Assembly (NCBI RefSeq): GCF_003480255.1
Contig: NZ_QUIN01000005.1
Span: forward strand, 1-64,000
Reading direction: 5' to 3'
DNA from: Erysipelatoclostridium sp. AM42-17
Lineage (GTDB): Bacteria; Bacillota_I; Bacilli_A; Erysipelotrichales; Coprobacillaceae
DNA: 64,000 nt
In this document: piece by piece, positions 1 through 64,000 of the stretch
How the letters are laid out: each line of letters opens with the position of its first letter
Position numbering within the stretch: position 1 is the stretch's first letter
Program-made: the position numbers and the translations under genes
Notes under the pieces: generated by a model
What the model saw: only the letters and a program-made list of their open reading frames with translations
What the model was told of the DNA's origin: nothing
Databases searched by the model: none

Positions 1-56
1 AACCACAAGATTTTGAAAAGCAGTTTCAAATATCATGGCTTGAAATAAAACCGAAG
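1..56 (+). other. 3' tail of an upstream gene (frame unresolved)
   Basis: The first bases probably hold the end of a gene that starts outside the window, because an intrinsic terminator follows at 57-79. One frame stops at 46-48, before the terminator. Another stays open through the terminator. Too little is visible to name a product or choose the frame. Confidence 0.25.
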
Positions 57-79
57 CGACTCATAAGAGTCGTTTTTTT
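57..79 (+). terminator. intrinsic terminator
   Basis: Stem CGACTC / GAGTCG with loop ATAA, followed by seven T. It ends the upstream transcription unit before the merR gene at 136. Confidence 0.8.
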
Positions 80-85
80 GTCTAT

Positions 86-117
86 AACTCTCTTTTAACA
101 TGAGAGTTTGTTATAAT
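86..117 (+). promoter_or_regulatory. promoter with inverted repeat upstream of the first merR gene
   Basis: An inverted repeat AACTCTC-N9-GAGAGTT (86-108) sits directly upstream of a TATAAT -10 box (112-117). The half-site ACTCTC recurs in the promoter of the next gene (982-1002), which suggests that both are bound by the MerR protein encoded at 136. No good -35 box is seen. Autoregulation is inferred. Confidence 0.5.
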
Positions 118-135
118 AGAATAGAGGTGATTTGA

Positions 136-978
136 ATGAAAAATAACTATTTAAGTATAGGCGAAATGGCTAAAATGAATCATACAACAATTTCTACACT
201 ACGTTTATATGATGAAATGGATTTATTAAAACCAGCATATGTTAATGAGGCAACAAATTATCGTTACTACGATATCAAACAAAATGCTAGATTAGATTTA
301 ATTCAATATATGAAAGAATTACAAATGAATTTAAAAGAAATTAAAGAATTATTAGATAAAGAAGATGTGAATTTAATTGAAGCAATCTTAATTAAAAAGA
401 AGCAACAATTAGTAGAAGAAATAGATAAATTGGAAATGACAAAAGATGCTATCACACGTACAATTTACAGTTTAGAAAGATTTCGTAAATCACCTCGATC
501 AGGCACAATGACATTAGAATATATTGATCGAAGAAGAATTTATTCGATGAATACAGATTTAAATTTTTACGAGTATGATATTGACGTTTACGAATCTATT
601 TTAAATCAATTAAAAAATGATTTGGTAAAACATCATTATCCTCAAATTTATTATTGTAATGCTGGAACTTTTTTGAAGAAAGAAGACTTTATTCATCAAA
701 ATTTTGTTTCTCATGAGATTTTTGTTTTTGTGGATGACCATTTTCCCAAAAAAGAAGATATAAAGATTATTGAAAATGGAATGTATGCTTGTATTTATTT
801 AGATGATTTTCATAAAGAAGTAGATTATGCAAAAAAATTACTTCATTACTGTCAAGAGAATAATTTTAATATATGTGGGGATTATATATGCGAGGTGCTA
901 AGTGAATTGAGTATTTTTGATCATAATGAACGATCTATGTTTTTAAGATTACAAGTTCCAGTTTCTTTTAATAAGTAA
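136..978 (+). CDS. MerR family transcriptional regulator with effector-binding domain
   Basis: Residues 1-75 form a MerR-type winged helix-turn-helix (YLSIGEMAK, then TLRLYDEMDLLKP and NYRYYD). A helical linker follows at about 80-115. The C-terminal region of about 150 residues matches the size of the GyrI-like ligand-binding domain of BmrR-type regulators. At 280 residues it is of the effector-binding MerR class rather than a short metal sensor. The gene lies 61 bp upstream of a diaminopentanoate dehydrogenase-like gene whose promoter has the long spacer typical of MerR activation, so that gene is its likely target. The ligand cannot be read from the sequence. The ATG at 136 has a GAGGTGA ribosome binding site. 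Confidence 0.85.
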   Translation: MKNNYLSIGEMAKMNHTTISTLRLYDEMDLLKPAYVNEATNYRYYDIKQNARLDLIQYMKELQMNLKEIKELLDKEDVNLIEAILIKKKQQLVEEIDKLEMTKDAITRTIYSLERFRKSPRSGTMTLEYIDRRRIYSMNTDLNFYEYDIDVYESILNQLKNDLVKHHYPQIYYCNAGTFLKKEDFIHQNFVSHEIFVFVDDHFPKKEDIKIIENGMYACIYLDDFHKEVDYAKKLLHYCQENNFNICGDYICEVLSELSIFDHNERSMFLRLQVPVSFNK

Positions 979-1009
979 TTGACTCTCATCTTGAATGAGG
1001 GTTTATGAT
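979..1009 (+). promoter_or_regulatory. MerR-type promoter with 19-bp spacer and dyad operator
   Basis: TTGACT (979-984) and TATGAT (1004-1009) are separated by 19 bp. The dyad ACTCTCAT-N5-ATGAGGGT (982-1002) fills the spacer. An over-long 19-bp spacer with an operator between the boxes is the hallmark of promoters activated by MerR proteins through DNA twisting. The half-site resembles the repeat upstream of the merR gene at 136. Confidence 0.7.
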
Positions 1010-1039
1010 TAATTTGAAGATAAAAGGAGGAATCATGTG

Positions 1040-2065
1040 ATGGAAAAAATTAAAGTAGTACAATATGGATGTGGAAAGATGGCTAAATACATTATTCGTT
1101 ATTTATATGAAAATGGAGCGATGATTGTTGGTGCTATTGATACTAATCCAAATTTAATTGGTCAAGATATTGGAGATTTTGCTGGATTAGGTGTAAAGAC
1201 TGGTGTTTGTATTAGTGATAAGGCAGATGAAGTATTAGATAATACAGATCCAGATATTGCGGTTGTAACATTGTTTAGCTTAGTAAGTGATTGTTTTGAT
1301 CATTACGTTAAGTGTTTATCAAGAGGAATTAGTGTTATTTCAACTTGTGAGGAAGCAACATATAGTTGGACAACTGATTCAGTTAGAACTAATAAATTAG
1401 ATGTTATCGCTAAAGAAAATGGATGTACATTTGTTGGTAGTGGTATGGAGGATATTTTCTGGGTAAATATGGTAGGACTTGTTGCTGGAGGATGTCATAC
1501 AATTAATAAAATTGAAGGGGCAGTAAGTTATAATGTTGAAGACTATGGACTTGCTTTAGCTAAAGCTCATGGTGTAGGATTAACTCCTGAAGAATTTGAA
1601 GCTAGTATTGCCCACCCTGAAGAAATCGAACCATCTTATGTATGGAATTCTAATGAAGCTCTAGCAGCACGTATGGGATGGACTATTAAATCACAAACTC
1701 AAAAATGTGTTCCTTATTTTCATGAAACAGATTTATATTCATCTACGTTAGGAAAAACGATTCCAAAGGGAAACTGCATTGGTATGGCTGCCGTTGTTAC
1801 AACAGAAACATTCCAAGGACCAATTATTGAAACACAATGTATTGGTAAAGTATATGGACCAGATGATGGAGATATGTGTGATTGGAAAATTACAGGAGAA
1901 CCAGATACTGAATTCCATGTTGTCAAACCAGCTACAGTAGAGCATACATGTGCTACAATAGTTAATCGTATTCCTACTGTTTTAACGGCACCTGCTGGAG
2001 TTGTAACAGTGAATGATTTAGACCGTATAGAATATTTAACATATCCAATGGAATATCATTTATAA
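1040..2065 (+). CDS. 2,4-diaminopentanoate dehydrogenase-like oxidoreductase
   Basis: The N-terminus has a Rossmann nucleotide-binding fold ([13 protein letters not shown]) like dihydrodipicolinate reductase. Overall length (341 residues) and features such as [10 protein letters not shown] and GSGMEDIFW fit the NAD(P)-dependent 2,4-diaminopentanoate dehydrogenase (Ord) family of ornithine fermentation. The usual partner genes of that pathway (ornithine aminomutase, OrtAB thiolase) are not in the window, so the substrate may differ. The ATG at 1040 is preferred over an in-frame GTG three bases earlier because AAGGAGG at 1024-1030 is correctly spaced. An ATG at 1035 runs straight into TGA. Likely controlled by the upstream MerR protein. 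Confidence 0.7.
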
Positions 2066-2066
2066 T

Positions 2067-2115
2067 AAAAAGGTATCAATTAAAGATAGGTAATTCTTTA
2101 TATTGATACCTTTTT
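2067..2115. terminator. bidirectional terminator between convergent genes
   Basis: A 14-bp stem with arms at 2067-2080 and 2102-2115 (AAAAAGGTATCAAT and its complement) is flanked by A and T runs. It can end both the dehydrogenase gene and the convergent merR gene. Confidence 0.75.
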
Positions 2116-2124
2116 ATGAGAAAA

Positions 2125-2580
2125 TTAATTTTCATTAACTCTTTGTAACATAGTTCTTGTTTGACTGTGTTTCTTTGATAATTGATCATCAGGCATATTT
2201 TTAACAGCTTCAGATGATCCTTTTTCTTTAGCTGTTTGATAAAACCAGCATTTATAATCAACTACATCTAAAGCATTATTAATTTCTTTTATTTTTTGTT
2301 TTAAAACTTCTTTTTGATGTAACATCATTTCTAATCTTTGATCAAGGGTTTGATCTCCTTGCATTGCTAAATCAATATAGTCTTTAATTTCATCTAAAGA
2401 CAAACCTGTTTTTTTAAGACATCCAATCACTCTTAACCATTCATAATCTTTTTCTTGAAATAAACGGACACCACTTTTAGAACGTTCAACAAAAGGAAGC
2501 AATCCTTGGCTATCATAATAACGAATGGTCGATGCAGGAATATTCAGTTGTTTTGCCATTTCTCCAATAGTATAAATCAT
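2125..2580 (-). CDS. MerR family transcriptional regulator (AdhR/NmlR-like)
   Basis: This 151-residue protein has the MerR helix-turn-helix at its N-terminus (MIYTIGEMAKQLNIPASTIR, then YYDSQGLLP). A dimerisation coiled coil (about 80-115) and a short tail follow. The size and the block at 55-75 (CLKKTGLSLDEIKDYIDL) fit the AdhR/NmlR-type group, which responds to aldehydes or thiol stress in other Firmicutes. The tail has one cysteine (CWFYQTAKEKG), a context common in this group. It is convergent with the dehydrogenase gene and divergent from the radical SAM gene at 2695. Its target is not evident. A GGAGG site lies upstream of the ATG. Confidence 0.85.
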   Translation of the reverse strand: MIYTIGEMAKQLNIPASTIRYYDSQGLLPFVERSKSGVRLFQEKDYEWLRVIGCLKKTGLSLDEIKDYIDLAMQGDQTLDQRLEMMLHQKEVLKQKIKEINNALDVVDYKCWFYQTAKEKGSSEAVKNMPDDQLSKKHSQTRTMLQRVNEN

Positions 2581-2694
2581 TTCCTTTTCCTCCTTAAAGT
2601 AACTTAAAGATATTATAGATGGTTAAAGAGTATAAATCAAGTGCTACTATACATTTAATATAAGTCATGTCATAATACAAAAAAGGAGAAATTT

Positions 2695-3561
2695 ATGCAC
2701 TATATTCAATGTAAAACAATTTTATCTGCTAATCAAGGAATGAACTTATATCGTGGTTGTAGTCATGGTTGCATATATTGTGATTCTCGATGTGAATGTT
2801 ATCAAATGGACCATTCATTTGAAGATATCGCAGTTAAAGAAAATGCTTTGGAAGTATTAGAACTGGCTCTAATGAAGAAAAAGAAGAAGACAATGATAGG
2901 GATGGGAGCTATGAGTGATCCCTATATGCCATTAGAAAATCAATTATTTTATACTAGAAAAGCTTTACAGCTTGCATTAAAGTATCAATATGGTATTACT
3001 TTAATTACCAAGTCGAATCTTGTTTTAAGGGATTTAGATTTATTAAAACAAATTAATCAACAAACTAAATGCGTGATTCAAATGACACTGACGACTTATG
3101 ATGAAAACCTTTGTAAAATATTAGAACCTCATGTTTGTTCTACTAAGGAAAGATTTGAAACTTTAAAAATATTGCATCAAGCAGAAATTGAAACTGTTGT
3201 ATGGTTAACGCCTATTTTACCTTTTATTAATGATAATCTTGAAAATCTAAAAGGAATTCTAGATTACTGTCGACAGGCACATGTTAAAGGGATTATTTGT
3301 TTTGATATGGGAGTGACTTTAAGAAAAGGAAATCGTGAATATTTTTATCAACAATTAGATCGTTATTTTCCTAAGATGAAGGAAAAGTATATGAAAACGT
3401 ATGGCGAGGCTTATATTTTAAGTAGTCCTCATAATCAAGAATTAATGGATTATTTTATTAAGTATTGTAAAAAATATCACATCATGTATGATCATCAACA
3501 AATTTTTGCTTATTTAAAGCATTATGAACAAAAACAATTTCAACAACTTCAGTTGTTTTAA
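2695..3561 (+). CDS. SPL-like radical SAM protein
   Basis: The N-terminal motif RGCSHGCIYC (about residues 20-29) has the CxxxCxxC arrangement that binds the radical SAM [4Fe-4S] cluster. The rest (MGAMSDPYMPLE, TKSNLVLRD, TPILPFIND) matches the SplB-related family of uncharacterised radical SAM proteins, often annotated as SPL family or Rv2578c-like. At 288 residues it is somewhat shorter than true spore photoproduct lyase, so DNA photoproduct repair should not be assumed, although the neighbouring Y-family polymerase makes a DNA-repair context possible. The 3' end overlaps the convergent repressor gene by four bases. Confidence 0.75.
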   Translation: MHYIQCKTILSANQGMNLYRGCSHGCIYCDSRCECYQMDHSFEDIAVKENALEVLELALMKKKKKTMIGMGAMSDPYMPLENQLFYTRKALQLALKYQYGITLITKSNLVLRDLDLLKQINQQTKCVIQMTLTTYDENLCKILEPHVCSTKERFETLKILHQAEIETVVWLTPILPFINDNLENLKGILDYCRQAHVKGIICFDMGVTLRKGNREYFYQQLDRYFPKMKEKYMKTYGEAYILSSPHNQELMDYFIKYCKKYHIMYDHQQIFAYLKHYEQKQFQQLQLF

Positions 3562-4151
3562 TAAATGTTTTTACAAAAGAGAACTTTACCAATAATATGT
3601 AATGGATATTTGTCAATTTCTTGTGAATTAAAAGTACGAGTAGGATATTGAGGATTACTTGCGACCAGAGAAATTTTATCCTGCTCTTTTTTATATATTT
3701 TAACCGTCACTTCTTGATCTATTAAAGCAACAACGATGTCACCATTGTTTACATTTGTTGTTGCTTTAACATAAATTAAAGAACCATCAATGATACCAGA
3801 AGGAAGCATTGAATCACCGGAAACCTTTAAAAAGAAATCCCCTTTTTCATACTCATCTAAAGTACAGGCTTCCATTCCTAAATAATTTTCTTCTAAATAC
3901 ATATCATACCCTGCTTTAACGTGACCTAATATCGGTCTTTTTAAATCAACGGCTTGTCCTTGCAAGATAGCTTGAATATCGTAACCTAAAATATGACTTA
4001 TTCTTTGAGCTGTTTCATCTTGAATAGACCTAATTTCTCCTCTTAACCAACGACAAACTGTATTGTGGCTTACACCAAACAAATGGGCGAGTTCTTTGTT
4101 ATTGTAACCACATCTTCTTTTATATTCTCTTAATATATCTTGTAATTCCAT
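3558..4151 (-). CDS. LexA-like XRE/S24 autocleaving repressor
   Basis: Residues 5-60 form an XRE helix-turn-helix (NNKELAHLFGVSHNTVCRWL). The C-terminal half is an S24/LexA peptidase domain with a candidate Ala80-Gly81 cleavage site, catalytic Ser114 (SGDSM) and Lys151. All parts needed for RecA-stimulated self-cleavage are therefore present. It is divergent from a Y-family polymerase operon, and a perfect inverted repeat lies in the shared promoter region. By analogy with LexA and with HdiR-type repressors, DNA damage would trigger cleavage and derepress the polymerase. Its HTH is XRE-type, unlike canonical LexA, so it is a dedicated local switch rather than the global SOS repressor. Confidence 0.85.
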   Translation of the reverse strand: MELQDILREYKRRCGYNNKELAHLFGVSHNTVCRWLRGEIRSIQDETAQRISHILGYDIQAILQGQAVDLKRPILGHVKAGYDMYLEENYLGMEACTLDEYEKGDFFLKVSGDSMLPSGIIDGSLIYVKATTNVNNGDIVVALIDQEVTVKIYKKEQDKISLVASNPQYPTRTFNSQEIDKYPLHIIGKVLFCKNIY

Positions 4152-4209
4152 ATGTCTACCTCTTTTTTTGATAGTATTATTTTATAATAAATGAGATAAA
4201 AAATAAACG

Positions 4210-4255
4210 AAGTATACATAATAAGATTGATTATGTATACTTTTTGTATCATAAT
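4210..4255. promoter_or_regulatory. inverted-repeat operator and promoter of the polymerase operon
   Basis: Two perfect 13-bp arms (AAGTATACATAAT at 4210-4222 and its complement at 4230-4242) flank a 7-bp spacer. The right arm overlaps the -35 box TTGATT (4227-4232) of a promoter whose -10 is CATAAT (4250-4255, 17-bp spacing). Binding there would block transcription of the polymerase gene at 4273. The S24 repressor encoded at 4151 is the obvious candidate ligand. Confidence 0.75.
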
Positions 4256-4272
4256 AAAAAAGAAAGGAGGAA

Positions 4273-5754
4273 ATGATGAAAGAAAATATTTATGCAGCCA
4301 TTGATTTAAAATCTTTTTTTGCTTCTGTAGAATGTAAGGAAAGGGAATTAGACCCGCTTACGACTCATTTAGTTGTCGCTGATGAAAGTAGAAGTGCAAA
4401 AACGATTTGTTTAGCTGTAACACCTTCATTAAAAGCTTATGGTATTTCTTCAAGAGCAAGGCTATTTGAAGTCATTCAACAAGTTAAAAAGATAAACCAA
4501 GATAGAATAAAAAAAGCACCACGATATATGTTTACAGGAAAATCCACCAGTGCTAAAGAACTTAATAAAAATCCTGGTTTAGAATTGGATTATGTCATCG
4601 CTCCTCCACAGATGGCAAAATACATAGAATACAGTAAAAGAATATATCAAATTTATTTAAAGTATGTATCAAGCCAAGATATTCATGTTTATTCGATAGA
4701 TGAAGTTTTTATAGATATTACGCATTATTTATCTATTTATCAATGTGATGGATATCAATTAGTAAAAAAAATAATACAAGATATTTATGCGGAAACGGGT
4801 ATTACAGCCACCGCAGGTCTAGGAACAAATCTTTATCTAGCTAAGGTGGCTATGGATATTCAAGCTAAGCATATTCAACCCGGTCAAGATGGTGAAAGAA
4901 TAGCCTACTTAAATGAGTTGACTTATCGTCAATATTTGTGGAAACATCAACCACTTACGGATTTTTGGCGGGTAGGAAGAGGCTATGCAAGTAAGTTAGC
5001 GTCTTTCAATATTTATACAATGGAAGATATTGCACGTTGTTCGTTAGAAAACGAAGATGTGCTTTATCAACTATTTGGGGTCAATGCAGAATTGCTTATT
5101 GATCATGCTTGGGGATATGAGCCTTGTACTATACAAGATATTAAATCTTATCAGCCAATGTCTAAAAGTATTGGCTCAGGACAAGTTTTACATCATCCTT
5201 ATTCTTATGAAAAAGCAAAACTGATTGTTAAAGAGATGATGGATTTATTAGCTTTAAAAATGGTAGAAAAGAATATTGTAGGTAAAAAATTAGTGTTAAC
5301 GATAGGTTATGATAAGGATAATCAAAATTATACAGGAGAGGTTAAAGAGGATTTTTATGGTAGAAAGATACCTAAACATGCTCATGGTACAATTGATTTA
5401 CCACAAATGACAGCATCATCTAAATTGATGATGGAAGCAATCGTGACTTTATTTGAACGGATTGTAGATGCTTCATTACTAATAAGAAGAATTAATATTA
5501 CGGTTTGTCATCTAGACTATTATCAAGAAGATTTACATCATTATGTACAATATCATTTATTTGAAGATCTTTCATTACAAGAACAAAAATATCAAACAAT
5601 GCAACAATCATTAAAAGAAGAAAGAAAACTTCAACAAGCAATGATCACTATAAAAAATAAATATGGCAAAAATGCCATATTAAAAGGAATGAACTTACAA
5701 GAGGGTGCCACAACCAAAGATAGAAATAATCAAATAGGAGGACATAAAGCATGA
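4273..5754 (+). CDS. Y-family DNA polymerase (UmuC/YqjW-like)
   Basis: A translesion DNA polymerase. The N-terminal catalytic motif AIDLKSFFASVE and the palm motif SIDEVFIDIT supply the metal-binding acidic residues. A helix-hairpin-helix region (DFWRVGRGYASKLASFNI) and a little-finger domain follow. The 493-residue length and the insertion between fingers and palm (around residues 75-125) match the UmuC/YqjW/UvrX branch rather than DinB. A strong AAAGGAGG precedes two adjacent ATGs (4273, 4276). It overlaps the YolD-like gene by four bases (ATGA), so the two are coupled. Expression is probably under the divergent S24 repressor. Confidence 0.9.
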   Translation: MMKENIYAAIDLKSFFASVECKERELDPLTTHLVVADESRSAKTICLAVTPSLKAYGISSRARLFEVIQQVKKINQDRIKKAPRYMFTGKSTSAKELNKNPGLELDYVIAPPQMAKYIEYSKRIYQIYLKYVSSQDIHVYSIDEVFIDITHYLSIYQCDGYQLVKKIIQDIYAETGITATAGLGTNLYLAKVAMDIQAKHIQPGQDGERIAYLNELTYRQYLWKHQPLTDFWRVGRGYASKLASFNIYTMEDIARCSLENEDVLYQLFGVNAELLIDHAWGYEPCTIQDIKSYQPMSKSIGSGQVLHHPYSYEKAKLIVKEMMDLLALKMVEKNIVGKKLVLTIGYDKDNQNYTGEVKEDFYGRKIPKHAHGTIDLPQMTASSKLMMEAIVTLFERIVDASLLIRRINITVCHLDYYQEDLHHYVQYHLFEDLSLQEQKYQTMQQSLKEERKLQQAMITIKNKYGKNAILKGMNLQEGATTKDRNNQIGGHKA

Positions 5755-6152
5755 AAGAAGATCTTTATACAATTAAACGTCCATTATCTAAAAATCATCA
5801 ACCGATGTCTAGAAAAGCAAGAGCAGCTCAATTTGCTCCTTTTTCAGCTTTAGATGGTCATAGTGATGAAATTATAGAAGCAAGTCGTTATACTACTTTA
5901 AAGAAGCAGTTAGATGAAGATCAAAAAGCACAATTAGATTATCAATTACAAGATTTACAAGAAAATTTAGAAACCAATCCTTTAGTAGGAGTTTGTTATT
6001 TTATTAAAGATCAAAGAAAAGCAGGGGGACAATATTTATATCACAAAAATTATATTAAAAAGATTAATCTTGATCAAAAATATCTATTATTTAAAGATGA
6101 AACACTTATTCCATTTGATACTATTTATCAAATAGAAATAAAAAAAGCATAA
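5751..6152 (+). CDS. YolD-like protein
   Basis: This 133-residue protein carries the typical YolD N-terminus (NHQPMSRKARAAQFAPFSAL) and the C-terminal pair of motifs in which an imidazole-like DNA-binding fold ends in IPFDTIYQIEI. Genes of this family usually lie directly behind umuC-type polymerases (yqjX behind yqjW in Bacillus subtilis) and are thought to play a UmuD-like accessory role. That role is not firmly proven. Here the start overlaps the polymerase stop by ATGA, which supports co-translation. Confidence 0.85.
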   Translation: MKEDLYTIKRPLSKNHQPMSRKARAAQFAPFSALDGHSDEIIEASRYTTLKKQLDEDQKAQLDYQLQDLQENLETNPLVGVCYFIKDQRKAGGQYLYHKNYIKKINLDQKYLLFKDETLIPFDTIYQIEIKKA

Positions 6153-6215
6153 TATAATTTGTTGAAAATAAGAGGGAGGTGTATACTTTATATAAAGTTT
6201 AAAGGAGGCTTTTTT

Positions 6216-7589
6216 ATGTACGCAAAAAATAGTTGGAAAAAATATCAAGAACAAGATCATGGTGTTGAAGATGTTTTTGCATTTAATGAACTTTATAAAG
6301 ATTTTATTACAAAAGGAAAAACAGAACGTGCTTGTGTAAAAGAAGCATTATCATTAGCGAAACAAGCTGGTTTTAAATCGTTAGATGAGTATGATCAATT
6401 AAAAATAGGGGATAAAGTTTATGTAGTGAATAAAGAAAAAAATATTGCTTTATTTGTTATTGGTGAAAGACCTTTAGAGGAAGGATTACGTATATTAGGG
6501 GCACATATTGATTCACCACGTTTAGATTTAAAACAAAATCCTCTTTATGAATCAGAAGGATTTGCATTAGCTGATACACATTATTATGGTGGTATTAAAA
6601 AATATCAATGGGTAACTATTCCTTTATCTTTATATGGGGTTGTTGTTAAAAAAGATGGTGAAGTTGTAGATATTGTTATTGGAGAAGATGAAAATGATCC
6701 AGTAGTAGGAATTAGTGATTTATTAATTCATTTATCAGCTACCCAATTAGATAAAAAAGCAGCTAAAGTAATTGAAGGTGAAGATTTAGATATTACACTA
6801 GGTAATATGCCATTAAATAATGAAGAAAAAGATGCCGTTAAAGCATCCATTTTAAAATTATTAAAAGAAAAATATGGTATTGAAGAAGAAGATTTTTTAA
6901 GTGCTGAAATAGAAATTGTACCAACCGGTAAAGCAAGAGATTATGGTATTGATCGTTCTATGGTAGCAGGATATGGTCATGATGATCGTGTTTGTGCTTA
7001 TACTTCTTTAAAAGCTATTTTGGATATTGATACTTGTCGTTATACAAGTTGCGTTATTTTAGTTGATAAAGAAGAAATAGGTAGTGTAGGAGCAACAGGC
7101 GCACAATCTTTATTCTTTGAAAATACAATTGGTCAATTATTATATAAAATGTCCATCGATAGTTTTATTAAAACAAGAATGACATTAGAGAATTCAATGA
7201 TGTTATCAAGCGATGTTTCGGCTGGGGTCGATCCTTTATATTTATCAGTTAATGATAAAAAGAATGCTGCTTATTTAGGAAATGGTATTGTTTTTAATAA
7301 ATATACTGGGGCAAGAGGTAAATCAGGAAGTAATGATGCAATGCCAGAATTTATGGCGCGTTTACGTCATATTTTAGATAAACAAAATATTCATTATCAA
7401 ACTGCAGAATTAGGAAAAGTAGACCAAGGTGGTGGCGGAACGATTGCCTATATTTTAGGTAATTATAATATGCAAGTGATTGATGCAGGTATTGCTGTAT
7501 TAAACATGCATTCGCCAATGGAAATTGTAAGTAAAGTAGATGTTTATGAAACATATCAAGCGTATAAAACTTTCTTAAAAGATGCATAA
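6216..7589 (+). CDS. M18 family aminopeptidase
   Basis: A cytosolic zinc aminopeptidase of 457 residues from the chosen start. Metal- and active-site regions are visible: GAHIDSPRLDLK (first His and Asp), LVDKEEIGS (Glu pair), YGHDDRVCAY, and a C-terminal NMHSPMEIVSK with the last His ligand. These are the M18 (aspartyl aminopeptidase, Ape1/ApeA) motifs. The ATG at 6216 follows AAAGGAGG at 6201-6208. An upstream TTG at 6159 in the same frame would add 19 unconserved residues and is rejected. A strong hairpin terminator follows. Confidence 0.9.
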   Translation: MYAKNSWKKYQEQDHGVEDVFAFNELYKDFITKGKTERACVKEALSLAKQAGFKSLDEYDQLKIGDKVYVVNKEKNIALFVIGERPLEEGLRILGAHIDSPRLDLKQNPLYESEGFALADTHYYGGIKKYQWVTIPLSLYGVVVKKDGEVVDIVIGEDENDPVVGISDLLIHLSATQLDKKAAKVIEGEDLDITLGNMPLNNEEKDAVKASILKLLKEKYGIEEEDFLSAEIEIVPTGKARDYGIDRSMVAGYGHDDRVCAYTSLKAILDIDTCRYTSCVILVDKEEIGSVGATGAQSLFFENTIGQLLYKMSIDSFIKTRMTLENSMMLSSDVSAGVDPLYLSVNDKKNAAYLGNGIVFNKYTGARGKSGSNDAMPEFMARLRHILDKQNIHYQTAELGKVDQGGGGTIAYILGNYNMQVIDAGIAVLNMHSPMEIVSKVDVYETYQAYKTFLKDA

Positions 7590-7600
7590 AAATAGGATGT

Positions 7601-7636
7601 AAAAGGTATGCTTTATTTAAAAAGTATACCTTTTTT
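7601..7636 (+). terminator. intrinsic terminator
   Basis: A stem built from AAAAGGTAT and its near complement ATACCTTTT, with an inner CTTT/AAAG extension, is followed by a T run. It separates the aminopeptidase from glgP. Confidence 0.75.
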
Positions 7637-7694
7637 CTTTTAAAGAGAAAAAATATGGTAAAATGATAAAAAGAAGCCATAAAGGAGGGGTCAC

Positions 7695-9953
7695 ATGCTA
7701 GAACAAGAATTAGAGTCCCTAGCAACAACAACTTATCAAAAAAAACTCGCTGATTGTACGTTGCAAGAAGTTTATGTCATTTTATTAAATTATGTTAAAA
7801 AACAAATTGATGATAAACCAAAAATTGAAAGGAAAAAGAAATTATATTATGTTTCTGCAGAATTTTTAATTGGAAAGATGCTTTCTAATCATTTGATTAA
7901 TTTAGGAATTGATCAACAAGTAAGACAAATTTTAGAAAAAAATGGTTTTTCTTTAGCTGAGGTTGAAGAAATCGAGTTAGAACCATCATTAGGAAATGGA
8001 GGATTGGGTCGTTTAGCTGCTTGCTTTTTAGATTCTATCGCAACATTAGATTTACCTGGAGATGGAATGGGATTATTGTATCACTTTGGATTGTTTGAAC
8101 AAAAATATGAAAATTATAAACAATGTGAATATCCTAATCCATGGATTCAAAATCAAAGTTGGCTAAATCGTAGTCAACATGTTTATGATATTCAATTTAA
8201 AAACCAAACAGTTCAATCAAGAATGTATGAATTAGATGTACTTGGTTATCATGGAAAAAAGAATACTTTAAGATTATTTGATTTAGAAACCGTAGATGAG
8301 TCTTTAGTTAAAGAGGGTATTGATTTTGATAAAACAGCAATAGAAAAAAATCTTACTTTATTTTTATATCCTGATGATAGTGATGAAGATGGTAAAAAAT
8401 TAAGAGTTTACCAACAATATTTTATGGTTAGCAGCAGTGCACAATATATCATTGAAACTTTAAAACAAAATCATTGTGATTTAAGAAAACTCAATGAATA
8501 CGTGACAATTCAAATTAATGATACCCATCCAGTAATGATTATTTTAGAACTCATTCGTTTGTTACATAAAGAGGGAATCATATTAAAAGAAGCTATTTCT
8601 ATTGTCAGTCAAACTTGTGCTTATACAAATCATACAATCCTAGCAGAAGCATTAGAAACATGGCCTTTATCTTATTTTGAAGAAATTGTGCCACAGTTAG
8701 TTTATATTATTGAAGCTTTAGATGCGATAGCTGATCAAAGAAGTTCTTTAGAAACAACAGCTATTATTGATGCAAAAGGAAATGTACACATGGCTGCTAT
8801 TGCTATTCATTTTGGATATAGTATTAATGGTGTAGCTGCGTTACATACGCATATATTAGAAACAGAAGAACTCAAAGATTTTTATCAATTATATCCAACC
8901 CATTTTAGTAATAAAACGAATGGTATTACTTTTAGAAGATGGTTATTAGGATGTAATAGAGAATTATCAACTTATTTAGATAAATTAATAGGTGAAGAAT
9001 ACAAAAATAATGCTAAGTATTTAGAAAAACTACTTGATTATCAAAATAATCAAGATGTTTTAAATCAAATAAGATCAATTAAACAGTTAAAAAAACAGGA
9101 ATTAGTAACCTATTTAAAAGAAAAACAAAACTTAGTGATTAATGAAAATAGTATCTTCGATATTCAAGTAAAAAGATTACATGAATATAAAAGACAACAA
9201 CTTAATGTTTTATATATCATTTATCAGTATTTAAAAATAAAAGGTGGTTATCGCCCTCAAAAGCCACTTACCATTATATTTGGTGCTAAAGCAGCTCCAG
9301 CTTATGTCTTAGCTAAAGATATTATTCATACAATTTTATGTTTACAAAAACTTATCCAAGATGATCTTGAAGTAAACCCTTATCTTTCAGTTGTGATGGT
9401 AGAAAACTATAATGTGACTCTTGGTGAAAAGTTATTCCCGGCTGCTGATATCTCTGAACAAATATCATTAGCGTCTAAAGAAGCCAGTGGAACAGGAAAT
9501 ATGAAATTTATGCTCAATGGAGCAGTGACTTTAGGAACTGATGATGGAGCTAATATTGAAATTCATGATTTAGTGGGTGATGACGCTATTTATATTTTTG
9601 GTAAAAAAAGTGAAGAAGTCATTGCTCATTATAAAAATGAGGATTATCATGCTCAAGAATATTATCAAGATGAGATGATTCAGCCATTAGTTGATTTTAT
9701 TATCAGTCAACCAATGCTAGAAATTGGTGATAAAAAATCACTGAAGAATTTATATGATAATTTAGTAAAAAAGGATTATTTTATGACGTTATTAGATGTA
9801 AAAGATTATATTCATACTAAAGATCGCATGTTACAAGACTATTTAGATCAAGATAGCTGGTCTAAAAAAATGTTAGTCAATATCGCTAAAGCAGGATATT
9901 TTTCAAGCGATCGTGTCATTAAACAATACAATGATGATATCTGGAAATTATAA
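7695..9953 (+). CDS. glgP: glycogen/starch/alpha-glucan phosphorylase
   Basis: Phosphorolysis of alpha-1,4-glucans to glucose 1-phosphate. The 752-residue length is normal for bacterial GlgP. The pyridoxal phosphate site SGTGNMKFMLNG and the substrate-site blocks EPSLGNGGLGRLAACF and VKRLHEYKRQQLN are intact. An AAAGGAGGGG ribosome binding site precedes ATG 7695. The gene overlaps malQ, giving a two-gene glucan catabolism unit. No glycogen synthesis genes (glgBCAD) are present in the window, so the pair may serve imported or stored maltodextrin. Confidence 0.95.
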   Translation: MLEQELESLATTTYQKKLADCTLQEVYVILLNYVKKQIDDKPKIERKKKLYYVSAEFLIGKMLSNHLINLGIDQQVRQILEKNGFSLAEVEEIELEPSLGNGGLGRLAACFLDSIATLDLPGDGMGLLYHFGLFEQKYENYKQCEYPNPWIQNQSWLNRSQHVYDIQFKNQTVQSRMYELDVLGYHGKKNTLRLFDLETVDESLVKEGIDFDKTAIEKNLTLFLYPDDSDEDGKKLRVYQQYFMVSSSAQYIIETLKQNHCDLRKLNEYVTIQINDTHPVMIILELIRLLHKEGIILKEAISIVSQTCAYTNHTILAEALETWPLSYFEEIVPQLVYIIEALDAIADQRSSLETTAIIDAKGNVHMAAIAIHFGYSINGVAALHTHILETEELKDFYQLYPTHFSNKTNGITFRRWLLGCNRELSTYLDKLIGEEYKNNAKYLEKLLDYQNNQDVLNQIRSIKQLKKQELVTYLKEKQNLVINENSIFDIQVKRLHEYKRQQLNVLYIIYQYLKIKGGYRPQKPLTIIFGAKAAPAYVLAKDIIHTILCLQKLIQDDLEVNPYLSVVMVENYNVTLGEKLFPAADISEQISLASKEASGTGNMKFMLNGAVTLGTDDGANIEIHDLVGDDAIYIFGKKSEEVIAHYKNEDYHAQEYYQDEMIQPLVDFIISQPMLEIGDKKSLKNLYDNLVKKDYFMTLLDVKDYIHTKDRMLQDYLDQDSWSKKMLVNIAKAGYFSSDRVIKQYNDDIWKL

Positions 9954-11394
9954 TCAAAGACAAGCTGGGATACTACTCGCTATCAGTAGTTTACCTGGCA
10001 ATCATGGTATTGGCGATTTAGGTGAATGTGCTTATCAATTTATTGATTTATCAAAAAAAGCAGGATTTAAAATATGGCAAATATTGCCTTTAAATCCTTC
10101 TAGTGAAGGTGATTCACCTTATAGCCCTTATTCATCATTTGCTGGTGATGAAATTTATATTTCTTTAGATTTGCTTACTAAGTGGCACTTATTAGAAGCT
10201 GTACCAGTATTGAAGTCAACGAGTATGATAGATTATGATTCAGTAAGACTTTTTAAACATACTTATTTGATTAAAGCATTTCAAGAGTTTAAAAAACAAA
10301 TCCCTCTTTATCAAAAAGAATATGATGCTTTTTTAAAGGAAGCTTTTTGGCTGGAAGACTATTGCGAATTTATGGCTTTAAATAAAAAAAACTTAGGGAA
10401 AAAATGGAATGAATGGCAAGATTTAAAATTAACAGGAATGGAACAAGAAATAGAATATTTACGTTTTGTTCAATTTATCTTTATGAAACAATTCAAACTT
10501 TTAAAAGATTACGCTAATGACCATGATCTACTCATCATGGGAGATATGCCGTTTTATGTAGGCTATGATTCAGCCGATGTTTATAGTCATCAAACATGTT
10601 TTATGTTAGGAAAAGATTTATTACCACTTTATGTTTCTGGAGCCTCACCGGATTATTTTTCTAAAGACGGTCAACTTTGGAATCATCCTATTTATAATTG
10701 GTCATTTCTAACAGAATCTCATTATCAATATTGGATTGATAAATTAAAATGGAATCAAAAGTTATTTGATATTTTAAGAATTGATCATTTTAGAGCTTTT
10801 GATACTTATTGGCAAGTTCCCTATGGTAGTATCAATGCTAGGAATGGAAAATGGGTAGAAGCACCAGGCTATGATTTCTTTGATACTTTATTTAAAGAAT
10901 TACCTGATATTTCTTTAATTGTTGAAGATTTAGGTGATTTACGACCGGAAGTTCATGCTTTGCGTGATCATTATCATTTAATGGGAATGCGAGTTATGGA
11001 ATATTCATTTGGTGAAAATGAAGAAAGAGAGCATTTTAAAATGCCAGAATATTGTGTTGTTTATGCCGGTACGCATGATAATGCCCCTTTAAAAGGTTGG
11101 TATGAATGTGAACTAGATGAAGGCTATCGTAAACGGATTGATGTTATTATGAAACAATGGTCATATCCAGAAATGACGACACCTGAAAAAGTCTTACATC
11201 GTACTTTTGATTGTGAGGCTGATATTGCTATTTGCAGTGTACAGGATATGTTGGGGTATGGAAATGAAGCAAGATTAAATTTACCAGGTACTTCTGGCAA
11301 ACCTAACTGGTGTTGGAAATTAAAAGATTTAAATGATTATCAAGATCATCTTAAACAAATGCATCATTTATTAAAACAAACACATAGACTTTAA
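9931..11394 (+). CDS. malQ: 4-alpha-glucanotransferase (amylomaltase)
   Basis: A GH77 enzyme that disproportionates maltodextrins and feeds longer chains to phosphorylase. The nucleophile region ILRIDHFRAFDTYW, the acid/base motif VEDLGDLRPEV and the transition-state Asp in YAGTHDN are present. The reading frame is open upstream into glgP. ATG 9931 (or 9934) gives the family-typical N-terminus just before QRQAGILLAISSLPG. A GTG at 9913 is possible but less likely. The start lies 23 bases inside glgP without a clear ribosome binding site, so translation is probably coupled to glgP. Confidence 0.93.
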   Translation: MMISGNYNQRQAGILLAISSLPGNHGIGDLGECAYQFIDLSKKAGFKIWQILPLNPSSEGDSPYSPYSSFAGDEIYISLDLLTKWHLLEAVPVLKSTSMIDYDSVRLFKHTYLIKAFQEFKKQIPLYQKEYDAFLKEAFWLEDYCEFMALNKKNLGKKWNEWQDLKLTGMEQEIEYLRFVQFIFMKQFKLLKDYANDHDLLIMGDMPFYVGYDSADVYSHQTCFMLGKDLLPLYVSGASPDYFSKDGQLWNHPIYNWSFLTESHYQYWIDKLKWNQKLFDILRIDHFRAFDTYWQVPYGSINARNGKWVEAPGYDFFDTLFKELPDISLIVEDLGDLRPEVHALRDHYHLMGMRVMEYSFGENEEREHFKMPEYCVVYAGTHDNAPLKGWYECELDEGYRKRIDVIMKQWSYPEMTTPEKVLHRTFDCEADIAICSVQDMLGYGNEARLNLPGTSGKPNWCWKLKDLNDYQDHLKQMHHLLKQTHRL

Positions 11395-11430
11395 AAAAGA
11401 CAGGTGTACATCAAAGTGAACCTGTCTTTT
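11395..11430 (+). terminator. intrinsic terminator of glgP-malQ
   Basis: Eleven-base arms (AAAAGACAGGT at 11395-11405, complement at 11420-11430) around a 14-base loop. The 3' arm ends in a T run. Confidence 0.8.
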
Positions 11431-11587
11431 ATCAATAAAATAGAGTTCATTGATAAAATTATTCATCTCTATATAAAATAAATACCATACTTTTATTTTA
11501 TATATCCTAAAAATAGCCCATTTTATCAATATTTTTTATTTTTTTACAAAGTAACCCCTTTACATAAATGAATTTGTATAAGTTTTA

Positions 11588-11615
11588 TTGACTTTAAGGG
11601 GAAGAAAATTATAAT
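11588..11615 (+). promoter_or_regulatory. promoter of a candidate small RNA
   Basis: TTGACT (11588-11593) and a perfect TATAAT (11610-11615) are 16 bp apart, a near-consensus housekeeping promoter. No ORF with a ribosome binding site follows. The next signal is an intrinsic terminator at 11713. The stretch 11431-11587 before it holds only AT-rich sequence and a short ATCAAT/ATTGAT repeat. Confidence 0.55.
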
Positions 11616-11621
11616 GATTTA

Positions 11622-11735
11622 CGTAATCTCCAAGGAGAAACGGATTGATTCTTCCCTTTACACTTCTGACACATTTTAAAGAATTTATTCGTTTTGATTT
11701 GTTTATATAGATAAGGTCCGAATGGACCTTTTTTT
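11622..11735 (+). ncRNA. candidate small RNA between malQ and sulP
   Basis: The span between the consensus promoter and the terminator AAGGTCC-GAAT-GGACCTT plus T run (11713-11735) predicts a transcript of about 110 nt. Near its 5' end TCTC-CAAG-GAGA forms a small hairpin inside AATC/GATT pairing. The sulP gene has its own promoter after the terminator (11737-11764), so this RNA looks independent rather than a leader. It matches no RNA family that I recognise. It is not a T-box, and I see no conserved riboswitch core. Confidence 0.4.
11713..11735 (+). terminator. terminator of the candidate small RNA
   Basis: Seven-base stem AAGGTCC / GGACCTT with loop GAAT, continuing into a T run to 11735. 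Confidence 0.75.
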
Positions 11736-11736
11736 C

Positions 11737-11764
11737 TTGCATTGATTTTATTTTTTAATATAAT
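11737..11764 (+). promoter_or_regulatory. sulP promoter
   Basis: TTGCAT (11737-11742) and TATAAT (11759-11764), spacing 16 bp, lie 27 bp upstream of the sulP start codon and just after a terminator. Confidence 0.5.
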
Positions 11765-11791
11765 AGATTTGTTAGTTTTTGAGGGGGACTT

Positions 11792-13426
11792 ATGTTAAAA
11801 AATTATATTCAATTATTAAAGAGAGAGTTTAAGGATTATTCTGGCCAAAAGTTAATGAAAGATATTATGGCTGGACTTACAGTTGCTGCTGTGGCTTTAC
11901 CATTAGCGCTCGCTTTTGGAGTAAGTAGTGGTGCCGATGGTGCGGCAGGATTAATGACAGCCATTATTGCTGGACTTTTAATTGGAACTTTATCTGGCGC
12001 AAGTTATCAAATTAGTGGACCGACGGGAGCGATGTCTGCCATTTTAATTGGTTTGTCACAAGCTTATGGTTTACAAGGGGTTTTTATTGCTAGTTTTTTA
12101 AGTGGGGTGATGTTACTTATTGCTTCTTTATTTAAGTTTGGAAAAGTAGTATCTTTTATTCCTACGAGTGTTATTACTGGTTTTACAAGTGGAATAGCAA
12201 TCTTAATATTGACACAGCAAATTAATAACTTCTTTGGAGTGACTTCTAGTGGTACTTCAACTTTAGAAAAATTAGCGTCTTATTTCGATGGCCGTTTTAC
12301 ACCTAATATGACGGCTGTATTGATTGGTTTATTTGTTGTTATAGGAATGATTGTTTATCCTAAAAAATGGGCTCAATATTGTCCGTCTTCATTAGTGATG
12401 ATTGTTCTTGCCTTAGTGGCTAATTTGATTTTTCATTTTGATATTGCAACAGTAGGAAAAATTCCATCAACATTATTTTTAGATCAACGTTTAAATATTA
12501 TGGCCATAGATTGGAAAAATATTTCGCAGTTTGTCATGCCGGCTTTTTCAATTGCTACATTAGGAATGATTGAATCCTTATTATGTGGAGCCAGTGCTGG
12601 TAAGATGAAAAATGAACCTTTAGATGCAGATCAAGAATTATTTGCTCAAGGTGTTGGAAATATGATTATTCCTTTTTTTGGTGGTGTACCAGCTACAGCA
12701 GCTATAGCAAGAACATCGGTAGCGATTAAAGCTGGTGGGGTAACTCGTTTAGTGAGTGTTTTCCATGCGATTACTTTATTATTAGCGATGTTTATTTTAG
12801 GACCATTTATGGCTAAAATTCCTTTATGTGCGTTAGCTGGTGTATTAGTTGTAACTGCATGGCGTATGAATGAATGGGATGAAATCAAAGAAATGTTTAC
12901 TCATCGTGTTAAGACACCAATTTGCCAATTCTTACTTACGATGGTGGCTACTGTTGTATTTGATTTAACAGTTGCGATTATTGTAGGAGTATTATTAGCG
13001 ATGGTCTTATTTGTTTTAAATAATACCCAGTTAAGTATTGATATGTCTGAAGTGGCGGTTGATCGCATTGATCATTTAAATCATCATCATAAAGGAACAC
13101 GTGTTATTTATTTAGCAGGTCCTTTATTCTTCGGTAATCAAGGACAATTGAAAAAACAAATAGAAGAAATTATTGGCGATAGCCAAGCCATTGTTTTATC
13201 TATGAGAGGTGTACCTTCCATTGATGATTCAGGTATTCATGAAATAAAAGAAGTTGTTCAATTATGTAAAGAACATAATACAATTCTTTATCTTAGTGGT
13301 TTACAAAAAAATGTGCGAACTCAATTTGAACGTGTTCATTTTATTGAAGAATTTGGTGATAATCATATTTTCTGGGATGCTGTTGCAGCCATTAGAAATT
13401 TAGATGATGTTTTACAAGGAGCGTAA
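11792..13426 (+). CDS. SulP family inorganic anion transporter with STAS domain
   Basis: An integral membrane transporter of the SLC26/SulP family with 544 residues. The first 400 residues hold the many membrane segments (for example GLTVAAVALPLALAFG and ISGPTGAMSAILIG, the conserved substrate-site stretch). Residues about 430-540 form a cytoplasmic STAS domain (RVIYLAGPLFFG, MRGVPSIDDSGI). Substrates in the family include sulfate and bicarbonate, and the sequence alone does not separate them. It is a single-gene unit with its own promoter. The terminator hairpin overlaps the stop codon. Confidence 0.88.
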   Translation: MLKNYIQLLKREFKDYSGQKLMKDIMAGLTVAAVALPLALAFGVSSGADGAAGLMTAIIAGLLIGTLSGASYQISGPTGAMSAILIGLSQAYGLQGVFIASFLSGVMLLIASLFKFGKVVSFIPTSVITGFTSGIAILILTQQINNFFGVTSSGTSTLEKLASYFDGRFTPNMTAVLIGLFVVIGMIVYPKKWAQYCPSSLVMIVLALVANLIFHFDIATVGKIPSTLFLDQRLNIMAIDWKNISQFVMPAFSIATLGMIESLLCGASAGKMKNEPLDADQELFAQGVGNMIIPFFGGVPATAAIARTSVAIKAGGVTRLVSVFHAITLLLAMFILGPFMAKIPLCALAGVLVVTAWRMNEWDEIKEMFTHRVKTPICQFLLTMVATVVFDLTVAIIVGVLLAMVLFVLNNTQLSIDMSEVAVDRIDHLNHHHKGTRVIYLAGPLFFGNQGQLKKQIEEIIGDSQAIVLSMRGVPSIDDSGIHEIKEVVQLCKEHNTILYLSGLQKNVRTQFERVHFIEEFGDNHIFWDAVAAIRNLDDVLQGA

Positions 13427-13449
13427 AGAAATTACACTCCTCTTTTTTT
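13417..13449 (+). terminator. intrinsic terminator overlapping the sulP stop codon
   Basis: Stem AGGAG-C-GTAA / TTAC-A-CTCCT around AGAAA, then a T run. The sulP TAA (13424-13426) lies in the 5' arm. Confidence 0.7.
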
Positions 13450-13493
13450 GTTTTTAAATATAAGTTAATAATATATGTATAAATTATAAATAA

Positions 13494-13522
13494 TTGACGT
13501 ACAATATATTGTACGTTATAAT
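13494..13522 (+). promoter_or_regulatory. yefM-yoeB promoter with 20-bp palindromic operator
   Basis: TTGACG (13494-13499) and TATAAT (13517-13522) are 17 bp apart. A perfect 20-bp palindrome (13497-13516, half-site ACGTACAATA) fills the spacer and overlaps the -35. The GTACA core resembles the TGTACA repeats bound by YefM-YoeB in Escherichia coli. Autorepression by the encoded pair is the expected mode. Confidence 0.8.
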
Positions 13523-13546
13523 TAATATACAAAAGGAGTGATAGAT

Positions 13547-13807
13547 ATGTTAGCAATCAATTACAGTACATTAAGAAGTTCAATGAAAAAGTATTTTGAT
13601 ATTATTACAGATTCTATTGAAACAATAGTTGTCACAAGAAAGAATGGAAATAATATTGTTATGATGAGTGAAGAAACATATAATAATTTGATTGAAAATA
13701 GTTATCTTACACAAAATAAGAAAAATTATGACTGGTTAATGGAATCTAAAAGTCAATTGGAATCTGGAAAAACGATTGATAAAGATATTAAGGATTTAGA
13801 ATTATGA
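13547..13807 (+). CDS. yefM: antitoxin of the Phd/YefM family
   Basis: An 86-residue antitoxin. The N-terminal half has the Phd/YefM DNA-binding and dimerisation fold (INYSTLRSSMKKYFDII, VVTRKNGNNIVMMSEETYNNL). The C-terminal tail would wrap and neutralise the toxin. The ATG at 13547 follows AAAAGGAG. A GTG at 13538 overlaps that site and is rejected. The stop overlaps the toxin start (ATGA), as usual for such operons, which helps keep antitoxin in excess. The promoter holds a palindromic operator. Confidence 0.9.
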   Translation: MLAINYSTLRSSMKKYFDIITDSIETIVVTRKNGNNIVMMSEETYNNLIENSYLTQNKKNYDWLMESKSQLESGKTIDKDIKDLEL

Positions 13808-14067
13808 AAATAGTTTTTACTATAAATGGGTGGAAGGACTATACTTATTGGCAAACAGAAGATAGGAAAACATTGAAACGTATTAACAAGCTTATTGATA
13901 ATATAATGAGAAATGGTAATACTGGCATTGGTAAACCTGAAGGTTTAAAAGGAAATCTTTCTGGATTTTGGAGTAGGAGAATAAATGATACTGACAGATT
14001 GGTTTATAAAATAGATGATGATAATGTATATATTTTATCTTGTCGCTATCATTATGGAGATAATTAG
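13804..14067 (+). CDS. yoeB: YoeB/Txe family mRNA interferase toxin
   Basis: An 87-residue ribosome-dependent endoribonuclease. The blocks DYTYWQTEDRKTLKRINKLI, GKPEGLKGNLSGFWSRRI, RLVYKI and the C-terminal CRYHYGDN align closely with Escherichia coli YoeB, including the catalytic arginine and the terminal His-Tyr pair. The toxin therefore appears intact. It is co-translated with the YefM antitoxin. A terminator follows immediately. Confidence 0.93.
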   Translation: MKIVFTINGWKDYTYWQTEDRKTLKRINKLIDNIMRNGNTGIGKPEGLKGNLSGFWSRRINDTDRLVYKIDDDNVYILSCRYHYGDN

Positions 14068-14087
14068 TTTCGCTATCTCCTTTTTTT
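14056..14087 (+). terminator. terminator of yefM-yoeB
   Basis: Stem GGAGATA / TATCTCC with an 11-base loop, then seven T. The 5' arm lies in the yoeB coding end. Confidence 0.8.
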
Positions 14088-14138
14088 ACAAAAACATCGT
14101 TTTGTAGAATATAATATAAATGGAAAAGGGGCGATAAG

Positions 14139-14798
14139 ATGGCAAAAATACTGATTGTAGAAGATGAAACGAAGATGGCTGATGAACTTTCTTTATTTTT
14201 ACAAAATAATCATTATGAAGTAGAAAAGATTACAGATTTTCATCAAGTAGAAAAACAAATGTTACAATTTCAAGGTGATCTCATATTGTTAGATTTAAAT
14301 TTACCGGAAGTAAGTGGACAAGATTTATGTAAGAATTATCATCAAAAAAAGGCAACACCGATTGTTATTATTACAAGTCAAAATAATGAAATGAATGAAT
14401 TACTTTGCTTACATTATGGGGCTGATGATTTTGTTGTTAAACCCTATAATCCACTTATTTTATTAGCACGAATACAAAAAATATTAGATCGTACAATGCA
14501 TCTTAATACAATTCGTTATCTTGATTTAATTGTTGATTTATCTAAAAGTATGATGATTAAAGGTCAACAAGTAATAGAATTATCAAAAAATGAATTAAAG
14601 ATACTTCATTTTTTATTGATGCATCAAGGACAAATTCAATCACGAGAGGCGATTATTAACTATTTATGGGATAGTGATATGTTTGTTGATGATAATACCC
14701 TAACAGTTAATATTAATCGTTTACGACATAAATTAGATGAACTAGGCTATAAAGAGATGATTAAAACAAAAAGAGGACAAGGATATTTAATATCATGA
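14139..14798 (+). CDS. OmpR family response regulator of a Bce-type module
   Basis: Receiver domain at residues 1-115 with acidic pocket VEDE, phosphoacceptor Asp in LILLDLNLPE, Thr/Ser switch in VIITS and Lys in VVKPY. A winged-helix DNA-binding domain follows at about 125-219 (SKNELKILHFLL, DNTLTVNINRLRHKL). It is the first gene of a four-gene set with a short intramembrane-sensing kinase and a BceAB-like ABC transporter, so it very likely activates that transporter in response to peptide antibiotics. It overlaps the kinase gene by four bases. Confidence 0.92.
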   Translation: MAKILIVEDETKMADELSLFLQNNHYEVEKITDFHQVEKQMLQFQGDLILLDLNLPEVSGQDLCKNYHQKKATPIVIITSQNNEMNELLCLHYGADDFVVKPYNPLILLARIQKILDRTMHLNTIRYLDLIVDLSKSMMIKGQQVIELSKNELKILHFLLMHQGQIQSREAIINYLWDSDMFVDDNTLTVNINRLRHKLDELGYKEMIKTKRGQGYLIS

Positions 14799-15802
14799 CA
14801 TTCAAGAATTATTTAAAAGATCATAGTTTCAGTTTATTTCTTTGCTTTTTTATGCTTAGTTTACTTATTATCATTTTATGGGTATTTCAATGTCCTTTAT
14901 TTATCATTTACTTTTTACCATCTTTGATCTTTGTATTTATTAGCATTATTATTGTTTATGAATATCGGCGTAAATGTTCTTTTTATCATCGCTTTGAACA
15001 AGACTTATCAAGATTAGATGAAAAATATCTTATTACCGGAATGGCTTATCACCCTCATTTTTTGGAAGGAAAACTATTATTAGAATATTTATATGATATT
15101 AATAAATCAATGAAAGAACATTTAAATTTATCTTTAGAGAAACAAAAAGCTTGGAAAGAATATATAGAAATGTGGGTTCATGAAGTCAAAACGCCACTTT
15201 CTACTTCTTTTATTGTTTTAGAAAATCATCCTACTCAAATTAATGAAAGTATTAAAGAAGAACTAGATCAAATTGATCACTATGTTGAACAGGTTTTATA
15301 TTTTGTAAGAAGTGAAAATGTTGAAAAAGATTATTTAATCAAAGCTGTTTCTTTAAAAAAAATTGTTTATGAAGCTATTAAGAAAAATAAAAAAGCTTTA
15401 ATTGAAAAACATGTTTCTTGTCAATTAGAAAAACTTGATTATACAGTGTATAGTGATAAAAAGTGGCTAGTTTATATTCTTGATCAAATTATACATAATG
15501 CTTTACAGTATTTTAAACAAGATCCTAAACTTACTATTCAGGCTATTCAATCAGACAATAGTGTTACCTTAACTATTAAAGATAATGGGATAGGTATTAA
15601 AGAAGATGAATTATCAAGAGTCTTTGATAAAGGCTTTACTGGAAGTAATGGCAGAACAAATAAAAAAAGTACCGGTATGGGATTATATATTTGTAAACAA
15701 CTATGTATTAAGATGTATCATGATATTTATATAACATCTACTCAAGATAAAACGACGGTTTCTATCGTTATACCTATGAGTTCTTTTGTAACCTTACAAT
15801 AA
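14795..15802 (+). CDS. intramembrane-sensing histidine kinase (BceS-like)
   Basis: Two membrane helices (about residues 12-30 and 36-55) are joined by a loop of only a few residues, so the kinase has almost no extracellular sensor. This is the BceS pattern, in which the ABC transporter senses the peptide. The HisKA site is EMWVHEVKTPLS. ATP-binding boxes N (QIIHNALQYF), G1 (DNGIGIKEDE) and G2 (STGMGLYICKQL) are intact. The 335-residue length is normal for the group. Translation is coupled to the upstream response regulator. Confidence 0.92.
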   Translation: MTFKNYLKDHSFSLFLCFFMLSLLIIILWVFQCPLFIIYFLPSLIFVFISIIIVYEYRRKCSFYHRFEQDLSRLDEKYLITGMAYHPHFLEGKLLLEYLYDINKSMKEHLNLSLEKQKAWKEYIEMWVHEVKTPLSTSFIVLENHPTQINESIKEELDQIDHYVEQVLYFVRSENVEKDYLIKAVSLKKIVYEAIKKNKKALIEKHVSCQLEKLDYTVYSDKKWLVYILDQIIHNALQYFKQDPKLTIQAIQSDNSVTLTIKDNGIGIKEDELSRVFDKGFTGSNGRTNKKSTGMGLYICKQLCIKMYHDIYITSTQDKTTVSIVIPMSSFVTLQ

Positions 15803-15812
15803 TGTAAGGTTA
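15789..15812 (+). terminator. hairpin after the kinase gene
   Basis: Ten-base arms TAACCTTACA / TGTAAGGTTA around ATAA, followed by a loosely T-rich stretch. It could attenuate transcription between kinase and transporter genes. It is weaker than the other terminators here. Confidence 0.5.
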
Positions 15813-15874
15813 TGTTATTTTATTCAATGGTTTAAATAATAGATATCACTATAATGGAAGGTGAGGTGAAGGAA

Positions 15875-16642
15875 ATGGAAAAAAGATTAAGAATTCAAGA
15901 TATAGAAAAGTATTATGGAAATAAAAGTAATATGACAAAAGCAATTAATCATATTTCTTTTGATGTAAATGATGGTGAATATGTTTCTATTATGGGAGCA
16001 AGTGGTAGTGGAAAATCAACATTACTTAATTGTATTTCTACTATTGATCGGGTTACCAGTGGTCATATCTTTTTAAATAATGTTGATATTACAAAATTAA
16101 AAGGAAAAAGATTAAATCAATTAAGAAGAGAAGAAATAGGTTTTATTTTTCAAGATTTTAATTTGTTGGATACATTAACTGCTTTTGAAAATATTGCCTT
16201 AGCGTTAACTATTCAAAAAGTCAATTATAAAGATATTGATCGACGAGTTCATGATATTGCATCAGCACTTGGTATTGATCAAGTCCTACAAAAATATCCT
16301 TATGAATTATCAGGTGGTCAAAAACAACGTGTTGCTTGTGCTAGAGCCATGGTCACGAAACCTTCTTTAATTCTTGCTGATGAACCAACGGGAGCATTAG
16401 ATAGTCGTTCAGCGAGAATGTTATTAGAATGTTTAGAAGTTTTAAATGAACAGCTTAATGCAACTATTTTAATGGTTACACATGATGCCTTTACAGCAAG
16501 TTATAGCCAAAGAGTTATCTTTATTAAAGATGGTCAAATCTTTAATGAAATCAAAAAAGGTGATAAAACAAGAAAACAGTTCTTTAATGAAATTATGGAT
16601 ATTCAAACATTATTAGGTGGTGAACTAAATGAAGACATTTAG
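15875..16642 (+). CDS. ABC transporter ATP-binding protein (BceA-like)
   Basis: The ATPase subunit of a MacB/BceAB-type transporter. Walker A MGASGSGKSTLLN, Q-loop FIFQDFNLLD, signature ELSGGQKQR, Walker B LILADEPTGALD and the H-loop His in VTHD are all present. The ATG at 15875 follows a purine-rich GGTGAGGTGAAGGA. An in-frame ATG at 15854 would put that site inside the coding region. It overlaps the permease gene by 14 bases. With the permease it forms the peptide-antibiotic sensing and detoxification complex. Confidence 0.93.
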   Translation: MEKRLRIQDIEKYYGNKSNMTKAINHISFDVNDGEYVSIMGASGSGKSTLLNCISTIDRVTSGHIFLNNVDITKLKGKRLNQLRREEIGFIFQDFNLLDTLTAFENIALALTIQKVNYKDIDRRVHDIASALGIDQVLQKYPYELSGGQKQRVACARAMVTKPSLILADEPTGALDSRSARMLLECLEVLNEQLNATILMVTHDAFTASYSQRVIFIKDGQIFNEIKKGDKTRKQFFNEIMDIQTLLGGELNEDI

Positions 16643-18626
16643 TTTAGCTTTAAAGAATATTAAAAAGAGTATGAAAGATTACTCAGTATATTTTGTTACT
16701 TTAGTTATTGCTGTTGCTATCTTTTATATTTTTAATTCTCTTGATGGTCAAACAGCTATGATGACTTTATCTAAGTCAAAACAAGAAATGGTAACGATTG
16801 TAATTAAATTAATGGAATATATTTCTGTTTTTGTGGCTATTGTGCTAGGCTTTTTAGTTGTTTATGCCAATAACTTTATTATTAAAAGAAGAAAAAAAGA
16901 GATTGGAATTTATCTTACACTTGGTATGTCTAAAACAAGAGTATCTATGATCTTTGTTTTAGAAACATTAATTGTAGGAATGACTTCACTAGGAATTGGT
17001 CTTTTAGCAGGAGTAGGGTTATCTCAGTTAGTTTCTATTTTTACTGCTAAGATGTTTGAAGCCAATATGAGTCAATTTAACTTTGTATTTTCTTTAAAAG
17101 CTTTAATTTCAACAATCAAAAATTTTGGTTTAATTTATTTAGTTGTGATGATTTTTAATGTTTTTACTTTACAACGTTGTCAACTTATTGATTTATTACA
17201 TGCTCATTTAGAAAATGAAAAAGTAAAGATTAAAAATAGCTGGGTTAATTTTATTATTTTTATACTCTCTCTTGTTTGTATTGGCTATGCTTATTATTTG
17301 TTATATCATGGAGCTTTGATTCAGTTTGATTCAAGAATGGCTAAAATGCTTATTCTTGGTTCTGTAGGAACATTCTTCTTCTTTTTATCAGTAGCAGGAT
17401 TCTTGTTGAAGATTGTTCAGTTAAATAAAAAATCTTACTATAAAGGACTTAATATTTTTGTTTTAAAACAAGTTAATAATAAAATTAATACACATGTTGT
17501 TTCAATGACCGTTATTTCTTTAATGTTGTTACTTACAATTGGGATTCTTTCAGCTTCTTTATCATTAGTTAATGCTTATAATGAAATGTTTGATCAAAAT
17601 AGTCCTTTTGATTATTCTATTGCAATATTGGATAATAATGCCAGAGAACAACAAATTTTAAATAATAAAGTATATCAAAAACTTGTAAAAGAGGACACTT
17701 GTTATCGTCATTACACAGTACCTGATTTTTGTTATAATCAAATTATAACTGATAAAACAAATCAATATGCTGATTTTAACTATATAAAAAGTCAACCAGT
17801 ACAAATCATTAAACAAAGTGACTATAATCAAATTTTAAAATTACAAAACTTAGAAAAACAACAAGTTCATCTTAATCAACAAGAATATTTATTAACAGCG
17901 AATAATCCCTCTGCAATCAGCACTTTCAATCAGTTTTTAAAAGGAAATAATGAAGTTAGTGTTCAAAACTTAAAATTACATTCACATACGAAAAAGGTAA
18001 AAAACATTTCCTTAGAGACATTAGGTAATGGAAATACTGGAACTTTAATTGTTAATGATGAAGTGATCAATCATCTTAGTCAACCTGCTATGATGACGAT
18101 CATCAGTGGTAATTTAATAAATCAAAGTGAAAAGACTTATGATCAGTTTCATCAATCTATACATGAATATATTAAAAATAATGGCTTAGAAGTGAGTTAT
18201 CTAACAAGAAGTACTTTAAAAGAATCCAGTGTTGAACAATCTGTACTCTTTACATTTATTGCCTTGTATTTAGGTATTATCTTTGCGATTGCTAGTGGAA
18301 CAGTTTTAGCCATTGAACAATTATCTAATGCGACAGATAATAAACATCGTTATCATATTTTAAATCAATTAGGAGCAAGTTCATCTATGATGAATCGTAG
18401 TTTATTCTATCAAATAGGATTAAGTTTTATGTTTCCTTTAGTTGTAGCGATTATTCATAGTATTGTAGGTTTAAAAGAAATTAATAAGATTATTGAAGAG
18501 ATGGTGCATATTAATGCCTTAGATCATATCTTTATTACAATTATTTTTATTGTGATTGTCTATGGTGGTTACTTCATGATGACATATCTTGCAAGCCATC
18601 GTATTATCAATGAAAGTCAAGAATAG
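16629..18626 (+). CDS. FtsX-like ABC permease (BceB-like)
   Basis: A 665-residue membrane protein with a first membrane helix at about 20-35, then three more up to about 190. Further helices lie at about 210-280 and 290-315. A large extracellular domain (about 320-540) is followed by three C-terminal helices (about 545-655). This ten-helix layout with an extracellular insert of about 200 residues is characteristic of BceB. In that family the extracellular domain detects bacitracin-like or lantibiotic peptides complexed with lipid II cycle intermediates. The exact substrate cannot be predicted. Confidence 0.9.
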   Translation: MKTFSLALKNIKKSMKDYSVYFVTLVIAVAIFYIFNSLDGQTAMMTLSKSKQEMVTIVIKLMEYISVFVAIVLGFLVVYANNFIIKRRKKEIGIYLTLGMSKTRVSMIFVLETLIVGMTSLGIGLLAGVGLSQLVSIFTAKMFEANMSQFNFVFSLKALISTIKNFGLIYLVVMIFNVFTLQRCQLIDLLHAHLENEKVKIKNSWVNFIIFILSLVCIGYAYYLLYHGALIQFDSRMAKMLILGSVGTFFFFLSVAGFLLKIVQLNKKSYYKGLNIFVLKQVNNKINTHVVSMTVISLMLLLTIGILSASLSLVNAYNEMFDQNSPFDYSIAILDNNAREQQILNNKVYQKLVKEDTCYRHYTVPDFCYNQIITDKTNQYADFNYIKSQPVQIIKQSDYNQILKLQNLEKQQVHLNQQEYLLTANNPSAISTFNQFLKGNNEVSVQNLKLHSHTKKVKNISLETLGNGNTGTLIVNDEVINHLSQPAMMTIISGNLINQSEKTYDQFHQSIHEYIKNNGLEVSYLTRSTLKESSVEQSVLFTFIALYLGIIFAIASGTVLAIEQLSNATDNKHRYHILNQLGASSSMMNRSLFYQIGLSFMFPLVVAIIHSIVGLKEINKIIEEMVHINALDHIFITIIFIVIVYGGYFMMTYLASHRIINESQE

Positions 18627-18644
18627 GGCTAATGCCCTATTTTT
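18622..18644 (+). terminator. terminator of the Bce-type operon
   Basis: Stem AATAGGGC / GCCCTATT with loop TAAT and a following T run. The permease TAG lies in the 5' arm. Confidence 0.8.
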
Positions 18645-18727
18645 ATTTATTTGATAATGAATTATTAAAAAGTGGTACCTCATTTTATTTGGCGTATAAT
18701 TATTAGTTAAGATGTGGAGGTACAAAT

Positions 18728-19492
18728 ATGAAAATAACAAGTACATATGCTGTCTTTTTTTCACCTACTGATGGCTCAAAAAAATCAGCTATTTCTATTG
18801 CTAGAGGGTTGGAAGGTAAATTGCAAGAAATAGATTTAACGCTTGAAAATAATCAAGAATATCATTTTTATCGTCATGATGTTGTTGTTTTTGGCTTTCC
18901 GGTTTATGGGGGACGTGTTGTTCATGTTGGATTGGAAAGACTAAAACACATCCATGGAGACCATACACCATGTATTATTAGTGTAACCTATGGTAATCGT
19001 GATTATGATGATGCCTTATTAGAATTATTTATGGAAGTTAAAAAAAGAGGTTTTATTCCTGTTGGCGCAGCAGCATTGATAGGAGAACATACTTATGGTC
19101 AAATTCAAGTGGGAAGACCGCATCAAACAGATTTAAACAATGATGAACTTTTTGGTAGTTTAGTCCAAGATAAAATAAAAAATGATCATTTTTCATTTGT
19201 ATCCATACCAGGAAGTTATCCTTTTCGCCAAGGTGGTCAAGCAGGGCATTTTTACCCTGAAACTAATGAACAATGTATTCATTGTGGAAAATGTGTCAAT
19301 CATTGCCCCGTTCATGCTATAAGTGATGATTGTAAAACAATTGATGAAAATCGCTGTTTAGCTTGTTTCCGTTGTTTAAAGAAATGTCCAGTTCACGCCA
19401 AAAATTTGGATCATAATGCAAAATATCAAGAATTTATTGTAGGCTTTAATCAAAAACTCAAAGAGCCAAAAAATAATCAGTATTTTATTTAA
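18728..19492 (+). CDS. EFR1 family flavodoxin-ferredoxin protein
   Basis: Residues 1-175 are flavodoxin-like (FSPTDGSKKSAISIAR at the FMN phosphate loop, VFGFPVYGGRV). The C-terminal part holds two CxxCxxCxxxCP clusters (CIHCGKCVNHCPVHAI and CLACFRCLKKCPVHA), which bind two [4Fe-4S] centres. This is the EFR1-type ferredoxin arrangement. It probably shuttles electrons in the cytosol in an anaerobe. The partner is unknown. A small membrane protein gene starts four bases downstream and is probably co-transcribed. Confidence 0.87.
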   Translation: MKITSTYAVFFSPTDGSKKSAISIARGLEGKLQEIDLTLENNQEYHFYRHDVVVFGFPVYGGRVVHVGLERLKHIHGDHTPCIISVTYGNRDYDDALLELFMEVKKRGFIPVGAAALIGEHTYGQIQVGRPHQTDLNNDELFGSLVQDKIKNDHFSFVSIPGSYPFRQGGQAGHFYPETNEQCIHCGKCVNHCPVHAISDDCKTIDENRCLACFRCLKKCPVHAKNLDHNAKYQEFIVGFNQKLKEPKNNQYFI

Positions 19493-19496
19493 AACG

Positions 19497-20219
19497 ATGT
19501 TAAAGAAATTATTAATTATCTTATCTATCTTTTGTGTGTTGAATTTTTCGTTAGTATCTATTGAAGCAAGAGCAGGTGGCGGTAGTAGTGGTGGTGGATC
19601 TGGATCATCGGGTGGAAGTTCTAGTACATCATATTCTCATTATGATCATACTGGTCAAGAAGGTCCGTATTCTTCCATTATATCAATAGTAAGCTTTATA
19701 GGTTTTACTTACTTTGTTTTGCAAGTAAAACGTTATTATTCAAGAATAAAAGCTAAAGAGGCACATTGGCAATTAAAAAAGCAAATGCAAACGCTAGATG
19801 ACCAAGATGAATTTTGGAATAATGAACGAATAAAAAAAGCAGTAAAAGAAAGTTATTATAAGATACAAGAGGCGTGGTCAAATCAAGATATAGAGACGTT
19901 AAAGAAATATTTAACACCGGATTTGTTAGATGCCTGGACAACAAAATTAAATTGGTATGAATATCAAGGAAAACGTAATATTTTAAAAAATATTCGTTTA
20001 ATTGAGCAAGATGTTATTAATTTATATGATAGTAAAAATGATGATGAAGATTATTTTTGGGTTTACATTGAAGGAAAAATGGATGATCACATGATTGATG
20101 AAAATCAACGGGTAATAGAAAAGAATACGGATATATTTATTGAATACTGGAAATTTAAACGTCAAGGTCAATCTATTTTATTAGATGAAATTAAACAGGA
20201 GGATGAAATGTTTTTATAA
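19497..20219 (+). CDS. Tim44-like domain membrane protein
   Basis: A signal peptide or membrane helix at residues 4-25 is followed by a Gly/Ser-rich segment (about 27-50). A second membrane helix lies at about 60-78. The soluble C-terminal domain (about 105-240; KESYYKIQEAWSNQDIETL) matches the Tim44-like fold, an NTF2-related domain found in many small bacterial membrane proteins. Function is unknown. It starts four bases after the ferredoxin gene without a clear ribosome binding site, so coupling is likely. Confidence 0.75.
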   Translation: MLKKLLIILSIFCVLNFSLVSIEARAGGGSSGGGSGSSGGSSSTSYSHYDHTGQEGPYSSIISIVSFIGFTYFVLQVKRYYSRIKAKEAHWQLKKQMQTLDDQDEFWNNERIKKAVKESYYKIQEAWSNQDIETLKKYLTPDLLDAWTTKLNWYEYQGKRNILKNIRLIEQDVINLYDSKNDDEDYFWVYIEGKMDDHMIDENQRVIEKNTDIFIEYWKFKRQGQSILLDEIKQEDEMFL

Positions 20220-20232
20220 AAAACATTTCATC
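20202..20232. other. strong hairpin at the end of the Tim44-like gene
   Basis: Arms GATGAAATGTTTTT and its complement flank a tiny loop and overlap the stop codon. There is no T run after the stem on the plus strand, so it is not a standard terminator. It may act as an RNA stability element just upstream of the trp promoter. Confidence 0.5.
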
Positions 20233-20238
20233 AATGAA

Positions 20239-20267
20239 TTGACATGAAATCATGTATTGTATACAAT
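20239..20267 (+). promoter_or_regulatory. trp operon promoter
   Basis: Consensus TTGACA (20239-20244) and TACAAT (20262-20267) with 17 bp spacing, placed just before the T-box leader. Confidence 0.75.
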
Positions 20268-20273
20268 GTATAC

Positions 20274-20546
20274 AACAAAACCGATGAAGTGGAGATAAAA
20301 ATAGATCGTGCACTTATAGAGAGCTTGGATGGTGGAAGCAAGCAGAACGCAGCCTATTAAATGGACCACAGAGGGCAAAGTGAAAAGCAATAGCTGAGTA
20401 TTCTTTGACGTGAGGCTTACGTCAGTAGTCGTAGATGTGATAGCATCTAGCAAAGTGCATGATTTATCATGAATCAAGGTGGCACCGCGGATATGATATA
20501 TACCGTCCTTGAAAGATTTATTCTTTCAGGACGGTTTTTTGCATAT
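20274..20546 (+). promoter_or_regulatory. T-box riboswitch (tryptophan) upstream of trpE
   Basis: The conserved T-box sequence AAGGTGGCACCGCGG lies at 20476-20490. Upstream is a large stem I region whose specifier loop contains TGG (20362-20364), the Trp codon, followed by AC as is usual. Downstream, CCGTCCT/AGGACGG plus GAAAGA/TCTTTC form a terminator (20502-20540) ending in six T. Uncharged tRNA-Trp would stabilise the antiterminator and switch on the trp genes. The specifier call rests on reading the loop by eye. Confidence 0.92.
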
Positions 20547-20557
20547 AAAGGGGGAAT

Positions 20558-22024
20558 ATGATGTATTATCCGACACTTGAACAGTTAAATGAAATGGATT
20601 TAAGGCCATATCAATATGTGCCAATAAAAAAAGAAATTTATAGTGACTTATTAACACCAATTGAGTTAATGAGGAAATTAAAGCAATTATCTAAACATGT
20701 CTTTATTTTAGAAAGTCATGAAGATAAAGAAAAATGGGGAAGATATACATTTTTAGGGTATGAACCTAAAATGGAGATAACATGTGATCATCATACAATA
20801 AGGATGAATCAACAAATTATTCATAATCAAAATCCACAAACTGTTTTAAAAGACATTTTAAAACAATATCAAAGTATTCAATTAGATGGTTTTCCATCTT
20901 TTACAGGGGGATTAGTAGGATACTTTAGTTTTGATTATTTTGGATATAGTGAGCCTTCAGTTGAATGTCAATTAGAAGATAACGATCATTTAAATGATTT
21001 AGATTTAATGTTATTTGATAAAGTCATTTGTTTTGATCATTATCGTCAAAAAATTATTTTAATTGTTAATTGTCCTATTAAGAATCTACATGAAGAATAC
21101 TATCAAGCCATTAAGGAACTAGATGTATTAGAAAGATTGATTAAGAAAAATATAAAAACAATCATTCCACCACTTAAACTACAAGGTGATTTTGAACCGG
21201 TTCTTTCAAAAGAAGAATATTGTAAGATGGTAGAAAAAGGAAAACACTATATTAAAGAGGGAGATGTTTTCCAGGTTGTTTTATCTAATCGTGTTAATGT
21301 TAAAGCGACAGGTTCATTATTCGATACTTATCGTGTTTTAAGAACAACGAATCCTTCACCTTACATGTTTTATTTTTCTAGTGATCATTTAGAAGTAGCA
21401 GGAGCTTCTCCAGAAACATTAATAAAAAAACAAGGTTCTTCTCTAACAACTTTTCCAATTGCTGGAAGTAGAAAAAGAGGAAAGGATGAAAAAGAAGATC
21501 AGGAATTAATAACCGATTTACTACATGATCAAAAAGAATTAGCAGAACATAATATGTTGGTTGATTTATCAAGAAATGATATGTCACGTATTAGTCAGTT
21601 CTCTACTGTAAAGGTTGACCGTTATCTAGATGTGCTTAAATTTTCTAAAGTGATCCATCTTGCTAGTGTTGTAAGTGGAACAATTAAAGATGATTTAGAT
21701 GCGATTGATACAGTAGATGCTATTTTACCAGCAGGAACGTTATCGGGAGCACCTAAAATTAGAGCGTGTCAAATCATCCATGAATTAGAAAATTGTCGTC
21801 GAGGTATTTATGGTGGAGCGATTGGTTATCTTGATTTTACTGGAAATATGGATTTATGCATTGGTATTCGTTTTGCTTATAAACGTAATGAATGTGTCAG
21901 TGTTTGTAGTGGTGCAGGTATTGTTTATGACAGTGTTCCAGAAAATGAATATCAAGAATGCTTGAATAAAGCTGGGGCCGTGATAGAAGCACTAAAACAA
22001 GCAAATGGGGGAATTGATTCATGA
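20558..22024 (+). CDS. trpE: anthranilate synthase component I
   Basis: Converts chorismate and ammonia to anthranilate. The N-terminal half carries the regulatory domain. The C-terminal catalytic half has the chorismate-enzyme blocks GDVFQVVLSNR, PSPYMFYF, GASPETL, TFPIAGSRKRG, LVDLSRNDM, and GTLSGAPKIRA. The 488-residue length is typical. First gene of trpEGDCFBA, directly under a Trp T-box. AAAGGGGG precedes two tandem ATGs (20558, 20561), and the second is better spaced. Overlaps trpG by four bases. Confidence 0.95.
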   Translation: MMYYPTLEQLNEMDLRPYQYVPIKKEIYSDLLTPIELMRKLKQLSKHVFILESHEDKEKWGRYTFLGYEPKMEITCDHHTIRMNQQIIHNQNPQTVLKDILKQYQSIQLDGFPSFTGGLVGYFSFDYFGYSEPSVECQLEDNDHLNDLDLMLFDKVICFDHYRQKIILIVNCPIKNLHEEYYQAIKELDVLERLIKKNIKTIIPPLKLQGDFEPVLSKEEYCKMVEKGKHYIKEGDVFQVVLSNRVNVKATGSLFDTYRVLRTTNPSPYMFYFSSDHLEVAGASPETLIKKQGSSLTTFPIAGSRKRGKDEKEDQELITDLLHDQKELAEHNMLVDLSRNDMSRISQFSTVKVDRYLDVLKFSKVIHLASVVSGTIKDDLDAIDTVDAILPAGTLSGAPKIRACQIIHELENCRRGIYGGAIGYLDFTGNMDLCIGIRFAYKRNECVSVCSGAGIVYDSVPENEYQECLNKAGAVIEALKQANGGIDS

Positions 22025-22590
22025 TTTTATTAATTGATAATTATGATAGTTTTGCTTATAACTTATATCAATTAATTGGTAGTATTAATCAAGATATTCA
22101 AGTTGTAAGAAATGATGAAATAACATTAGAACAGATTCGACAGTTAAAGCCAAGTCATCTTATTATTTCACCTGGTCCTGGTAGACCAAGTGAAGCAGGT
22201 ATTATTGAAGATGTTATTCAAACATTTTATCAAGAAATACCAATATTAGGAGTTTGTTTAGGACATCAAGCTATTATTGAAAGTTTTGGGGGTACAGTGA
22301 GTTATGCTAAAAAAATTATGCATGGTAAAACATCAATGATTGATGTAGATCAACAGAGTCCTATTTTTAAGGGGGTTTCATCAAAAACACAAGTCGCCCG
22401 TTATCATTCTTTATCGGGCGTACAAAAAGATTTACCAACATGTTTAAAAATCATTGCTAAAAGTGATGATGATGAGATTATGGCAATTGAACATATTCAT
22501 TATCCGGTTTATGGTTTACAGTTTCATCCCGAATCTTTTTTAAGTAAAGAGGGTAAACAGATGATAGAAAATTTTTTAGGGGGTTATTAA
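22021..22590 (+). CDS. trpG: anthranilate synthase glutamine amidotransferase component
   Basis: A class I glutamine amidotransferase that supplies ammonia to TrpE. Nucleophile Cys in [11 protein letters not shown], the oxyanion region [11 protein letters not shown], and the His-Glu of LQFHPESFL are present. At 189 residues it is a free-standing subunit, not fused to TrpD. In Bacillus subtilis the amidotransferase gene (pabA) lies outside the trp cluster. Here it is inside it and translationally coupled to trpE. Confidence 0.95.
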
Positions 22591-22591
22591 A

Positions 22592-23599
22592 ATGATTAAA
22601 GAAGCGATTATTAAACTAACAAAGAAAGAAGATTTAACATTACAAGAAGCTTATCAATGTATGAATGAAATTATGGATGATCAAGCTTCAGATATTCAAA
22701 AATCAGCTTATTTAACAGCACTTTCCATGAAAGGGGAAACGATTGATGAGATCGTAGGAAGTGCTCGAGGAATGAGAGAACACTGTGTCAAGTTACTTAA
22801 TGATGAAGATGTTTTAGAGATTGTAGGAACTGGTGGCGATGCATCTAATTCTTTCAATATTTCTACTACTTCATCTATTGTGATTGCCAGTGGTGGGGTT
22901 AAAGTAGCTAAACATGGTAATCGTGCAGCCACGTCTAAAAGTGGGGCAGCTGATTGTTTAGAAGCATTAGGTGTCAATATTTATGTGAACAATCAAAAAA
23001 GTAAAGAATTGTTAGACAAGATCAATATCTGTTTCTTATTTGCTCAAAATTATCATTTAGCAATGAAGTATGTAGCGCCAATAAGAAAAGAACTCTCAAT
23101 CCGTACGATCTTTAATATTTTAGGACCACTTACAAATCCAGCAGGGGCATCACTTCAAGTTATGGGAGTATATGATGAAACATTAGTTGAACCATTAGCT
23201 CATGTATTAAGTGAATTAGGAGTAAAAAGAGCAATGGTTGTTCATGGAACAGACGGTCTTGATGAAATCTCGGCTTCAGCGCCAACTCTTGTTTGTGAAG
23301 TGGACCATGGAACATATAAGACTTATACTATTACACCGGAACAATTTGGTATGGAAAGATGTAAAAAAGAGGATTTAGTAGGGGGAACACCTCAAGAAAA
23401 TGCTCAAATTACAAGAGATATATTAAATGGTGTAACGGGACCTAAGATGAACGCTGTTTTATTAAATGCCGGTGCAGGTCTTTATATTGGCGGTAAAGCT
23501 GAAAATTTAGAAAAAGGTATTGACTTAGCTAGAAAATTGATTAATGATGATTGTGCAAAAAACAAACTTGAACAATTCATTCAAGAATCAAATAGCTAA
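22592..23599 (+). CDS. trpD: anthranilate phosphoribosyltransferase
   Basis: Transfers phosphoribose from PRPP to anthranilate. The signature [15 protein letters not shown] (PRPP-binding glycine loop), [21 protein letters not shown] and GPLTNPAG are intact. Length of 335 residues is normal. It begins one base after the trpG stop within the operon. Confidence 0.95.
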
Positions 23600-23611
23600 G
23601 GAGATATATTT

Positions 23612-24403
23612 ATGATATTAGAAGATATTGTAGAAACAACAAAAGAAAGAGTAGCAGAAAATAAAAAACGCCATTCGATTTATGAATTAAAAGAAAAGGC
23701 ATTTAAAATGCCTATTTCAAATCAATTCCCATTTAAAAAAGCATTAGAAAAAGAAGGGATGTCTTATATTTTAGAAGTAAAAAGACATTCACCTTCTAAA
23801 GGACAAATCGTTTCACATTTTGATTATAAAGCGATTGCTAAAGAATATGAAATGATCGGTGCTGATGCCATTTCAGTTGTAACGGAACCAACCTATTTTA
23901 AAGGTGATGACGATTTCTTAAGTGAAATTAAAAAAGTAGTAAAAGTACCAGTATTAAGAAAAGACTTTGTTGTAGATGAATATATGGTTTATGAAGCTAA
24001 GTTATTAGGAGCAGATGCCGTTTTATTAATTACAGGTATTTTAGATGAAATTACTTTAATGCGTTGTATTAATTTAGCTCATAATTTAGGAATGTCAGCA
24101 TTAGTAGAAGCTCATAGTACAATGCAAATTCGTAAAGCATTACGTGTTGGTGCTAAAATTATTGGTGTTAATAACCGTGATTTAAGAGACTTCTCAGTGG
24201 ATTTAAAAACTACTTTTGATTTAAGAGATACAGTCAGTGATGATGTTATCTTTGTATCAGAAAGTGGTATTAAAACAAGAGAAGATATTGAAAAATTAGA
24301 AGCACATCAAGTACAAGGTGTTTTAATTGGTGAAACTTTAATGAAATCACATAACCGTCAACATACTTTAAATGTTCTTAAAGGATTAGAAAGTGAAGAT
24401 TAA
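23612..24403 (+). CDS. trpC: indole-3-glycerol phosphate synthase
   Basis: A (beta/alpha)8 barrel enzyme that closes the indole ring. Catalytic segments ILEVKRHSPSKG (Lys), VLRKDFVVDEYM (Lys-Asp), VEAHS, IGVNNRDLRDFSVD and VSESGI are present. 263 residues. The stop overlaps the GTG start of trpF by 11 bases. Confidence 0.95.
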   Translation: MILEDIVETTKERVAENKKRHSIYELKEKAFKMPISNQFPFKKALEKEGMSYILEVKRHSPSKGQIVSHFDYKAIAKEYEMIGADAISVVTEPTYFKGDDDFLSEIKKVVKVPVLRKDFVVDEYMVYEAKLLGADAVLLITGILDEITLMRCINLAHNLGMSALVEAHSTMQIRKALRVGAKIIGVNNRDLRDFSVDLKTTFDLRDTVSDDVIFVSESGIKTREDIEKLEAHQVQGVLIGETLMKSHNRQHTLNVLKGLESED

Positions 24404-24986
24404 GATTTGTGGTTTAAAAAGAATGGAAGATATTGATTATGTTAATCATTATCTTCCAGATTATATTGGTTTTGTTTTTGCTTCAAGTAAAAGACAAGTT
24501 GACTTAATTCAAGCAAAGCAATTAAAAGCTAAATTAAATCAAAAAATTAAAGCAGTAGGTGTCTTTGTAAATCAAGACATTGAATACATTACAACACTTG
24601 CGAATTTACATATTATTGATTTAATTCAATTACATGGTCAAGAAGACCAAAACTATATCAATGAATTAAAAAAACAGACAACTTTGCCAATCATAAAAGC
24701 AATTTGTATGAAAGATGAAAATTCATATGAGACTTATCAAAATATTGATTATTATTTATTAGATAGTAGACAAGCAGGTAGTGGTCAAACATTTGATTGG
24801 AAGTGGATTAAGCAATTAGATAAACCAATATTTTTAGCAGGGGGAATTGATGATCATAATATTGATCAAGCTTTAAAACAAAATGTCTATAGTCTTGATG
24901 TTTCAAGCGGGGTTGAAACAAATGGTGTTAAAGATGAAAAGAAAATAGAAAAGTTAATAAGGAGAATTAGACATGACAAAGGGTAG
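24393..24986 (+). CDS. trpF: phosphoribosylanthranilate isomerase
   Basis: An Amadori isomerase of the tryptophan pathway. The catalytic Cys lies in [11 protein letters not shown] and the general-acid Asp in [15 protein letters not shown]. Phosphate-binding loops FLAGGID and LDVSSGVE follow. 197 residues. It starts with GTG inside trpC and ends inside trpB, so the whole run is tightly coupled. Confidence 0.94.
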
Positions 24987-26157
24987 ATATGGTATACACG
25001 GGGGACAATATATACCAGAAACATTAATGAGTGAGATTCATAAGATTGAAGATGCTTATGAGTTTTATAAAAATGATCCCGAATTTAATGCAGAATTACA
25101 AAAATTATTAAATGAATATGCAGGAAGACCTTCTTTATTGTATTATGCAAAAAAGATGACTCAAGATTTAGGTGGTGCAAAAATCTATTTAAAAAGAGAA
25201 GATTTAAATCATACTGGATCACATAAAATTAATAATGTTCTTGGTCAAGCTTTAATGGCAAAAAAAATGGGTAAAACAAGAATTATTGCTGAAACTGGAG
25301 CGGGGCAACATGGAGTAGCTACAGCTACAGCTGCTGCTTTATTAGACTTAGAATGTGAAATCTTTATGGGAAAAGAAGATACAGATCGTCAAGCACTCAA
25401 TGTTTATCGTATGGAATTATTAGGTGCGAAAGTTCATCCCGTAACAACAGGAACAATGACTTTAAAAGACGCTGTAAATGAAACCATGAGAGAATGGACA
25501 AAAAGGGTAGATGACACAATGTATGTCTTAGGTTCTGTTATGGGACCTCATCCTTTTCCGATGATGGTAAGAGATTTCCAAAGTGTCATTTCTAAAGAAG
25601 CAAGAGCACAAATCCTTGAATATGAAGGTAAATTACCAACAGCAGTGATGGCTTGTGTTGGTGGTGGAAGTAATGCAATGGGTATGTTCTATAATTTTAT
25701 CAATGATAAAGATGTGGCTTTAATTGGTTGTGAAGCAGCAGGAAAAGGTGTTGATACAGCTTTAACAGCAGCAACAATTTCTACCGGTTCATTAGGTGTT
25801 TTTCATGGGATGAAGTCTTATTTCTGTCAAGATGAATATGGACAAATTGCTCCAGTTTATTCTATTTCAGCCGGATTAGATTATCCTGGCATTGGTCCTG
25901 AACATGCACATTTACATGATATTGGTCGAGCAAGTTATGTACCAGTTACCGATGATGAAGCAGTAAATGCTTTTGAATATTTAGCTAAAACAGAAGGTAT
26001 CATTTGTGCCATTGAAAGTGCCCATGCTGTGGCACACGCTATGAAAATAGCGCCAAAGATGAATAAAGATGATATTTTAATTATTTGTTTATCAGGTCGT
26101 GGTGATAAAGATGTTGCTGCCATCGCAAGATATAGGGGGATTGATCTTCATGAATAG
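24973..26157 (+). CDS. trpB: tryptophan synthase beta chain
   Basis: A pyridoxal phosphate enzyme joining indole and serine. The PLP lysine lies in [14 protein letters not shown]. The phosphate-binding glycine loop is [24 protein letters not shown] and the C-terminal CLSGRGDKD are conserved. The 394-residue length and the initial [13 protein letters not shown] place it in the TrpB1 type that works with TrpA. Overlaps both trpF and trpA. Confidence 0.96.
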
Positions 26158-26917
26158 AATACAACAAGCATTTCAAAATAAAGCATTTATTGCCTTTTTA
26201 ACAGCTGGGGACCCAGTTATTGATAAAACAGTAGATTACATATTAGATTTAGAAAAAGCGGGTGCGACTTTGATTGAAATAGGAATTCCTTTTAGTGATC
26301 CCATTGCTGAAGGACCTACTATTCAAGATGCTAATGTAAGAGCATTAAAAAATAAAGTGACTACTGATGATGTCTTTAATATGGTAAAAAAAGTAAGAGA
26401 AAAAACACAAATTCCTTTATGTTTTATGACTTATTTAAATGTTGTATTCCATTATGGATATGATCGTTTCTTTAAAAAATGTCAAGAAGTAGGCATTGAT
26501 GGTATTATCTTACCTGATTTACCTTATGAAGAAAGCAAAGAAGTAAGTTCAGTTTGTACAAAATATGATGTGACTTTAATTTCGATGATTGCACCAACAA
26601 GTAAAGAAAGAGTAGAAATGATTGCTAGAGAAGCAAAAGGTTTTATTTATCTTGTTTCTTCAATGGGGGTAACAGGAACGAGAAGTTCATCTAATTTTTC
26701 TGATTCATTACCAGAAATTATAGATCATATCAAAAAAGTAACAGATACGCCGGTAGCTATTGGCTTTGGTATTAATACGGCTAAACAAGTACAAAACTTT
26801 TATCGTTATGCTGATGGTGTTATTGTGGGTAGTGCCATTGTTAATATTATTAAAGAATATCAAGATCATGCCGATCAACCTTTAATAGATTATGTTAAAG
26901 GCTTATTAGAAAAATAG
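26150..26917 (+). CDS. trpA: tryptophan synthase alpha chain
   Basis: Cleaves indole-3-glycerol phosphate and channels indole to TrpB. The catalytic Glu lies in [11 protein letters not shown], followed by AEGPTIQDA, and the second acid in [11 protein letters not shown]. The phosphate loops GFGIN and GVIVGSAIV are present. ATG 26150 overlaps the trpB stop by eight bases and has AGGGGGA upstream. A longer GTG-started frame from 26099 is rejected. Last gene of the operon, followed by a terminator. Confidence 0.95.
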
Positions 26918-26940
26918 ATAATCTTAGATTATCTTTTTTT
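26916..26940 (+). terminator. trp operon terminator
   Basis: Stem AGATAATC / GATTATCT with a three-base loop, then seven T. It begins within the trpA stop codon. Confidence 0.8.
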
Positions 26941-27020
26941 ATGCCATGAATTAATGAGGGTACATTGAAAAGAAATTAAACTATGATAAAATAAATGCAA
27001 TGAGTAAATGAGGTGGAAGG

Positions 27021-27680
27021 ATGTTAAAGAAAAAAGCAGTCATCTTTGATATGGATGGTTTAATGATTGATAGTGAAAGAATTGCATTAAAAACAAATAT
27101 AGAGGTACATCAAGAGTATGGTTATCCATTAGATGAATCGGTAGCATTGGATTTAGTAGGAAGAAATTTAGCGAATACGAAAGCTTATTTAGAAGATTAT
27201 TTTGGTGAGGGTTATCCTTTTGATATCATTAGAAAAGAAACTGTTAAAAGAAGAATGGATTATTATAAAGAGAATCCTTTACAAATGAAAAAAGGATTAG
27301 TTCCTTTATTAGATTATTTAAAAAAAGAAAAGATTAAAACTGCGGTAGCATCATCAACAAGAAAAGCAAGAATTATTGAAAATCTAAAAGAAATTAAAGT
27401 ATTAGAATACTTTGATTATATTGTTGGTGGTGACCAAATTGTTCATGGTAAACCGGCACCAGATATCTTTTTAGATGCTTGTCATGCTTTAAAAGTAAAG
27501 CCTCAAGAAGCATTGGTTTTAGAAGATAGTAAAAATGGAATTTTAGCTGCAGTAAATGGCAACATAGATGTGATTTGTATTCCTGATTTAGTACAACATC
27601 CTCAAGAAATATTAGATTTAACATACTGTACTTTAGATTCCTTAGATCAAGTCATTAACGAGGTAACCAGCGATGATTAA
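27021..27680 (+). CDS. HAD-IA family hydrolase (beta-phosphoglucomutase-like)
   Basis: HAD motif I FDMDGLMIDSE carries the nucleophile and acid aspartates. Motif II is AVASSTRKARI, motif III the Lys of HGKPAPDIF, and motif IV LVLEDSKNG. A small helical cap (about residues 17-85) fits the phosphoglycolate phosphatase/beta-phosphoglucomutase subgroup. The substrate is not predictable. Overlaps the following glycosylase gene by eight bases. Confidence 0.85.
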   Translation: MLKKKAVIFDMDGLMIDSERIALKTNIEVHQEYGYPLDESVALDLVGRNLANTKAYLEDYFGEGYPFDIIRKETVKRRMDYYKENPLQMKKGLVPLLDYLKKEKIKTAVASSTRKARIIENLKEIKVLEYFDYIVGGDQIVHGKPAPDIFLDACHALKVKPQEALVLEDSKNGILAAVNGNIDVICIPDLVQHPQEILDLTYCTLDSLDQVINEVTSDD

Positions 27681-28140
27681 TCACCCTATAGAGCCAGTTT
27701 ATAATCAAGATTCTAAAATATTGATTTTAGGGTCTTTTCCTTCTGTCAAATCAAGAGAAGCTAAATTCTTTTATCATCATCCACAAAATCGTTTTTGGAA
27801 AGTCTTAGCAGCTATCTTTAAAGAAGAAGTACCTCAAACAATTGATGAAAAAAAGCAATTTTTACTTAGAAATCATATTGCTTTATGGGATGTCATTGCC
27901 AGTTGTGATATTAAAGGATCAAGTGATTCCAGTATTGAAAATGTTAAAGTCAATGATTTAGATTTAATTATGCAACATTGTTCTATTGAAAAGATCATCA
28001 CTAATGGAAATACAGCTTATCGTTATTATCAACGTTATTTTCATTATTTACAGCCTGTTTATAAATTACCTTCTACTTCTCCAGCTAATGCTGCTTATTC
28101 TTTAGATAAGTTAATTTCAATATGGAAGGATTGTTTTTAA
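27673..28140 (+). CDS. UDG superfamily DNA glycosylase (DNA-deoxyinosine glycosylase type)
   Basis: A 155-residue single-domain glycosylase. The N-terminal LILGSFPSVKSREAKFFYHHPQNRFWKVL and ALWDVIASCDIKGSSDSS segments match the family 6 (hypoxanthine-DNA glycosylase) branch, where the catalytic Asn/Asp of motif 1 is replaced. LPSTSPANAA is the C-terminal DNA-intercalation motif. It would remove deaminated bases in base-excision repair. It sits between a HAD phosphatase and a MATE pump and overlaps both genes, so it is part of that transcript. Confidence 0.75.
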   Translation: MINHPIEPVYNQDSKILILGSFPSVKSREAKFFYHHPQNRFWKVLAAIFKEEVPQTIDEKKQFLLRNHIALWDVIASCDIKGSSDSSIENVKVNDLDLIMQHCSIEKIITNGNTAYRYYQRYFHYLQPVYKLPSTSPANAAYSLDKLISIWKDCF

Positions 28141-29480
28141 TGGAAAGAGATTTAACGAAAGATAAAATTGCTTCGTCACTTATTTTATTCTCCATCCCTA
28201 TGATTTTAGGTAATCTTCTACAACAACTTTATAATATTGTCGATACTTATATTGTAGGAAAGTTTGTAGGGAACGGTGCGATTGGAGCAGTAGGTTCAAG
28301 TTATACACTGATGACTTTTTTAACTTCGATTATTATTGGATTGTGTATGGGGAGTGGTATTTTATTTTCAATGTATTTTGGAGCTAGAAAAGAAAATCAA
28401 ATGAAAGTTTCTTTCTTTGTTTCTTTTATTTCCATTGGTTTATTATCTCTTGTTTTAGAATTACTATGTTTTATTTTACTTCCTTTCATACTCAATTGGT
28501 TACAAATTCCACAATCTATTTATCATGATACTTATCTTTATTTAAAAATTATTTTTGTAGGTATTATTTTTACTTTTATTTATAATTATTTTGCTGCTTT
28601 GTTAAGAGCGTTGGGAAACTCTAAGACGCCACTTTTATTTTTAGCTCTTTCAACAATCAGTAACATTGTATTAGATCTAGTTTTTGTTTTGGTTTTAAAA
28701 AAAGGAGTAGCCGGTGCAGCGATAGCGACTGTCATATCACAAGTATTGAGTGCGTTAGGGATAATGCTTTATGTTTTCTTTTTTAAAAGAAAAATCTTGC
28801 CTGGTAAAGAACATTTTCATTTTGATTTAGAAATCTTTAAAAAATTAAAAGATTATTCATTAATGACGTGTTTACAACAAGGAATTATGAATTTTGGTAT
28901 TTTAATGATTCAGGGATTAGTCAATAGTTTTGGTCTTGATGTGATGTCTGCTTTTAGTGTGGCTGTTAAAATAGATAGTTTTGCTTATATGCCAGTTCAA
29001 GATTTTGGTAATGCTTTTTCTACTTTTGTAGCACAAAATCAAGGAGCAAAACAAGAAACAAGAATTAAACAAGGATTATATGTAGCAAGTCTTTTATCTT
29101 TTGTTTTTTGTGTTTTTATAAGTTTAGGAGTTTGTCTATTTTCTTATCAACTTATGGCTTTATTTGTTTCAGGAAATAGTCATATTATTCAAATAGGCAT
29201 GACTTATTTAAGAATTGAGGGATCATGTTATATTGGAATTGGATGCTTATTTTTATTATATGGATACTATCGTGGTGTTGGAAAAATGAAAATGTCACTT
29301 ATCCTTACTGTGATTTCTTTAGGCACAAGAGTTGGATTGTCTTATATATTTGCGCCAATATGGGGTAAAGAAGTGATTTGGATATCAATTGTTATAGGGT
29401 GGATTTTAGCTGATCTTGTAGGAATTGTATATGGTATAAAAAAAGAAAATTGGAGGCATGTAAATGGAGTCAATGATTGA
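28140..29480 (+). CDS. MATE family efflux transporter
   Basis: A 446-residue multidrug/Na+ antiporter-type protein with about twelve membrane helices in two similar halves. The N-terminus PMILGNLLQQLYNIVDTYIVG and the repeat-half segment ALRALGNSKTP are typical MATE signatures. ATG 28140 shares one base with the preceding TAA (TAATG), with GGAAGGA nine bases upstream. An ATG at 28122 lies inside the preceding gene and is less likely. Overlaps mnmM by 17 bases. Confidence 0.9.
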   Translation: MERDLTKDKIASSLILFSIPMILGNLLQQLYNIVDTYIVGKFVGNGAIGAVGSSYTLMTFLTSIIIGLCMGSGILFSMYFGARKENQMKVSFFVSFISIGLLSLVLELLCFILLPFILNWLQIPQSIYHDTYLYLKIIFVGIIFTFIYNYFAALLRALGNSKTPLLFLALSTISNIVLDLVFVLVLKKGVAGAAIATVISQVLSALGIMLYVFFFKRKILPGKEHFHFDLEIFKKLKDYSLMTCLQQGIMNFGILMIQGLVNSFGLDVMSAFSVAVKIDSFAYMPVQDFGNAFSTFVAQNQGAKQETRIKQGLYVASLLSFVFCVFISLGVCLFSYQLMALFVSGNSHIIQIGMTYLRIEGSCYIGIGCLFLLYGYYRGVGKMKMSLILTVISLGTRVGLSYIFAPIWGKEVIWISIVIGWILADLVGIVYGIKKENWRHVNGVND

Positions 29481-29991
29481 ATTTGTTCATCAAAGAATAA
29501 GTCAAAATCAATATTCAATAGGTATTGATTTTACTATGGGGAATGGACATGATACATTATTTTTAGCAAAGTATTGTCAAACTGTTCACAGTTTTGATAT
29601 TCAAGAACAGGCGCTTGTATCGTCGAGGCAGTTAGTAAAAGACCAAAGTCATGTTTTTTTACATCTTGATAGCCATGAACATTTTTTAAATTATGTTGAT
29701 CATTTTGATGTGGGTATTTTTAATTTAGGTTACCTACCTCAAGGTGACCATCACATCACGACTCAAAGTGATGTCACTCTTAACACATTACGACAAGCTC
29801 TTATCGCATTGAACCCTTTAGGACATATTTATTTGGTTGTTTATATTGGTCATGAAGAAGGTTTAAAAGAAAGTGCACTTATTGATGCATATGTTGCTTC
29901 TTTAGATCATAAATTATATAACGTAGCGTTGTTTAAAATGATGAATAAAGATCATGCTCCTTATGTATTAGATATTGAAAAAAGAAAGTAA
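29464..29991 (+). CDS. mnmM: tRNA mnm5s2U34 methyltransferase (MnmM/YtqB family)
   Basis: A small class I SAM-dependent methyltransferase, 175 residues. The SAM loop is IDFTMGNGHDTLFLA, the acidic ribose-binding position lies in VHSFDIQEQAL, and the catalytic-site stretch is GIFNLGYLPQGDH. This combination is characteristic of YtqB, shown in Firmicutes to be MnmM, which completes the mnm5s2U wobble modification. GGAGG lies nine bases before the ATG. Confidence 0.8.
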   Translation: MESMIEFVHQRISQNQYSIGIDFTMGNGHDTLFLAKYCQTVHSFDIQEQALVSSRQLVKDQSHVFLHLDSHEHFLNYVDHFDVGIFNLGYLPQGDHHITTQSDVTLNTLRQALIALNPLGHIYLVVYIGHEEGLKESALIDAYVASLDHKLYNVALFKMMNKDHAPYVLDIEKRK

Positions 29992-30051
29992 ATATAATGC
30001 ATTAAAGTAGTAACAATGTTATAATATAAATAGAAATAGGAGGGGATTGAT

Positions 30052-30330
30052 ATGGCAAAAGCAGTAACTATTATAGTCACTGATCCGGTCGGTCTTTATG
30101 CAACTCCGGCAACCGAATTAGTTGATACAATGAAGACATTTTCTAGTGACATTCAATTAGAATATGAATCAAAAAGTGTTAACATGAAATCTTTGATGGG
30201 GGTTTTATCTTTAGGGATTCCTTGTAAAGCAACAATCAAAGTCGAAGCTTCTGGTGATGATGAAGAAGCAGTTATTGAAAGTGTAATAAAAAAAATGACA
30301 GAACTTTCAATAGGAAAGGTACAATCATAA
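30052..30330 (+). CDS. HPr-like protein lacking the active-site histidine (Crh-like)
   Basis: A 92-residue HPr fold. The usual GIHARPAT active-site motif reads GLYATPAT, so the PEP-phosphorylated histidine (His15 in HPr) is Tyr16 and the following conserved Arg is Thr18. The regulatory serine is retained as Ser47 in NMKSLMG. It therefore cannot carry phosphate for the PTS but could be a substrate of HPr kinase, like Bacillus Crh, which has Gln at this site. It lies just upstream of mraY with its own terminator. A CcpA co-repressor role is inferred only. Confidence 0.85.
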   Translation: MAKAVTIIVTDPVGLYATPATELVDTMKTFSSDIQLEYESKSVNMKSLMGVLSLGIPCKATIKVEASGDDEEAVIESVIKKMTELSIGKVQS

Positions 30331-30350
30331 AAAAGCCTTTAGGCTTTTTT
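30329..30350 (+). terminator. intrinsic terminator after the HPr-like gene
   Basis: AAAAAAGCC-TTTA-GGCTTTTTT, a perfect stem ending in six T. Confidence 0.85.
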
Positions 30351-30362
30351 ATTTTGGTTCAA

Positions 30363-30391
30363 TTGAAGACATAATCTTTTTGTGTTATAGT
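30363..30391 (+). promoter_or_regulatory. mraY promoter
   Basis: TTGAAG (30363-30368) and TATAGT (30386-30391) with 17 bp spacing, 30 bp before the mraY start. It probably drives mraY-murD. Confidence 0.6.
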
Positions 30392-30421
30392 GTTAAAGAT
30401 AAATAATAAAGGGGAATTCGT

Positions 30422-31411
30422 ATGGAAAATTTTATTAAATTAATAATGGCTTTTTTAATTGGATTATTACTTGTCATAATTGCAATGCCAAAAGTCATCC
30501 CATTTCTACATAAAATGAAGTTTGGACAAGTGGAAAGAGAAGAAGGATTAGAATCACATAAGAAAAAAGGTGGTACGCCAACAATGGGTGGTGTTGTCTT
30601 TGTGATTGCTGCTTTATTATCAGCACTTATTGTTAATTTTAGTCAATTAGCTAACCCTCAATTGATTTTAATTTCAATTGTTTTAGTTGGTTATAGTGCT
30701 ATTGGTTTTATTGATGATGGTTTGATTATTTTAAAACACCAAAATGAAGGTTTAAAAGCATGGCAAAAATTTTTATTACAAGCTATTTTAGCTATTATTT
30801 GTTATTGGTTTTTAAAAGAATTTATTGTTCCAGCTAATGGTATGGCCTTTACTGAAATTCAAATTCCAATTGTTAAGGTCAATATTGATTTAGGTTACTT
30901 CTATGCTTTATTAGTATTTATTATGTTTACTGGAGAAAGTAATGGTGTAAATTTATCAGATGGGTTAGATGGACTAGCAACAGGACTTACAATGGTGGCA
31001 ATTGCACCATTTATCATTTACGCTATTATGATTAAAGATTATGTCGTTGCAAGTTATGGAGCAGCTATGATTGGTGCTTTACTTGGATTTATGTTCTTTA
31101 ATTATCATCCTGCACGTATTTTTATGGGTGATGTGGGATCACTTGGCTTAGGTGGTTTCTTAGCTATTTTAGCGATTCTTACAAAACAAGAGTTATTATT
31201 AATTTTAGTTGGTGGTGTATTCTTAATGGAAACATTATCTGTTATTATTCAAGTTGTTTCTTTTAAAACAAGAGGAAAACGTGTCTTTAAAATGGCACCT
31301 ATTCATCATCATTTTGAAATGCTAGGATGGTCTGAACAACAAGTTACTATTTCATTTTGGTTTGTTGGTTTTATTTGTGGTATTTTAGCGATTGTGATAG
31401 GAGTGTTATAA
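30422..31411 (+). CDS. mraY: phospho-N-acetylmuramoyl-pentapeptide transferase
   Basis: Makes lipid I from UDP-MurNAc-pentapeptide and undecaprenyl phosphate at the cytoplasmic membrane. The conserved HKKKGGTPTMGG, the IGFIDDGL aspartates, NLSDGLDGLATG, FMGDVGSLGLGG and MAPIHHHFEMLG (triple His) are all present. Ten membrane helices fit the 329 residues. One base separates it from murD. Confidence 0.97.
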   Translation: MENFIKLIMAFLIGLLLVIIAMPKVIPFLHKMKFGQVEREEGLESHKKKGGTPTMGGVVFVIAALLSALIVNFSQLANPQLILISIVLVGYSAIGFIDDGLIILKHQNEGLKAWQKFLLQAILAIICYWFLKEFIVPANGMAFTEIQIPIVKVNIDLGYFYALLVFIMFTGESNGVNLSDGLDGLATGLTMVAIAPFIIYAIMIKDYVVASYGAAMIGALLGFMFFNYHPARIFMGDVGSLGLGGFLAILAILTKQELLLILVGGVFLMETLSVIIQVVSFKTRGKRVFKMAPIHHHFEMLGWSEQQVTISFWFVGFICGILAIVIGVL

Positions 31412-31412
31412 G

Positions 31413-32762
31413 ATGCTTACAGGAAAGAAAGTACTTGTTATTGGACTTGCTAGAAGTGGTAATGCAGCTGTTCATTTATTACAAAAATTAAATGCAACCA
31501 TTACAATTAATGAAGGTAAAAATAAAGAAGATATTAAAGAATATGATGAATATGTAAGTCAAGGAATAGAAATGGTAACCGGTGGTCATCCTGATGAATT
31601 ATTTGAACGTGATTTTGATTTTGTTATTAAAAATCCGGGAATTAATTACCATAAACCATTTATTTTAAGATTAAAAGAGCGTCATATTCCTGTTTATACA
31701 GAAATTGAATTAGCTTATCAAGTCGCCAAAAAGCAACATTATATTGCTGTAACAGGAACAAATGGTAAGACAACAACAGTTACATTAATTTATGAAATCT
31801 TAAAAAATCAATATTCTCATGTTCACTATGCAGGAAATATTGGTAAACCTTTATGTGATGTTGTTTTAGAAAACAACTTATTAGAAGAAGAAAATCATTA
31901 TATCGTCTTAGAAATGTCAAATTTCCAATTATTAGATATCGATAAATTTAGACCAGAATTTTCTACAATTATTAATTTAACACCTGATCATTTGGATTAT
32001 ATGGCTTCTTTAGATGAATACTATGCTTCTAAAACAAATATTTATAAAAACTGTCAAGATGATGATGTCTATGTATGTAATTTAGATGATGAAACATTAA
32101 AAACATATTTAGATCGTTATCCTGTAAAATGTAAACAGGTAACACAATCTTTAAAACAAGATGCAACTTGTCATATTAAAGATCAAGCTATTTATTATCA
32201 AAATGAACATATCATTGATTTAGATGAAATAAAAATTGTAGGTGATCATAATGTTCAAAACATCATGTTAGCCTCGGCTCTTTGTAAATTAGCAGGCGTA
32301 TCTAATCAAGTGCTTCATGATACGATTGCAGCTTTTAATGGTGTAGAACACCGTATTGAATATGTAAATGAAATTAATGGTGTTAAGATTTACAATGATT
32401 CTAAAGCAACGAATACCGATGCTTCTATTATTGCTTTAAAAGCATTTAAACAACCTGTTATTTTATTGATGGGTGGTTTTGAAAAGGGGTTAGATTTAAC
32501 AGAATTAGCGTCATACAATGATCATATTAAGTATTTAGTTACTTTTGGTGTAGCAGGTCAACGTTTTAAACAAGATATGCATCATCCTCATAGTGATTAC
32601 CAACCTCATTTAAAAGAAGCTGTTGATAAGGCTTTAGAGGTAGCTCAACCAGGAGATATTATTCTCCTTTCGCCATCTACAAGTTCTTTTGATGAATTTA
32701 GTGGTTATGAACAAAGAGGAACAGAATTTAAAAAAATGATTAATGAAAAATGTAAGAAATAG
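31413..32762 (+). CDS. murD: UDP-N-acetylmuramoylalanine--D-glutamate ligase
   Basis: Adds D-Glu to UDP-MurNAc-L-Ala. The ATP-binding loop VTGTNGKTTTV, the central NLTPDHLDYM and the C-terminal YNDSKATNTDAS and SPSTSSFDEF are standard for MurD. 449 residues. It follows mraY with one base between them. A terminator hairpin overlaps its stop, so spoVE downstream is not in the same transcript by default. Confidence 0.96.
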   Translation: MLTGKKVLVIGLARSGNAAVHLLQKLNATITINEGKNKEDIKEYDEYVSQGIEMVTGGHPDELFERDFDFVIKNPGINYHKPFILRLKERHIPVYTEIELAYQVAKKQHYIAVTGTNGKTTTVTLIYEILKNQYSHVHYAGNIGKPLCDVVLENNLLEEENHYIVLEMSNFQLLDIDKFRPEFSTIINLTPDHLDYMASLDEYYASKTNIYKNCQDDDVYVCNLDDETLKTYLDRYPVKCKQVTQSLKQDATCHIKDQAIYYQNEHIIDLDEIKIVGDHNVQNIMLASALCKLAGVSNQVLHDTIAAFNGVEHRIEYVNEINGVKIYNDSKATNTDASIIALKAFKQPVILLMGGFEKGLDLTELASYNDHIKYLVTFGVAGQRFKQDMHHPHSDYQPHLKEAVDKALEVAQPGDIILLSPSTSSFDEFSGYEQRGTEFKKMINEKCKK

Positions 32763-32775
32763 TTTCTTACATTTT
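32751..32775 (+). terminator. murD terminator
   Basis: Stem TGTAAGAAA / TTTCTTACA with the stop codon as loop, followed by five T. Confidence 0.75.
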
Positions 32776-32880
32776 TAGCATATATAAAGGAAAAATATGC
32801 TAAAACTCATTTTAAAAGATTTTTGATTTATATGACTATTGAAACAGTAGGACTAACGGTTGTTAATGAATATAACAAAA

Positions 32881-32914
32881 AAATAGCAAGGGTTCGTTTG
32901 AACTCTTGCTATTT
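32881..32914. terminator. bidirectional terminator between murD and the response regulator gene
   Basis: Arms AAATAGCAAG and CTTGCTATTT with an inner GTTC/GAAC helix. It overlaps the stop codon of the minus-strand gene. Confidence 0.7.
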
Positions 32915-33757
32915 TAAATCTTGTAAAGCTTGTTGATACATATTTTCAAATGTTGCTGCTTGATTAATATAAGTCATCCCTGCCATTAATATAATTTCAT
33001 CAGGAAATTCTGTTAATTTTTTTTGATTATATAGACGAACAATGTCTTCTATTTTAGCGTAAAGGGCTTCTTTGGATTGAGGGTGAGTGACATAGACAGC
33101 AATCATATCCTCACTTATATGACCAATAATATCTTCTTTACTAAACTGGCTTGAAATAAAGACTGTTGTTTTTTGAATAATGGTATTTCCCAAAAGAGTT
33201 CCCTCATTTTGATAAATTTCATTTAGACCATGAATTTTAAAAATAGCAAGTGCTCTTTGATCATGAGGATGATGACTGCTTTTTTCATCAACGAGCCATT
33301 TTAAAGTATCAAAGTGAAAAACTTTAGTAAGTTGATTAACTTTTGATTCATCAATAGAATGATGTTCTTCCATAAGTTGTTTATAGCGATAATAAAATAA
33401 TCCTGCATGATAAACACGATTGATGATAAGTTCACTCATAAATGGCTTAGTAATATAATCATAAGCTCCTGCATCAAAAGCTTCAATTAAATCATTTTCT
33501 TGGTTACTTGCCGCAATAACAATAACAGGTATTTTTTCAGTTCTTTCATTTTTTTTAATAAGTCTTAATAAATCGATAGCTCCGGGTGTTACTAAATCAA
33601 GTATAATGACATCAAATAAGTAATTAGGATCTTCTATATAATTTAAAGCATCTCTAATAGTATGTACACCGGTGGTAATGAAGTAAGGATTAAATATTTT
33701 TTGCATTAAAGCTTGATTTATTGTTGCGTCATCAACTAATAGTAAATGCATTTCCAT
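32909..33757 (-). CDS. response regulator with degenerate GGDEF domain
   Basis: Residues 1-120 are a receiver domain (LLLVDDATINQ acidic pocket, DVIILDLVTPG with the phosphoacceptor Asp, VIVIAAS, and Lys in DYITKPF). The remaining 150 residues have the fold pattern of a GGDEF domain, but the signature is replaced by His-Ile-Ser-Glu-Asp, so diguanylate cyclase activity is unlikely. ATG 33757 has GAGGTGAT upstream. The frame is open for 26 more residues, which are rejected. It lies between murD and spoVE on the opposite strand, an unusual insertion in a conserved wall-gene order. It faces away from spoVE and shares its promoter region. Confidence 0.8.
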   Translation of the reverse strand: MEMHLLLVDDATINQALMQKIFNPYFITTGVHTIRDALNYIEDPNYLFDVIILDLVTPGAIDLLRLIKKNERTEKIPVIVIAASNQENDLIEAFDAGAYDYITKPFMSELIINRVYHAGLFYYRYKQLMEEHHSIDESKVNQLTKVFHFDTLKWLVDEKSSHHPHDQRALAIFKIHGLNEIYQNEGTLLGNTIIQKTTVFISSQFSKEDIIGHISEDMIAVYVTHPQSKEALYAKIEDIVRLYNQKKLTEFPDEIILMAGMTYINQAATFENMYQQALQDLK

Positions 33758-33856
33758 ATCTATCACCTCTGTACTTATTATAGTATAAATTTCATAAAAA
33801 TAACGGAATAAAAAATAAAAAAGAATAATTTTCATATATTATTAGGGGTGAAATAA

Positions 33857-34852
33857 ATGAAAACAAAAAGAATCATTCTCATCATTTCTATTATTGTAAT
33901 GATTGGCTTAATGATGGTATATAGTGCCTCCCATATATGGGCTTATTATAAATTCAATGATCATTATTATTATTTCAAACGACAAGCCCTTTTTGCAATA
34001 TTAGGAATCGTGATGATGTTTATTTTTTCAAAAATAGATTATCATCTTTATCAAAAATATAGTATTACTATTTTACTGGGAAGTTTGGTGTTATTAGGAT
34101 TAGTTTTAATTCCTGGTGTAGGGGTTGTAAGAGGGGGTTCAAGAAGTTGGTTTAATTTTGGCTTATTTGCTTTACAACCTTCAGAAATATATAAAATTGC
34201 GATGATTATTTATGTAAGTGATTATTTAGCTCATCATTATCATCAAATGAAAAAGGTGAAAACAGCTTTTAAATTAGTTTTCATGAATTTAATAGGGTTT
34301 GGTTTAATTATGTTACAACCTGATTTTGGTAGTGGTTTAGTGATTATATGTTCAGTAGCATTAATGGTGATGGTGTCACCTTTTTTGTTTCGCTATTTTT
34401 TATCGGTAGGATTAATAGGTTTAGCTGGAATGGTCACAATGATTTTATCAGCGAGCTATCGTTTAAAAAGAATTACAGCTTATTTGAATCCGTTTGCTGA
34501 TCCTTTGGGATCAGGATTTCAAATGATTCAATCACTTTATTCTATTGCTCCAGGAGGAATTTTAGGAGTAGGTTTTGATCATAGTATTCAAAAACATTTT
34601 TATTTACCAGAACCACAAACAGATTTTATTTTTGCTATCTATTTAGAAGAGTTTGGCTTAATAGGAGGTATGTTTTTAGTTTTACTTTATACTTGCTTTT
34701 TTGTTTATTGTTTTACACTTGCAAAGTATGTAGATGATCTTTTTGGTAGTTTTTTAATGTTAGGCATTGTTTTTATGATTGGTATTCAAACTTTTATGAA
34801 TCTAGGGGTTGTAGTAGGATTGCTACCAGTTACAGGTGTAACGCATTTTTAG
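33857..34852 (+). CDS. spoVE: SpoVE/FtsW SEDS protein, 5' part of an interrupted gene
   Basis: SEDS-family peptidoglycan polymerase. Its sequence tracks Bacillus SpoVE closely (VYSASHIWAYYKF, LIPGVGVVRGGSRSWF, LQPSEIYKIAM, DPLGSGFQMIQSLY, LPEPQTDFIFA with the catalytic Asp), and the position murD-X-murG is that of spoVE. It ends abruptly: after GLLPVTGV the frame reads Thr-His-Phe and stops, so the last helix and the family signature (LP followed by Ser-Tyr-Gly-Gly) are missing. The missing end is found in frame at 38445-38540, beyond a recombinase-bearing element. Joined at ACAGGTGT the protein is 357 residues. As it stands the gene is probably inactive. The AGGGGTG ribosome binding site supports ATG 33857. 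Confidence 0.93.
   Translation: MKTKRIILIISIIVMIGLMMVYSASHIWAYYKFNDHYYYFKRQALFAILGIVMMFIFSKIDYHLYQKYSITILLGSLVLLGLVLIPGVGVVRGGSRSWFNFGLFALQPSEIYKIAMIIYVSDYLAHHYHQMKKVKTAFKLVFMNLIGFGLIMLQPDFGSGLVIICSVALMVMVSPFLFRYFLSVGLIGLAGMVTMILSASYRLKRITAYLNPFADPLGSGFQMIQSLYSIAPGGILGVGFDHSIQKHFYLPEPQTDFIFAIYLEEFGLIGGMFLVLLYTCFFVYCFTLAKYVDDLFGSFLMLGIVFMIGIQTFMNLGVVVGLLPVTGVTHF
34829..34842 (+). other. left attachment site (attL) of the spoVE element
   Basis: GTTACA-GG-TGTAAC, an inverted repeat around a GG dinucleotide (34835-34836). It lies at the codons for Val-Thr-Gly-Val in spoVE. The octamer ACAGGTGT (34832-34839) is shared with the right site at 38442-38449. Confidence 0.8.
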
Positions 34853-34854
34853 TG

Positions 34855-34882
34855 ATAAAAAAATCAGTCAAGATGACTGATT
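34855..34882 (-). terminator. terminator of the element's GGDEF gene
   Basis: Stem AATCAGTCA / TGACTGATT, followed on the minus strand by seven T. It lies just inside the left end of the element. Confidence 0.75.
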
Positions 34883-36710
34883 ATACTCTTTGAGCTTTCT
34901 TTTGTTTTTTTACTTCATACATAATTGTATCAGCTTTATTGATGGCTGTTTCAAATTGATCTTTGTTGGAAGCTAAGTAATGTCCAACGCTTAATGATAA
35001 ATCAAAGGGATAAGCATGAAGCTGATTAAATGCTTCAACTTTTTGATTAATGATTTGTGGTAATTGGTTTGACATTGCATTAGTAATGATAATAAATTCA
35101 TCACCACCATAACGAATAATAAAATCATCCTGACTGCAAGAATCTAATAGAATTTGTGCTGTCTCTTTAATAGCGTAATCCCCCATATCATGACCGTATT
35201 CATCATTTATTTTTTTCATATAATCCATATCAATAAAATAAATAAGGGCTTGATGATCTTTTTTAATATAGGATTGAAAAAGTGATTTTCCTAAATGATT
35301 CATACCAAAACGATTGTATAAATGAGTGAGAGAATCTTTAATAGAAAGATCTTCTAATCTTTCATTAAGGATGCTTAAAACTTGTTCCTTACGAATTCCT
35401 TCTATTGTTAAACCAAGTAATTTTAAAATAATTGTCATAAAGTTAACAGAAATCATCGTAGAATAATGATCAAATGCTAAATAACCAATAGCGACACCAT
35501 TATTGCTAAGAGAAGTATAGATCATATAACGTGATTTATAAGCTTGAGGAAGAATTTCTTTTTTAGGAAACTTTTGATAGATATGACGTTTATCGGGAAT
35601 AAGTTGGTGATAAGAAATACCCATTAAATACATAATATCGGAAAATTGAGTAATATCTCCAGACATTGAATCAACATAGTCTGAATTCATAATGAGATAG
35701 ACTTGTTTATAACCTAAATTCTGTGATTCTTTTTCAAATATATCAAGTAATTCAGAAAAGTTTGATGCTTTAGAAAAGAGAATTTCTAATCTTTCTAATG
35801 ATTCAAAAAAGCAATTACTATTATAACTGTAAGATAAATATTCTTGTTTTAATTCACTATTATCTTCTTCACTTGCGGGGTAACCGCAACTGACGCTTTT
35901 AATAATCTTAAATGGGCTATAAACATGGGTAATCTGTTTACCAAAAATCAGTTCTCTAGCTGTTTTTAAGGCTGTATAAGTAATCGTCTGATAATCTCTT
36001 TTGATTGTTGTAATTCTTGGGTTTGCTGCTCTAGCAATAGTTAAATTATCAAAACCAGTTACATAAACATCTTTTCCTACTTCAATGTGATGCTGCAATA
36101 AAATATTGACAACACCATGTGCTAAATTGTCATTGGCACAAACAATCAGTTCAGGAAGATGATCTAATAACATTTTGGCTGCTTTTTCACCATCTTCTGT
36201 ATTCCAGTTTCCATCAATAATTTGAATATTTTCAATTTGCTCTGTAGCTTGCAAAAAACCAGCTTTTCTAAGTCTGGCTTCTCTAGAAGTCATGGGACCA
36301 GAAACATAAGCAATATTTTGACAATGCTTTTCATCAATAATGGTCCTTGTTATATCATAGATGGCTTTTTGATTATCTGTTCCTACATAAACACAATTTT
36401 TAATAGGATCATTGATAGATATGACAGGAATATGATAACGATGGGCTGTTTCTATCATTTGTTGGCGATAGTCTTTATAAAAATTAGAGTTAGTTTGAAA
36501 AATTAATGCATCATAATCTTTAATATTGGGTAATTTATATAGTTCTAATAAGCTATCCATCGGATGAACAAGACCGTAATTTCCATAATTTTCAAACAAA
36601 TCAATAGAAATATCTTGATATTCGTCTAAGAATTTTTGAATTCCTTTTTGTTTTTCTTGGACAATTTCAAATAGCCAATCCCAAGAAAAAAAGGCAATTT
36701 TATATCCCAT
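34881..36710 (-). CDS. diguanylate cyclase with LacI-type sensor domain (element cargo)
   Basis: 609 residues. Residues 1-280 resemble the sugar-binding (type 1 periplasmic-binding) domain of LacI/GalR regulators (MGYKIAFFSWDWLFE, IAYVSGPMTSREARLRKAGF, VTGFDNLTIARAANPRITTI) but with no HTH and no signal peptide. A GAF-like region fills about 290-430. A GGDEF domain (about 450-609) has the intact active motif RYGGDEF (GGDEF at 535-539). The RxxD inhibitory site is SxxD, so product inhibition is probably lost. A small cytosolic ligand may thus control c-di-GMP synthesis. It lies wholly inside the spoVE element. GGAGG precedes the ATG. Confidence 0.85.
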   Translation of the reverse strand: MGYKIAFFSWDWLFEIVQEKQKGIQKFLDEYQDISIDLFENYGNYGLVHPMDSLLELYKLPNIKDYDALIFQTNSNFYKDYRQQMIETAHRYHIPVISINDPIKNCVYVGTDNQKAIYDITRTIIDEKHCQNIAYVSGPMTSREARLRKAGFLQATEQIENIQIIDGNWNTEDGEKAAKMLLDHLPELIVCANDNLAHGVVNILLQHHIEVGKDVYVTGFDNLTIARAANPRITTIKRDYQTITYTALKTARELIFGKQITHVYSPFKIIKSVSCGYPASEEDNSELKQEYLSYSYNSNCFFESLERLEILFSKASNFSELLDIFEKESQNLGYKQVYLIMNSDYVDSMSGDITQFSDIMYLMGISYHQLIPDKRHIYQKFPKKEILPQAYKSRYMIYTSLSNNGVAIGYLAFDHYSTMISVNFMTIILKLLGLTIEGIRKEQVLSILNERLEDLSIKDSLTHLYNRFGMNHLGKSLFQSYIKKDHQALIYFIDMDYMKKINDEYGHDMGDYAIKETAQILLDSCSQDDFIIRYGGDEFIIITNAMSNQLPQIINQKVEAFNQLHAYPFDLSLSVGHYLASNKDQFETAINKADTIMYEVKKQKKAQRV

Positions 36711-36805
36711 AATGTTGTCCTCCTATCTCTATTATATCAATTTATGAAAGTGAAAAAAGGTATTTTTATAAAATGTAAAGAATACATTGGTAATGGAGGG
36801 ATAAA

Positions 36806-36925
36806 ATGACAAAATATACATTAGAATTTGAATATATAAGTGGTTTAGAAAATATGGCTAAAGTGATGGAACATTGTTTTCTTCAATATCTTATGAATAA
36901 GGAGAACGTGTGGAATATCGAGTAG
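36806..36925 (+). CDS. 39-residue ORF overlapping the recombinase start
   Basis: ATG 36806 is preceded by GGAGGG, and the ORF runs 39 codons to TAG 36925, overlapping the recombinase GTG start by 16 bases in another frame. The product (MTKYTLEFEYISG at its start) resembles nothing I recognise. Its place directly before a large serine recombinase, its small size and its good ribosome binding site make it a candidate recombination directionality factor, comparable in position logic to small RDFs of phage and sporulation elements. It could instead simply couple translation of the recombinase. Confidence 0.5.
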   Translation: MTKYTLEFEYISGLENMAKVMEHCFLQYLMNKENVWNIE

Positions 36926-38442
36926 GGGGGTATGAAAGACTTTCCAAAGAAGATGAACGATTAGATGAAAGTTCATCAATAGAAAGTCAGCGGATGATTA
37001 TTGATAGTTATATTCATCAACACCATATGAAATTAGTTAAACATTATAGTGATGATGGCTTTTCTGGTTCACATTTTCAAAGACCAGGCTTTTTGAAATT
37101 AAAACAAGATATTGAACAAGGAAAAATTAATTGTGTGATTGTAAAAGATTTATCGAGGTTAGGAAGAGAATTGTATGAAACAGGTTTATATATTGAAGAT
37201 TACTTTTTGATAAAAGGAATTCGTTTTATCGCCATCAGTGACCATTATGATTCACATGTGGGTGATGAAATGTTAGCTTTAAGGTTAAGTGTTAATGATT
37301 TATATTTACGGGATACTTCTAAAAAGATACGAATGGCTTTTGATGTTAAAAGAGAAAGGGGTGAGTATATTGCTTCAAAAGCAAAGTACGGCTATATAAA
37401 AGATCCGAGAAATCATCATCATTTAATCATTGATAAACAAGTATCATGTTATGTTAAAATGATTTTTATTTGGTTATCACAAGGTATAGGGACAACCCAA
37501 ATTGCAAGAAGATTGACAAATTTACAAGTAACGATTCCTTCGATTTATCAAAAAAAGAGAATTCCTGTAAGTAAAGAAGGGGGAACTTGGAGTAGTCAAA
37601 CAGTTCGTGAAATAGGTAGAAATCAGATGTATTTAGGACATATGGTACAAGGAAGATGGAAAAAGGTGAGTTATCATTCTAAAAAGCTGATGACACTTCC
37701 TGAAGATAAATGGATCATTGTAAAAAATACACACGAGGCGATCATATCTCAAGAATTGTATAATCAAGCACAAAGAATTTTAAATCAAAGTAAAAAGTAT
37801 CGGAATAAAAACAATCGTTATTTATTTCAAGGGTTGATTTATTGTTTTGAATGTAAACATCACATGAGTATACATCAAAAACAAAAGCAACTCATGGTAC
37901 AATGTAATTACTATACAAAATATAGTCGTCAGCAACTTTGTTGTAGTCATAGCTTTAATTATCAAATACTAGAAAATCATATACTCACATTTTTAAAGGA
38001 TGTTGGAAAACAATTTTATGAACATTATCAAGAAGAATCTTTATTAAAACAAATAAAAAAGATGTTTGATCAACAAAATAATCAACAACTTACTCTTGCA
38101 CATCAATTAAAAAAGGATATAATAAAAACTCAAAATATATTAAGTCAACTCTATGAAGATAAATTAAATCAAGTTATTTCTTTAAAACAATATCAACTTT
38201 TATCTGCAAAATATCAAGATACTTTATTGTCTTTAATAAAACAACAAGTTCAATTACAAAAGAGTTATCATTCATTTCCAATTAAAAGGTATCAAGAATT
38301 AATTAAACAATTTATGACTTTTCAAATAGTTGATCATGAATTACTTTTTCAAATTATTGACAAGATAGAAGTAGATAAAAATAGACATATTTATATCTAT
38401 TTTAAGGTAGATATGAGTCCTTATATCACTAAGGTAAAGTGA
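36910..38442 (+). CDS. large serine recombinase of the spoVE element
   Basis: 510 residues. The N-terminal resolvase domain (1-150) carries the catalytic Ser in YERLSKEDE, DGFSGSHFQRPGF, and the arginine-bearing VKDLSRLGRELYETG. The recombinase domain (about 165-300) follows, then a zinc ribbon (YCFECKHHMSI and a Cys-Cys pair near 350) and a long Lys/Gln-rich coiled coil (about 380-460). The GTG at 36910 has AAGGAG five bases upstream. The TGA stop lies in the right attachment site. SpoIVCA and TnpX-type proteins share this architecture. It is the obvious enzyme for excising the element. Confidence 0.93.
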   Translation: MEYRVGGYERLSKEDERLDESSSIESQRMIIDSYIHQHHMKLVKHYSDDGFSGSHFQRPGFLKLKQDIEQGKINCVIVKDLSRLGRELYETGLYIEDYFLIKGIRFIAISDHYDSHVGDEMLALRLSVNDLYLRDTSKKIRMAFDVKRERGEYIASKAKYGYIKDPRNHHHLIIDKQVSCYVKMIFIWLSQGIGTTQIARRLTNLQVTIPSIYQKKRIPVSKEGGTWSSQTVREIGRNQMYLGHMVQGRWKKVSYHSKKLMTLPEDKWIIVKNTHEAIISQELYNQAQRILNQSKKYRNKNNRYLFQGLIYCFECKHHMSIHQKQKQLMVQCNYYTKYSRQQLCCSHSFNYQILENHILTFLKDVGKQFYEHYQEESLLKQIKKMFDQQNNQQLTLAHQLKKDIIKTQNILSQLYEDKLNQVISLKQYQLLSAKYQDTLLSLIKQQVQLQKSYHSFPIKRYQELIKQFMTFQIVDHELLFQIIDKIEVDKNRHIYIYFKVDMSPYITKVK

Positions 38443-38458
38443 CAGGTGTCACTTTACC
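38433..38458 (+). other. right attachment site (attR) of the spoVE element
   Basis: Two perfect 12-bp arms (GGTAAAGTGACA and its complement) flank a GG dinucleotide at 38445-38446. The octamer ACAGGTGT (38442-38449) is identical to that in attL. The left arm belongs to the element and contains the recombinase stop codon. The right arm encodes Val-Thr-Leu-Pro of SpoVE. Confidence 0.8.
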
Positions 38459-38540
38459 ATTGATGTCTTATGGAGGAACTTCATTAGTAGTGACGCTTGT
38501 AGAAATTGGAATATTATTAAATATTTCAAAATCAATATAA
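38445..38540 (+). pseudogene. spoVE: 3' part of interrupted spoVE
   Basis: Thirty-one codons plus stop encode the missing SpoVE C-terminus: Gly-Val-Thr-Leu-Pro, the family signature LMSYGGTSLVVTLVEIGILL, and NISKSI. This is the last membrane helix of SEDS proteins. It has no start codon or ribosome binding site of its own. The frame matches that of the 5' part across the ACAGGTGT core. It lies 32 bp before murG, so the original order murD-spoVE-murG is preserved around the element. The coding sequence shows no decay, which argues for a gene that is still used after excision. Confidence 0.92.
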
Positions 38541-38572
38541 ATAGGTTATAATGACAACGAGGAGTGAAAAAT

Positions 38573-39649
38573 ATGAAAGTAATCGTAGCTGCAGGTGGAA
38601 CTGGAGGACATTTATATCCAGCTTTAGCCTTAGTTGAATATATAAAAAAACAAGAACCCGATAGTGAGTTTTTATTTATTGGGACAAAAGACCGTTTAGA
38701 ATCACAAGTTGTACCACAAATGGGATATCCTTATGTTGGTTTAAATGTAAAAGGATTAGTTGGTAATCCTATTCAAAAAGCAAAATCAGCTTTGTTGTTT
38801 ATTAAATCAATTGGTGAAGCTAAAAAAGTAGTAAAGAAATTTAAACCAGATATTGTTGTTGGTTTTGGTGGTTATCCAAGTGCTAGTGCTGTTGAAGCAG
38901 CTTGTTCATTAAAGATTAAAACTTTAATTCATGAACAAAATTCTATTATTGGTTTAACAAATAAAATCTTAATTAAAAAAGTAGATAAAATAATTTGTTG
39001 TTATCAAAAGGCCTATCAAGCATTTCCTCATGATAAAACCTTATTATTAGGAAATCCAAGAGCAACTGTAGTAAGTGAGATAGAGCCTCATGATATTTAT
39101 GATAAATATCAATTAGATCCTAACAAAAAGTTAATTACCATTGTTATGGGATCGCTTGGTTCAAGAAGTGTCAATGATGCTATGAAGGAAGCCATGCCAT
39201 TATTTGAACAAAAAGATTATCAAGTTTTATATGTTACTGGGAAACCTTTTTATGAAGATATGAAGCAATATCAAAATGATCATGTAAAAATGGTACCTTA
39301 TGTAGATGATATGCCATCCTTACTTAATCATACAGATTTGATTGTTTCTCGTGCTGGAGCCAGTACTATTGCGGAAATTACAGCAATTGGGGTTCCTGCC
39401 ATTTTGATTCCAAGTCCTTATGTTGCTGCTAATCATCAAGAATACAATGCTTTAGAATTAGTTCAACAGGATGCAGCCAAAATGATTTTAGAGAAAGATT
39501 TAAATGCCCAAGCATTTGTTTCATTAATAGATGAAGTTATGGGGAATCAAGTGACGCTTGATTCATTAAAACAAAACGCTAAAAAGATAGGGAAACCACA
39601 AGCTTGTCATGACATGTATCGTGTAATTAAGGAGTTATTAAATGAATAA
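38573..39649 (+). CDS. murG: lipid II synthase (UDP-GlcNAc transferase)
   Basis: Adds GlcNAc to lipid I on the inner membrane face. The N-terminal glycine loop AAGGTGGHLYPALAL, FGGYPSASAVEA, HEQNS, and the C-terminal donor site SRAGASTIAEITAIGVPAILIP are standard. ATG 38573 is preceded by GAGGAG. A GTG at 38564 overlaps that site. It overlaps murB by eight bases. It is cut off from murD by the spoVE element, so its transcription may need its own promoter. Confidence 0.96.
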   Translation: MKVIVAAGGTGGHLYPALALVEYIKKQEPDSEFLFIGTKDRLESQVVPQMGYPYVGLNVKGLVGNPIQKAKSALLFIKSIGEAKKVVKKFKPDIVVGFGGYPSASAVEAACSLKIKTLIHEQNSIIGLTNKILIKKVDKIICCYQKAYQAFPHDKTLLLGNPRATVVSEIEPHDIYDKYQLDPNKKLITIVMGSLGSRSVNDAMKEAMPLFEQKDYQVLYVTGKPFYEDMKQYQNDHVKMVPYVDDMPSLLNHTDLIVSRAGASTIAEITAIGVPAILIPSPYVAANHQEYNALELVQQDAAKMILEKDLNAQAFVSLIDEVMGNQVTLDSLKQNAKKIGKPQACHDMYRVIKELLNE

Positions 39650-40568
39650 ATTAAAATTTGAAAAATATTATGAAGATTTAAAAGCATTAGATGTAGGTGA
39701 TATTTTACAAGATGAACCCCTTTATAAACATACGACTTATAAAGTAGGAGGACCTGCTAAAATCTTTATTAAAGTTAAAGATATTCAAGCACTTAGAAAT
39801 ATTATTAAGTATTGTCGTAAACATCGTATTCGTTTATTTGTTATTGGTAGAGGCTCTAATTTATTGTTTTCAGATAAAAGCTTTGATGGTATTATTGTTT
39901 CTTTAAATGATTATTTTAAACAATACACAATCAATGGAAATGTTGTTAAAGCACAATGTGGAGTTTCTATGATTAAACTAGCCTATGAATGTGCTAAAGT
40001 TGGCTTGAGTGGTTTTGAATTTATGGGTGGAATACCTGGTAATATTGGTGGTGGTGTTTATATGAATGCCGGAGCCTATAAATCACAATTATCGCATGTT
40101 ATTAAAAAAGTAACAATCTTAAATGAGCATTTAGAAACAGTGACGTTAACTAAGGAACAAATGCACTTTGGTTATCGTTATTCAATCTTACAAGATCAAA
40201 AGAAATGGATTGTTTTAGAAGTAGAATTTGAATTAGAAACAAAAGATGTAAGTGAAATTACAGCTTTATTAGATAAGCGTAAAGAAAGAAGAATGTCCTC
40301 ACAGCCATGGAATTTTCCTTGTGCGGGAAGTGTCTTTAGAAACCCGGTAGAAGGAAGTGCTTGGAAATATATTGATGATGCAGGGCTGAGAGGATATGAG
40401 ATTGGTGGGGCTCAGGTTTCACCTAAACATTCTAACTTTATCGTTAATAATGGTTATGCTAGTGCTAAAGATATTCATGATTTAATTTTCTATGTTCAAC
40501 AAATTGTTCAAGAACAATTTGGAATCACTTTAAAACCAGAAGTATGTTTTATTAATTGGCAAGACTAA
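39642..40568 (+). CDS. murB: UDP-N-acetylenolpyruvoylglucosamine reductase
   Basis: A flavoenzyme making UDP-MurNAc. FAD-binding segments VIGRGSNLLFSD and GFEFMGGIPGNIGGGVYMNAGAY, the proton-donor Ser in PCAGSVFRNP and the C-terminal Glu in LKPEVCFI are present. The 308 residues and the missing inserted loop identify type II MurB. It shares one base with the divIB start (TAATG). Confidence 0.95.
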   Translation: MNKLKFEKYYEDLKALDVGDILQDEPLYKHTTYKVGGPAKIFIKVKDIQALRNIIKYCRKHRIRLFVIGRGSNLLFSDKSFDGIIVSLNDYFKQYTINGNVVKAQCGVSMIKLAYECAKVGLSGFEFMGGIPGNIGGGVYMNAGAYKSQLSHVIKKVTILNEHLETVTLTKEQMHFGYRYSILQDQKKWIVLEVEFELETKDVSEITALLDKRKERRMSSQPWNFPCAGSVFRNPVEGSAWKYIDDAGLRGYEIGGAQVSPKHSNFIVNNGYASAKDIHDLIFYVQQIVQEQFGITLKPEVCFINWQD

Positions 40569-41332
40569 TGAAAAAGCAAAAACAAAAAGTCATTTATAAT
40601 GAACATGATTATAATCAAGTACAAACAATGCGTCGAAAAATAAGAAACAAAAAGAAAAAAAGAAGACGTAGAGCTTTGGCTTTATTGATTATAATTGTTG
40701 CTTTTGTTGCTTTTTTGATGAGTGATTATAGTAAGATTAAATCAATTGATGTCACTGGAAATGAAAGGGTTTCTACTGACTATATTTTAAAAAATATCTC
40801 TGTACAAAAGAAAAAAACATTTATTTTTTCTATGAGTTGTCGACAAACAGAAAAAGAAATAGAAAAATTAGATTTTGTTAAAAAGGCAAATGTAAAAAAA
40901 TCTTTATTAGGGCATGTTGATATTGATATTGTTGAATCACAACCACTTACATACGCAAAGATGAATAATGTATTGTATATCGTTGATGAAACAGGAAAAG
41001 TGATTAAAGATGAAAATCAATCTTGGCTAAGTTATGTTCAACGTTGTCCGGAAGCCTTAGAATTTGATGAAGATACATTAGTAAGATTTGCTAAAAATTA
41101 TAAAAAAATCTCTTCGGTAGTGAGAAATCGTATTTCTGCTATCACGTTACTTAAAGAATCTAATGATCCAGATAAATGTCAGTTAGAATTGGATGATGGA
41201 AAAATATTTTATGTAAGAATTGACCAAATGGAAAAACAACTTACATCAAATAATTATTATTTAGTTATAAAAAAATATCCAGATGCAAAACATTATGATT
41301 TTCTAGGTCGAAATGTCTATGTAAATCAATAA
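40568..41332 (+). CDS. divIB: cell division protein DivIB/FtsQ
   Basis: A bitopic membrane protein of the divisome, 254 residues. A very basic cytoplasmic tail of about 35 residues precedes a membrane helix (ALLIIIVAFVAFLM). A POTRA domain (KIKSIDVTGNERVSTDYIL, QTEKEIEKLDFVKKANVKK) and the beta domain follow. ATG 40568 overlaps the murB TAA. A TTG start at 40556 is rejected. There is no ribosome binding site of strength, so it is probably translated by coupling to murB. Confidence 0.9.
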   Translation: MKKQKQKVIYNEHDYNQVQTMRRKIRNKKKKRRRRALALLIIIVAFVAFLMSDYSKIKSIDVTGNERVSTDYILKNISVQKKKTFIFSMSCRQTEKEIEKLDFVKKANVKKSLLGHVDIDIVESQPLTYAKMNNVLYIVDETGKVIKDENQSWLSYVQRCPEALEFDEDTLVRFAKNYKKISSVVRNRISAITLLKESNDPDKCQLELDDGKIFYVRIDQMEKQLTSNNYYLVIKKYPDAKHYDFLGRNVYVNQ

Positions 41333-41341
41333 AAAAGTATG

Positions 41342-41380
41342 AAGTCATGATAAAAGAAGCCTTTAATTATCATGACTTTT
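41342..41380 (+). terminator. terminator after divIB
   Basis: Twelve-base arms AAGTCATGATAA / TTATCATGACTT around a 13-base loop, then T. It separates the mur genes from ftsA-ftsZ. Confidence 0.75.
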
Positions 41381-41419
41381 ATGCTATTATTTATATATAT
41401 GTAACAAGGGGAGATTGAC

Positions 41420-42691
41420 GTGGAAGATATATATGCAGTTTTAGATATTGGTAGTGCAACAATAGAATTATTAGTTGGCGAAGTTGTCAATTCTAATTTG
41501 AATGTATTGTTCGCAAAAAAATTACCAAGTCATGGAGTAAAAAAAGGCATTGTTGAAGATGATCGTTTTTTAATTCGTGATATTCAAAAACTTGTTCAAG
41601 AAGCTAATGAATTTCTTGAATGTGATATCAAAGCGGTGGGATTGAATATTCCAACGATTAAATCGAAACTTTATCAAAGTGATAGTAGTATTTCTTTGAA
41701 TGAAGGTGCCAAAGTTACATGTGAAGATGTTGTCAGAGTGTTAAAACTTGCAACTAAATTTAAAAGATCTAAGGAAGAAGAAGTGGTATCGGTTGTACCA
41801 GTGAGATTCCATAGTGATAGTGGGGCAACAACGACAGCCCCAATAGGTAAAACATCTAGAAATTTAATTGTTGATGCTTTAGTCATGACAACACAAAAAC
41901 AACTTTTATATCCTTATTTGGCAGCAGTAGAAAAAGCAGGTTTAGAAGTTATTGAAATTTGCATTAATGCTTATTCTTGTGCTAAAGAAGCCTTTGATGC
42001 AGTTTACTTACAAGAAGGGGCTTTATTAATTGATATGGGATATAAAACATCAACAATCTCATTTTATAAAGATGGGTATTTAAAATATTTAACAGTTTGT
42101 CCGGTTGGGGGATATGATTTTACACGTAGTATTGCTCAAAATTTCCAAATATCAATGAATCAAGCAGAAACTTACAAGATTAAATATGGTTCATTAGATT
42201 ATACAATTGGACAAGAAGATATTATTCATACAACATATATGCGTGATGGCAGAAAAGACTACACTCAAAAAGATTTAGCTAAAATACTAGCAGATACAGC
42301 AGTTGAGGTCCTTAATGTGATTAAAGAAAAGATTAAGATTATTGATGATAATCGTACTTATGAGACTTTAATTGTTGGTGGTGGTGGAGAACTTGAACTT
42401 TTAGATCAAATTGCTGGAGAGGTTCTTGAAGCGCCAGTTAGACTTTATCGACCTGATATTATAGGTATTCGTGATATGGCATTTGTTTCATCAGTAGGAA
42501 TGATTTTTTATATGATGGATCGTGCTAAAGTATTAGGACCTTATGATCGATCATTAGTTTTACCCGATGTATCAGCGACAATGTCAATGCGATTAAAAGG
42601 TTTAACAAAGAACAAGGATAGACATCACGATGTTAAAAATACATCAAGATTTAATAAATTATTAGACACTTTCTTTAGTGAAGAAGATTAA
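41420..42691 (+). CDS. ftsA: cell division protein FtsA
   Basis: An actin-like ATPase that tethers FtsZ to the membrane. Phosphate-binding loop 1 is [16 protein letters not shown] and the second [16 protein letters not shown]. The adenosine site is [16 protein letters not shown]2/1C domain lies between about residues 85 and 165. The C-terminal [10 protein letters not shown] suits the membrane-binding amphipathic helix. 423 residues with a GTG start after AGGGGAG. Confidence 0.93.
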
Positions 42692-42713
42692 TATAAAAAG
42701 CGAGGATAAACGA

Positions 42714-43799
42714 ATGAATGAAGAATTAGATTTTGAACAAGTTGCAAAAATAAAAGTCATCGGTGTTGGTGGCGGTGGAAATAACGCTGTAAATAGAATG
42801 GTAGAAGAAGGAGTAAGAGGTGTTGAATTTTATGTAGCTAATACAGATGTTCAAGTTCTTCGCCGTTCGCCAGTAGAAAATAAAATTGTTTTAGGTAAAG
42901 ATTTAACTAAAGGATTAGGAGCAGGTGGAAATCCAGAAGTTGGGAAAAAAGCTGCTTTAGAATCAGAAGCTGAAATTAGAAAAGTGCTTGAAGGTGCTGA
43001 TATGGTCTTTATCGCTGCTGGTATGGGTGGTGGAACTGGTACCGGTGCTGCACCTGTGTTCGCAAAAATTGCTCGTGAAATTGGAGCGTTAACTGTTGGG
43101 GTTATTACTAAACCTTTTACCTTTGAAGGTATGAAACGTAAAAAACAATCTATTGCTGGAATTGATGAATTACGTGCTAATGTAGATAGTATTATTGTGG
43201 TATCAAATGATCGTTTATTACAACTTATCGGTGGCAGACCAATGCAAGAAGCTTTTAGAGAAGCTGATAATGTATTGCGTCAAGGTGTTCAAACTATTAC
43301 TGATTTAATTGCTGTACCAGCATTCATTAATCTTGATTTCGCTGATGTTTGTGCGGTTATGAAAAATAGAGGAAATGCATTAATTGGTATTGGTATGTCA
43401 TCAGGTGATGATAAAGCTAAAGAAGCAGCAAAACGTGCTATTTCTTCACCTTTATTAGAAGTATCTGTAGCTGGTGCTAAAGATGCTATTATTAATGTTA
43501 CTGGTGGACCTAATATTTCATTATTTGATGCTAATATTGCTCTTGAAACAATTACTCAAGAAGTTGGTGATGATATTAATACTTATTTAGGTATTGCTAT
43601 TAATGAAAATCTTGATGATGATATTATTGTTACTGTTATTGCTACAGGATTTGAAGATGAAAAAGATGATGTTCAAGTACAACCATCTATTATTTCATCT
43701 GATGATGGATCATCATTTACTTCTTTTGGTTCAAATGATGATGTGGAAGATGAAGACGATGATTTTCCACCAGCATTTATTAAAAATAGAAGAATTTAA
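42714..43799 (+). CDS. ftsZ: cell division protein FtsZ
   Basis: A tubulin-like GTPase forming the Z ring, 361 residues. The signature [25 protein letters not shown], and the T7 synergy loop [11 protein letters not shown] are intact. An acidic linker leads to the C-terminal peptide [13 protein letters not shown], which binds FtsA and SepF. ATG 42714 follows GAGGAT. An upstream GTG at 42678 lies inside ftsA and is rejected. A terminator follows. Confidence 0.97.
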
Positions 43800-43827
43800 A
43801 TAAGCTAACAACGTTAGCTTATTTTTT
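43799..43827 (+). terminator. ftsZ terminator
   Basis: Perfect eleven-base arms AATAAGCTAAC / GTTAGCTTATT with a three-base loop, then T. Confidence 0.85.
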
Positions 43828-43845
43828 AAAAAGGGGGATATATTA

Positions 43846-44619
43846 ATGAAAACAGTAGGATTTATAGGAATGGGGAATATGGCTGGAGCAATTGCCAGTG
43901 GTATTGTAAAAAGTGGGTTTATTGAAGGAAATCTTGTTTATGCGTATGATATTGATCAAACAAAACTTGATCAAATGAAACAAAATTATCAAATTAATCC
44001 AACGAAAAGTGAACTTGAAATTGTTAAAACATGTGATGTGATTGTTATGGCAGTTAAACCACAGGTTGTAGAATCAGTAATGGATAAAATTAAAAATGAT
44101 GTTGGCAACAAACCAATTATTTCAATTGTATCAGGTTATAGCTATGATCGTTATGAACAATTAATGCCAGGGACACATCATCTTACAATTATGCCAAATA
44201 CACCTGCAAAAGTGTTACAAGGGATGACATTGTTTGAAAAAACAAATTCACTTACAAAAGAAGAATTCGATTTTGCTTGTAAGATGTTTGAAAGTATCGG
44301 AGAAGTAGAAGTAATTGAAAATCATTACATGGTAGGAGCTGGTGCTTTAACTGGTTGTGGTCCGGCATTTGTTTATATGTTTATTGAAGCTTTGGCTGAT
44401 GGTGCTGTTTTGCAAGGATTACCAAGAGATCTTGCTTATCGTCTTGCAAGTCAAATGGTACTTGGAAGTGCTGATATGGTTAAAGAAACAAAACTACATC
44501 CAGGTGTTTTAAAAGATCAGGTATGTTCACCAGGTGGGATTACGATTAAAGGTGTAAAAGCACTTGAAAGAGGATCTTTTAGAAATAGTGTAATGGATGC
44601 TATCATTGAATCAAAATAG
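43846..44619 (+). CDS. proC: pyrroline-5-carboxylate reductase
   Basis: Last step of proline synthesis, NAD(P)H-dependent. N-terminal Rossmann loop GFIGMGNMAGAIASGI, MAVKPQ, MPNTPAKV, the ALTGCGPAFVYMFIEALADGAV helix and the C-terminal VCSPGGITIKGVKALE are conserved. 257 residues. It stands alone between two terminators. Confidence 0.95.
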   Translation: MKTVGFIGMGNMAGAIASGIVKSGFIEGNLVYAYDIDQTKLDQMKQNYQINPTKSELEIVKTCDVIVMAVKPQVVESVMDKIKNDVGNKPIISIVSGYSYDRYEQLMPGTHHLTIMPNTPAKVLQGMTLFEKTNSLTKEEFDFACKMFESIGEVEVIENHYMVGAGALTGCGPAFVYMFIEALADGAVLQGLPRDLAYRLASQMVLGSADMVKETKLHPGVLKDQVCSPGGITIKGVKALERGSFRNSVMDAIIESK

Positions 44620-44643
44620 ACCAGAGTTTTTACTCTGGTTTTT
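44620..44643 (+). terminator. proC terminator
   Basis: Stem ACCAGAGT / ACTCTGGT with loop TTTT, then T. Confidence 0.85.
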
Positions 44644-44709
44644 GCTTAATTTATTTTTTTAGTGAACATTTCTTAAAATTTAAGGTACAATAATGTTGAG
44701 GTGAAAGAT

Positions 44710-45015
44710 ATGCTAGAAAATATAAAAAGCTGGTTATTTGATGAAAGTGGCGAAGATAATCAACAAGAGAGTCATCAAATCAAAAATGAAGTTGTACGAT
44801 GGAATGTGAATAATATAGATCAATTAGATAGTATTGGTGATGATTTTAAAAATCATAAAATTATTGTCTGTACTTTTAACGACAATGTTATTAAAAGAGC
44901 ATTAGATTTTATATCTGGACTATGTTATGTTTTACAATATCAAGATATTAAAATCAATGATGATACGTATATGTTTTTACCATCATATATTAGTTATGAA
45001 TCAAAGGGGCAATAA
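44710..45015 (+). CDS. short SepF-like protein (second copy)
   Basis: 101 residues. It begins like SepF (MLENIKSWLFDESGED) with the amphipathic membrane-binding start. The C-terminal domain VIKRALDFISGLCYVLQYQDIKINDDTYMFLP matches the SepF core (compare [28 protein letters not shown] in the copy at 49656). The middle is shorter and the linker almost absent. The first SepF strand motif is poorly conserved. It may be a divergent partner or regulator of Z-ring assembly. ATG 44710 follows GAGGTGAAAG. Confidence 0.65.
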   Translation: MLENIKSWLFDESGEDNQQESHQIKNEVVRWNVNNIDQLDSIGDDFKNHKIIVCTFNDNVIKRALDFISGLCYVLQYQDIKINDDTYMFLPSYISYESKGQ

Positions 45016-45114
45016 GTATTGCTCTTTTTAGTTGTGAGGAAAAGACGCATATTTATGAATTGAAAAGGAATAAATACATAGGGTATAATACAAATAGGAA
45101 AGAGAGTTGATTGT

Positions 45115-46758
45115 ATGAAATTAGTCCCTACAGGAATTGAAAACTTTAAAGACATGATTGACAAAGATGCATACTATGTAGATAAAACAGATCTTATAAG
45201 TAATGTTTTAAATGAACAGGTTGTTTTATATACTAGACCAAGAAGATTTGGTAAGACTCTTAATATGTCGATGCTTTATTATTTCTTTTCTATCAAAGAA
45301 AAAGAAAATGCTTATTTGTTTGATAACTTAAATATTTCAAAAAACAAAGATGCACTAAAGCATCAAAATCAATATCCTGTTATTTTTATCTCTTTAAAAG
45401 ATATGAAAAATAATTCTTATGAAGGACAAATGATTAGATTTAAAGAAATTATTTGTTTATGTGCGAAAAACTATCTTGAATTACTTGATGGTGATGATTT
45501 ATTGGGTTCTGAAAAAGAATTGTTTCAAAGATATGTTGATAATAAAATGTGTGATGATGAATTAGAAAGTGCATTATTTAACATTTCATATTATCTTCGT
45601 AAATATTATCATCAAAAAGTCATCATTCTTATTGATGAATATGATGTTCCATTACAATCAGCTTATCAAAACAACTACTATGAGGATATGGTTAACTTTT
45701 TAAGAAATGTCTTTTCGATGGCTTTAAAAACAAACGATGCCTTAGAAAAGGGGATTATGACCGGATGTTTACGTATTTCTAAAGAAAGTATCTTTACGGG
45801 ATTAAATAATTTTAGTTCTTATTCTATTTTAAATAATATCAGTAATGAATATTTTGGTTTTACTGAAAGAGAAGTGAAACAGTTATTAAAAGACTATCAC
45901 TTATCTTCGTATATGGACGAAGTTAAAGAATGGTATGATGGCTATTTGTTTGGAAATTTAGAAATATACAATCCATGGAGTACGCTAACTTATGTAAAAA
46001 ACAAGATATATGATGCTTGTTTCAAACCTGCATCATTTTGGGCTAATACGAGCAGTAATGACTTGGTAATCAATTATATTCAAAATGGTGATGATGAACT
46101 TCATAATGAATTTGAACAACTTATTCAAGGACATGCATTAACGAAGTATATTAAACCAGAACTGACATATCGAGAAATGGATAATATTAATAATGTATAC
46201 AGTTTTTTATTACTTACAGGATATTTAAAAGTCATTAAGAATTTAGGAGAAAATCAGTATCAATTAGTGATTCCTAATAAAGAAGTCTATGAAATTTATA
46301 AACAGTCATTTATGAGTTATTTTGAAGACTATACAAGCAGTAGAAAGAATGAACTTTATCAAATGCTTATGAATGGTCAAATACGAGAAGCAAATGAATT
46401 GTTAAATGATATTTTATCTAGAAGTATTAGTTATTATGATAACGAGGAAAGTTTCTATCATGGATTTTTAGTAGGATTATTTAGTGGAAAGATGTTAAAA
46501 TCAAATAGAGAAGCAATGAATGGACGGTTTGATATATGCATATTACCAAGACAAATATTTCAAATAGCACTTATATTAGAATGTAAACATTCTAGTCGAG
46601 TGAAAGACTTGATTAAAGATGCAAAAGAAGGGGCAAAACAAATCGTTGAACAAAGATATATGGATGAAGTGATTAATGATGGATATCCAAATGTAAAAGG
46701 ATATGGTATCTCTTTTCATAAAAAACAATGTTATCTTGTTGAAGTGGATAAAGAATAA
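45115..46758 (+). CDS. AAA-ATPase-like protein with PD-(D/E)XK nuclease domain
   Basis: 547 residues. The N-terminal AAA-ATPase_like region has a Walker A variant TRPRRFGKTLNMSML and Walker B VIILIDEYDVPLQ. The C-terminal region carries a PD-(D/E)XK core, FDICILPR followed by LILECKHS. This family (often listed with DUF1703) occurs in many copies in gut Firmicutes and Bacteroidetes. Its role is not established. It is a single gene with no obvious partner. Tandem repeats and a terminator lie downstream. Confidence 0.8.
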   Translation: MKLVPTGIENFKDMIDKDAYYVDKTDLISNVLNEQVVLYTRPRRFGKTLNMSMLYYFFSIKEKENAYLFDNLNISKNKDALKHQNQYPVIFISLKDMKNNSYEGQMIRFKEIICLCAKNYLELLDGDDLLGSEKELFQRYVDNKMCDDELESALFNISYYLRKYYHQKVIILIDEYDVPLQSAYQNNYYEDMVNFLRNVFSMALKTNDALEKGIMTGCLRISKESIFTGLNNFSSYSILNNISNEYFGFTEREVKQLLKDYHLSSYMDEVKEWYDGYLFGNLEIYNPWSTLTYVKNKIYDACFKPASFWANTSSNDLVINYIQNGDDELHNEFEQLIQGHALTKYIKPELTYREMDNINNVYSFLLLTGYLKVIKNLGENQYQLVIPNKEVYEIYKQSFMSYFEDYTSSRKNELYQMLMNGQIREANELLNDILSRSISYYDNEESFYHGFLVGLFSGKMLKSNREAMNGRFDICILPRQIFQIALILECKHSSRVKDLIKDAKEGAKQIVEQRYMDEVINDGYPNVKGYGISFHKKQCYLVEVDKE

Positions 46759-46840
46759 AGGCAAACGATCATATTCATTATTTGAATATTGAATTATTTT
46801 TCCGTTATGGTAATATACTGACTGTAGGTGGTTTTCCATC

Positions 46841-46960
46841 AAAAAGCGGTGTACCCTACCATAACTAAGTGGGAGCTAAAAAAGCGGTGTACCCCACCAT
46901 AACCAAGTGGGAACTAAAAAAGCGGTGTACGCTACCAATTTAATGTAACATTGAAAAAAT
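46841..46960. repeat. 38-bp tandem repeats
   Basis: Two nearly identical 38-bp units begin GCGGTGTACC at 46846 and 46884, and a third diverged copy starts at 46922. The first two contain CCCTAC or CCCAC opposite GTGGG, so each could form a small hairpin. Units end in GGGA(G/A)CTAAAAAA. There are no spacers, so this is not a CRISPR. It lies between the AAA gene and the spoIIGA terminator region and has no gene of its own. Confidence 0.75.
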
Positions 46961-46976
46961 GCGAACTAAAAAGAAG

Positions 46977-47000
46977 GCATTCCAATTTGGAATGCTTTTT
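46977..47000 (+). terminator. intrinsic terminator downstream of the repeats
   Basis: Stem GCATTCCA / TGGAATGC with a three-base loop, then five T. It isolates spoIIGA from upstream transcription. Confidence 0.85.
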
Positions 47001-47031
47001 AAGTAAATGAATTTTAATATTCTATCTTTAA

Positions 47032-47065
47032 TACGACATCCTTTTTATTACAATCAAGCTATGAT
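47032..47065 (+). promoter_or_regulatory. possible Spo0A-type promoter region of spoIIGA
   Basis: TACGACA (47032-47038) differs from the 0A box TTCGACA by one base. TACAAT (47049-47054) and TATGAT (47060-47065) are candidate -10 boxes. In Bacillus the spoIIG operon is activated by Spo0A. The assignment is tentative because one near-match is expected by chance in such short boxes. Confidence 0.25.
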
Positions 47066-47081
47066 AATAAGGGGTGTCAAG

Positions 47082-47819
47082 ATGGATGTATATATAGAAA
47101 TTACCTACTTGATTAATTTAATTGTTTTAATGATTGTTTTTGAAATGATGATCATGTTATTAAATTTAAATTGGTCTTTTAAAAGAATATGTGGCTATAG
47201 TTTTATATGTAATCTCTCATTAATGATGATATATATTGATTTATATAAAATTGTCCCCTTAATAATATGGCTTATCATATTTGCTTTTTTATTTAAAAAA
47301 CAACTTTTTTTATATTATCCTACTTTTTTAACTCTCTATTTTTCTGTTTTATATTTTATAAAAGAACTTGTTGAAGATGGTTTTATATATCATAGCATCT
47401 TGATTATTCCCACTACTTATTATGCAATGAGTTTATTTGTGGTTGGTTTGTTTTTTTCTATGATTCAAGGAATATATTGTTTTTATTTGAAAAAGAAATT
47501 AACGAATCAACGTTTTTGTTATCAAATGAAAATGGAGTATCTTCATCATCAATACCAAATAACAGGTTTTTTAGATACTGGAAATGAGACTTATTATCAT
47601 GGGTTTCCTTTAATTATTATAAAAAAAGAAATCTTAAAAGAATATCAGGTTATTGATCATTTGCTGATTACTTCACCAACCCATTTAGAGATAGAAATTA
47701 TTATGATTGATACACTTACTATTAATCATCAACGATTAAATCATATTTATGCAGGCATAATAAGTCAGATTCAATATGATTGTTTATTAAATAAACAATT
47801 GATGGGAGGAATCTTATGA
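47082..47819 (+). CDS. spoIIGA: sporulation sigma-E factor-processing peptidase
   Basis: A membrane aspartic protease that cleaves pro-sigma-E. The N-terminal half has about five membrane helices ([20 protein letters not shown] first). The C-terminal half has the catalytic Asp motif [13 protein letters not shown]. With 245 residues it is clearly shorter than the Bacillus protein of about 309. ATG 47082 follows AAGGGGTG. 25 extra residues from an upstream ATG at 47007 are rejected. The stop overlaps sigE (ATGA), the conserved operon partner. Confidence 0.88.
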
Positions 47820-48514
47820 TGTGGAAATGGCTTAGGGAATTAATAAATCATCATACATTTTTATATTATATTGGTCATCGTGATATCTTACCGGCACCGC
47901 TTAAAGGAAAAGAAGAATTAGACATGATTTTAAAAGCAGAACAAGGTGACTTATATGCAAGAGATCAGCTAATTGAACATAATTTACGGTTAGTTGTTTA
48001 TGTGGCTAAAAGATATGATCATAATAATTCAGGTCATATTGAGGATTTAATAAGCATTGGTACGATAGGATTAGTTAAAGCAATCAATACTTTTAAAAGT
48101 GATAAAAATATTAAGCTTGCTACTTATGCATCACGTTGTATTGAAAATGAAATTTTAATGTTTTTAAGAAAAAATAATAAATTAAGATATGAAATATCTT
48201 TAGATGAACCTTTAAATGTTGATTATGATGGTAATGAACTTTTACTAAGTGATATTGTTGGAACTGATGATGATTTAATAGAACAAGAAATTTTAAAAAG
48301 TGATCAAAAAAAGATGTTTTATGATGCTTTAAAAGATCTCAATGATCGAGAAAAAGAAATTTTGATTTTAAGATATGGCTTAAGTAACCAAGATGAACTT
48401 ACTCAAAAAGATGTCGCTTCATTAATGGGAATATCACAATCTTATATTTCTCGTTTAGAAAAGAAAATTATCAAAAAATTAAGACAACAATTAAATTATA
48501 ACGAAACAAAATAA
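47816..48514 (+). CDS. sigE: RNA polymerase sporulation sigma factor SigE (pro-form)
   Basis: Mother-cell sigma factor, 232 residues. Region 2 is highly conserved ([29 protein letters not shown] in two blocks, [15 protein letters not shown]), and region 4 ends [21 protein letters not shown]. The pro-sequence before the conserved FLYYIG is only about 15 residues, against about 27 in Bacillus subtilis. SpoIIGA, encoded just upstream, would remove it at the septal membrane. Confidence 0.93.
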
Positions 48515-48560
48515 AAGTATAGAATTGTCAAAAAGGCTCAAAATATGATTGGTGATGATA

Positions 48561-49328
48561 ATGAATGGACAAATTTATTTACAAAATGTGCCTGAACTTG
48601 ACAAATTGACAACGAAAGAAACGTATACACTGATTGATCAATACCAAGAAAATCATGATCCAATGATTAAAGAACGTCTCGTCATTGATAATTTAAAATT
48701 AGTCATATCAATGACGAAACGTTTCTATCAAAAAAGTGAATTTTCACAGGATTTATTTCAAGTTGGCATCATTGGTTTAATCAAAGCTATTGATCATTTT
48801 GATACAAGCTATCAATTACAGTTTTCAACTTATGCTGTCCCTTTAATTATTGGAGAAATGAAACGCTTTTTAAGAGATAATGCCCCTATAAGGGTATCGA
48901 GAACATTAAAAGACTTAGCCTATAAAGTATTAAAATATAAAGATGAATATATAACTTATCATCAAAAAGAACCGACTATAGATCAATTAGTACAACATTT
49001 ACATGTTTCTCGAAATGATATTATTGATGCTTTACTATCAACCCATCATGTTTCTTCTTTAGAAGATCAATTATCAAATGATGAAGATGATTTAAAGTTA
49101 GTAGATTCTATTACTTTAAATCCTCAACAAATGCAGCTTTATCATAGTCATTTAGATTTAATGAATGCTTTAAATCAATTAAATGTAAAACAAAGAAAAA
49201 TTATTAATCAAAGGTATTTTTTAGGTATGTCACAAAGTGAAATCGCAAGAGAAATGAATATTTCTCAAGCACAAGTATCGAGAATAGAAAAAAAGGCGAT
49301 AGAATTGTTACATAAAATGTTGAATTAA
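48561..49328 (+). CDS. sigG: RNA polymerase sporulation sigma factor SigG
   Basis: Late forespore sigma factor of the SigF/SigB/SigG family. DLFQVGIIGLIKAIDHFD, FSTYAVPLIIGEMKRFLRDN, PIRVSRTLKDLAYK and ISQAQVSRIEKKAIELL match SigG, and the gene order sigE-sigG is that of Bacillus. ATG 48561 has GGTGAT four bases upstream. Two earlier in-frame starts (TTG 48549, ATG 48555) are less well placed. About 255 residues. Confidence 0.9.
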   Translation: MNGQIYLQNVPELDKLTTKETYTLIDQYQENHDPMIKERLVIDNLKLVISMTKRFYQKSEFSQDLFQVGIIGLIKAIDHFDTSYQLQFSTYAVPLIIGEMKRFLRDNAPIRVSRTLKDLAYKVLKYKDEYITYHQKEPTIDQLVQHLHVSRNDIIDALLSTHHVSSLEDQLSNDEDDLKLVDSITLNPQQMQLYHSHLDLMNALNQLNVKQRKIINQRYFLGMSQSEIAREMNISQAQVSRIEKKAIELLHKMLN

Positions 49329-49352
49329 AGCATATTTTGTATTGGTGATATC

Positions 49353-49592
49353 ATGCGATTTGTTAAAATGCAAACAAAAGAAGTTGTAAATGTCTGTGAT
49401 GGTAAAAAAATTGGGTATGTGAGTGATATAGAGATATGTTGGAGCAGTAAATGTATTGAAGCAATTATTGTTGAAAAAATGAATATTTTTCGTTTTTTTT
49501 GTTTTTTTAAAGAACCACCTTGTCTCATTATTCCAGTTGAATGTGTTTTATCATTTGGTGGGGATGTGATTCTTGTAAATATTGAAATGTGA
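49353..49592 (+). CDS. ylmC: YlmC/YmxH family sporulation-associated PRC-barrel protein
   Basis: A 79-residue protein with one PRC-barrel-like domain (KEVVNVCDGKKIGYVSDIEI, PCLIIPVECVLSFGGDVILV). This family is found only in spore formers and typically sits beside sigG. Its function is unknown. Like sigG it has a GGTGAT ribosome binding site very close to the ATG. Confidence 0.82.
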   Translation: MRFVKMQTKEVVNVCDGKKIGYVSDIEICWSSKCIEAIIVEKMNIFRFFCFFKEPPCLIIPVECVLSFGGDVILVNIEM

Positions 49593-49655
49593 CACCTTTT
49601 TATTATTTGTGTCTTGTGATATAATGTAGAAGTAAACATAAAGGAGGAGCACTTC

Positions 49656-50078
49656 ATGGATAAAGTAAAAAGATGGTTTTTTGAAGAAGAAGGCGACGAA
49701 ACTGAAGAATATGGGGAAACAGAAGTCGATACTGATCCAAAAACAAGTTTATTTGAACAAGCAAAATTTTCAAAAGCAAGTGAAGCTGTTAAAGCTTTAA
49801 ACGCTAATAAAGATAGTCATTTAGTTTTATTTGAACCTCGTGCATATGGGGAAACTCAAGAAATTGCTAATTATTTAAAACAAAAGAAAGCAGCCGTTGT
49901 GAATTTACATCGTTTACAAAAAGATCAAGCAAAACGTGTTGTTGATTTCTTAAGTGGTGTTATCTATGCAATCGAAGGTGATATTCAAAGAATTGGACCT
50001 AAAATTTTCTTATGTACACCTCGTAATATTGGGGTTGCTGGAACAATTGATTTAGATGAAGATGAAATTGAAGAATAG
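49656..50078 (+). CDS. sepF: cell division protein SepF
   Basis: An FtsZ-bundling membrane anchor. N-terminal amphipathic helix ([12 protein letters not shown]), an acidic linker, and the SepF core ([59 protein letters not shown]). 140 residues, normal length. GGAGG precedes the ATG. The neighbours ylmC, ylmH, divIVA and ileS keep the ylm cluster order, though without ylmG. Confidence 0.93.
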
Positions 50079-50079
50079 T

Positions 50080-50105
50080 GTATTAGCTTAGCTAATACTC
50101 TTTTT
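50080..50105 (+). terminator. terminator between sepF and ylmH
   Basis: Stem GTATTAGC / GCTAATAC with a three-base loop and a T run that ends two bases before the ylmH start codon. Confidence 0.7.
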
Positions 50106-50106
50106 C

Positions 50107-50865
50107 ATGTTAGAACATTTTAAAGGTGAAGAAGTTTTTGTTAAAAAAGTACTTGAATATAAAGACCAAGCCCTTTATAAACAAAGACTTATTCTTACCT
50201 CTTTTCTAGATCCTTATCATCAATCAATTGTAAGAAGTATTATCGGTCAAAGTGATGAACTGCAAGTTTTAGCTTTTGGTGGCTTTTTAAATAATGAAAG
50301 TCAAAGAATGATTATTGCTCCTGATTTCTATGAAATAGAAAAAGATGATTTTGAAATTATTGTGTTGCAAATTCAATACCAACAAAAATTTGAAAAATTA
50401 ACACATCGAGATGTCTTAGGAGCAGTGATGTCACTTGGTATTAAAAGAGAATTATTTGGCGATATAGCAAGTCAACAAGATGGATTTTATATTGCGATTG
50501 AAAAAAATCTATATCCCTATTTAAGTGCTAATTTAACAACTATTAAACATAGTCATGTCCATTTACATGTTTATACTGACCCTGTAGAAATTCAAAATCA
50601 ATATCTTGTTAAATCTTTTATTGTTTCATCTTTAAGATTAGATAAAATTATATCTAGCTTTTATAAAATTCCTAGGACCAAAGCAGCAGATTATATAAGA
50701 GCAGGTTATGTAAAAGTTAATCATAAACCGGTTGAACAAATAAATTATTTGTGTAATAATAGTGATATAATATCCTTTAAAGGGCATGGAAGAGTCAAGT
50801 TTGTAGATTGTCATAGACAAACGAGATCAAATAATTACGTAGTAGAGGGATATTTTTATAAATAA
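50107..50865 (+). CDS. ylmH: YlmH family RNA-binding S4 protein
   Basis: 252 residues. The C-terminal S4 RNA-binding domain is clear (RLDKIISSFYKIPRTKAADYIRAGYVKVN in two blocks). The N-terminal domain begins MLEHFKGEEVFVKK, as in other YlmH proteins. Family members bind ribosomes and have been linked to ribosome rescue and division. ATG 50107 has no ribosome binding site: the bases before it are the T run of a terminator hairpin. Translation initiation here is therefore unusual. Confidence 0.88.
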   Translation: MLEHFKGEEVFVKKVLEYKDQALYKQRLILTSFLDPYHQSIVRSIIGQSDELQVLAFGGFLNNESQRMIIAPDFYEIEKDDFEIIVLQIQYQQKFEKLTHRDVLGAVMSLGIKRELFGDIASQQDGFYIAIEKNLYPYLSANLTTIKHSHVHLHVYTDPVEIQNQYLVKSFIVSSLRLDKIISSFYKIPRTKAADYIRAGYVKVNHKPVEQINYLCNNSDIISFKGHGRVKFVDCHRQTRSNNYVVEGYFYK

Positions 50866-50876
50866 GGAGTGATACG

Positions 50877-51332
50877 ATGAGTGATATTAAAAAGCAGTTT
50901 AGAGGTTATGACATCAATACTGTAGATGCTTTATTAGAATCTAATCAAAAACAAATACAAGATCTTGAAAGTCAGTTAACAAGTCTTAACGAACAATATC
51001 AACATTTAAAAGAACAAAATTCTTTATTACAACATCGTGTCAATATTCAAGAACAGACCAATGAAGAAATTGCCCGTTTAGCATTAAAAGAAGCGAGTGA
51101 ACTTATTGACAAAGCGAAAAAGAATGCTAATATGATACTGAGCGAATCATTAGAATATGTTCGATCATTATCTGATGAAATGAGTGATTTTAAATCACAA
51201 GCTATTCGATTTAGAGCTTCAGTTGAACAGATGTCAAAAGATATCCTTGAGTCAATTGATCATTCTGAAGTTTATAACTTAATAAATGAAGATCTAAAAA
51301 ATGATAAATACGATGAAGGAGACAGTTTATAA
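50877..51332 (+). CDS. divIVA: DivIVA domain protein
   Basis: A polar and septal scaffold protein of 151 residues. The N-terminal lipid-binding segment is KKQFRGYDINTVDALLE. The rest is almost entirely coiled coil (about 25-70 and 75-140). It is somewhat shorter than Bacillus DivIVA. AAGGAGTG precedes the ATG. It is the last gene of the division cluster before the ileS T-box. Confidence 0.9.
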   Translation: MSDIKKQFRGYDINTVDALLESNQKQIQDLESQLTSLNEQYQHLKEQNSLLQHRVNIQEQTNEEIARLALKEASELIDKAKKNANMILSESLEYVRSLSDEMSDFKSQAIRFRASVEQMSKDILESIDHSEVYNLINEDLKNDKYDEGDSL

Positions 51333-51339
51333 CAGGAGT

Positions 51340-51516
51340 TTGTAGAGAACTGATGGTTGGTGAAAATCAGTAATGAGCGTTATAATGAATCACTCTGGAG
51401 TAGCACTTTGAATCAAGTAGAAGTCGCCGTTAATCGCGTTAAGATAGAGTGCGTATGAAAATACGAATTAAGGTGGTACCGCGATCACATCGTCCTTAGG
51501 ATGATGTGTTTTTTTA
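51340..51516 (+). promoter_or_regulatory. T-box riboswitch (isoleucine) upstream of ileS
   Basis: The T-box core AAGGTGGTACCGCG lies at 51470-51483. The stem I specifier loop holds ATC (51389-51391) in the context GAATCAC, the Ile codon. The terminator CACATCGTCCT / AGGATGATGTG plus T run follows at 51486-51516. Uncharged tRNA-Ile would favour read-through into ileS. No clear promoter was found between divIVA and the leader. Confidence 0.93.
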
Positions 51517-51536
51517 TTTTGGAAAGGGAGAAAACA

Positions 51537-54263
51537 ATGAATTACAAAGACACATTATTAATGCCAAAAACAAGCTTTGAAATGCGTGGAAACTTGCCTA
51601 AAAAAGAACCTAAATACGTTGAACGCTGGCAAGAAACAGACATGTATAACAAAGTAATTCAACAAAACGAAGGAAAAGAAAGTTTTATTTTTCATGATGG
51701 TCCTCCTTATGCAAATGGAAATATGCATATGGGACATATGTTAAATAAAGTAATTAAAGATGTTATTTGTCGTTATAAAAACATGAATGGTTTTTATACA
51801 CCTTATATTCCAGGTTGGGATACTCATGGTTTACCTATTGAAAATGCAATTCAAAAATTAGGGGTTAACCGTAAAGAAATGTCTACAGCCGACTTTAGAA
51901 AAAAATGTGATGTTTATGCACATGAACAAGTTAAAAAACAAATGGAACAATGTATCCGTATGGGAACATTTGCAGATTATAAACATCCTTATTTGACTTT
52001 ATTACCAGAATTTGAAGCAAATCAAATTGATGTTTTTGCTAAAATGGCGATGGATGGATTAATCTATAAAGGATTAAAACCAGTATATTGGTCACCATCT
52101 AGTGAATCAGCACTTGCTGAAGCAGAAGTAGAATATCATGATGTAAAGAGTCCAACAATCTTTGTTAAATTCCAAGTAAAAGATGGTAAAGGTATTTTAG
52201 ATCAAGATACAAGTTTTGTTATTTGGACAACAACACCATGGACAATTCCTGCTAACCTTGCTATTTGTTTAAATCCTAATTATACTTATGCACTTGTTCA
52301 AAGTGAAAAAGGTAAATTAGTTGTATTAGAAGAATTAGTGGATTCATTATGGGGAAAATTTGGTTTACAAGAAAAAGAAATCTTACAAAGATTTAAAGGT
52401 AGCGACCTAGAAATGATCACATGTCAACATCCTTTATATGATCGTGAATCATTAGTTATTTTAGGAGAACATGTTACTGCTGATGCGGGTACTGGTTGTG
52501 TTCATACTGCTCCTGGATTTGGTATGGACGACTTTATTGTAGGTCAAAAATATGGATTAGATATTTACTGTAATGTTGATGAACATGGACGTATGATGGA
52601 AGATTGCGGTGAATGGCTTGCAGGACAATATGTTGATGATGCCAATAAAACAGTAACGATGAAATTAGATGAATTAGGTGTTTTATTAAAACTTGAATTC
52701 ATTACCCATAGTTATCCACATGATTGGCGTACTAAAAAACCTATTATCTTTAGAGCAACAGATCAATGGTTCTGTTCAGTTGATAAAATTAGAGATAAAT
52801 TATTAAATGAAATTGATCATGTTCAATGGTTAAATGAATGGGGTCATATTCGTATTTATAATATGATTAAAGATCGTGGAGACTGGTGTATTTCACGTCA
52901 AAGAACTTGGGGTGTACCAATTCCAATTTTCTATTGTGAAGATGGAACTCCAGTTATGGATGAAGCTGTATTTAAACGTATTTCTGAATTATTCAGAGAA
53001 CATGGTTCAAATATTTGGTTTGAAAAAGATGAAAAATTCTTATTACCTGAAGGATACACAAATGAACATTCACCAAATGGTATCTTTAAAAAGGAAAAAG
53101 ATATTATGGATGTATGGTTTGATTCTGGATCTTCACATACTGGATGTATGAAAGAAAGAGGATTTGATTATCCTGTTGATTTATACTTTGAAGGTAGTGA
53201 CCAATATCGTGGATGGTTTAACTCATCATTAATTATTGGTACTGCAGTTCATGGTAGAGCACCATATAAAACAGTTCTTTCTCATGGGTTTGTTTTAGAT
53301 GGTAAAGGAAATAAAATGTCTAAATCATTAGGTAATACAGTTGATCCAATTAAATTAGTTAACCAATATGGTGCTGATATTGTTAGACTTTGGGCTACTT
53401 CAGTTGCTTACCAACAAGATGTTCGTATTTCTGATGAAATCATGAAACAAATTGCTGAAGGATATCGTAAGATTAGAAATACAATGAGATTTGTATTAGG
53501 TAACTTAAATGATTTTAAAGAAAGTGATTTAGTAGATATTAAAGATTTACCTGGTGTTGATCAATATATGTTAGCTAAATTAAATCAATTAATGAAAGCT
53601 TATGATGAAGCTTACAATAATTATGATTTTGCTAGTGCAAACCAAGAAATCTTAAATTACTTTACAAATACATTAAGTTCATTCTATATGGACTTTACTA
53701 AAGATATTCTTTATATTGAAAAAGCTGATGCTTTAAGAAGAAGACAAGTACAAACAGTTTTATATCATCATGCTAAAACAATGATGAAATTATTATCAAC
53801 AGTCTTAGTCTTTACAAGTGAAGAATTACATGATAACTTCACATGTGATGAAAACAAAGCAGAAAGTGTCTTCCTAGAACCTAAATATCAATTATTTGAT
53901 ATTCCTCAAGAAGAAGAGGTACTTGCTTATTTTGACAAATTCTTAGATGTGAGAAAAGATGTTTTAAGAGCTCTTGAAGGATTAAGAAATGATCAAGTTA
54001 TTAAATCAAATATGGAAGCAAAAGTAACTTTAACTTTAAAAGAAGGTTACCAAGATGTTGCTCAACTTGCAGATGATTTAAAACAATTATTTATTGTTGC
54101 TAAAGTACAATTAAGTGATAATAAAGAATTACCTGAATATGATACAAGCTATATTCAAGTTGAAAAATTCCATGGTCATCAATGTCCACGTTGTTGGAAT
54201 TACTTTGATGAAGATGAAATGGAAGGCGAATTATGCCATCGTTGTCATGATGTAGTTGAATAA
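51537..54263 (+). CDS. ileS: isoleucyl-tRNA synthetase
   Basis: 908 residues. HIGH-like motif PPYANGNMHMGHMLN, editing domain with TTPWTIPANLAI, KMSKS motif GNKMSKSLGN, and a C-terminal zinc site with two Cys pairs (CPRCWNYF and CHRC). This is the bacterial IleS type ending in a zinc ribbon. ATG 51537 follows AAAGGGAG. A frame extension from 51501 lies in the T-box terminator and is rejected. Confidence 0.97.
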   Translation: MNYKDTLLMPKTSFEMRGNLPKKEPKYVERWQETDMYNKVIQQNEGKESFIFHDGPPYANGNMHMGHMLNKVIKDVICRYKNMNGFYTPYIPGWDTHGLPIENAIQKLGVNRKEMSTADFRKKCDVYAHEQVKKQMEQCIRMGTFADYKHPYLTLLPEFEANQIDVFAKMAMDGLIYKGLKPVYWSPSSESALAEAEVEYHDVKSPTIFVKFQVKDGKGILDQDTSFVIWTTTPWTIPANLAICLNPNYTYALVQSEKGKLVVLEELVDSLWGKFGLQEKEILQRFKGSDLEMITCQHPLYDRESLVILGEHVTADAGTGCVHTAPGFGMDDFIVGQKYGLDIYCNVDEHGRMMEDCGEWLAGQYVDDANKTVTMKLDELGVLLKLEFITHSYPHDWRTKKPIIFRATDQWFCSVDKIRDKLLNEIDHVQWLNEWGHIRIYNMIKDRGDWCISRQRTWGVPIPIFYCEDGTPVMDEAVFKRISELFREHGSNIWFEKDEKFLLPEGYTNEHSPNGIFKKEKDIMDVWFDSGSSHTGCMKERGFDYPVDLYFEGSDQYRGWFNSSLIIGTAVHGRAPYKTVLSHGFVLDGKGNKMSKSLGNTVDPIKLVNQYGADIVRLWATSVAYQQDVRISDEIMKQIAEGYRKIRNTMRFVLGNLNDFKESDLVDIKDLPGVDQYMLAKLNQLMKAYDEAYNNYDFASANQEILNYFTNTLSSFYMDFTKDILYIEKADALRRRQVQTVLYHHAKTMMKLLSTVLVFTSEELHDNFTCDENKAESVFLEPKYQLFDIPQEEEVLAYFDKFLDVRKDVLRALEGLRNDQVIKSNMEAKVTLTLKEGYQDVAQLADDLKQLFIVAKVQLSDNKELPEYDTSYIQVEKFHGHQCPRCWNYFDEDEMEGELCHRCHDVVE

Positions 54264-54268
54264 AATAC

Positions 54269-54302
54269 AAAGGATTGTGGTCAATTGACACAATCCTTTT
54301 TT
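54269..54302 (+). terminator. ileS terminator
   Basis: Arms AAAGGATTGTG / CACAATCCTTT around a nine-base loop, then T. Confidence 0.85.
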
Positions 54303-54382
54303 CATATTTTGATGCTTACTTGCTATAGGGTAGGCTTTTTTCATATAATATAGGTAAGATGTGATGGAATGAGGTAAATATA

Positions 54383-56074
54383 ATGAGTGATTTTTTTGTG
54401 TATTTTGCAAAAAATGGGCAAAACATATTCTTTTTTGTCATAATTATTGTTGTTATTGTTTTAGCGATTGATATTTTAGTATGGCATTTCTTTCACCTTA
54501 GAAGTGGTGAAAAGCAGGTTAAGGATATTTATAGTCGTATTTTTAAGCAAGAGCAAAGCCAAAAATATATATTATTAAGAAATAAAGATTTTAAAATTAT
54601 CATGGTAAGTGATGGGTTTGATGATACTTTTCATGTTGATTTATCTTTATTAAAGAATGATGTTGATTATTTAGAAAATATCATTAATCAAGAAGATAGA
54701 TATACTCTAGAAAAGGGGATTGAAAAGTGGAATCATCAAGACGCTTTTTCTTATTTGTTTAAACAAAAAGGAACAGAACAGTATTTTACATTGACGATAA
54801 GTATAACAAAGGACAAAAAATACACGATTCTTTCATTTAGAGATGATACGAAGTATCAAAATGAAATCAATGATTTAAAACAACAACTTGTTCGAGCAAA
54901 TGAAGTCAGCGACTATAAAGCAACTTTTTTGTCTAAAATGTCTCATGAAATTAGAACACCTATGAATGGGATTATTGGTATGTTGACACTTGCTAACCAT
55001 GATGTAAGTCAAGATGGTCAAGCTGCTTATCATATTCATAAAGCACAAGAAATATCTCAATATTTATTATCATTAATTAATGAAGTTTTAGATATTTCTA
55101 GAATGGAAGCAGGTAAATTAGAATTAGCAGTTAAACCAATAGATATTTACCAATTTGAATCACAACTTAATACAATATTTAGAAAAATGATTGAAGAAAA
55201 AAATATTCAGTTTAACATTGAATATCATGATTTTGATGTTCGTTATGTCATGGGTGATGAATTACGCATTATGCAAATATTAGTTAATCTTGTTTCCAAT
55301 GCTTATAAGTTTACTGAACATGGAGAAATAAAAGTTACTTTTAGACAAATGTATCGAGCAAAAGATAATATTAATTTTATGATGAAAGTACACGATACTG
55401 GAAAAGGAATGAAAAGAGATTTTATTTATTATTTATTCAAACCATTTGAACAAGAAAATGCTGAAATTAGTAAAAACTATGGTGGTTCAGGGTTAGGAAT
55501 GGCTATTACTGATCAACTCGTAAGATTAATGGGTGGAGAAATTATTGTTGAAAGCTTACAAGGACAAGGAACAGACTTTACAGTCTTTTTAGATTTACCA
55601 ATCGCAAGTAATCAAGTAGAAATAGAAGATAAACCACAGGTTGGTAAGGAACATATTCCTTTTACTTATGCAGGTAAGACTATTTTATTAGCTGAAGATA
55701 ATGAAATTAACGCAGAAATTTGTTTAAGTGTTCTTGAACAAAAAGGTGCTTATGTAGAACATGTTCAGACAGGAAAACAAGCTATAGAACAATTTGAGAA
55801 TCATCATCCTGGTTATTATGACTTTATTTTAATGGATATTCATATGCCGGAAATGGATGGTTATCAAGCAACACAAGAAATAAGAAAATTAGCACGACAA
55901 GATGCTAAAACTGTACCTATTTTTGCTTTATCAGCAGATGCTTATGTTGAAAATAAGCGTTATTCTAAAAAAATTGGCATGAATGGTCATTTTTCAAAAC
56001 CAATTGATTTTGAGCAAATGGCTGAAGAATTAGAAGATTTTTTTAATGGAAGAGGTGATGAATATGAAATTTAA
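54383..56074 (+). CDS. hybrid sensor histidine kinase
   Basis: 563 residues. One N-terminal membrane helix (FFFVIIIVVIVLAIDILVW). A PAS-like cytoplasmic segment lies at about 60-160. HisKA with KMSHEIRTPMNGIIGM follows. The ATPase domain has N box NLVSNAYKF, G1 DTGKGM and G2 GGSGLGMAI. The C-terminal receiver domain (about 430-555) has AEDNEIN and phosphoacceptor DFILMDIHMPEMDG. No output domain is present, so phosphate must pass to another regulator, perhaps the one starting at 63822. It overlaps the following surface-protein gene by 11 bases. Confidence 0.9.
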   Translation: MSDFFVYFAKNGQNIFFFVIIIVVIVLAIDILVWHFFHLRSGEKQVKDIYSRIFKQEQSQKYILLRNKDFKIIMVSDGFDDTFHVDLSLLKNDVDYLENIINQEDRYTLEKGIEKWNHQDAFSYLFKQKGTEQYFTLTISITKDKKYTILSFRDDTKYQNEINDLKQQLVRANEVSDYKATFLSKMSHEIRTPMNGIIGMLTLANHDVSQDGQAAYHIHKAQEISQYLLSLINEVLDISRMEAGKLELAVKPIDIYQFESQLNTIFRKMIEEKNIQFNIEYHDFDVRYVMGDELRIMQILVNLVSNAYKFTEHGEIKVTFRQMYRAKDNINFMMKVHDTGKGMKRDFIYYLFKPFEQENAEISKNYGGSGLGMAITDQLVRLMGGEIIVESLQGQGTDFTVFLDLPIASNQVEIEDKPQVGKEHIPFTYAGKTILLAEDNEINAEICLSVLEQKGAYVEHVQTGKQAIEQFENHHPGYYDFILMDIHMPEMDGYQATQEIRKLARQDAKTVPIFALSADAYVENKRYSKKIGMNGHFSKPIDFEQMAEELEDFFNGRGDEYEI

Positions 56075-59000
56075 TCCTAAAAATACATCTAAAATTATTG
56101 TTTCTAGTGTTATTTCTCTTTCATGTGCCTTTTCTGCATATCATCTTTATCAAAATGGATTAGTTTTTAATCCGAACGCTTTAAGTAATCAGTCTTTTAA
56201 GGGAAATCAAGTTGTTTTTAATCATCAACAACAAACACTAGATCAAAATCAAAATGGGAACCAAGATATTTATAAAAATAATAATCAGTCAAATGATGCA
56301 ATGAATAATCAAGATAATCAATCAGGTTATTTATTCCAAAATGCTGCTCAACCATTTACAAGTAATCAAAACCCTAATTATCTTATTAATAGTAGTGGTA
56401 GTCAATCAACAGTGGGTGGTACTGGATCAGGCTCAACTATTTTAGTTCCAGGAGAAAACGGGACGATTATCATACCTGGGGATATAGCCAATAATGGTAG
56501 TAGTGGTAATGGAAGTAATAATGGTCAATCGAATAATGGAAATGACACAACCAAAAAAGATGATTATGTTGATAAAGATACGCAGTATCAATTACCAGAT
56601 GATCCTTTTTCAAGCATCGGTGTTGTTTCTGCTTTTAAGCCGACTACTTCAACAAAAGGTTATACTTTTAATCCAAATTATGAATCAGTAATGGATATGG
56701 TCGATATAGTAGATCCACTTTATTATGGATGTGTTATCACACCTTGGAAGTTATTATGTAATTCTGTTGTTTATGTATTAGATGGTGATACACCGGTTTA
56801 TCGAATTACTGAATTATCTGATTGCTTTGAAATTGTGGATTATCCAACAATTGTTACTGGTGATTTCACAGCTACTTTTCGTTTTAGAGAAAATGTAAAT
56901 GCACCATGGCAAGAAGCAAAGCATACTTTTAAAATAGAATATGATACACGTGTTACTTTACTTAATTATGATAATCAAGAAGCAGGACACTTTTATTTAA
57001 AGGAAGGACAAAGTGAAGACTTAAGAAAATATTATAATGTCATGATTGATGATCAATCCTCTGTATCTAAGTTGTTTTCAGGATGGTCAAATAAAAAAGA
57101 TAGTGAACCTTTAGCACATCAATATTCTACAAATCAAAAAGGAAGAGTTGAACTTTACCCTTTAGAATTAGAAGATATTCCTGCAGGATTTGAAGTAGAG
57201 TTAAAAAGAAGTGGATTGCTATATCATTATGTACTGACTGGAATAGATGGTGAAAGAACCTATGATGATATATCAATTCCTAGTAGTATTGATGAGATTT
57301 GTTTAGAGGAAAATCAGACTATTGATGTAAATGGTGATTTTTATATTTCTTCTAGTATCAATAAAGTTGATTTTAAAACAACGACTTTAAATGTAAATGG
57401 TCAATTTAAAGTAGATCATCGTAATGAACAATACAGTTCTTTTGATGGCTTGCTTATGGATAAAAACCAAGAAACCATCATTTATATGCCATGTCATGAT
57501 GAAATTTCGATACCTGAATCAGTAAAAGACATTAAAGAGGTTTATCCATGTGTATGGTCTCTTTATTTTGATGGACCATTAAAAATTAAAGATACAAGTT
57601 TTTTAAGTCAAATTCAATCTATGTTTACAACAATCAATGTAAAAGATAAATACTATTTAGATTATTATCGTTACGGTTATAGTAATGCCCATAATGTATT
57701 TTTATATGGTGAAACGCTAGATTTCAGTGATTATGAAGTTAAAAATGATTTAATTTTATCTGATAACGATACAAAAGTAGTAGGAACGATGGCAGAGGCT
57801 TCAGGTACGATTATTATTCCTAATACCGTGACTTCAATAGCAGATAATGCATTTAGTGATAATGATAAAATATCAAGACTCATCTTCCCTTATGCTACTC
57901 CATTAAAATTTGGTAAAGAAGTTTTTAAAGATAGTCATATTAAGGAATTATTATTTTTATCAAATACGATTCCTCATATATCTAGCGATACATTTGATGG
58001 ATTAGATCAAGACGCTAAAATAGAAGTTTTACAAAATCAATATGAAGAATACTTAAAACAATGGTCAAAATATCAAAATCAAATTATAAAATCAAAATCT
58101 GAATTTTATGAAAAGAATGGCTTTGATATTATCAAAACAAGTGAAGATAATCAAACAGTTACAACTTTGCTTAATGCACCTAGTTCATTAAAAGAATTTA
58201 ATAGTCAAACATTATCAGATATAGAAATCAATGAGATAGGTAGAAATGCCTTTAGCAATTGTAGTCAACTCACTTATGTAGAACTACCAGCGAGTGTAAA
58301 TAAAATTGATGCCTATGCATTTTATGGATGTCATTCTTTAGAAGGAATTGTTTCTAATACAACAGATCAAATTGTTGTTGAAGAAGGTGGATTAGAGATA
58401 AACGGAAGTAACACAGGAGATTTAAGATTTGTTGTATTTAATGCTAACGTGGCTCAATTTGAAAATAACTATAATCCAACATGTCATTTATTAATGTATG
58501 TTCCTCAAAATAATGAGGGCTATCCTGAATTAGTTAATGTCAATTTTAGTGATCATTATTTTTGCGATTATCAAGGTGGAGGCTATATTCTTTATGGTGA
58601 TTGGGAAGGAAGTACTTCAGCCTATTATTTATATGCTGCAACAACAACTGTTCATGGTCATATAGCGACTCAAGAAAATGTTATTGAAATATTAGAAGGC
58701 GCTTTTAAAGATGTTCCGATTACTCAAATTGATCTTCATGTTTATTCGCTTGGATATTTTATTGATGCGAAAGCTTTTGAAAATACAAAATTATCTGGAA
58801 CATTAGAATTGCCTGATGGCTTAGCTAAAGTATTTGGAGGTGCTTTTGCGAATACTCAAATTGAAAAAGTTATTTTCCCACAAGAATACTCATGGATTTG
58901 GAGTTCTTCTATAGATACTGATGCCTTTTATGGAACAGATACTTTAAAAGAAGTTGTCTTTAATTCTGATCAAATTATAGATTTATGGGTTAATACACCA

Positions 59001-59390
59001 ACTTTACCATTTTCATTTAATTCTCATATATCTCAAGAAAATATAAAAATATTACTTCAAAATAGCGCAGCTGGCAATGAAGAAATTTATATTGAAAGTT
59101 GGAAATATTTATTTGCTGGCGTTCCTTTTGGAAATGAACTTTTCTTTCCTGATGATATGGATAAATTAAATGAAGCTGTTTCTATGTTACAAATCATGTT
59201 TGGTTATAAACCACAAACTAATCAACAACCAGATAATGATCAACAAGTTGTACCACAAGTACCTGTTGAAGAATCTGTACCAGAAAATCAAGAATCTTCC
59301 AAACCAGATGAAAATCAAGAAACTGAAACAAATCAAAATAGTCAGGTAGAAAATAATGAAGAGGAAAGTAATGAGGGGGAAATAGAATGA
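56064..59390 (+). CDS. BspA-like leucine-rich repeat surface protein
   Basis: A large exported protein of 1,108 residues. An N-terminal signal or anchor helix (IIVSSVISLSCAFSAYHLY) is followed by an Asn/Gln/Ser/Gly-rich linker (about 40-170). LRR_5 (BspA-type) repeats are scattered through the body: IIIPNTVTSIADNAFSD, YVELPASVNKIDAYAF, ILEGAFKDVP, and VFGGAFANTQIEKVIFP. The Glu/Gln/Asn-rich C-terminus has no LPXTG motif or membrane helix, so anchoring is N-terminal or the protein is released. ATG 56064 follows GAAGAGGTG. It is coupled to the hybrid kinase upstream and the MoxR gene downstream. Confidence 0.8.
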   Translation: MKFNPKNTSKIIVSSVISLSCAFSAYHLYQNGLVFNPNALSNQSFKGNQVVFNHQQQTLDQNQNGNQDIYKNNNQSNDAMNNQDNQSGYLFQNAAQPFTSNQNPNYLINSSGSQSTVGGTGSGSTILVPGENGTIIIPGDIANNGSSGNGSNNGQSNNGNDTTKKDDYVDKDTQYQLPDDPFSSIGVVSAFKPTTSTKGYTFNPNYESVMDMVDIVDPLYYGCVITPWKLLCNSVVYVLDGDTPVYRITELSDCFEIVDYPTIVTGDFTATFRFRENVNAPWQEAKHTFKIEYDTRVTLLNYDNQEAGHFYLKEGQSEDLRKYYNVMIDDQSSVSKLFSGWSNKKDSEPLAHQYSTNQKGRVELYPLELEDIPAGFEVELKRSGLLYHYVLTGIDGERTYDDISIPSSIDEICLEENQTIDVNGDFYISSSINKVDFKTTTLNVNGQFKVDHRNEQYSSFDGLLMDKNQETIIYMPCHDEISIPESVKDIKEVYPCVWSLYFDGPLKIKDTSFLSQIQSMFTTINVKDKYYLDYYRYGYSNAHNVFLYGETLDFSDYEVKNDLILSDNDTKVVGTMAEASGTIIIPNTVTSIADNAFSDNDKISRLIFPYATPLKFGKEVFKDSHIKELLFLSNTIPHISSDTFDGLDQDAKIEVLQNQYEEYLKQWSKYQNQIIKSKSEFYEKNGFDIIKTSEDNQTVTTLLNAPSSLKEFNSQTLSDIEINEIGRNAFSNCSQLTYVELPASVNKIDAYAFYGCHSLEGIVSNTTDQIVVEEGGLEINGSNTGDLRFVVFNANVAQFENNYNPTCHLLMYVPQNNEGYPELVNVNFSDHYFCDYQGGGYILYGDWEGSTSAYYLYAATTTVHGHIATQENVIEILEGAFKDVPITQIDLHVYSLGYFIDAKAFENTKLSGTLELPDGLAKVFGGAFANTQIEKVIFPQEYSWIWSSSIDTDAFYGTDTLKEVVFNSDQIIDLWVNTPTLPFSFNSHISQENIKILLQNSAAGNEEIYIESWKYLFAGVPFGNELFFPDDMDKLNEAVSMLQIMFGYKPQTNQQPDNDQQVVPQVPVEESVPENQESSKPDENQETETNQNSQVENNEEESNEGEIE

Positions 59391-60328
59391 TTATTGAACA
59401 ATCAAGATATATTATTAAAGAAGTAGCGAAAGCATTTATAGGGAAAGATGATATTATAGAAAAAGTTTTAATGACTATTTATGCTGGAGGTCATATTTTG
59501 TTAGAAGATAGTCCTGGTACTGGTAAAACAACATTAGCCTTAGCTTTTTCTAAGGCTTTAGGTATGGACTATAAAAGAATTCAGTTTACTACGGATACAT
59601 TACCTTCTGATATTACTGGTTTTTCTATTTTAAATAATAAAACAAATAATTTTGAATATCGACCTGGAGCTGTTCATTGTAACTTATTATTAGCTGATGA
59701 AATAAATCGTACTTCACCAAAGACGCAAGCAGCCTTACTTGAAGCAATGGAAGAAAAACGTGTAACTGTTGATGGAATAACTTATGATTTGCCTTATCCT
59801 TTTATTTGTATAGCAACACAAAACCCATATGGGGCAGCAGGAACGCAACCATTACCAGAGTCTCAATTAGACCGTTTTATGATTCGTTTATCCATTGGTT
59901 ATCCAGATTTACAACATCAAATGAATATTATTAAAGCACATCGTTATGATAATCCTTTGGATCATATTCAACCCGTCGCTTCTAAAGAAGATATGATGGA
60001 AGTACAAAATTACTTAACTTCGATCCATATACAAGATGATGTTTTAAAATATCTCATTCGCTTATGTGAAGAAACAAGAAAATCACCCTACGTTGAATTA
60101 GGTGTTTCACCACGTGGTGTTTTGGCTCTTACACAAATGGCTAAAGCGCACGCTATTATTAAAGAAAGAACATATGTCAACCCTGAAGATGTACAAGCTA
60201 TTTTTAAAGATGTTTGTGCTCATCGTCTTATTTTAAAACCACAAGCAAGAGTTGAAGGAATTGATGCTGATAAAATTTTACAAAGTATTTTAGAAGACAT
60301 TAAAGCACCACAATTAGAAAGAGTTTAA
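59387..60328 (+). CDS. MoxR family AAA ATPase
   Basis: 313 residues. Walker A LLEDSPGTGKTTLAL, Walker B NLLLADEINRTSPKTQ and sensor 1 CIATQNPYGAAGTQPLPES are typical of the MoxR APE2220-type group. The C-terminal lid is rich in helices. Such ATPases act as chaperones next to DUF58 and transglutaminase genes. Its start overlaps the stop of the surface-protein gene (ATGA), tying the surface protein to this set. Confidence 0.92.
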   Translation: MIIEQSRYIIKEVAKAFIGKDDIIEKVLMTIYAGGHILLEDSPGTGKTTLALAFSKALGMDYKRIQFTTDTLPSDITGFSILNNKTNNFEYRPGAVHCNLLLADEINRTSPKTQAALLEAMEEKRVTVDGITYDLPYPFICIATQNPYGAAGTQPLPESQLDRFMIRLSIGYPDLQHQMNIIKAHRYDNPLDHIQPVASKEDMMEVQNYLTSIHIQDDVLKYLIRLCEETRKSPYVELGVSPRGVLALTQMAKAHAIIKERTYVNPEDVQAIFKDVCAHRLILKPQARVEGIDADKILQSILEDIKAPQLERV

Positions 60329-60329
60329 G

Positions 60330-61499
60330 ATGAAAAAAGCAAGAATTTTATATGGAATGATTGTTCTTTTTACTCTCAGTGCTATGATTTATAGCCAATA
60401 TCGATATTTTATAGCTTTGCTTATCATAGAAGCCATATTTCCAATTTTATTATATATGTTATTGAAATATGATTTAAATCATATTTCAATTCATTATTTA
60501 GGTGATTCTAATGGCTGGGTTGATGAAGATATTCATTTATATTTAGAAGTGATAAGTACAACTCTTTTTGCTATAGGAAGTGTTGAGTTTAATATTGCTT
60601 ATCATAATATTGTTTTTGATGATTGTCGTACATTCCATTATCATCAAAACTTAAACCGTCATTCAACTCAAATTCCTTGTTCATTTAAAGCAAAACTTTG
60701 TGGCGATGTAACCATGACATGTAAAGAAGTCTATTTTTATGATTTATTTGGTCTATGCCGTATTCGTTTTCCTTTTAGCCAAAGGCAAAATATGACGATT
60801 ATTCCTGAAAAATTAAAAATAGATATGACAAGAAAAAAAGATTTATCTTATTTTAAAGAGGGGAATCATGATTATTTACTACAAAAAGGATTTGACATGA
60901 GTGATATTTATGATTTAAGAAATTATCATGATGGTGATGATATACGTCATATTCATTGGAAGTTATCAGCTAAAATGCAACAAATGCTTTTAAAAGAAGG
61001 AAGTCATAATAGTAGTATTAATACGGTTATGTTAGTTGATATTGGTTTATATCAGCATCAAAAAAAACTAGATCCTGTTAAATTATCTCATGCTCTATCT
61101 TATGCAATGTCTTTAAGTGAGACCTTGATTCAACAAGGACTTCCTCATTATATTGTGGTATCTCATAGTGAAAAAATGAGTTGGATACCGGTATTAGGGA
61201 TAGATGATTTAAATTATGCTAGAACATTATGGCTATGTTCACCTTTACAAAAGAATAATGGGACAACGCTACCATTATTTTTAAGTGAACAATATGAATT
61301 ACCTTTTTCAAAAATGCTTTATTTTACTGTAGGTGATTTTATCTCAGATATAAATGTAGTATCTCAAGATATGGATTTAACAGCAATCACTGTTAAAGAT
61401 TCTATTGATGATGTCAAATCATTAAAGAAAGGAACAGTTCAATTTATTGAGTTACCAAGTTCTCATTTAACACAAAATATATATCATTTTGATATTTAA
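60330..61499 (+). CDS. DUF58 domain protein
   Basis: 389 residues. Two N-terminal membrane helices (about 5-22 and 27-45) lead to a beta-rich segment. The DUF58 motif lies at DIYDLRNYHDGDDIRHIHWKLSAK in two blocks, followed by a vWA-like fold (VMLVDIG). Third member of the MoxR-DUF58-TgpA trio. The exact function is unknown. The family is generally taken as a MoxR client or adaptor. Confidence 0.88.
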   Translation: MKKARILYGMIVLFTLSAMIYSQYRYFIALLIIEAIFPILLYMLLKYDLNHISIHYLGDSNGWVDEDIHLYLEVISTTLFAIGSVEFNIAYHNIVFDDCRTFHYHQNLNRHSTQIPCSFKAKLCGDVTMTCKEVYFYDLFGLCRIRFPFSQRQNMTIIPEKLKIDMTRKKDLSYFKEGNHDYLLQKGFDMSDIYDLRNYHDGDDIRHIHWKLSAKMQQMLLKEGSHNSSINTVMLVDIGLYQHQKKLDPVKLSHALSYAMSLSETLIQQGLPHYIVVSHSEKMSWIPVLGIDDLNYARTLWLCSPLQKNNGTTLPLFLSEQYELPFSKMLYFTVGDFISDINVVSQDMDLTAITVKDSIDDVKSLKKGTVQFIELPSSHLTQNIYHFDI

Positions 61500-61513
61500 G
61501 AAAGGAGGAAACC

Positions 61514-63832
61514 ATGCAGTTACTCACAAAAAATGCAAAGAAGACTGTAAATCAAAAAGTTAATATTTATCATTTTATATTAAATCTCATATGGATTGCA
61601 GGTTTTCTCTTTTTCTATCAGTCAATAACAGGTTTAAACATAAGTTATTTAGGAATAATTTCTTTAGCTATTTTGAGTCTTTATACTTTAATAGACTATA
61701 TGATGCATAGTAAAAAAAGTAAAATCATGATTTCTGTCATAGCACTTATAGTGATCATTTTATTTATACCGTTTATTTATCGAGGATTGTTAGGTTTAGT
61801 ACAATGTATTATTCATTTATATAATATCAAGTATGAAGATGCTTTTAATCTTACAATGACAATTCAAACAAGTAACTTAGATATGATGATTTTTACTTTA
61901 TTTTTCTTATTGCTGATTTGTTATTATGTATATCGATGTATTAAAAATAGATCTCTTATTTTTATTCATATTTTATTTTTTATTGTTATTTTTGCTTCAA
62001 TGTGGTTAGGTGTATTCTCCTATATTGTCATGGGATTGATGACATTGAGTCAAGTTGGCTTATGGATCATGAATTATAATGATTTTATTAGTTGGCGTAT
62101 TAGAATATGGCTTATGAGTTTTATGGCAGTATTTATAGCTTTAACGTCTATTTTTTCATATCGTGATGAACAAACAATAGGGATTATAAAAAATATGACA
62201 GCATCAAAGATAGATACTTTGCGTTATGGTGAAGATACCCTGCCTAAAGGAGATTTAACTCAGGCTACCAATATTCATCTAGATGATGAAATTCGTTTAA
62301 AAGTATCGACTTTACAGATTAAGGATTTCTATTTAAAAGGATATGTAGGAAGTCGTTTAGTTGATAATAAATGGACTGATTTAAAGAGGGCTGATTACAA
62401 TGGTAATCACCAAGGTATGTTAAATTGGTTAGAAAGTAAAGGCTTTTATACAACACAACAGTTCAATCAATATTTATCATATGATCATAGTCAAGATATA
62501 AAAAGCAATGAACTTACAATAGAGAATGTTGCCGCTAATAGAAAATACTACTATGCTCCTTATTCTATAGATTATTTATCACGAAAAAATGTTACTCAAG
62601 TTAAAGATCAAAATCTTGTATCGACTACTTTATTTGGTAGTGATAATTATGATTATCAAGAATATTCACAAAACCTTCCTTGTGAATTATTAAATACAAC
62701 GGATCTGACAAAACAAGCGCATCCAAGCAAAAAGTTAGTGAAATATAATAAAAGTGAAAATATTTATCGTCAATTTGTTTATGATAAATATTTAGATGTT
62801 GATCATTCATTACTTTCTTCTATTCAATCTTTATTTGATCAACAACAATTTAAAAACACAGGGATTTATTCTGTAAGTCAACATATTCGTTCTATCTTAA
62901 GTCAAAATATGACTTACAGTGAAAAGAGTATCCATCATAAAAATAAAAATGAATTGCTTGCGTTTTTGAATGAAACAAGACAAGGAAATGATGTTTTATT
63001 TGCAAGTGTGGGAGTTGAAGCTTTTCGTTATTATGGAATTCCAGCACGTTATGTAGAAGGATATTTAGCTAAAAGTAGTAGTTTTAATAAACAAGGGAAA
63101 GTCACTTTAACTTCTAAGAATGCTCATGCTTGGGTAGAAGTCTATTTTGATGGAATTGGCTGGATGCCAATTGATGTTACACCTGGCTATTATTATGATA
63201 CTTATGCCTTAATGAGTATGTTAGATCAATCACAGGGAGTTAAAGAAGCATCAGCTAAAAAAGATGATTCTAAAAAGGCTAAGGCAGTTGATAACCAAGG
63301 CAGTTCATCTGTGATTAAACAAGCAAAAAAGGTTATACAAAAATTAGAAAATATTTTTATTGGTTTTGCTTTCTTTTTAGGCATTATTCTTATTATTTTT
63401 GTTATAATATTAGAAATGAGAAGAACACTATATCAAATGAAACTTTATCGCTTATATAGACAATCATCTCAAGATCAACAAACACGGATACTCTACTTAA
63501 TTATCAAACAGATACTCGCAATTTATGGAGTTGAATGTTATGTTGGCTGGAAAGATCAAGAAAATGACCAATTACTTTTACATAAACAGATGATACATGA
63601 AGGGGAATATTTAAGAGTTATTCATTTGTTAAAAAAGTTTTTCTATGGTGAGAAGTCTTTAGAAGTTTATGAGTTTAATATTATTTCTAGATTTGTAGAA
63701 ACATTGTATCAGCACAAAAAAAATGTTTCTTTATATCAAAAATGTAAATTACATTTTGTTTTGGTAAGTAAGAAACTCTTTAAACAAATTGATAATATGA
63801 ATAATAAGGGAGGTAAACAGCTTGAAAAGTAA
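61514..63832 (+). CDS. TgpA-like transglutaminase-domain membrane protein lacking the catalytic Cys
   Basis: 772 residues. About six N-terminal membrane helices (to about 215), an extracellular transglutaminase-like domain (about 440-570), and a further membrane helix near 615-640 with a cytoplasmic tail. The His (NAHAWVEVYF) and Asp (PIDVTPG) of the triad and the GIPARYVEGY block are present. At the usual Cys position the sequence reads GNDVLFA, with Asp493. It is therefore probably not a working protease or transglutaminase. AGGAGG precedes the ATG. Confidence 0.85.
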   Translation: MQLLTKNAKKTVNQKVNIYHFILNLIWIAGFLFFYQSITGLNISYLGIISLAILSLYTLIDYMMHSKKSKIMISVIALIVIILFIPFIYRGLLGLVQCIIHLYNIKYEDAFNLTMTIQTSNLDMMIFTLFFLLLICYYVYRCIKNRSLIFIHILFFIVIFASMWLGVFSYIVMGLMTLSQVGLWIMNYNDFISWRIRIWLMSFMAVFIALTSIFSYRDEQTIGIIKNMTASKIDTLRYGEDTLPKGDLTQATNIHLDDEIRLKVSTLQIKDFYLKGYVGSRLVDNKWTDLKRADYNGNHQGMLNWLESKGFYTTQQFNQYLSYDHSQDIKSNELTIENVAANRKYYYAPYSIDYLSRKNVTQVKDQNLVSTTLFGSDNYDYQEYSQNLPCELLNTTDLTKQAHPSKKLVKYNKSENIYRQFVYDKYLDVDHSLLSSIQSLFDQQQFKNTGIYSVSQHIRSILSQNMTYSEKSIHHKNKNELLAFLNETRQGNDVLFASVGVEAFRYYGIPARYVEGYLAKSSSFNKQGKVTLTSKNAHAWVEVYFDGIGWMPIDVTPGYYYDTYALMSMLDQSQGVKEASAKKDDSKKAKAVDNQGSSSVIKQAKKVIQKLENIFIGFAFFLGIILIIFVIILEMRRTLYQMKLYRLYRQSSQDQQTRILYLIIKQILAIYGVECYVGWKDQENDQLLLHKQMIHEGEYLRVIHLLKKFFYGEKSLEVYEFNIISRFVETLYQHKKNVSLYQKCKLHFVLVSKKLFKQIDNMNNKGGKQLEK

Positions 63833-64000
63833 GCAGACAATACTCATTGTTGATGATTCTTTGTTGAATCGAGAATTACTGTCAGACATTTTATATCAGT
63901 ATGCTATTTATGAAGCTGATGATGGTAAGGAAGCTATTGATATAATTCATTCATATCAAGATCAAATTTCACTTATCTTGTTAGATGTATCAATGCCTAA
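63822..64000 (+). CDS. response regulator (partial, runs off the window)
   Basis: The TTG start at 63822 has GGGAGG upstream and overlaps the transglutaminase gene by 11 bases. The visible 59 codons form the first half of a receiver domain: TILIVDDSLLNRELL and LILLDVSMP with the phosphoacceptor Asp. It is the likely partner of the hybrid kinase at 54383. The output domain lies outside the window. Confidence 0.85.
   Translation, partial: MKSKQTILIVDDSLLNRELLSDILYQYAIYEADDGKEAIDIIHSYQDQISLILLDVSMP

Follow-up and report, generated by a model that had tools for sequence, protein, structure and literature searches.

Within the window (the whole stretch of DNA that was analysed, 64,000 nt), murD and murG flank a SEDS gene, spoVE, which is interrupted by a segment of 3,610 bp. 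The 5' part (33857..34852, + strand) has 331 codons, ends with GLLPVTGVTHF and a stop codon, and matches PF01098 over positions 4-326 of 356 (E 6.5e-94). The 3' part (38442..38540, + strand) lies in frame, opens with TGVTLPLMSYGGTSL, comprises the last 32 codons of the gene plus the stop codon, including LPLMSYGGTSL, and matches positions 323-352 of 356 in the same model (E 7.8e-10). Both junctions have ACAGGTGT in common (34832-34839 and 38442-38449; spacing 3,610 bp), and removal of the element yields a spoVE frame of 357 codons with no frame change. An earlier note on this DNA, which had described an interrupted spoVE with its missing end in the matching frame, a common junction sequence, the same spacing and a joined SpoVE of 357 residues, is borne out, as regards the two gene parts base for base.

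The content of the insert likewise agrees with what the note had listed, as judged from the ORFs and their Pfam matches. The cargo gene (34881..36710, - strand) encodes a predicted diguanylate cyclase with a LacI-like periplasmic-binding domain (PF13377) and a GGDEF domain (PF00990) with intact motif, and is separated from the 5' part of spoVE by a bidirectional terminator-like hairpin (34862..34882). A 39-codon ORF (36806..36925, + strand), a conserved small partner of the recombinase and candidate recombination directionality factor, precedes the gene for a large serine recombinase of 510 aa (36910..38442, + strand) with Resolvase (PF00239), Recombinase (PF07508) and Zn-ribbon (PF13408) domains, the Ser12 of which is invariant across an alignment of 36 sequences. 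The att halves are intact, the recombinase is complete and the frame is unchanged, in keeping with the claim that both gene halves are undamaged. Pfam matches of the three genes included no phage structural genes and no relaxase or transfer genes, so the element is classed neither as a prophage nor as an integrative and conjugative or mobilizable element.

Regarding known recombinase families, the protein scored 94 (E 7.2e-27) against the CcrB model NF047343 (cut-off 900) and 90 (E 1.2e-25) against NF041201 (cut-off 375), which represents XisF of the fdxN element. CcrB and XisF resemble it as serine recombinases of excisable elements; the window recombinase is below both cut-offs and a member of neither family. 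XisF, whose setting is the heterocyst, is a model of a developmental excision recombinase. A viral origin was considered and rejected: identity was at most 34% in the best 8 of 587 matches in phage records, at most 38% in the 80 IMG/VR loci kept and at most 38% in the best 6 of 316 matches in plasmid records. Kin in the IMG/VR scans and the phage and plasmid records were thus all distant among the matches listed, and these give no sign of this clade travelling in viruses.

The interrupted gene is identified as the sporulation gene spoVE by its position, its best NCBIfam score, a promoter box and its co-occurrence with SpoIVA. The top-scoring NCBIfam model for the 5' part was TIGR02615 (spoVE), at 352.5 bits where the cut-off is 448.8. 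SpoVE and SpoIVA were concordant in 40 of 43 genomes of the family (30 with both, 10 with neither). Upstream of the gene, CATATA (33833..33838, + strand) is predicted to be the -10 box of a SigE-type promoter active in the mother cell; the corresponding box read CATATA in 27, CATATG in one and AATATA in three of 31 spoVE genes, and CATATA in 18, CGTATA in one and AATATA in one of 20 spoIVA genes, these boxes being chosen by motif and therefore a description, neither a significance test nor measured transcription. In Bacillus subtilis, spoVE is reported to be under SigE control and to be needed for the cortex (PMC517825).

An insertion that is recent or dead, and that has inactivated spoVE in a host no longer making normal spores, would account for the same arrangement. 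Loss of sporulation is described as common in this group (PMC8340488, PMC10868615), and many sporulation genes are reported missing in the order (PMC10868615). Against this, the window carries SpoIIGA-like, SigE-like and SigG-like genes (47007..49328, + strand); the SpoIIGA match is weak (E 7.5e-5), and the best matches of the SigE-like (E 9.1e-99) and SigG-like (E 8.6e-72) proteins are both below the cut-offs of the models, the SigE-like protein barely passing the SigK subfamily model NF004471 (253.8 vs 252). SpoIVA is present in nine of the 11 relatives with a split spoVE described below, the G255 copy being in two pieces on two contigs; it was not found in the split genomes G009 and G278, where SigE-like matches were present but fell short of the curated cut-off. 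Furthermore, Thomasclavelia spiroformis, whose SpoVE (P0192, 144 contigs) ends after VTG, is a reported spore former (PMC8340488, PMC4179152), which also speaks against inactivation; the authors' own C. spiroforme isolate in PMC8340488 is reported to have shown no ethanol survival. Genome G043 has the same SpoVE tail and probably belongs to T. spiroformis. Among 20 SpoVE-like proteins read (from 120 listed, most picked for shortness), 12 end right after VTG, that of T. spiroformis included, and two of these 12 may be contig ends. For the species of the window, a search of the protein set for a joined SpoVE gave only the truncated cluster P0121, the next match being 72% identical; since clusters pool at 90%, a joined form could hide in P0121.

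The best match in an MraY search for named relatives was a Thomasclavelia MAG (77%), and an initial scan of genome contigs with the recombinase as sole query gave no relative. Recombinase matches at 1e-60 occurred in 18 of 43 family genomes, six of them at 52-59% identity, for which the position of the locus was read, and the other 12 at 30-35%. At E <= 1e-100, matches were found in nine of 315 genomes of the order and in four of 395 class-sampled genomes, two of the latter being new. In all 11 genomes with such a match spoVE is split at the same codon around GG, with an intact C piece, and the recombinase adjoins one spoVE piece, the second lying elsewhere in the genome. Nine relatives have the recombinase directly before the C part; in G278 and G255 it is in reverse orientation and adjoins the N part. 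A single contig spans the two parts in the window, G041, G021, G278 and (inverted) G043; seven relatives have them on separate contigs, so that the junctions there were deduced. Within the family, the N part was matched at E <= 1e-40 in 32 genomes, once in each, and further full-length SEDS genes numbered two in ten of the 11 split relatives and one in G255. A spoVE tree, from which G438, G006 and G013 were left out, holds 35 genes including that of the window, 11 split and 24 intact; a comparison of the locus with related genomes, which the earlier note had proposed as a check, thus showed 24 of 34 classed spoVE genes of relatives to be uninterrupted.

For the window, attL was placed at 34810..34861, with the inferred crossover dinucleotide GG at 34835-34836, and attR at 38420..38471, with GG at 38445-38446 flanked by perfect 12-bp arms. 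When the halves were swapped at the common GG (34835-34836 and 38445-38446), the reconstructed attP read ATCACTAA...TTAGTGAT around GT-ACAGGTGT-AC and contained 16 of 25 possible dyad pairs, and attB contained 8. GG halves joined at random gave 7.2-7.3 pairs (sd 2.3), which corresponds to P about 4e-4 for 16 pairs. The attP sites of ten relatives had 17, 17, 17, 18, 18, 12, 20, 15, 17 and 11 pairs and that of G438 had 16; attB sites had 5-10 pairs across the loci. The attP dyad is therefore clear (at least 15 pairs) in ten of the 12 loci and weak in G021 (12 pairs, P 0.035) and G255 (11 pairs, P 0.079). A long dyad in attP, no clear one in attB and a fixed central dinucleotide conform to the geometry expected of a large serine integrase. 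The central GG falls at one and the same spoVE codon in all 12, whereas the arms of most relatives are unlike those of the window (e.g., TCGTAATT...AATTACGA), with the arms of G278 resembling them. In G255 the junctions have scarcely anything beyond GG in common, which fits a predicted two-base crossover. A search of viral contigs for the exact attP pattern, which is a weak test for an excised circle, gave no match.

In all 12 copies the N part is open up to the junction (with one extra cut in G438), the C part is in frame and the recombinase frame has at least 510 aa. Together with the clear attP dyads in ten of them, this conservation speaks against decay. The failure to find an excised form in the viral contigs and the protein set, and the somewhat diverged SpoVE of the window, favour an inactivated gene; the N part is more diverged than that of G021 (63.4 vs 68.0% to G007), whereas for murG and murB it is the window, not G021, that stands closer to G007. 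Taken together, inactivation of spoVE by the insertion appears highly unlikely. The dN/dS ratios of both spoVE parts were low in six chosen pairs (0.04-0.23), which is not taken as proof of function since synonymous changes are near saturation and the elements may be recent. Even in the absence of selection, an integration of recent date would appear undamaged, a general point against developmental excision.

SpoVE might also function as two separately translated pieces, the last transmembrane helix being supplied in trans. Just 5' of the C part of the window, a GTG overlaps the stop codon of the recombinase (GTGA), as such a reading would ask; in eight of the 12 loci, however, the C part lacks an in-frame start codon (ATG, GTG or TTG) in the interval from the nearest stop codon before it to the junction, a count that covers the stretch upstream of the C part itself. 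With start codons missing, the idea was rejected as hardly credible.

Relatives of the 39-codon ORF were found at nine of the ten loci scanned, a set that left aside G438 and G468. A profile from six loci recovered three held-out copies (E 5.5e-14, 5.5e-14 and 1.2e-7), and in G255 the profile search gave nothing convincing (best E 0.023). The ORF is located directly before the recombinase in six loci, at a few hundred bases in G244 and at 2 kb in G007 and G009. The predicted structure of the protein is a single helix (mean pLDDT 72.8) and is uninformative. Since an extra factor sets the direction of recombination in gin, SPbeta and the skin element of Clostridioides difficile according to PMC5595907, a role as recombination directionality factor is proposed for this candidate.

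Four features of the spoVE element, namely its location in a sporulation gene, its own serine recombinase, a short core and the restored frame, place it as a putative sporulation gene-intervening element of the skin, vfbin, SPbeta, gin and yin kind, with developmental excision predicted. It is most like gin in gerE of Bacillus cereus ATCC10987 which, as described in PMC5595907, is non-phage, lies inside a sporulation gene, rebuilds the frame, has a short common core and pairs a serine recombinase with an extra factor (GirC and GirX). The two differ in that gin has 28.6 kb, three recombinases, gerE as target and measured excision (PMC5595907), whereas the window element has 3.6 kb, one recombinase, spoVE as target and predicted excision; moreover, the spoVE elements occur in another bacterial order and form a family with varied loads. 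The skin element in sigK of B. subtilis and C. difficile is described as similar in that a two-part gene is joined in the mother cell by an element-encoded serine recombinase; it is prophage-like, has 48 kb in B. subtilis and targets a sigma factor instead of a cortex protein. SPbeta, whose precise excision is reported to rebuild the sporulation gene spsM (PMC4191935), and yin, located within the sporulation gene yabG of C. botulinum (PMC10747680), share the location in a sporulation gene, and differ as prophage or prophage-like elements with other targets. No earlier report of spoVE as the target of such an element was found in a search that most subscription journals lay outside, nor was one of an intervening element in this order in the literature searched.

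The best explanation, with a probability of roughly 0.7 as judged from sequence comparison, is that the 3,610-bp element leaves the mother-cell chromosome during sporulation and so rebuilds the 357-codon spoVE. The recombinase would recombine attL with attR at the central GG, with the 39-aa protein acting as directionality factor; excision would take place in sporulating cells, where the cortex requires spoVE, and the forespore would retain the element, so that spoVE would be split again in the next generation. The cargo would have its role in growing cells and be dispensable for excision. If this is true, a cortex-synthesis gene joins those spore genes that are switched through excision of DNA, with 3.6 kb and three genes as a small working set and the 39-aa ORF as a candidate short directionality factor useful for serine-integrase tools.

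Excision could also be rare and uncoupled from sporulation, spoVE being a mere conserved docking site for a site-specific island and spores arising from a few element-free cells. A promoter search with a position weight matrix built from spoIVA and spoVE sites, and thus limited to promoters of that type, gave one of 19 regions before the recombinase or small ORF at p=0.013, which is not significant after 19 tests; that none of this type was found is in favour of a docking site. So are repeated gain and loss (on the spoVE tree, split versus intact takes 7 changes, of which at least 5 are forced) and horizontal movement; the split label is more clustered on the tree than expected by chance (15 of 500 shuffles equally low). 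Between G007 and G009 dS is 0.11 for the recombinase, 1.37 for spoVE and 0.81 for murG. Recombinases so nearly alike in species with a diverged spoVE indicate insertion of the element at an identical site in both; by this measure the elements move between species, the pair representing horizontal transfer into one site. ParA-like genes (G007, G009 and G438) and ParB-like genes (G007 and G438), recognized by eye, suggest mobile-element biology and point the same way. Nevertheless, in 12 genomes the site falls within a gene whose inactivation would be expected to reduce sporulation, with both parts intact, and known analogues excise during sporulation (described in PMC5595907), so that a docking site without developmental excision is considered unlikely.

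For the relatives, cargo names rest on translations read by eye, Pfam matches being available for the window only. The cargo is an oxidoreductase-like gene in G278 (about 3 kb), a surface-type protein with an AraC-type regulator in G021 (about 6.6 kb), exopolysaccharide-type clusters in G041 (about 35 kb) and G043, and includes a tyrosine-integrase-like ORF in G001; no phage structural genes were evident by eye in the stretches of the relatives. Homologues of the GGDEF cargo gene occur outside spoVE in G020 (where the gene reaches the contig end) and G017 (frame-split). The interpretation in the earlier note is thus supported in part: its description of a small single element holds for the 3.6 kb seen here and not for the group, as the element is one of many mobile islands that make up a family with varied cargo, several of them far larger, and its developmental switch is a prediction.

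In G438 a further element, 3,667 bp long, interrupts spoVE at the conserved PGG-L codon, again at GG and in frame. It encodes a separate serine recombinase, with 32% identity to that of the window, and has an attP with 16 of 25 pairs; the usual site is likewise split (16 of 25 pairs), with the C part on a different contig.

A broader picture is put forward tentatively, at somewhat less than even odds: in Erysipelotrichales, as well as in one more lineage of the class, spoVE would be a common docking gene for islands that carry traits of the growth phase (a c-di-GMP enzyme, exopolysaccharide or surface proteins), move between species and are shed from the mother cell, the cortex being excision-dependent, and the double cut by two different recombinases in G438 would let two excisions gate one spore gene. 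The spoVE islands would then show how an element can take up residence in an important gene while its host goes on sporulating, and exopolysaccharide clusters and similar surface traits could travel with them.

One locus departs from the common arrangement. In G043, the segment with HPr, mraY, murD and the spoVE N part is inverted relative to the recombinase and the C part, and no clear inverted repeats were found that would account for the inversion. With the N part inverted, plain excision would not rejoin spoVE; recombination between att sites in inverted orientation would turn the segment around rather than remove it.

In G438, a relative whose spoVE is also split at the codon interrupted in the window, the gene was cut at a further conserved codon by a second serine-recombinase element of 3,667 bp (stretch L300, G438:C14, about 3629-7296, reverse strand), and the reading frame was kept at both cuts.

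The spoVE element of G041 (L132, L168 and L169) was much larger, at ~35 kb, and carried glycosyltransferases, a sugar transferase and a NusG/LoaP-like gene, these cargo names being assigned from translations read by eye. The segment HPr-mraY-murD-spoVE N part (the 5' piece of the split gene) was inverted in G043 (L165/L131), where it adjoined an exopolysaccharide-type cluster; the ends of the inverted segment were checked for inverted repeats, and none was clear. The C part (3' piece) was joined in the spoVE of G006 (L172), yet the frame was broken near codon 90, reflecting either real decay or a sequencing error. In G021 (L133), about 3.5 kb and two further ORFs separated the C part from murG.

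The response-regulator-like gene of the window (32909-33835, reverse strand), divergent from spoVE, looks like a host gene rather than a part of the element, because G021 has a 41% relative at the same place. Further along the window, a 547-aa ATPase-like ORF lies between a proC-like gene and spoIIGA (45115-46758, forward strand); similar-looking ORFs were seen by eye inside several spoVE elements (G001, G041, G043, G007 and G009).
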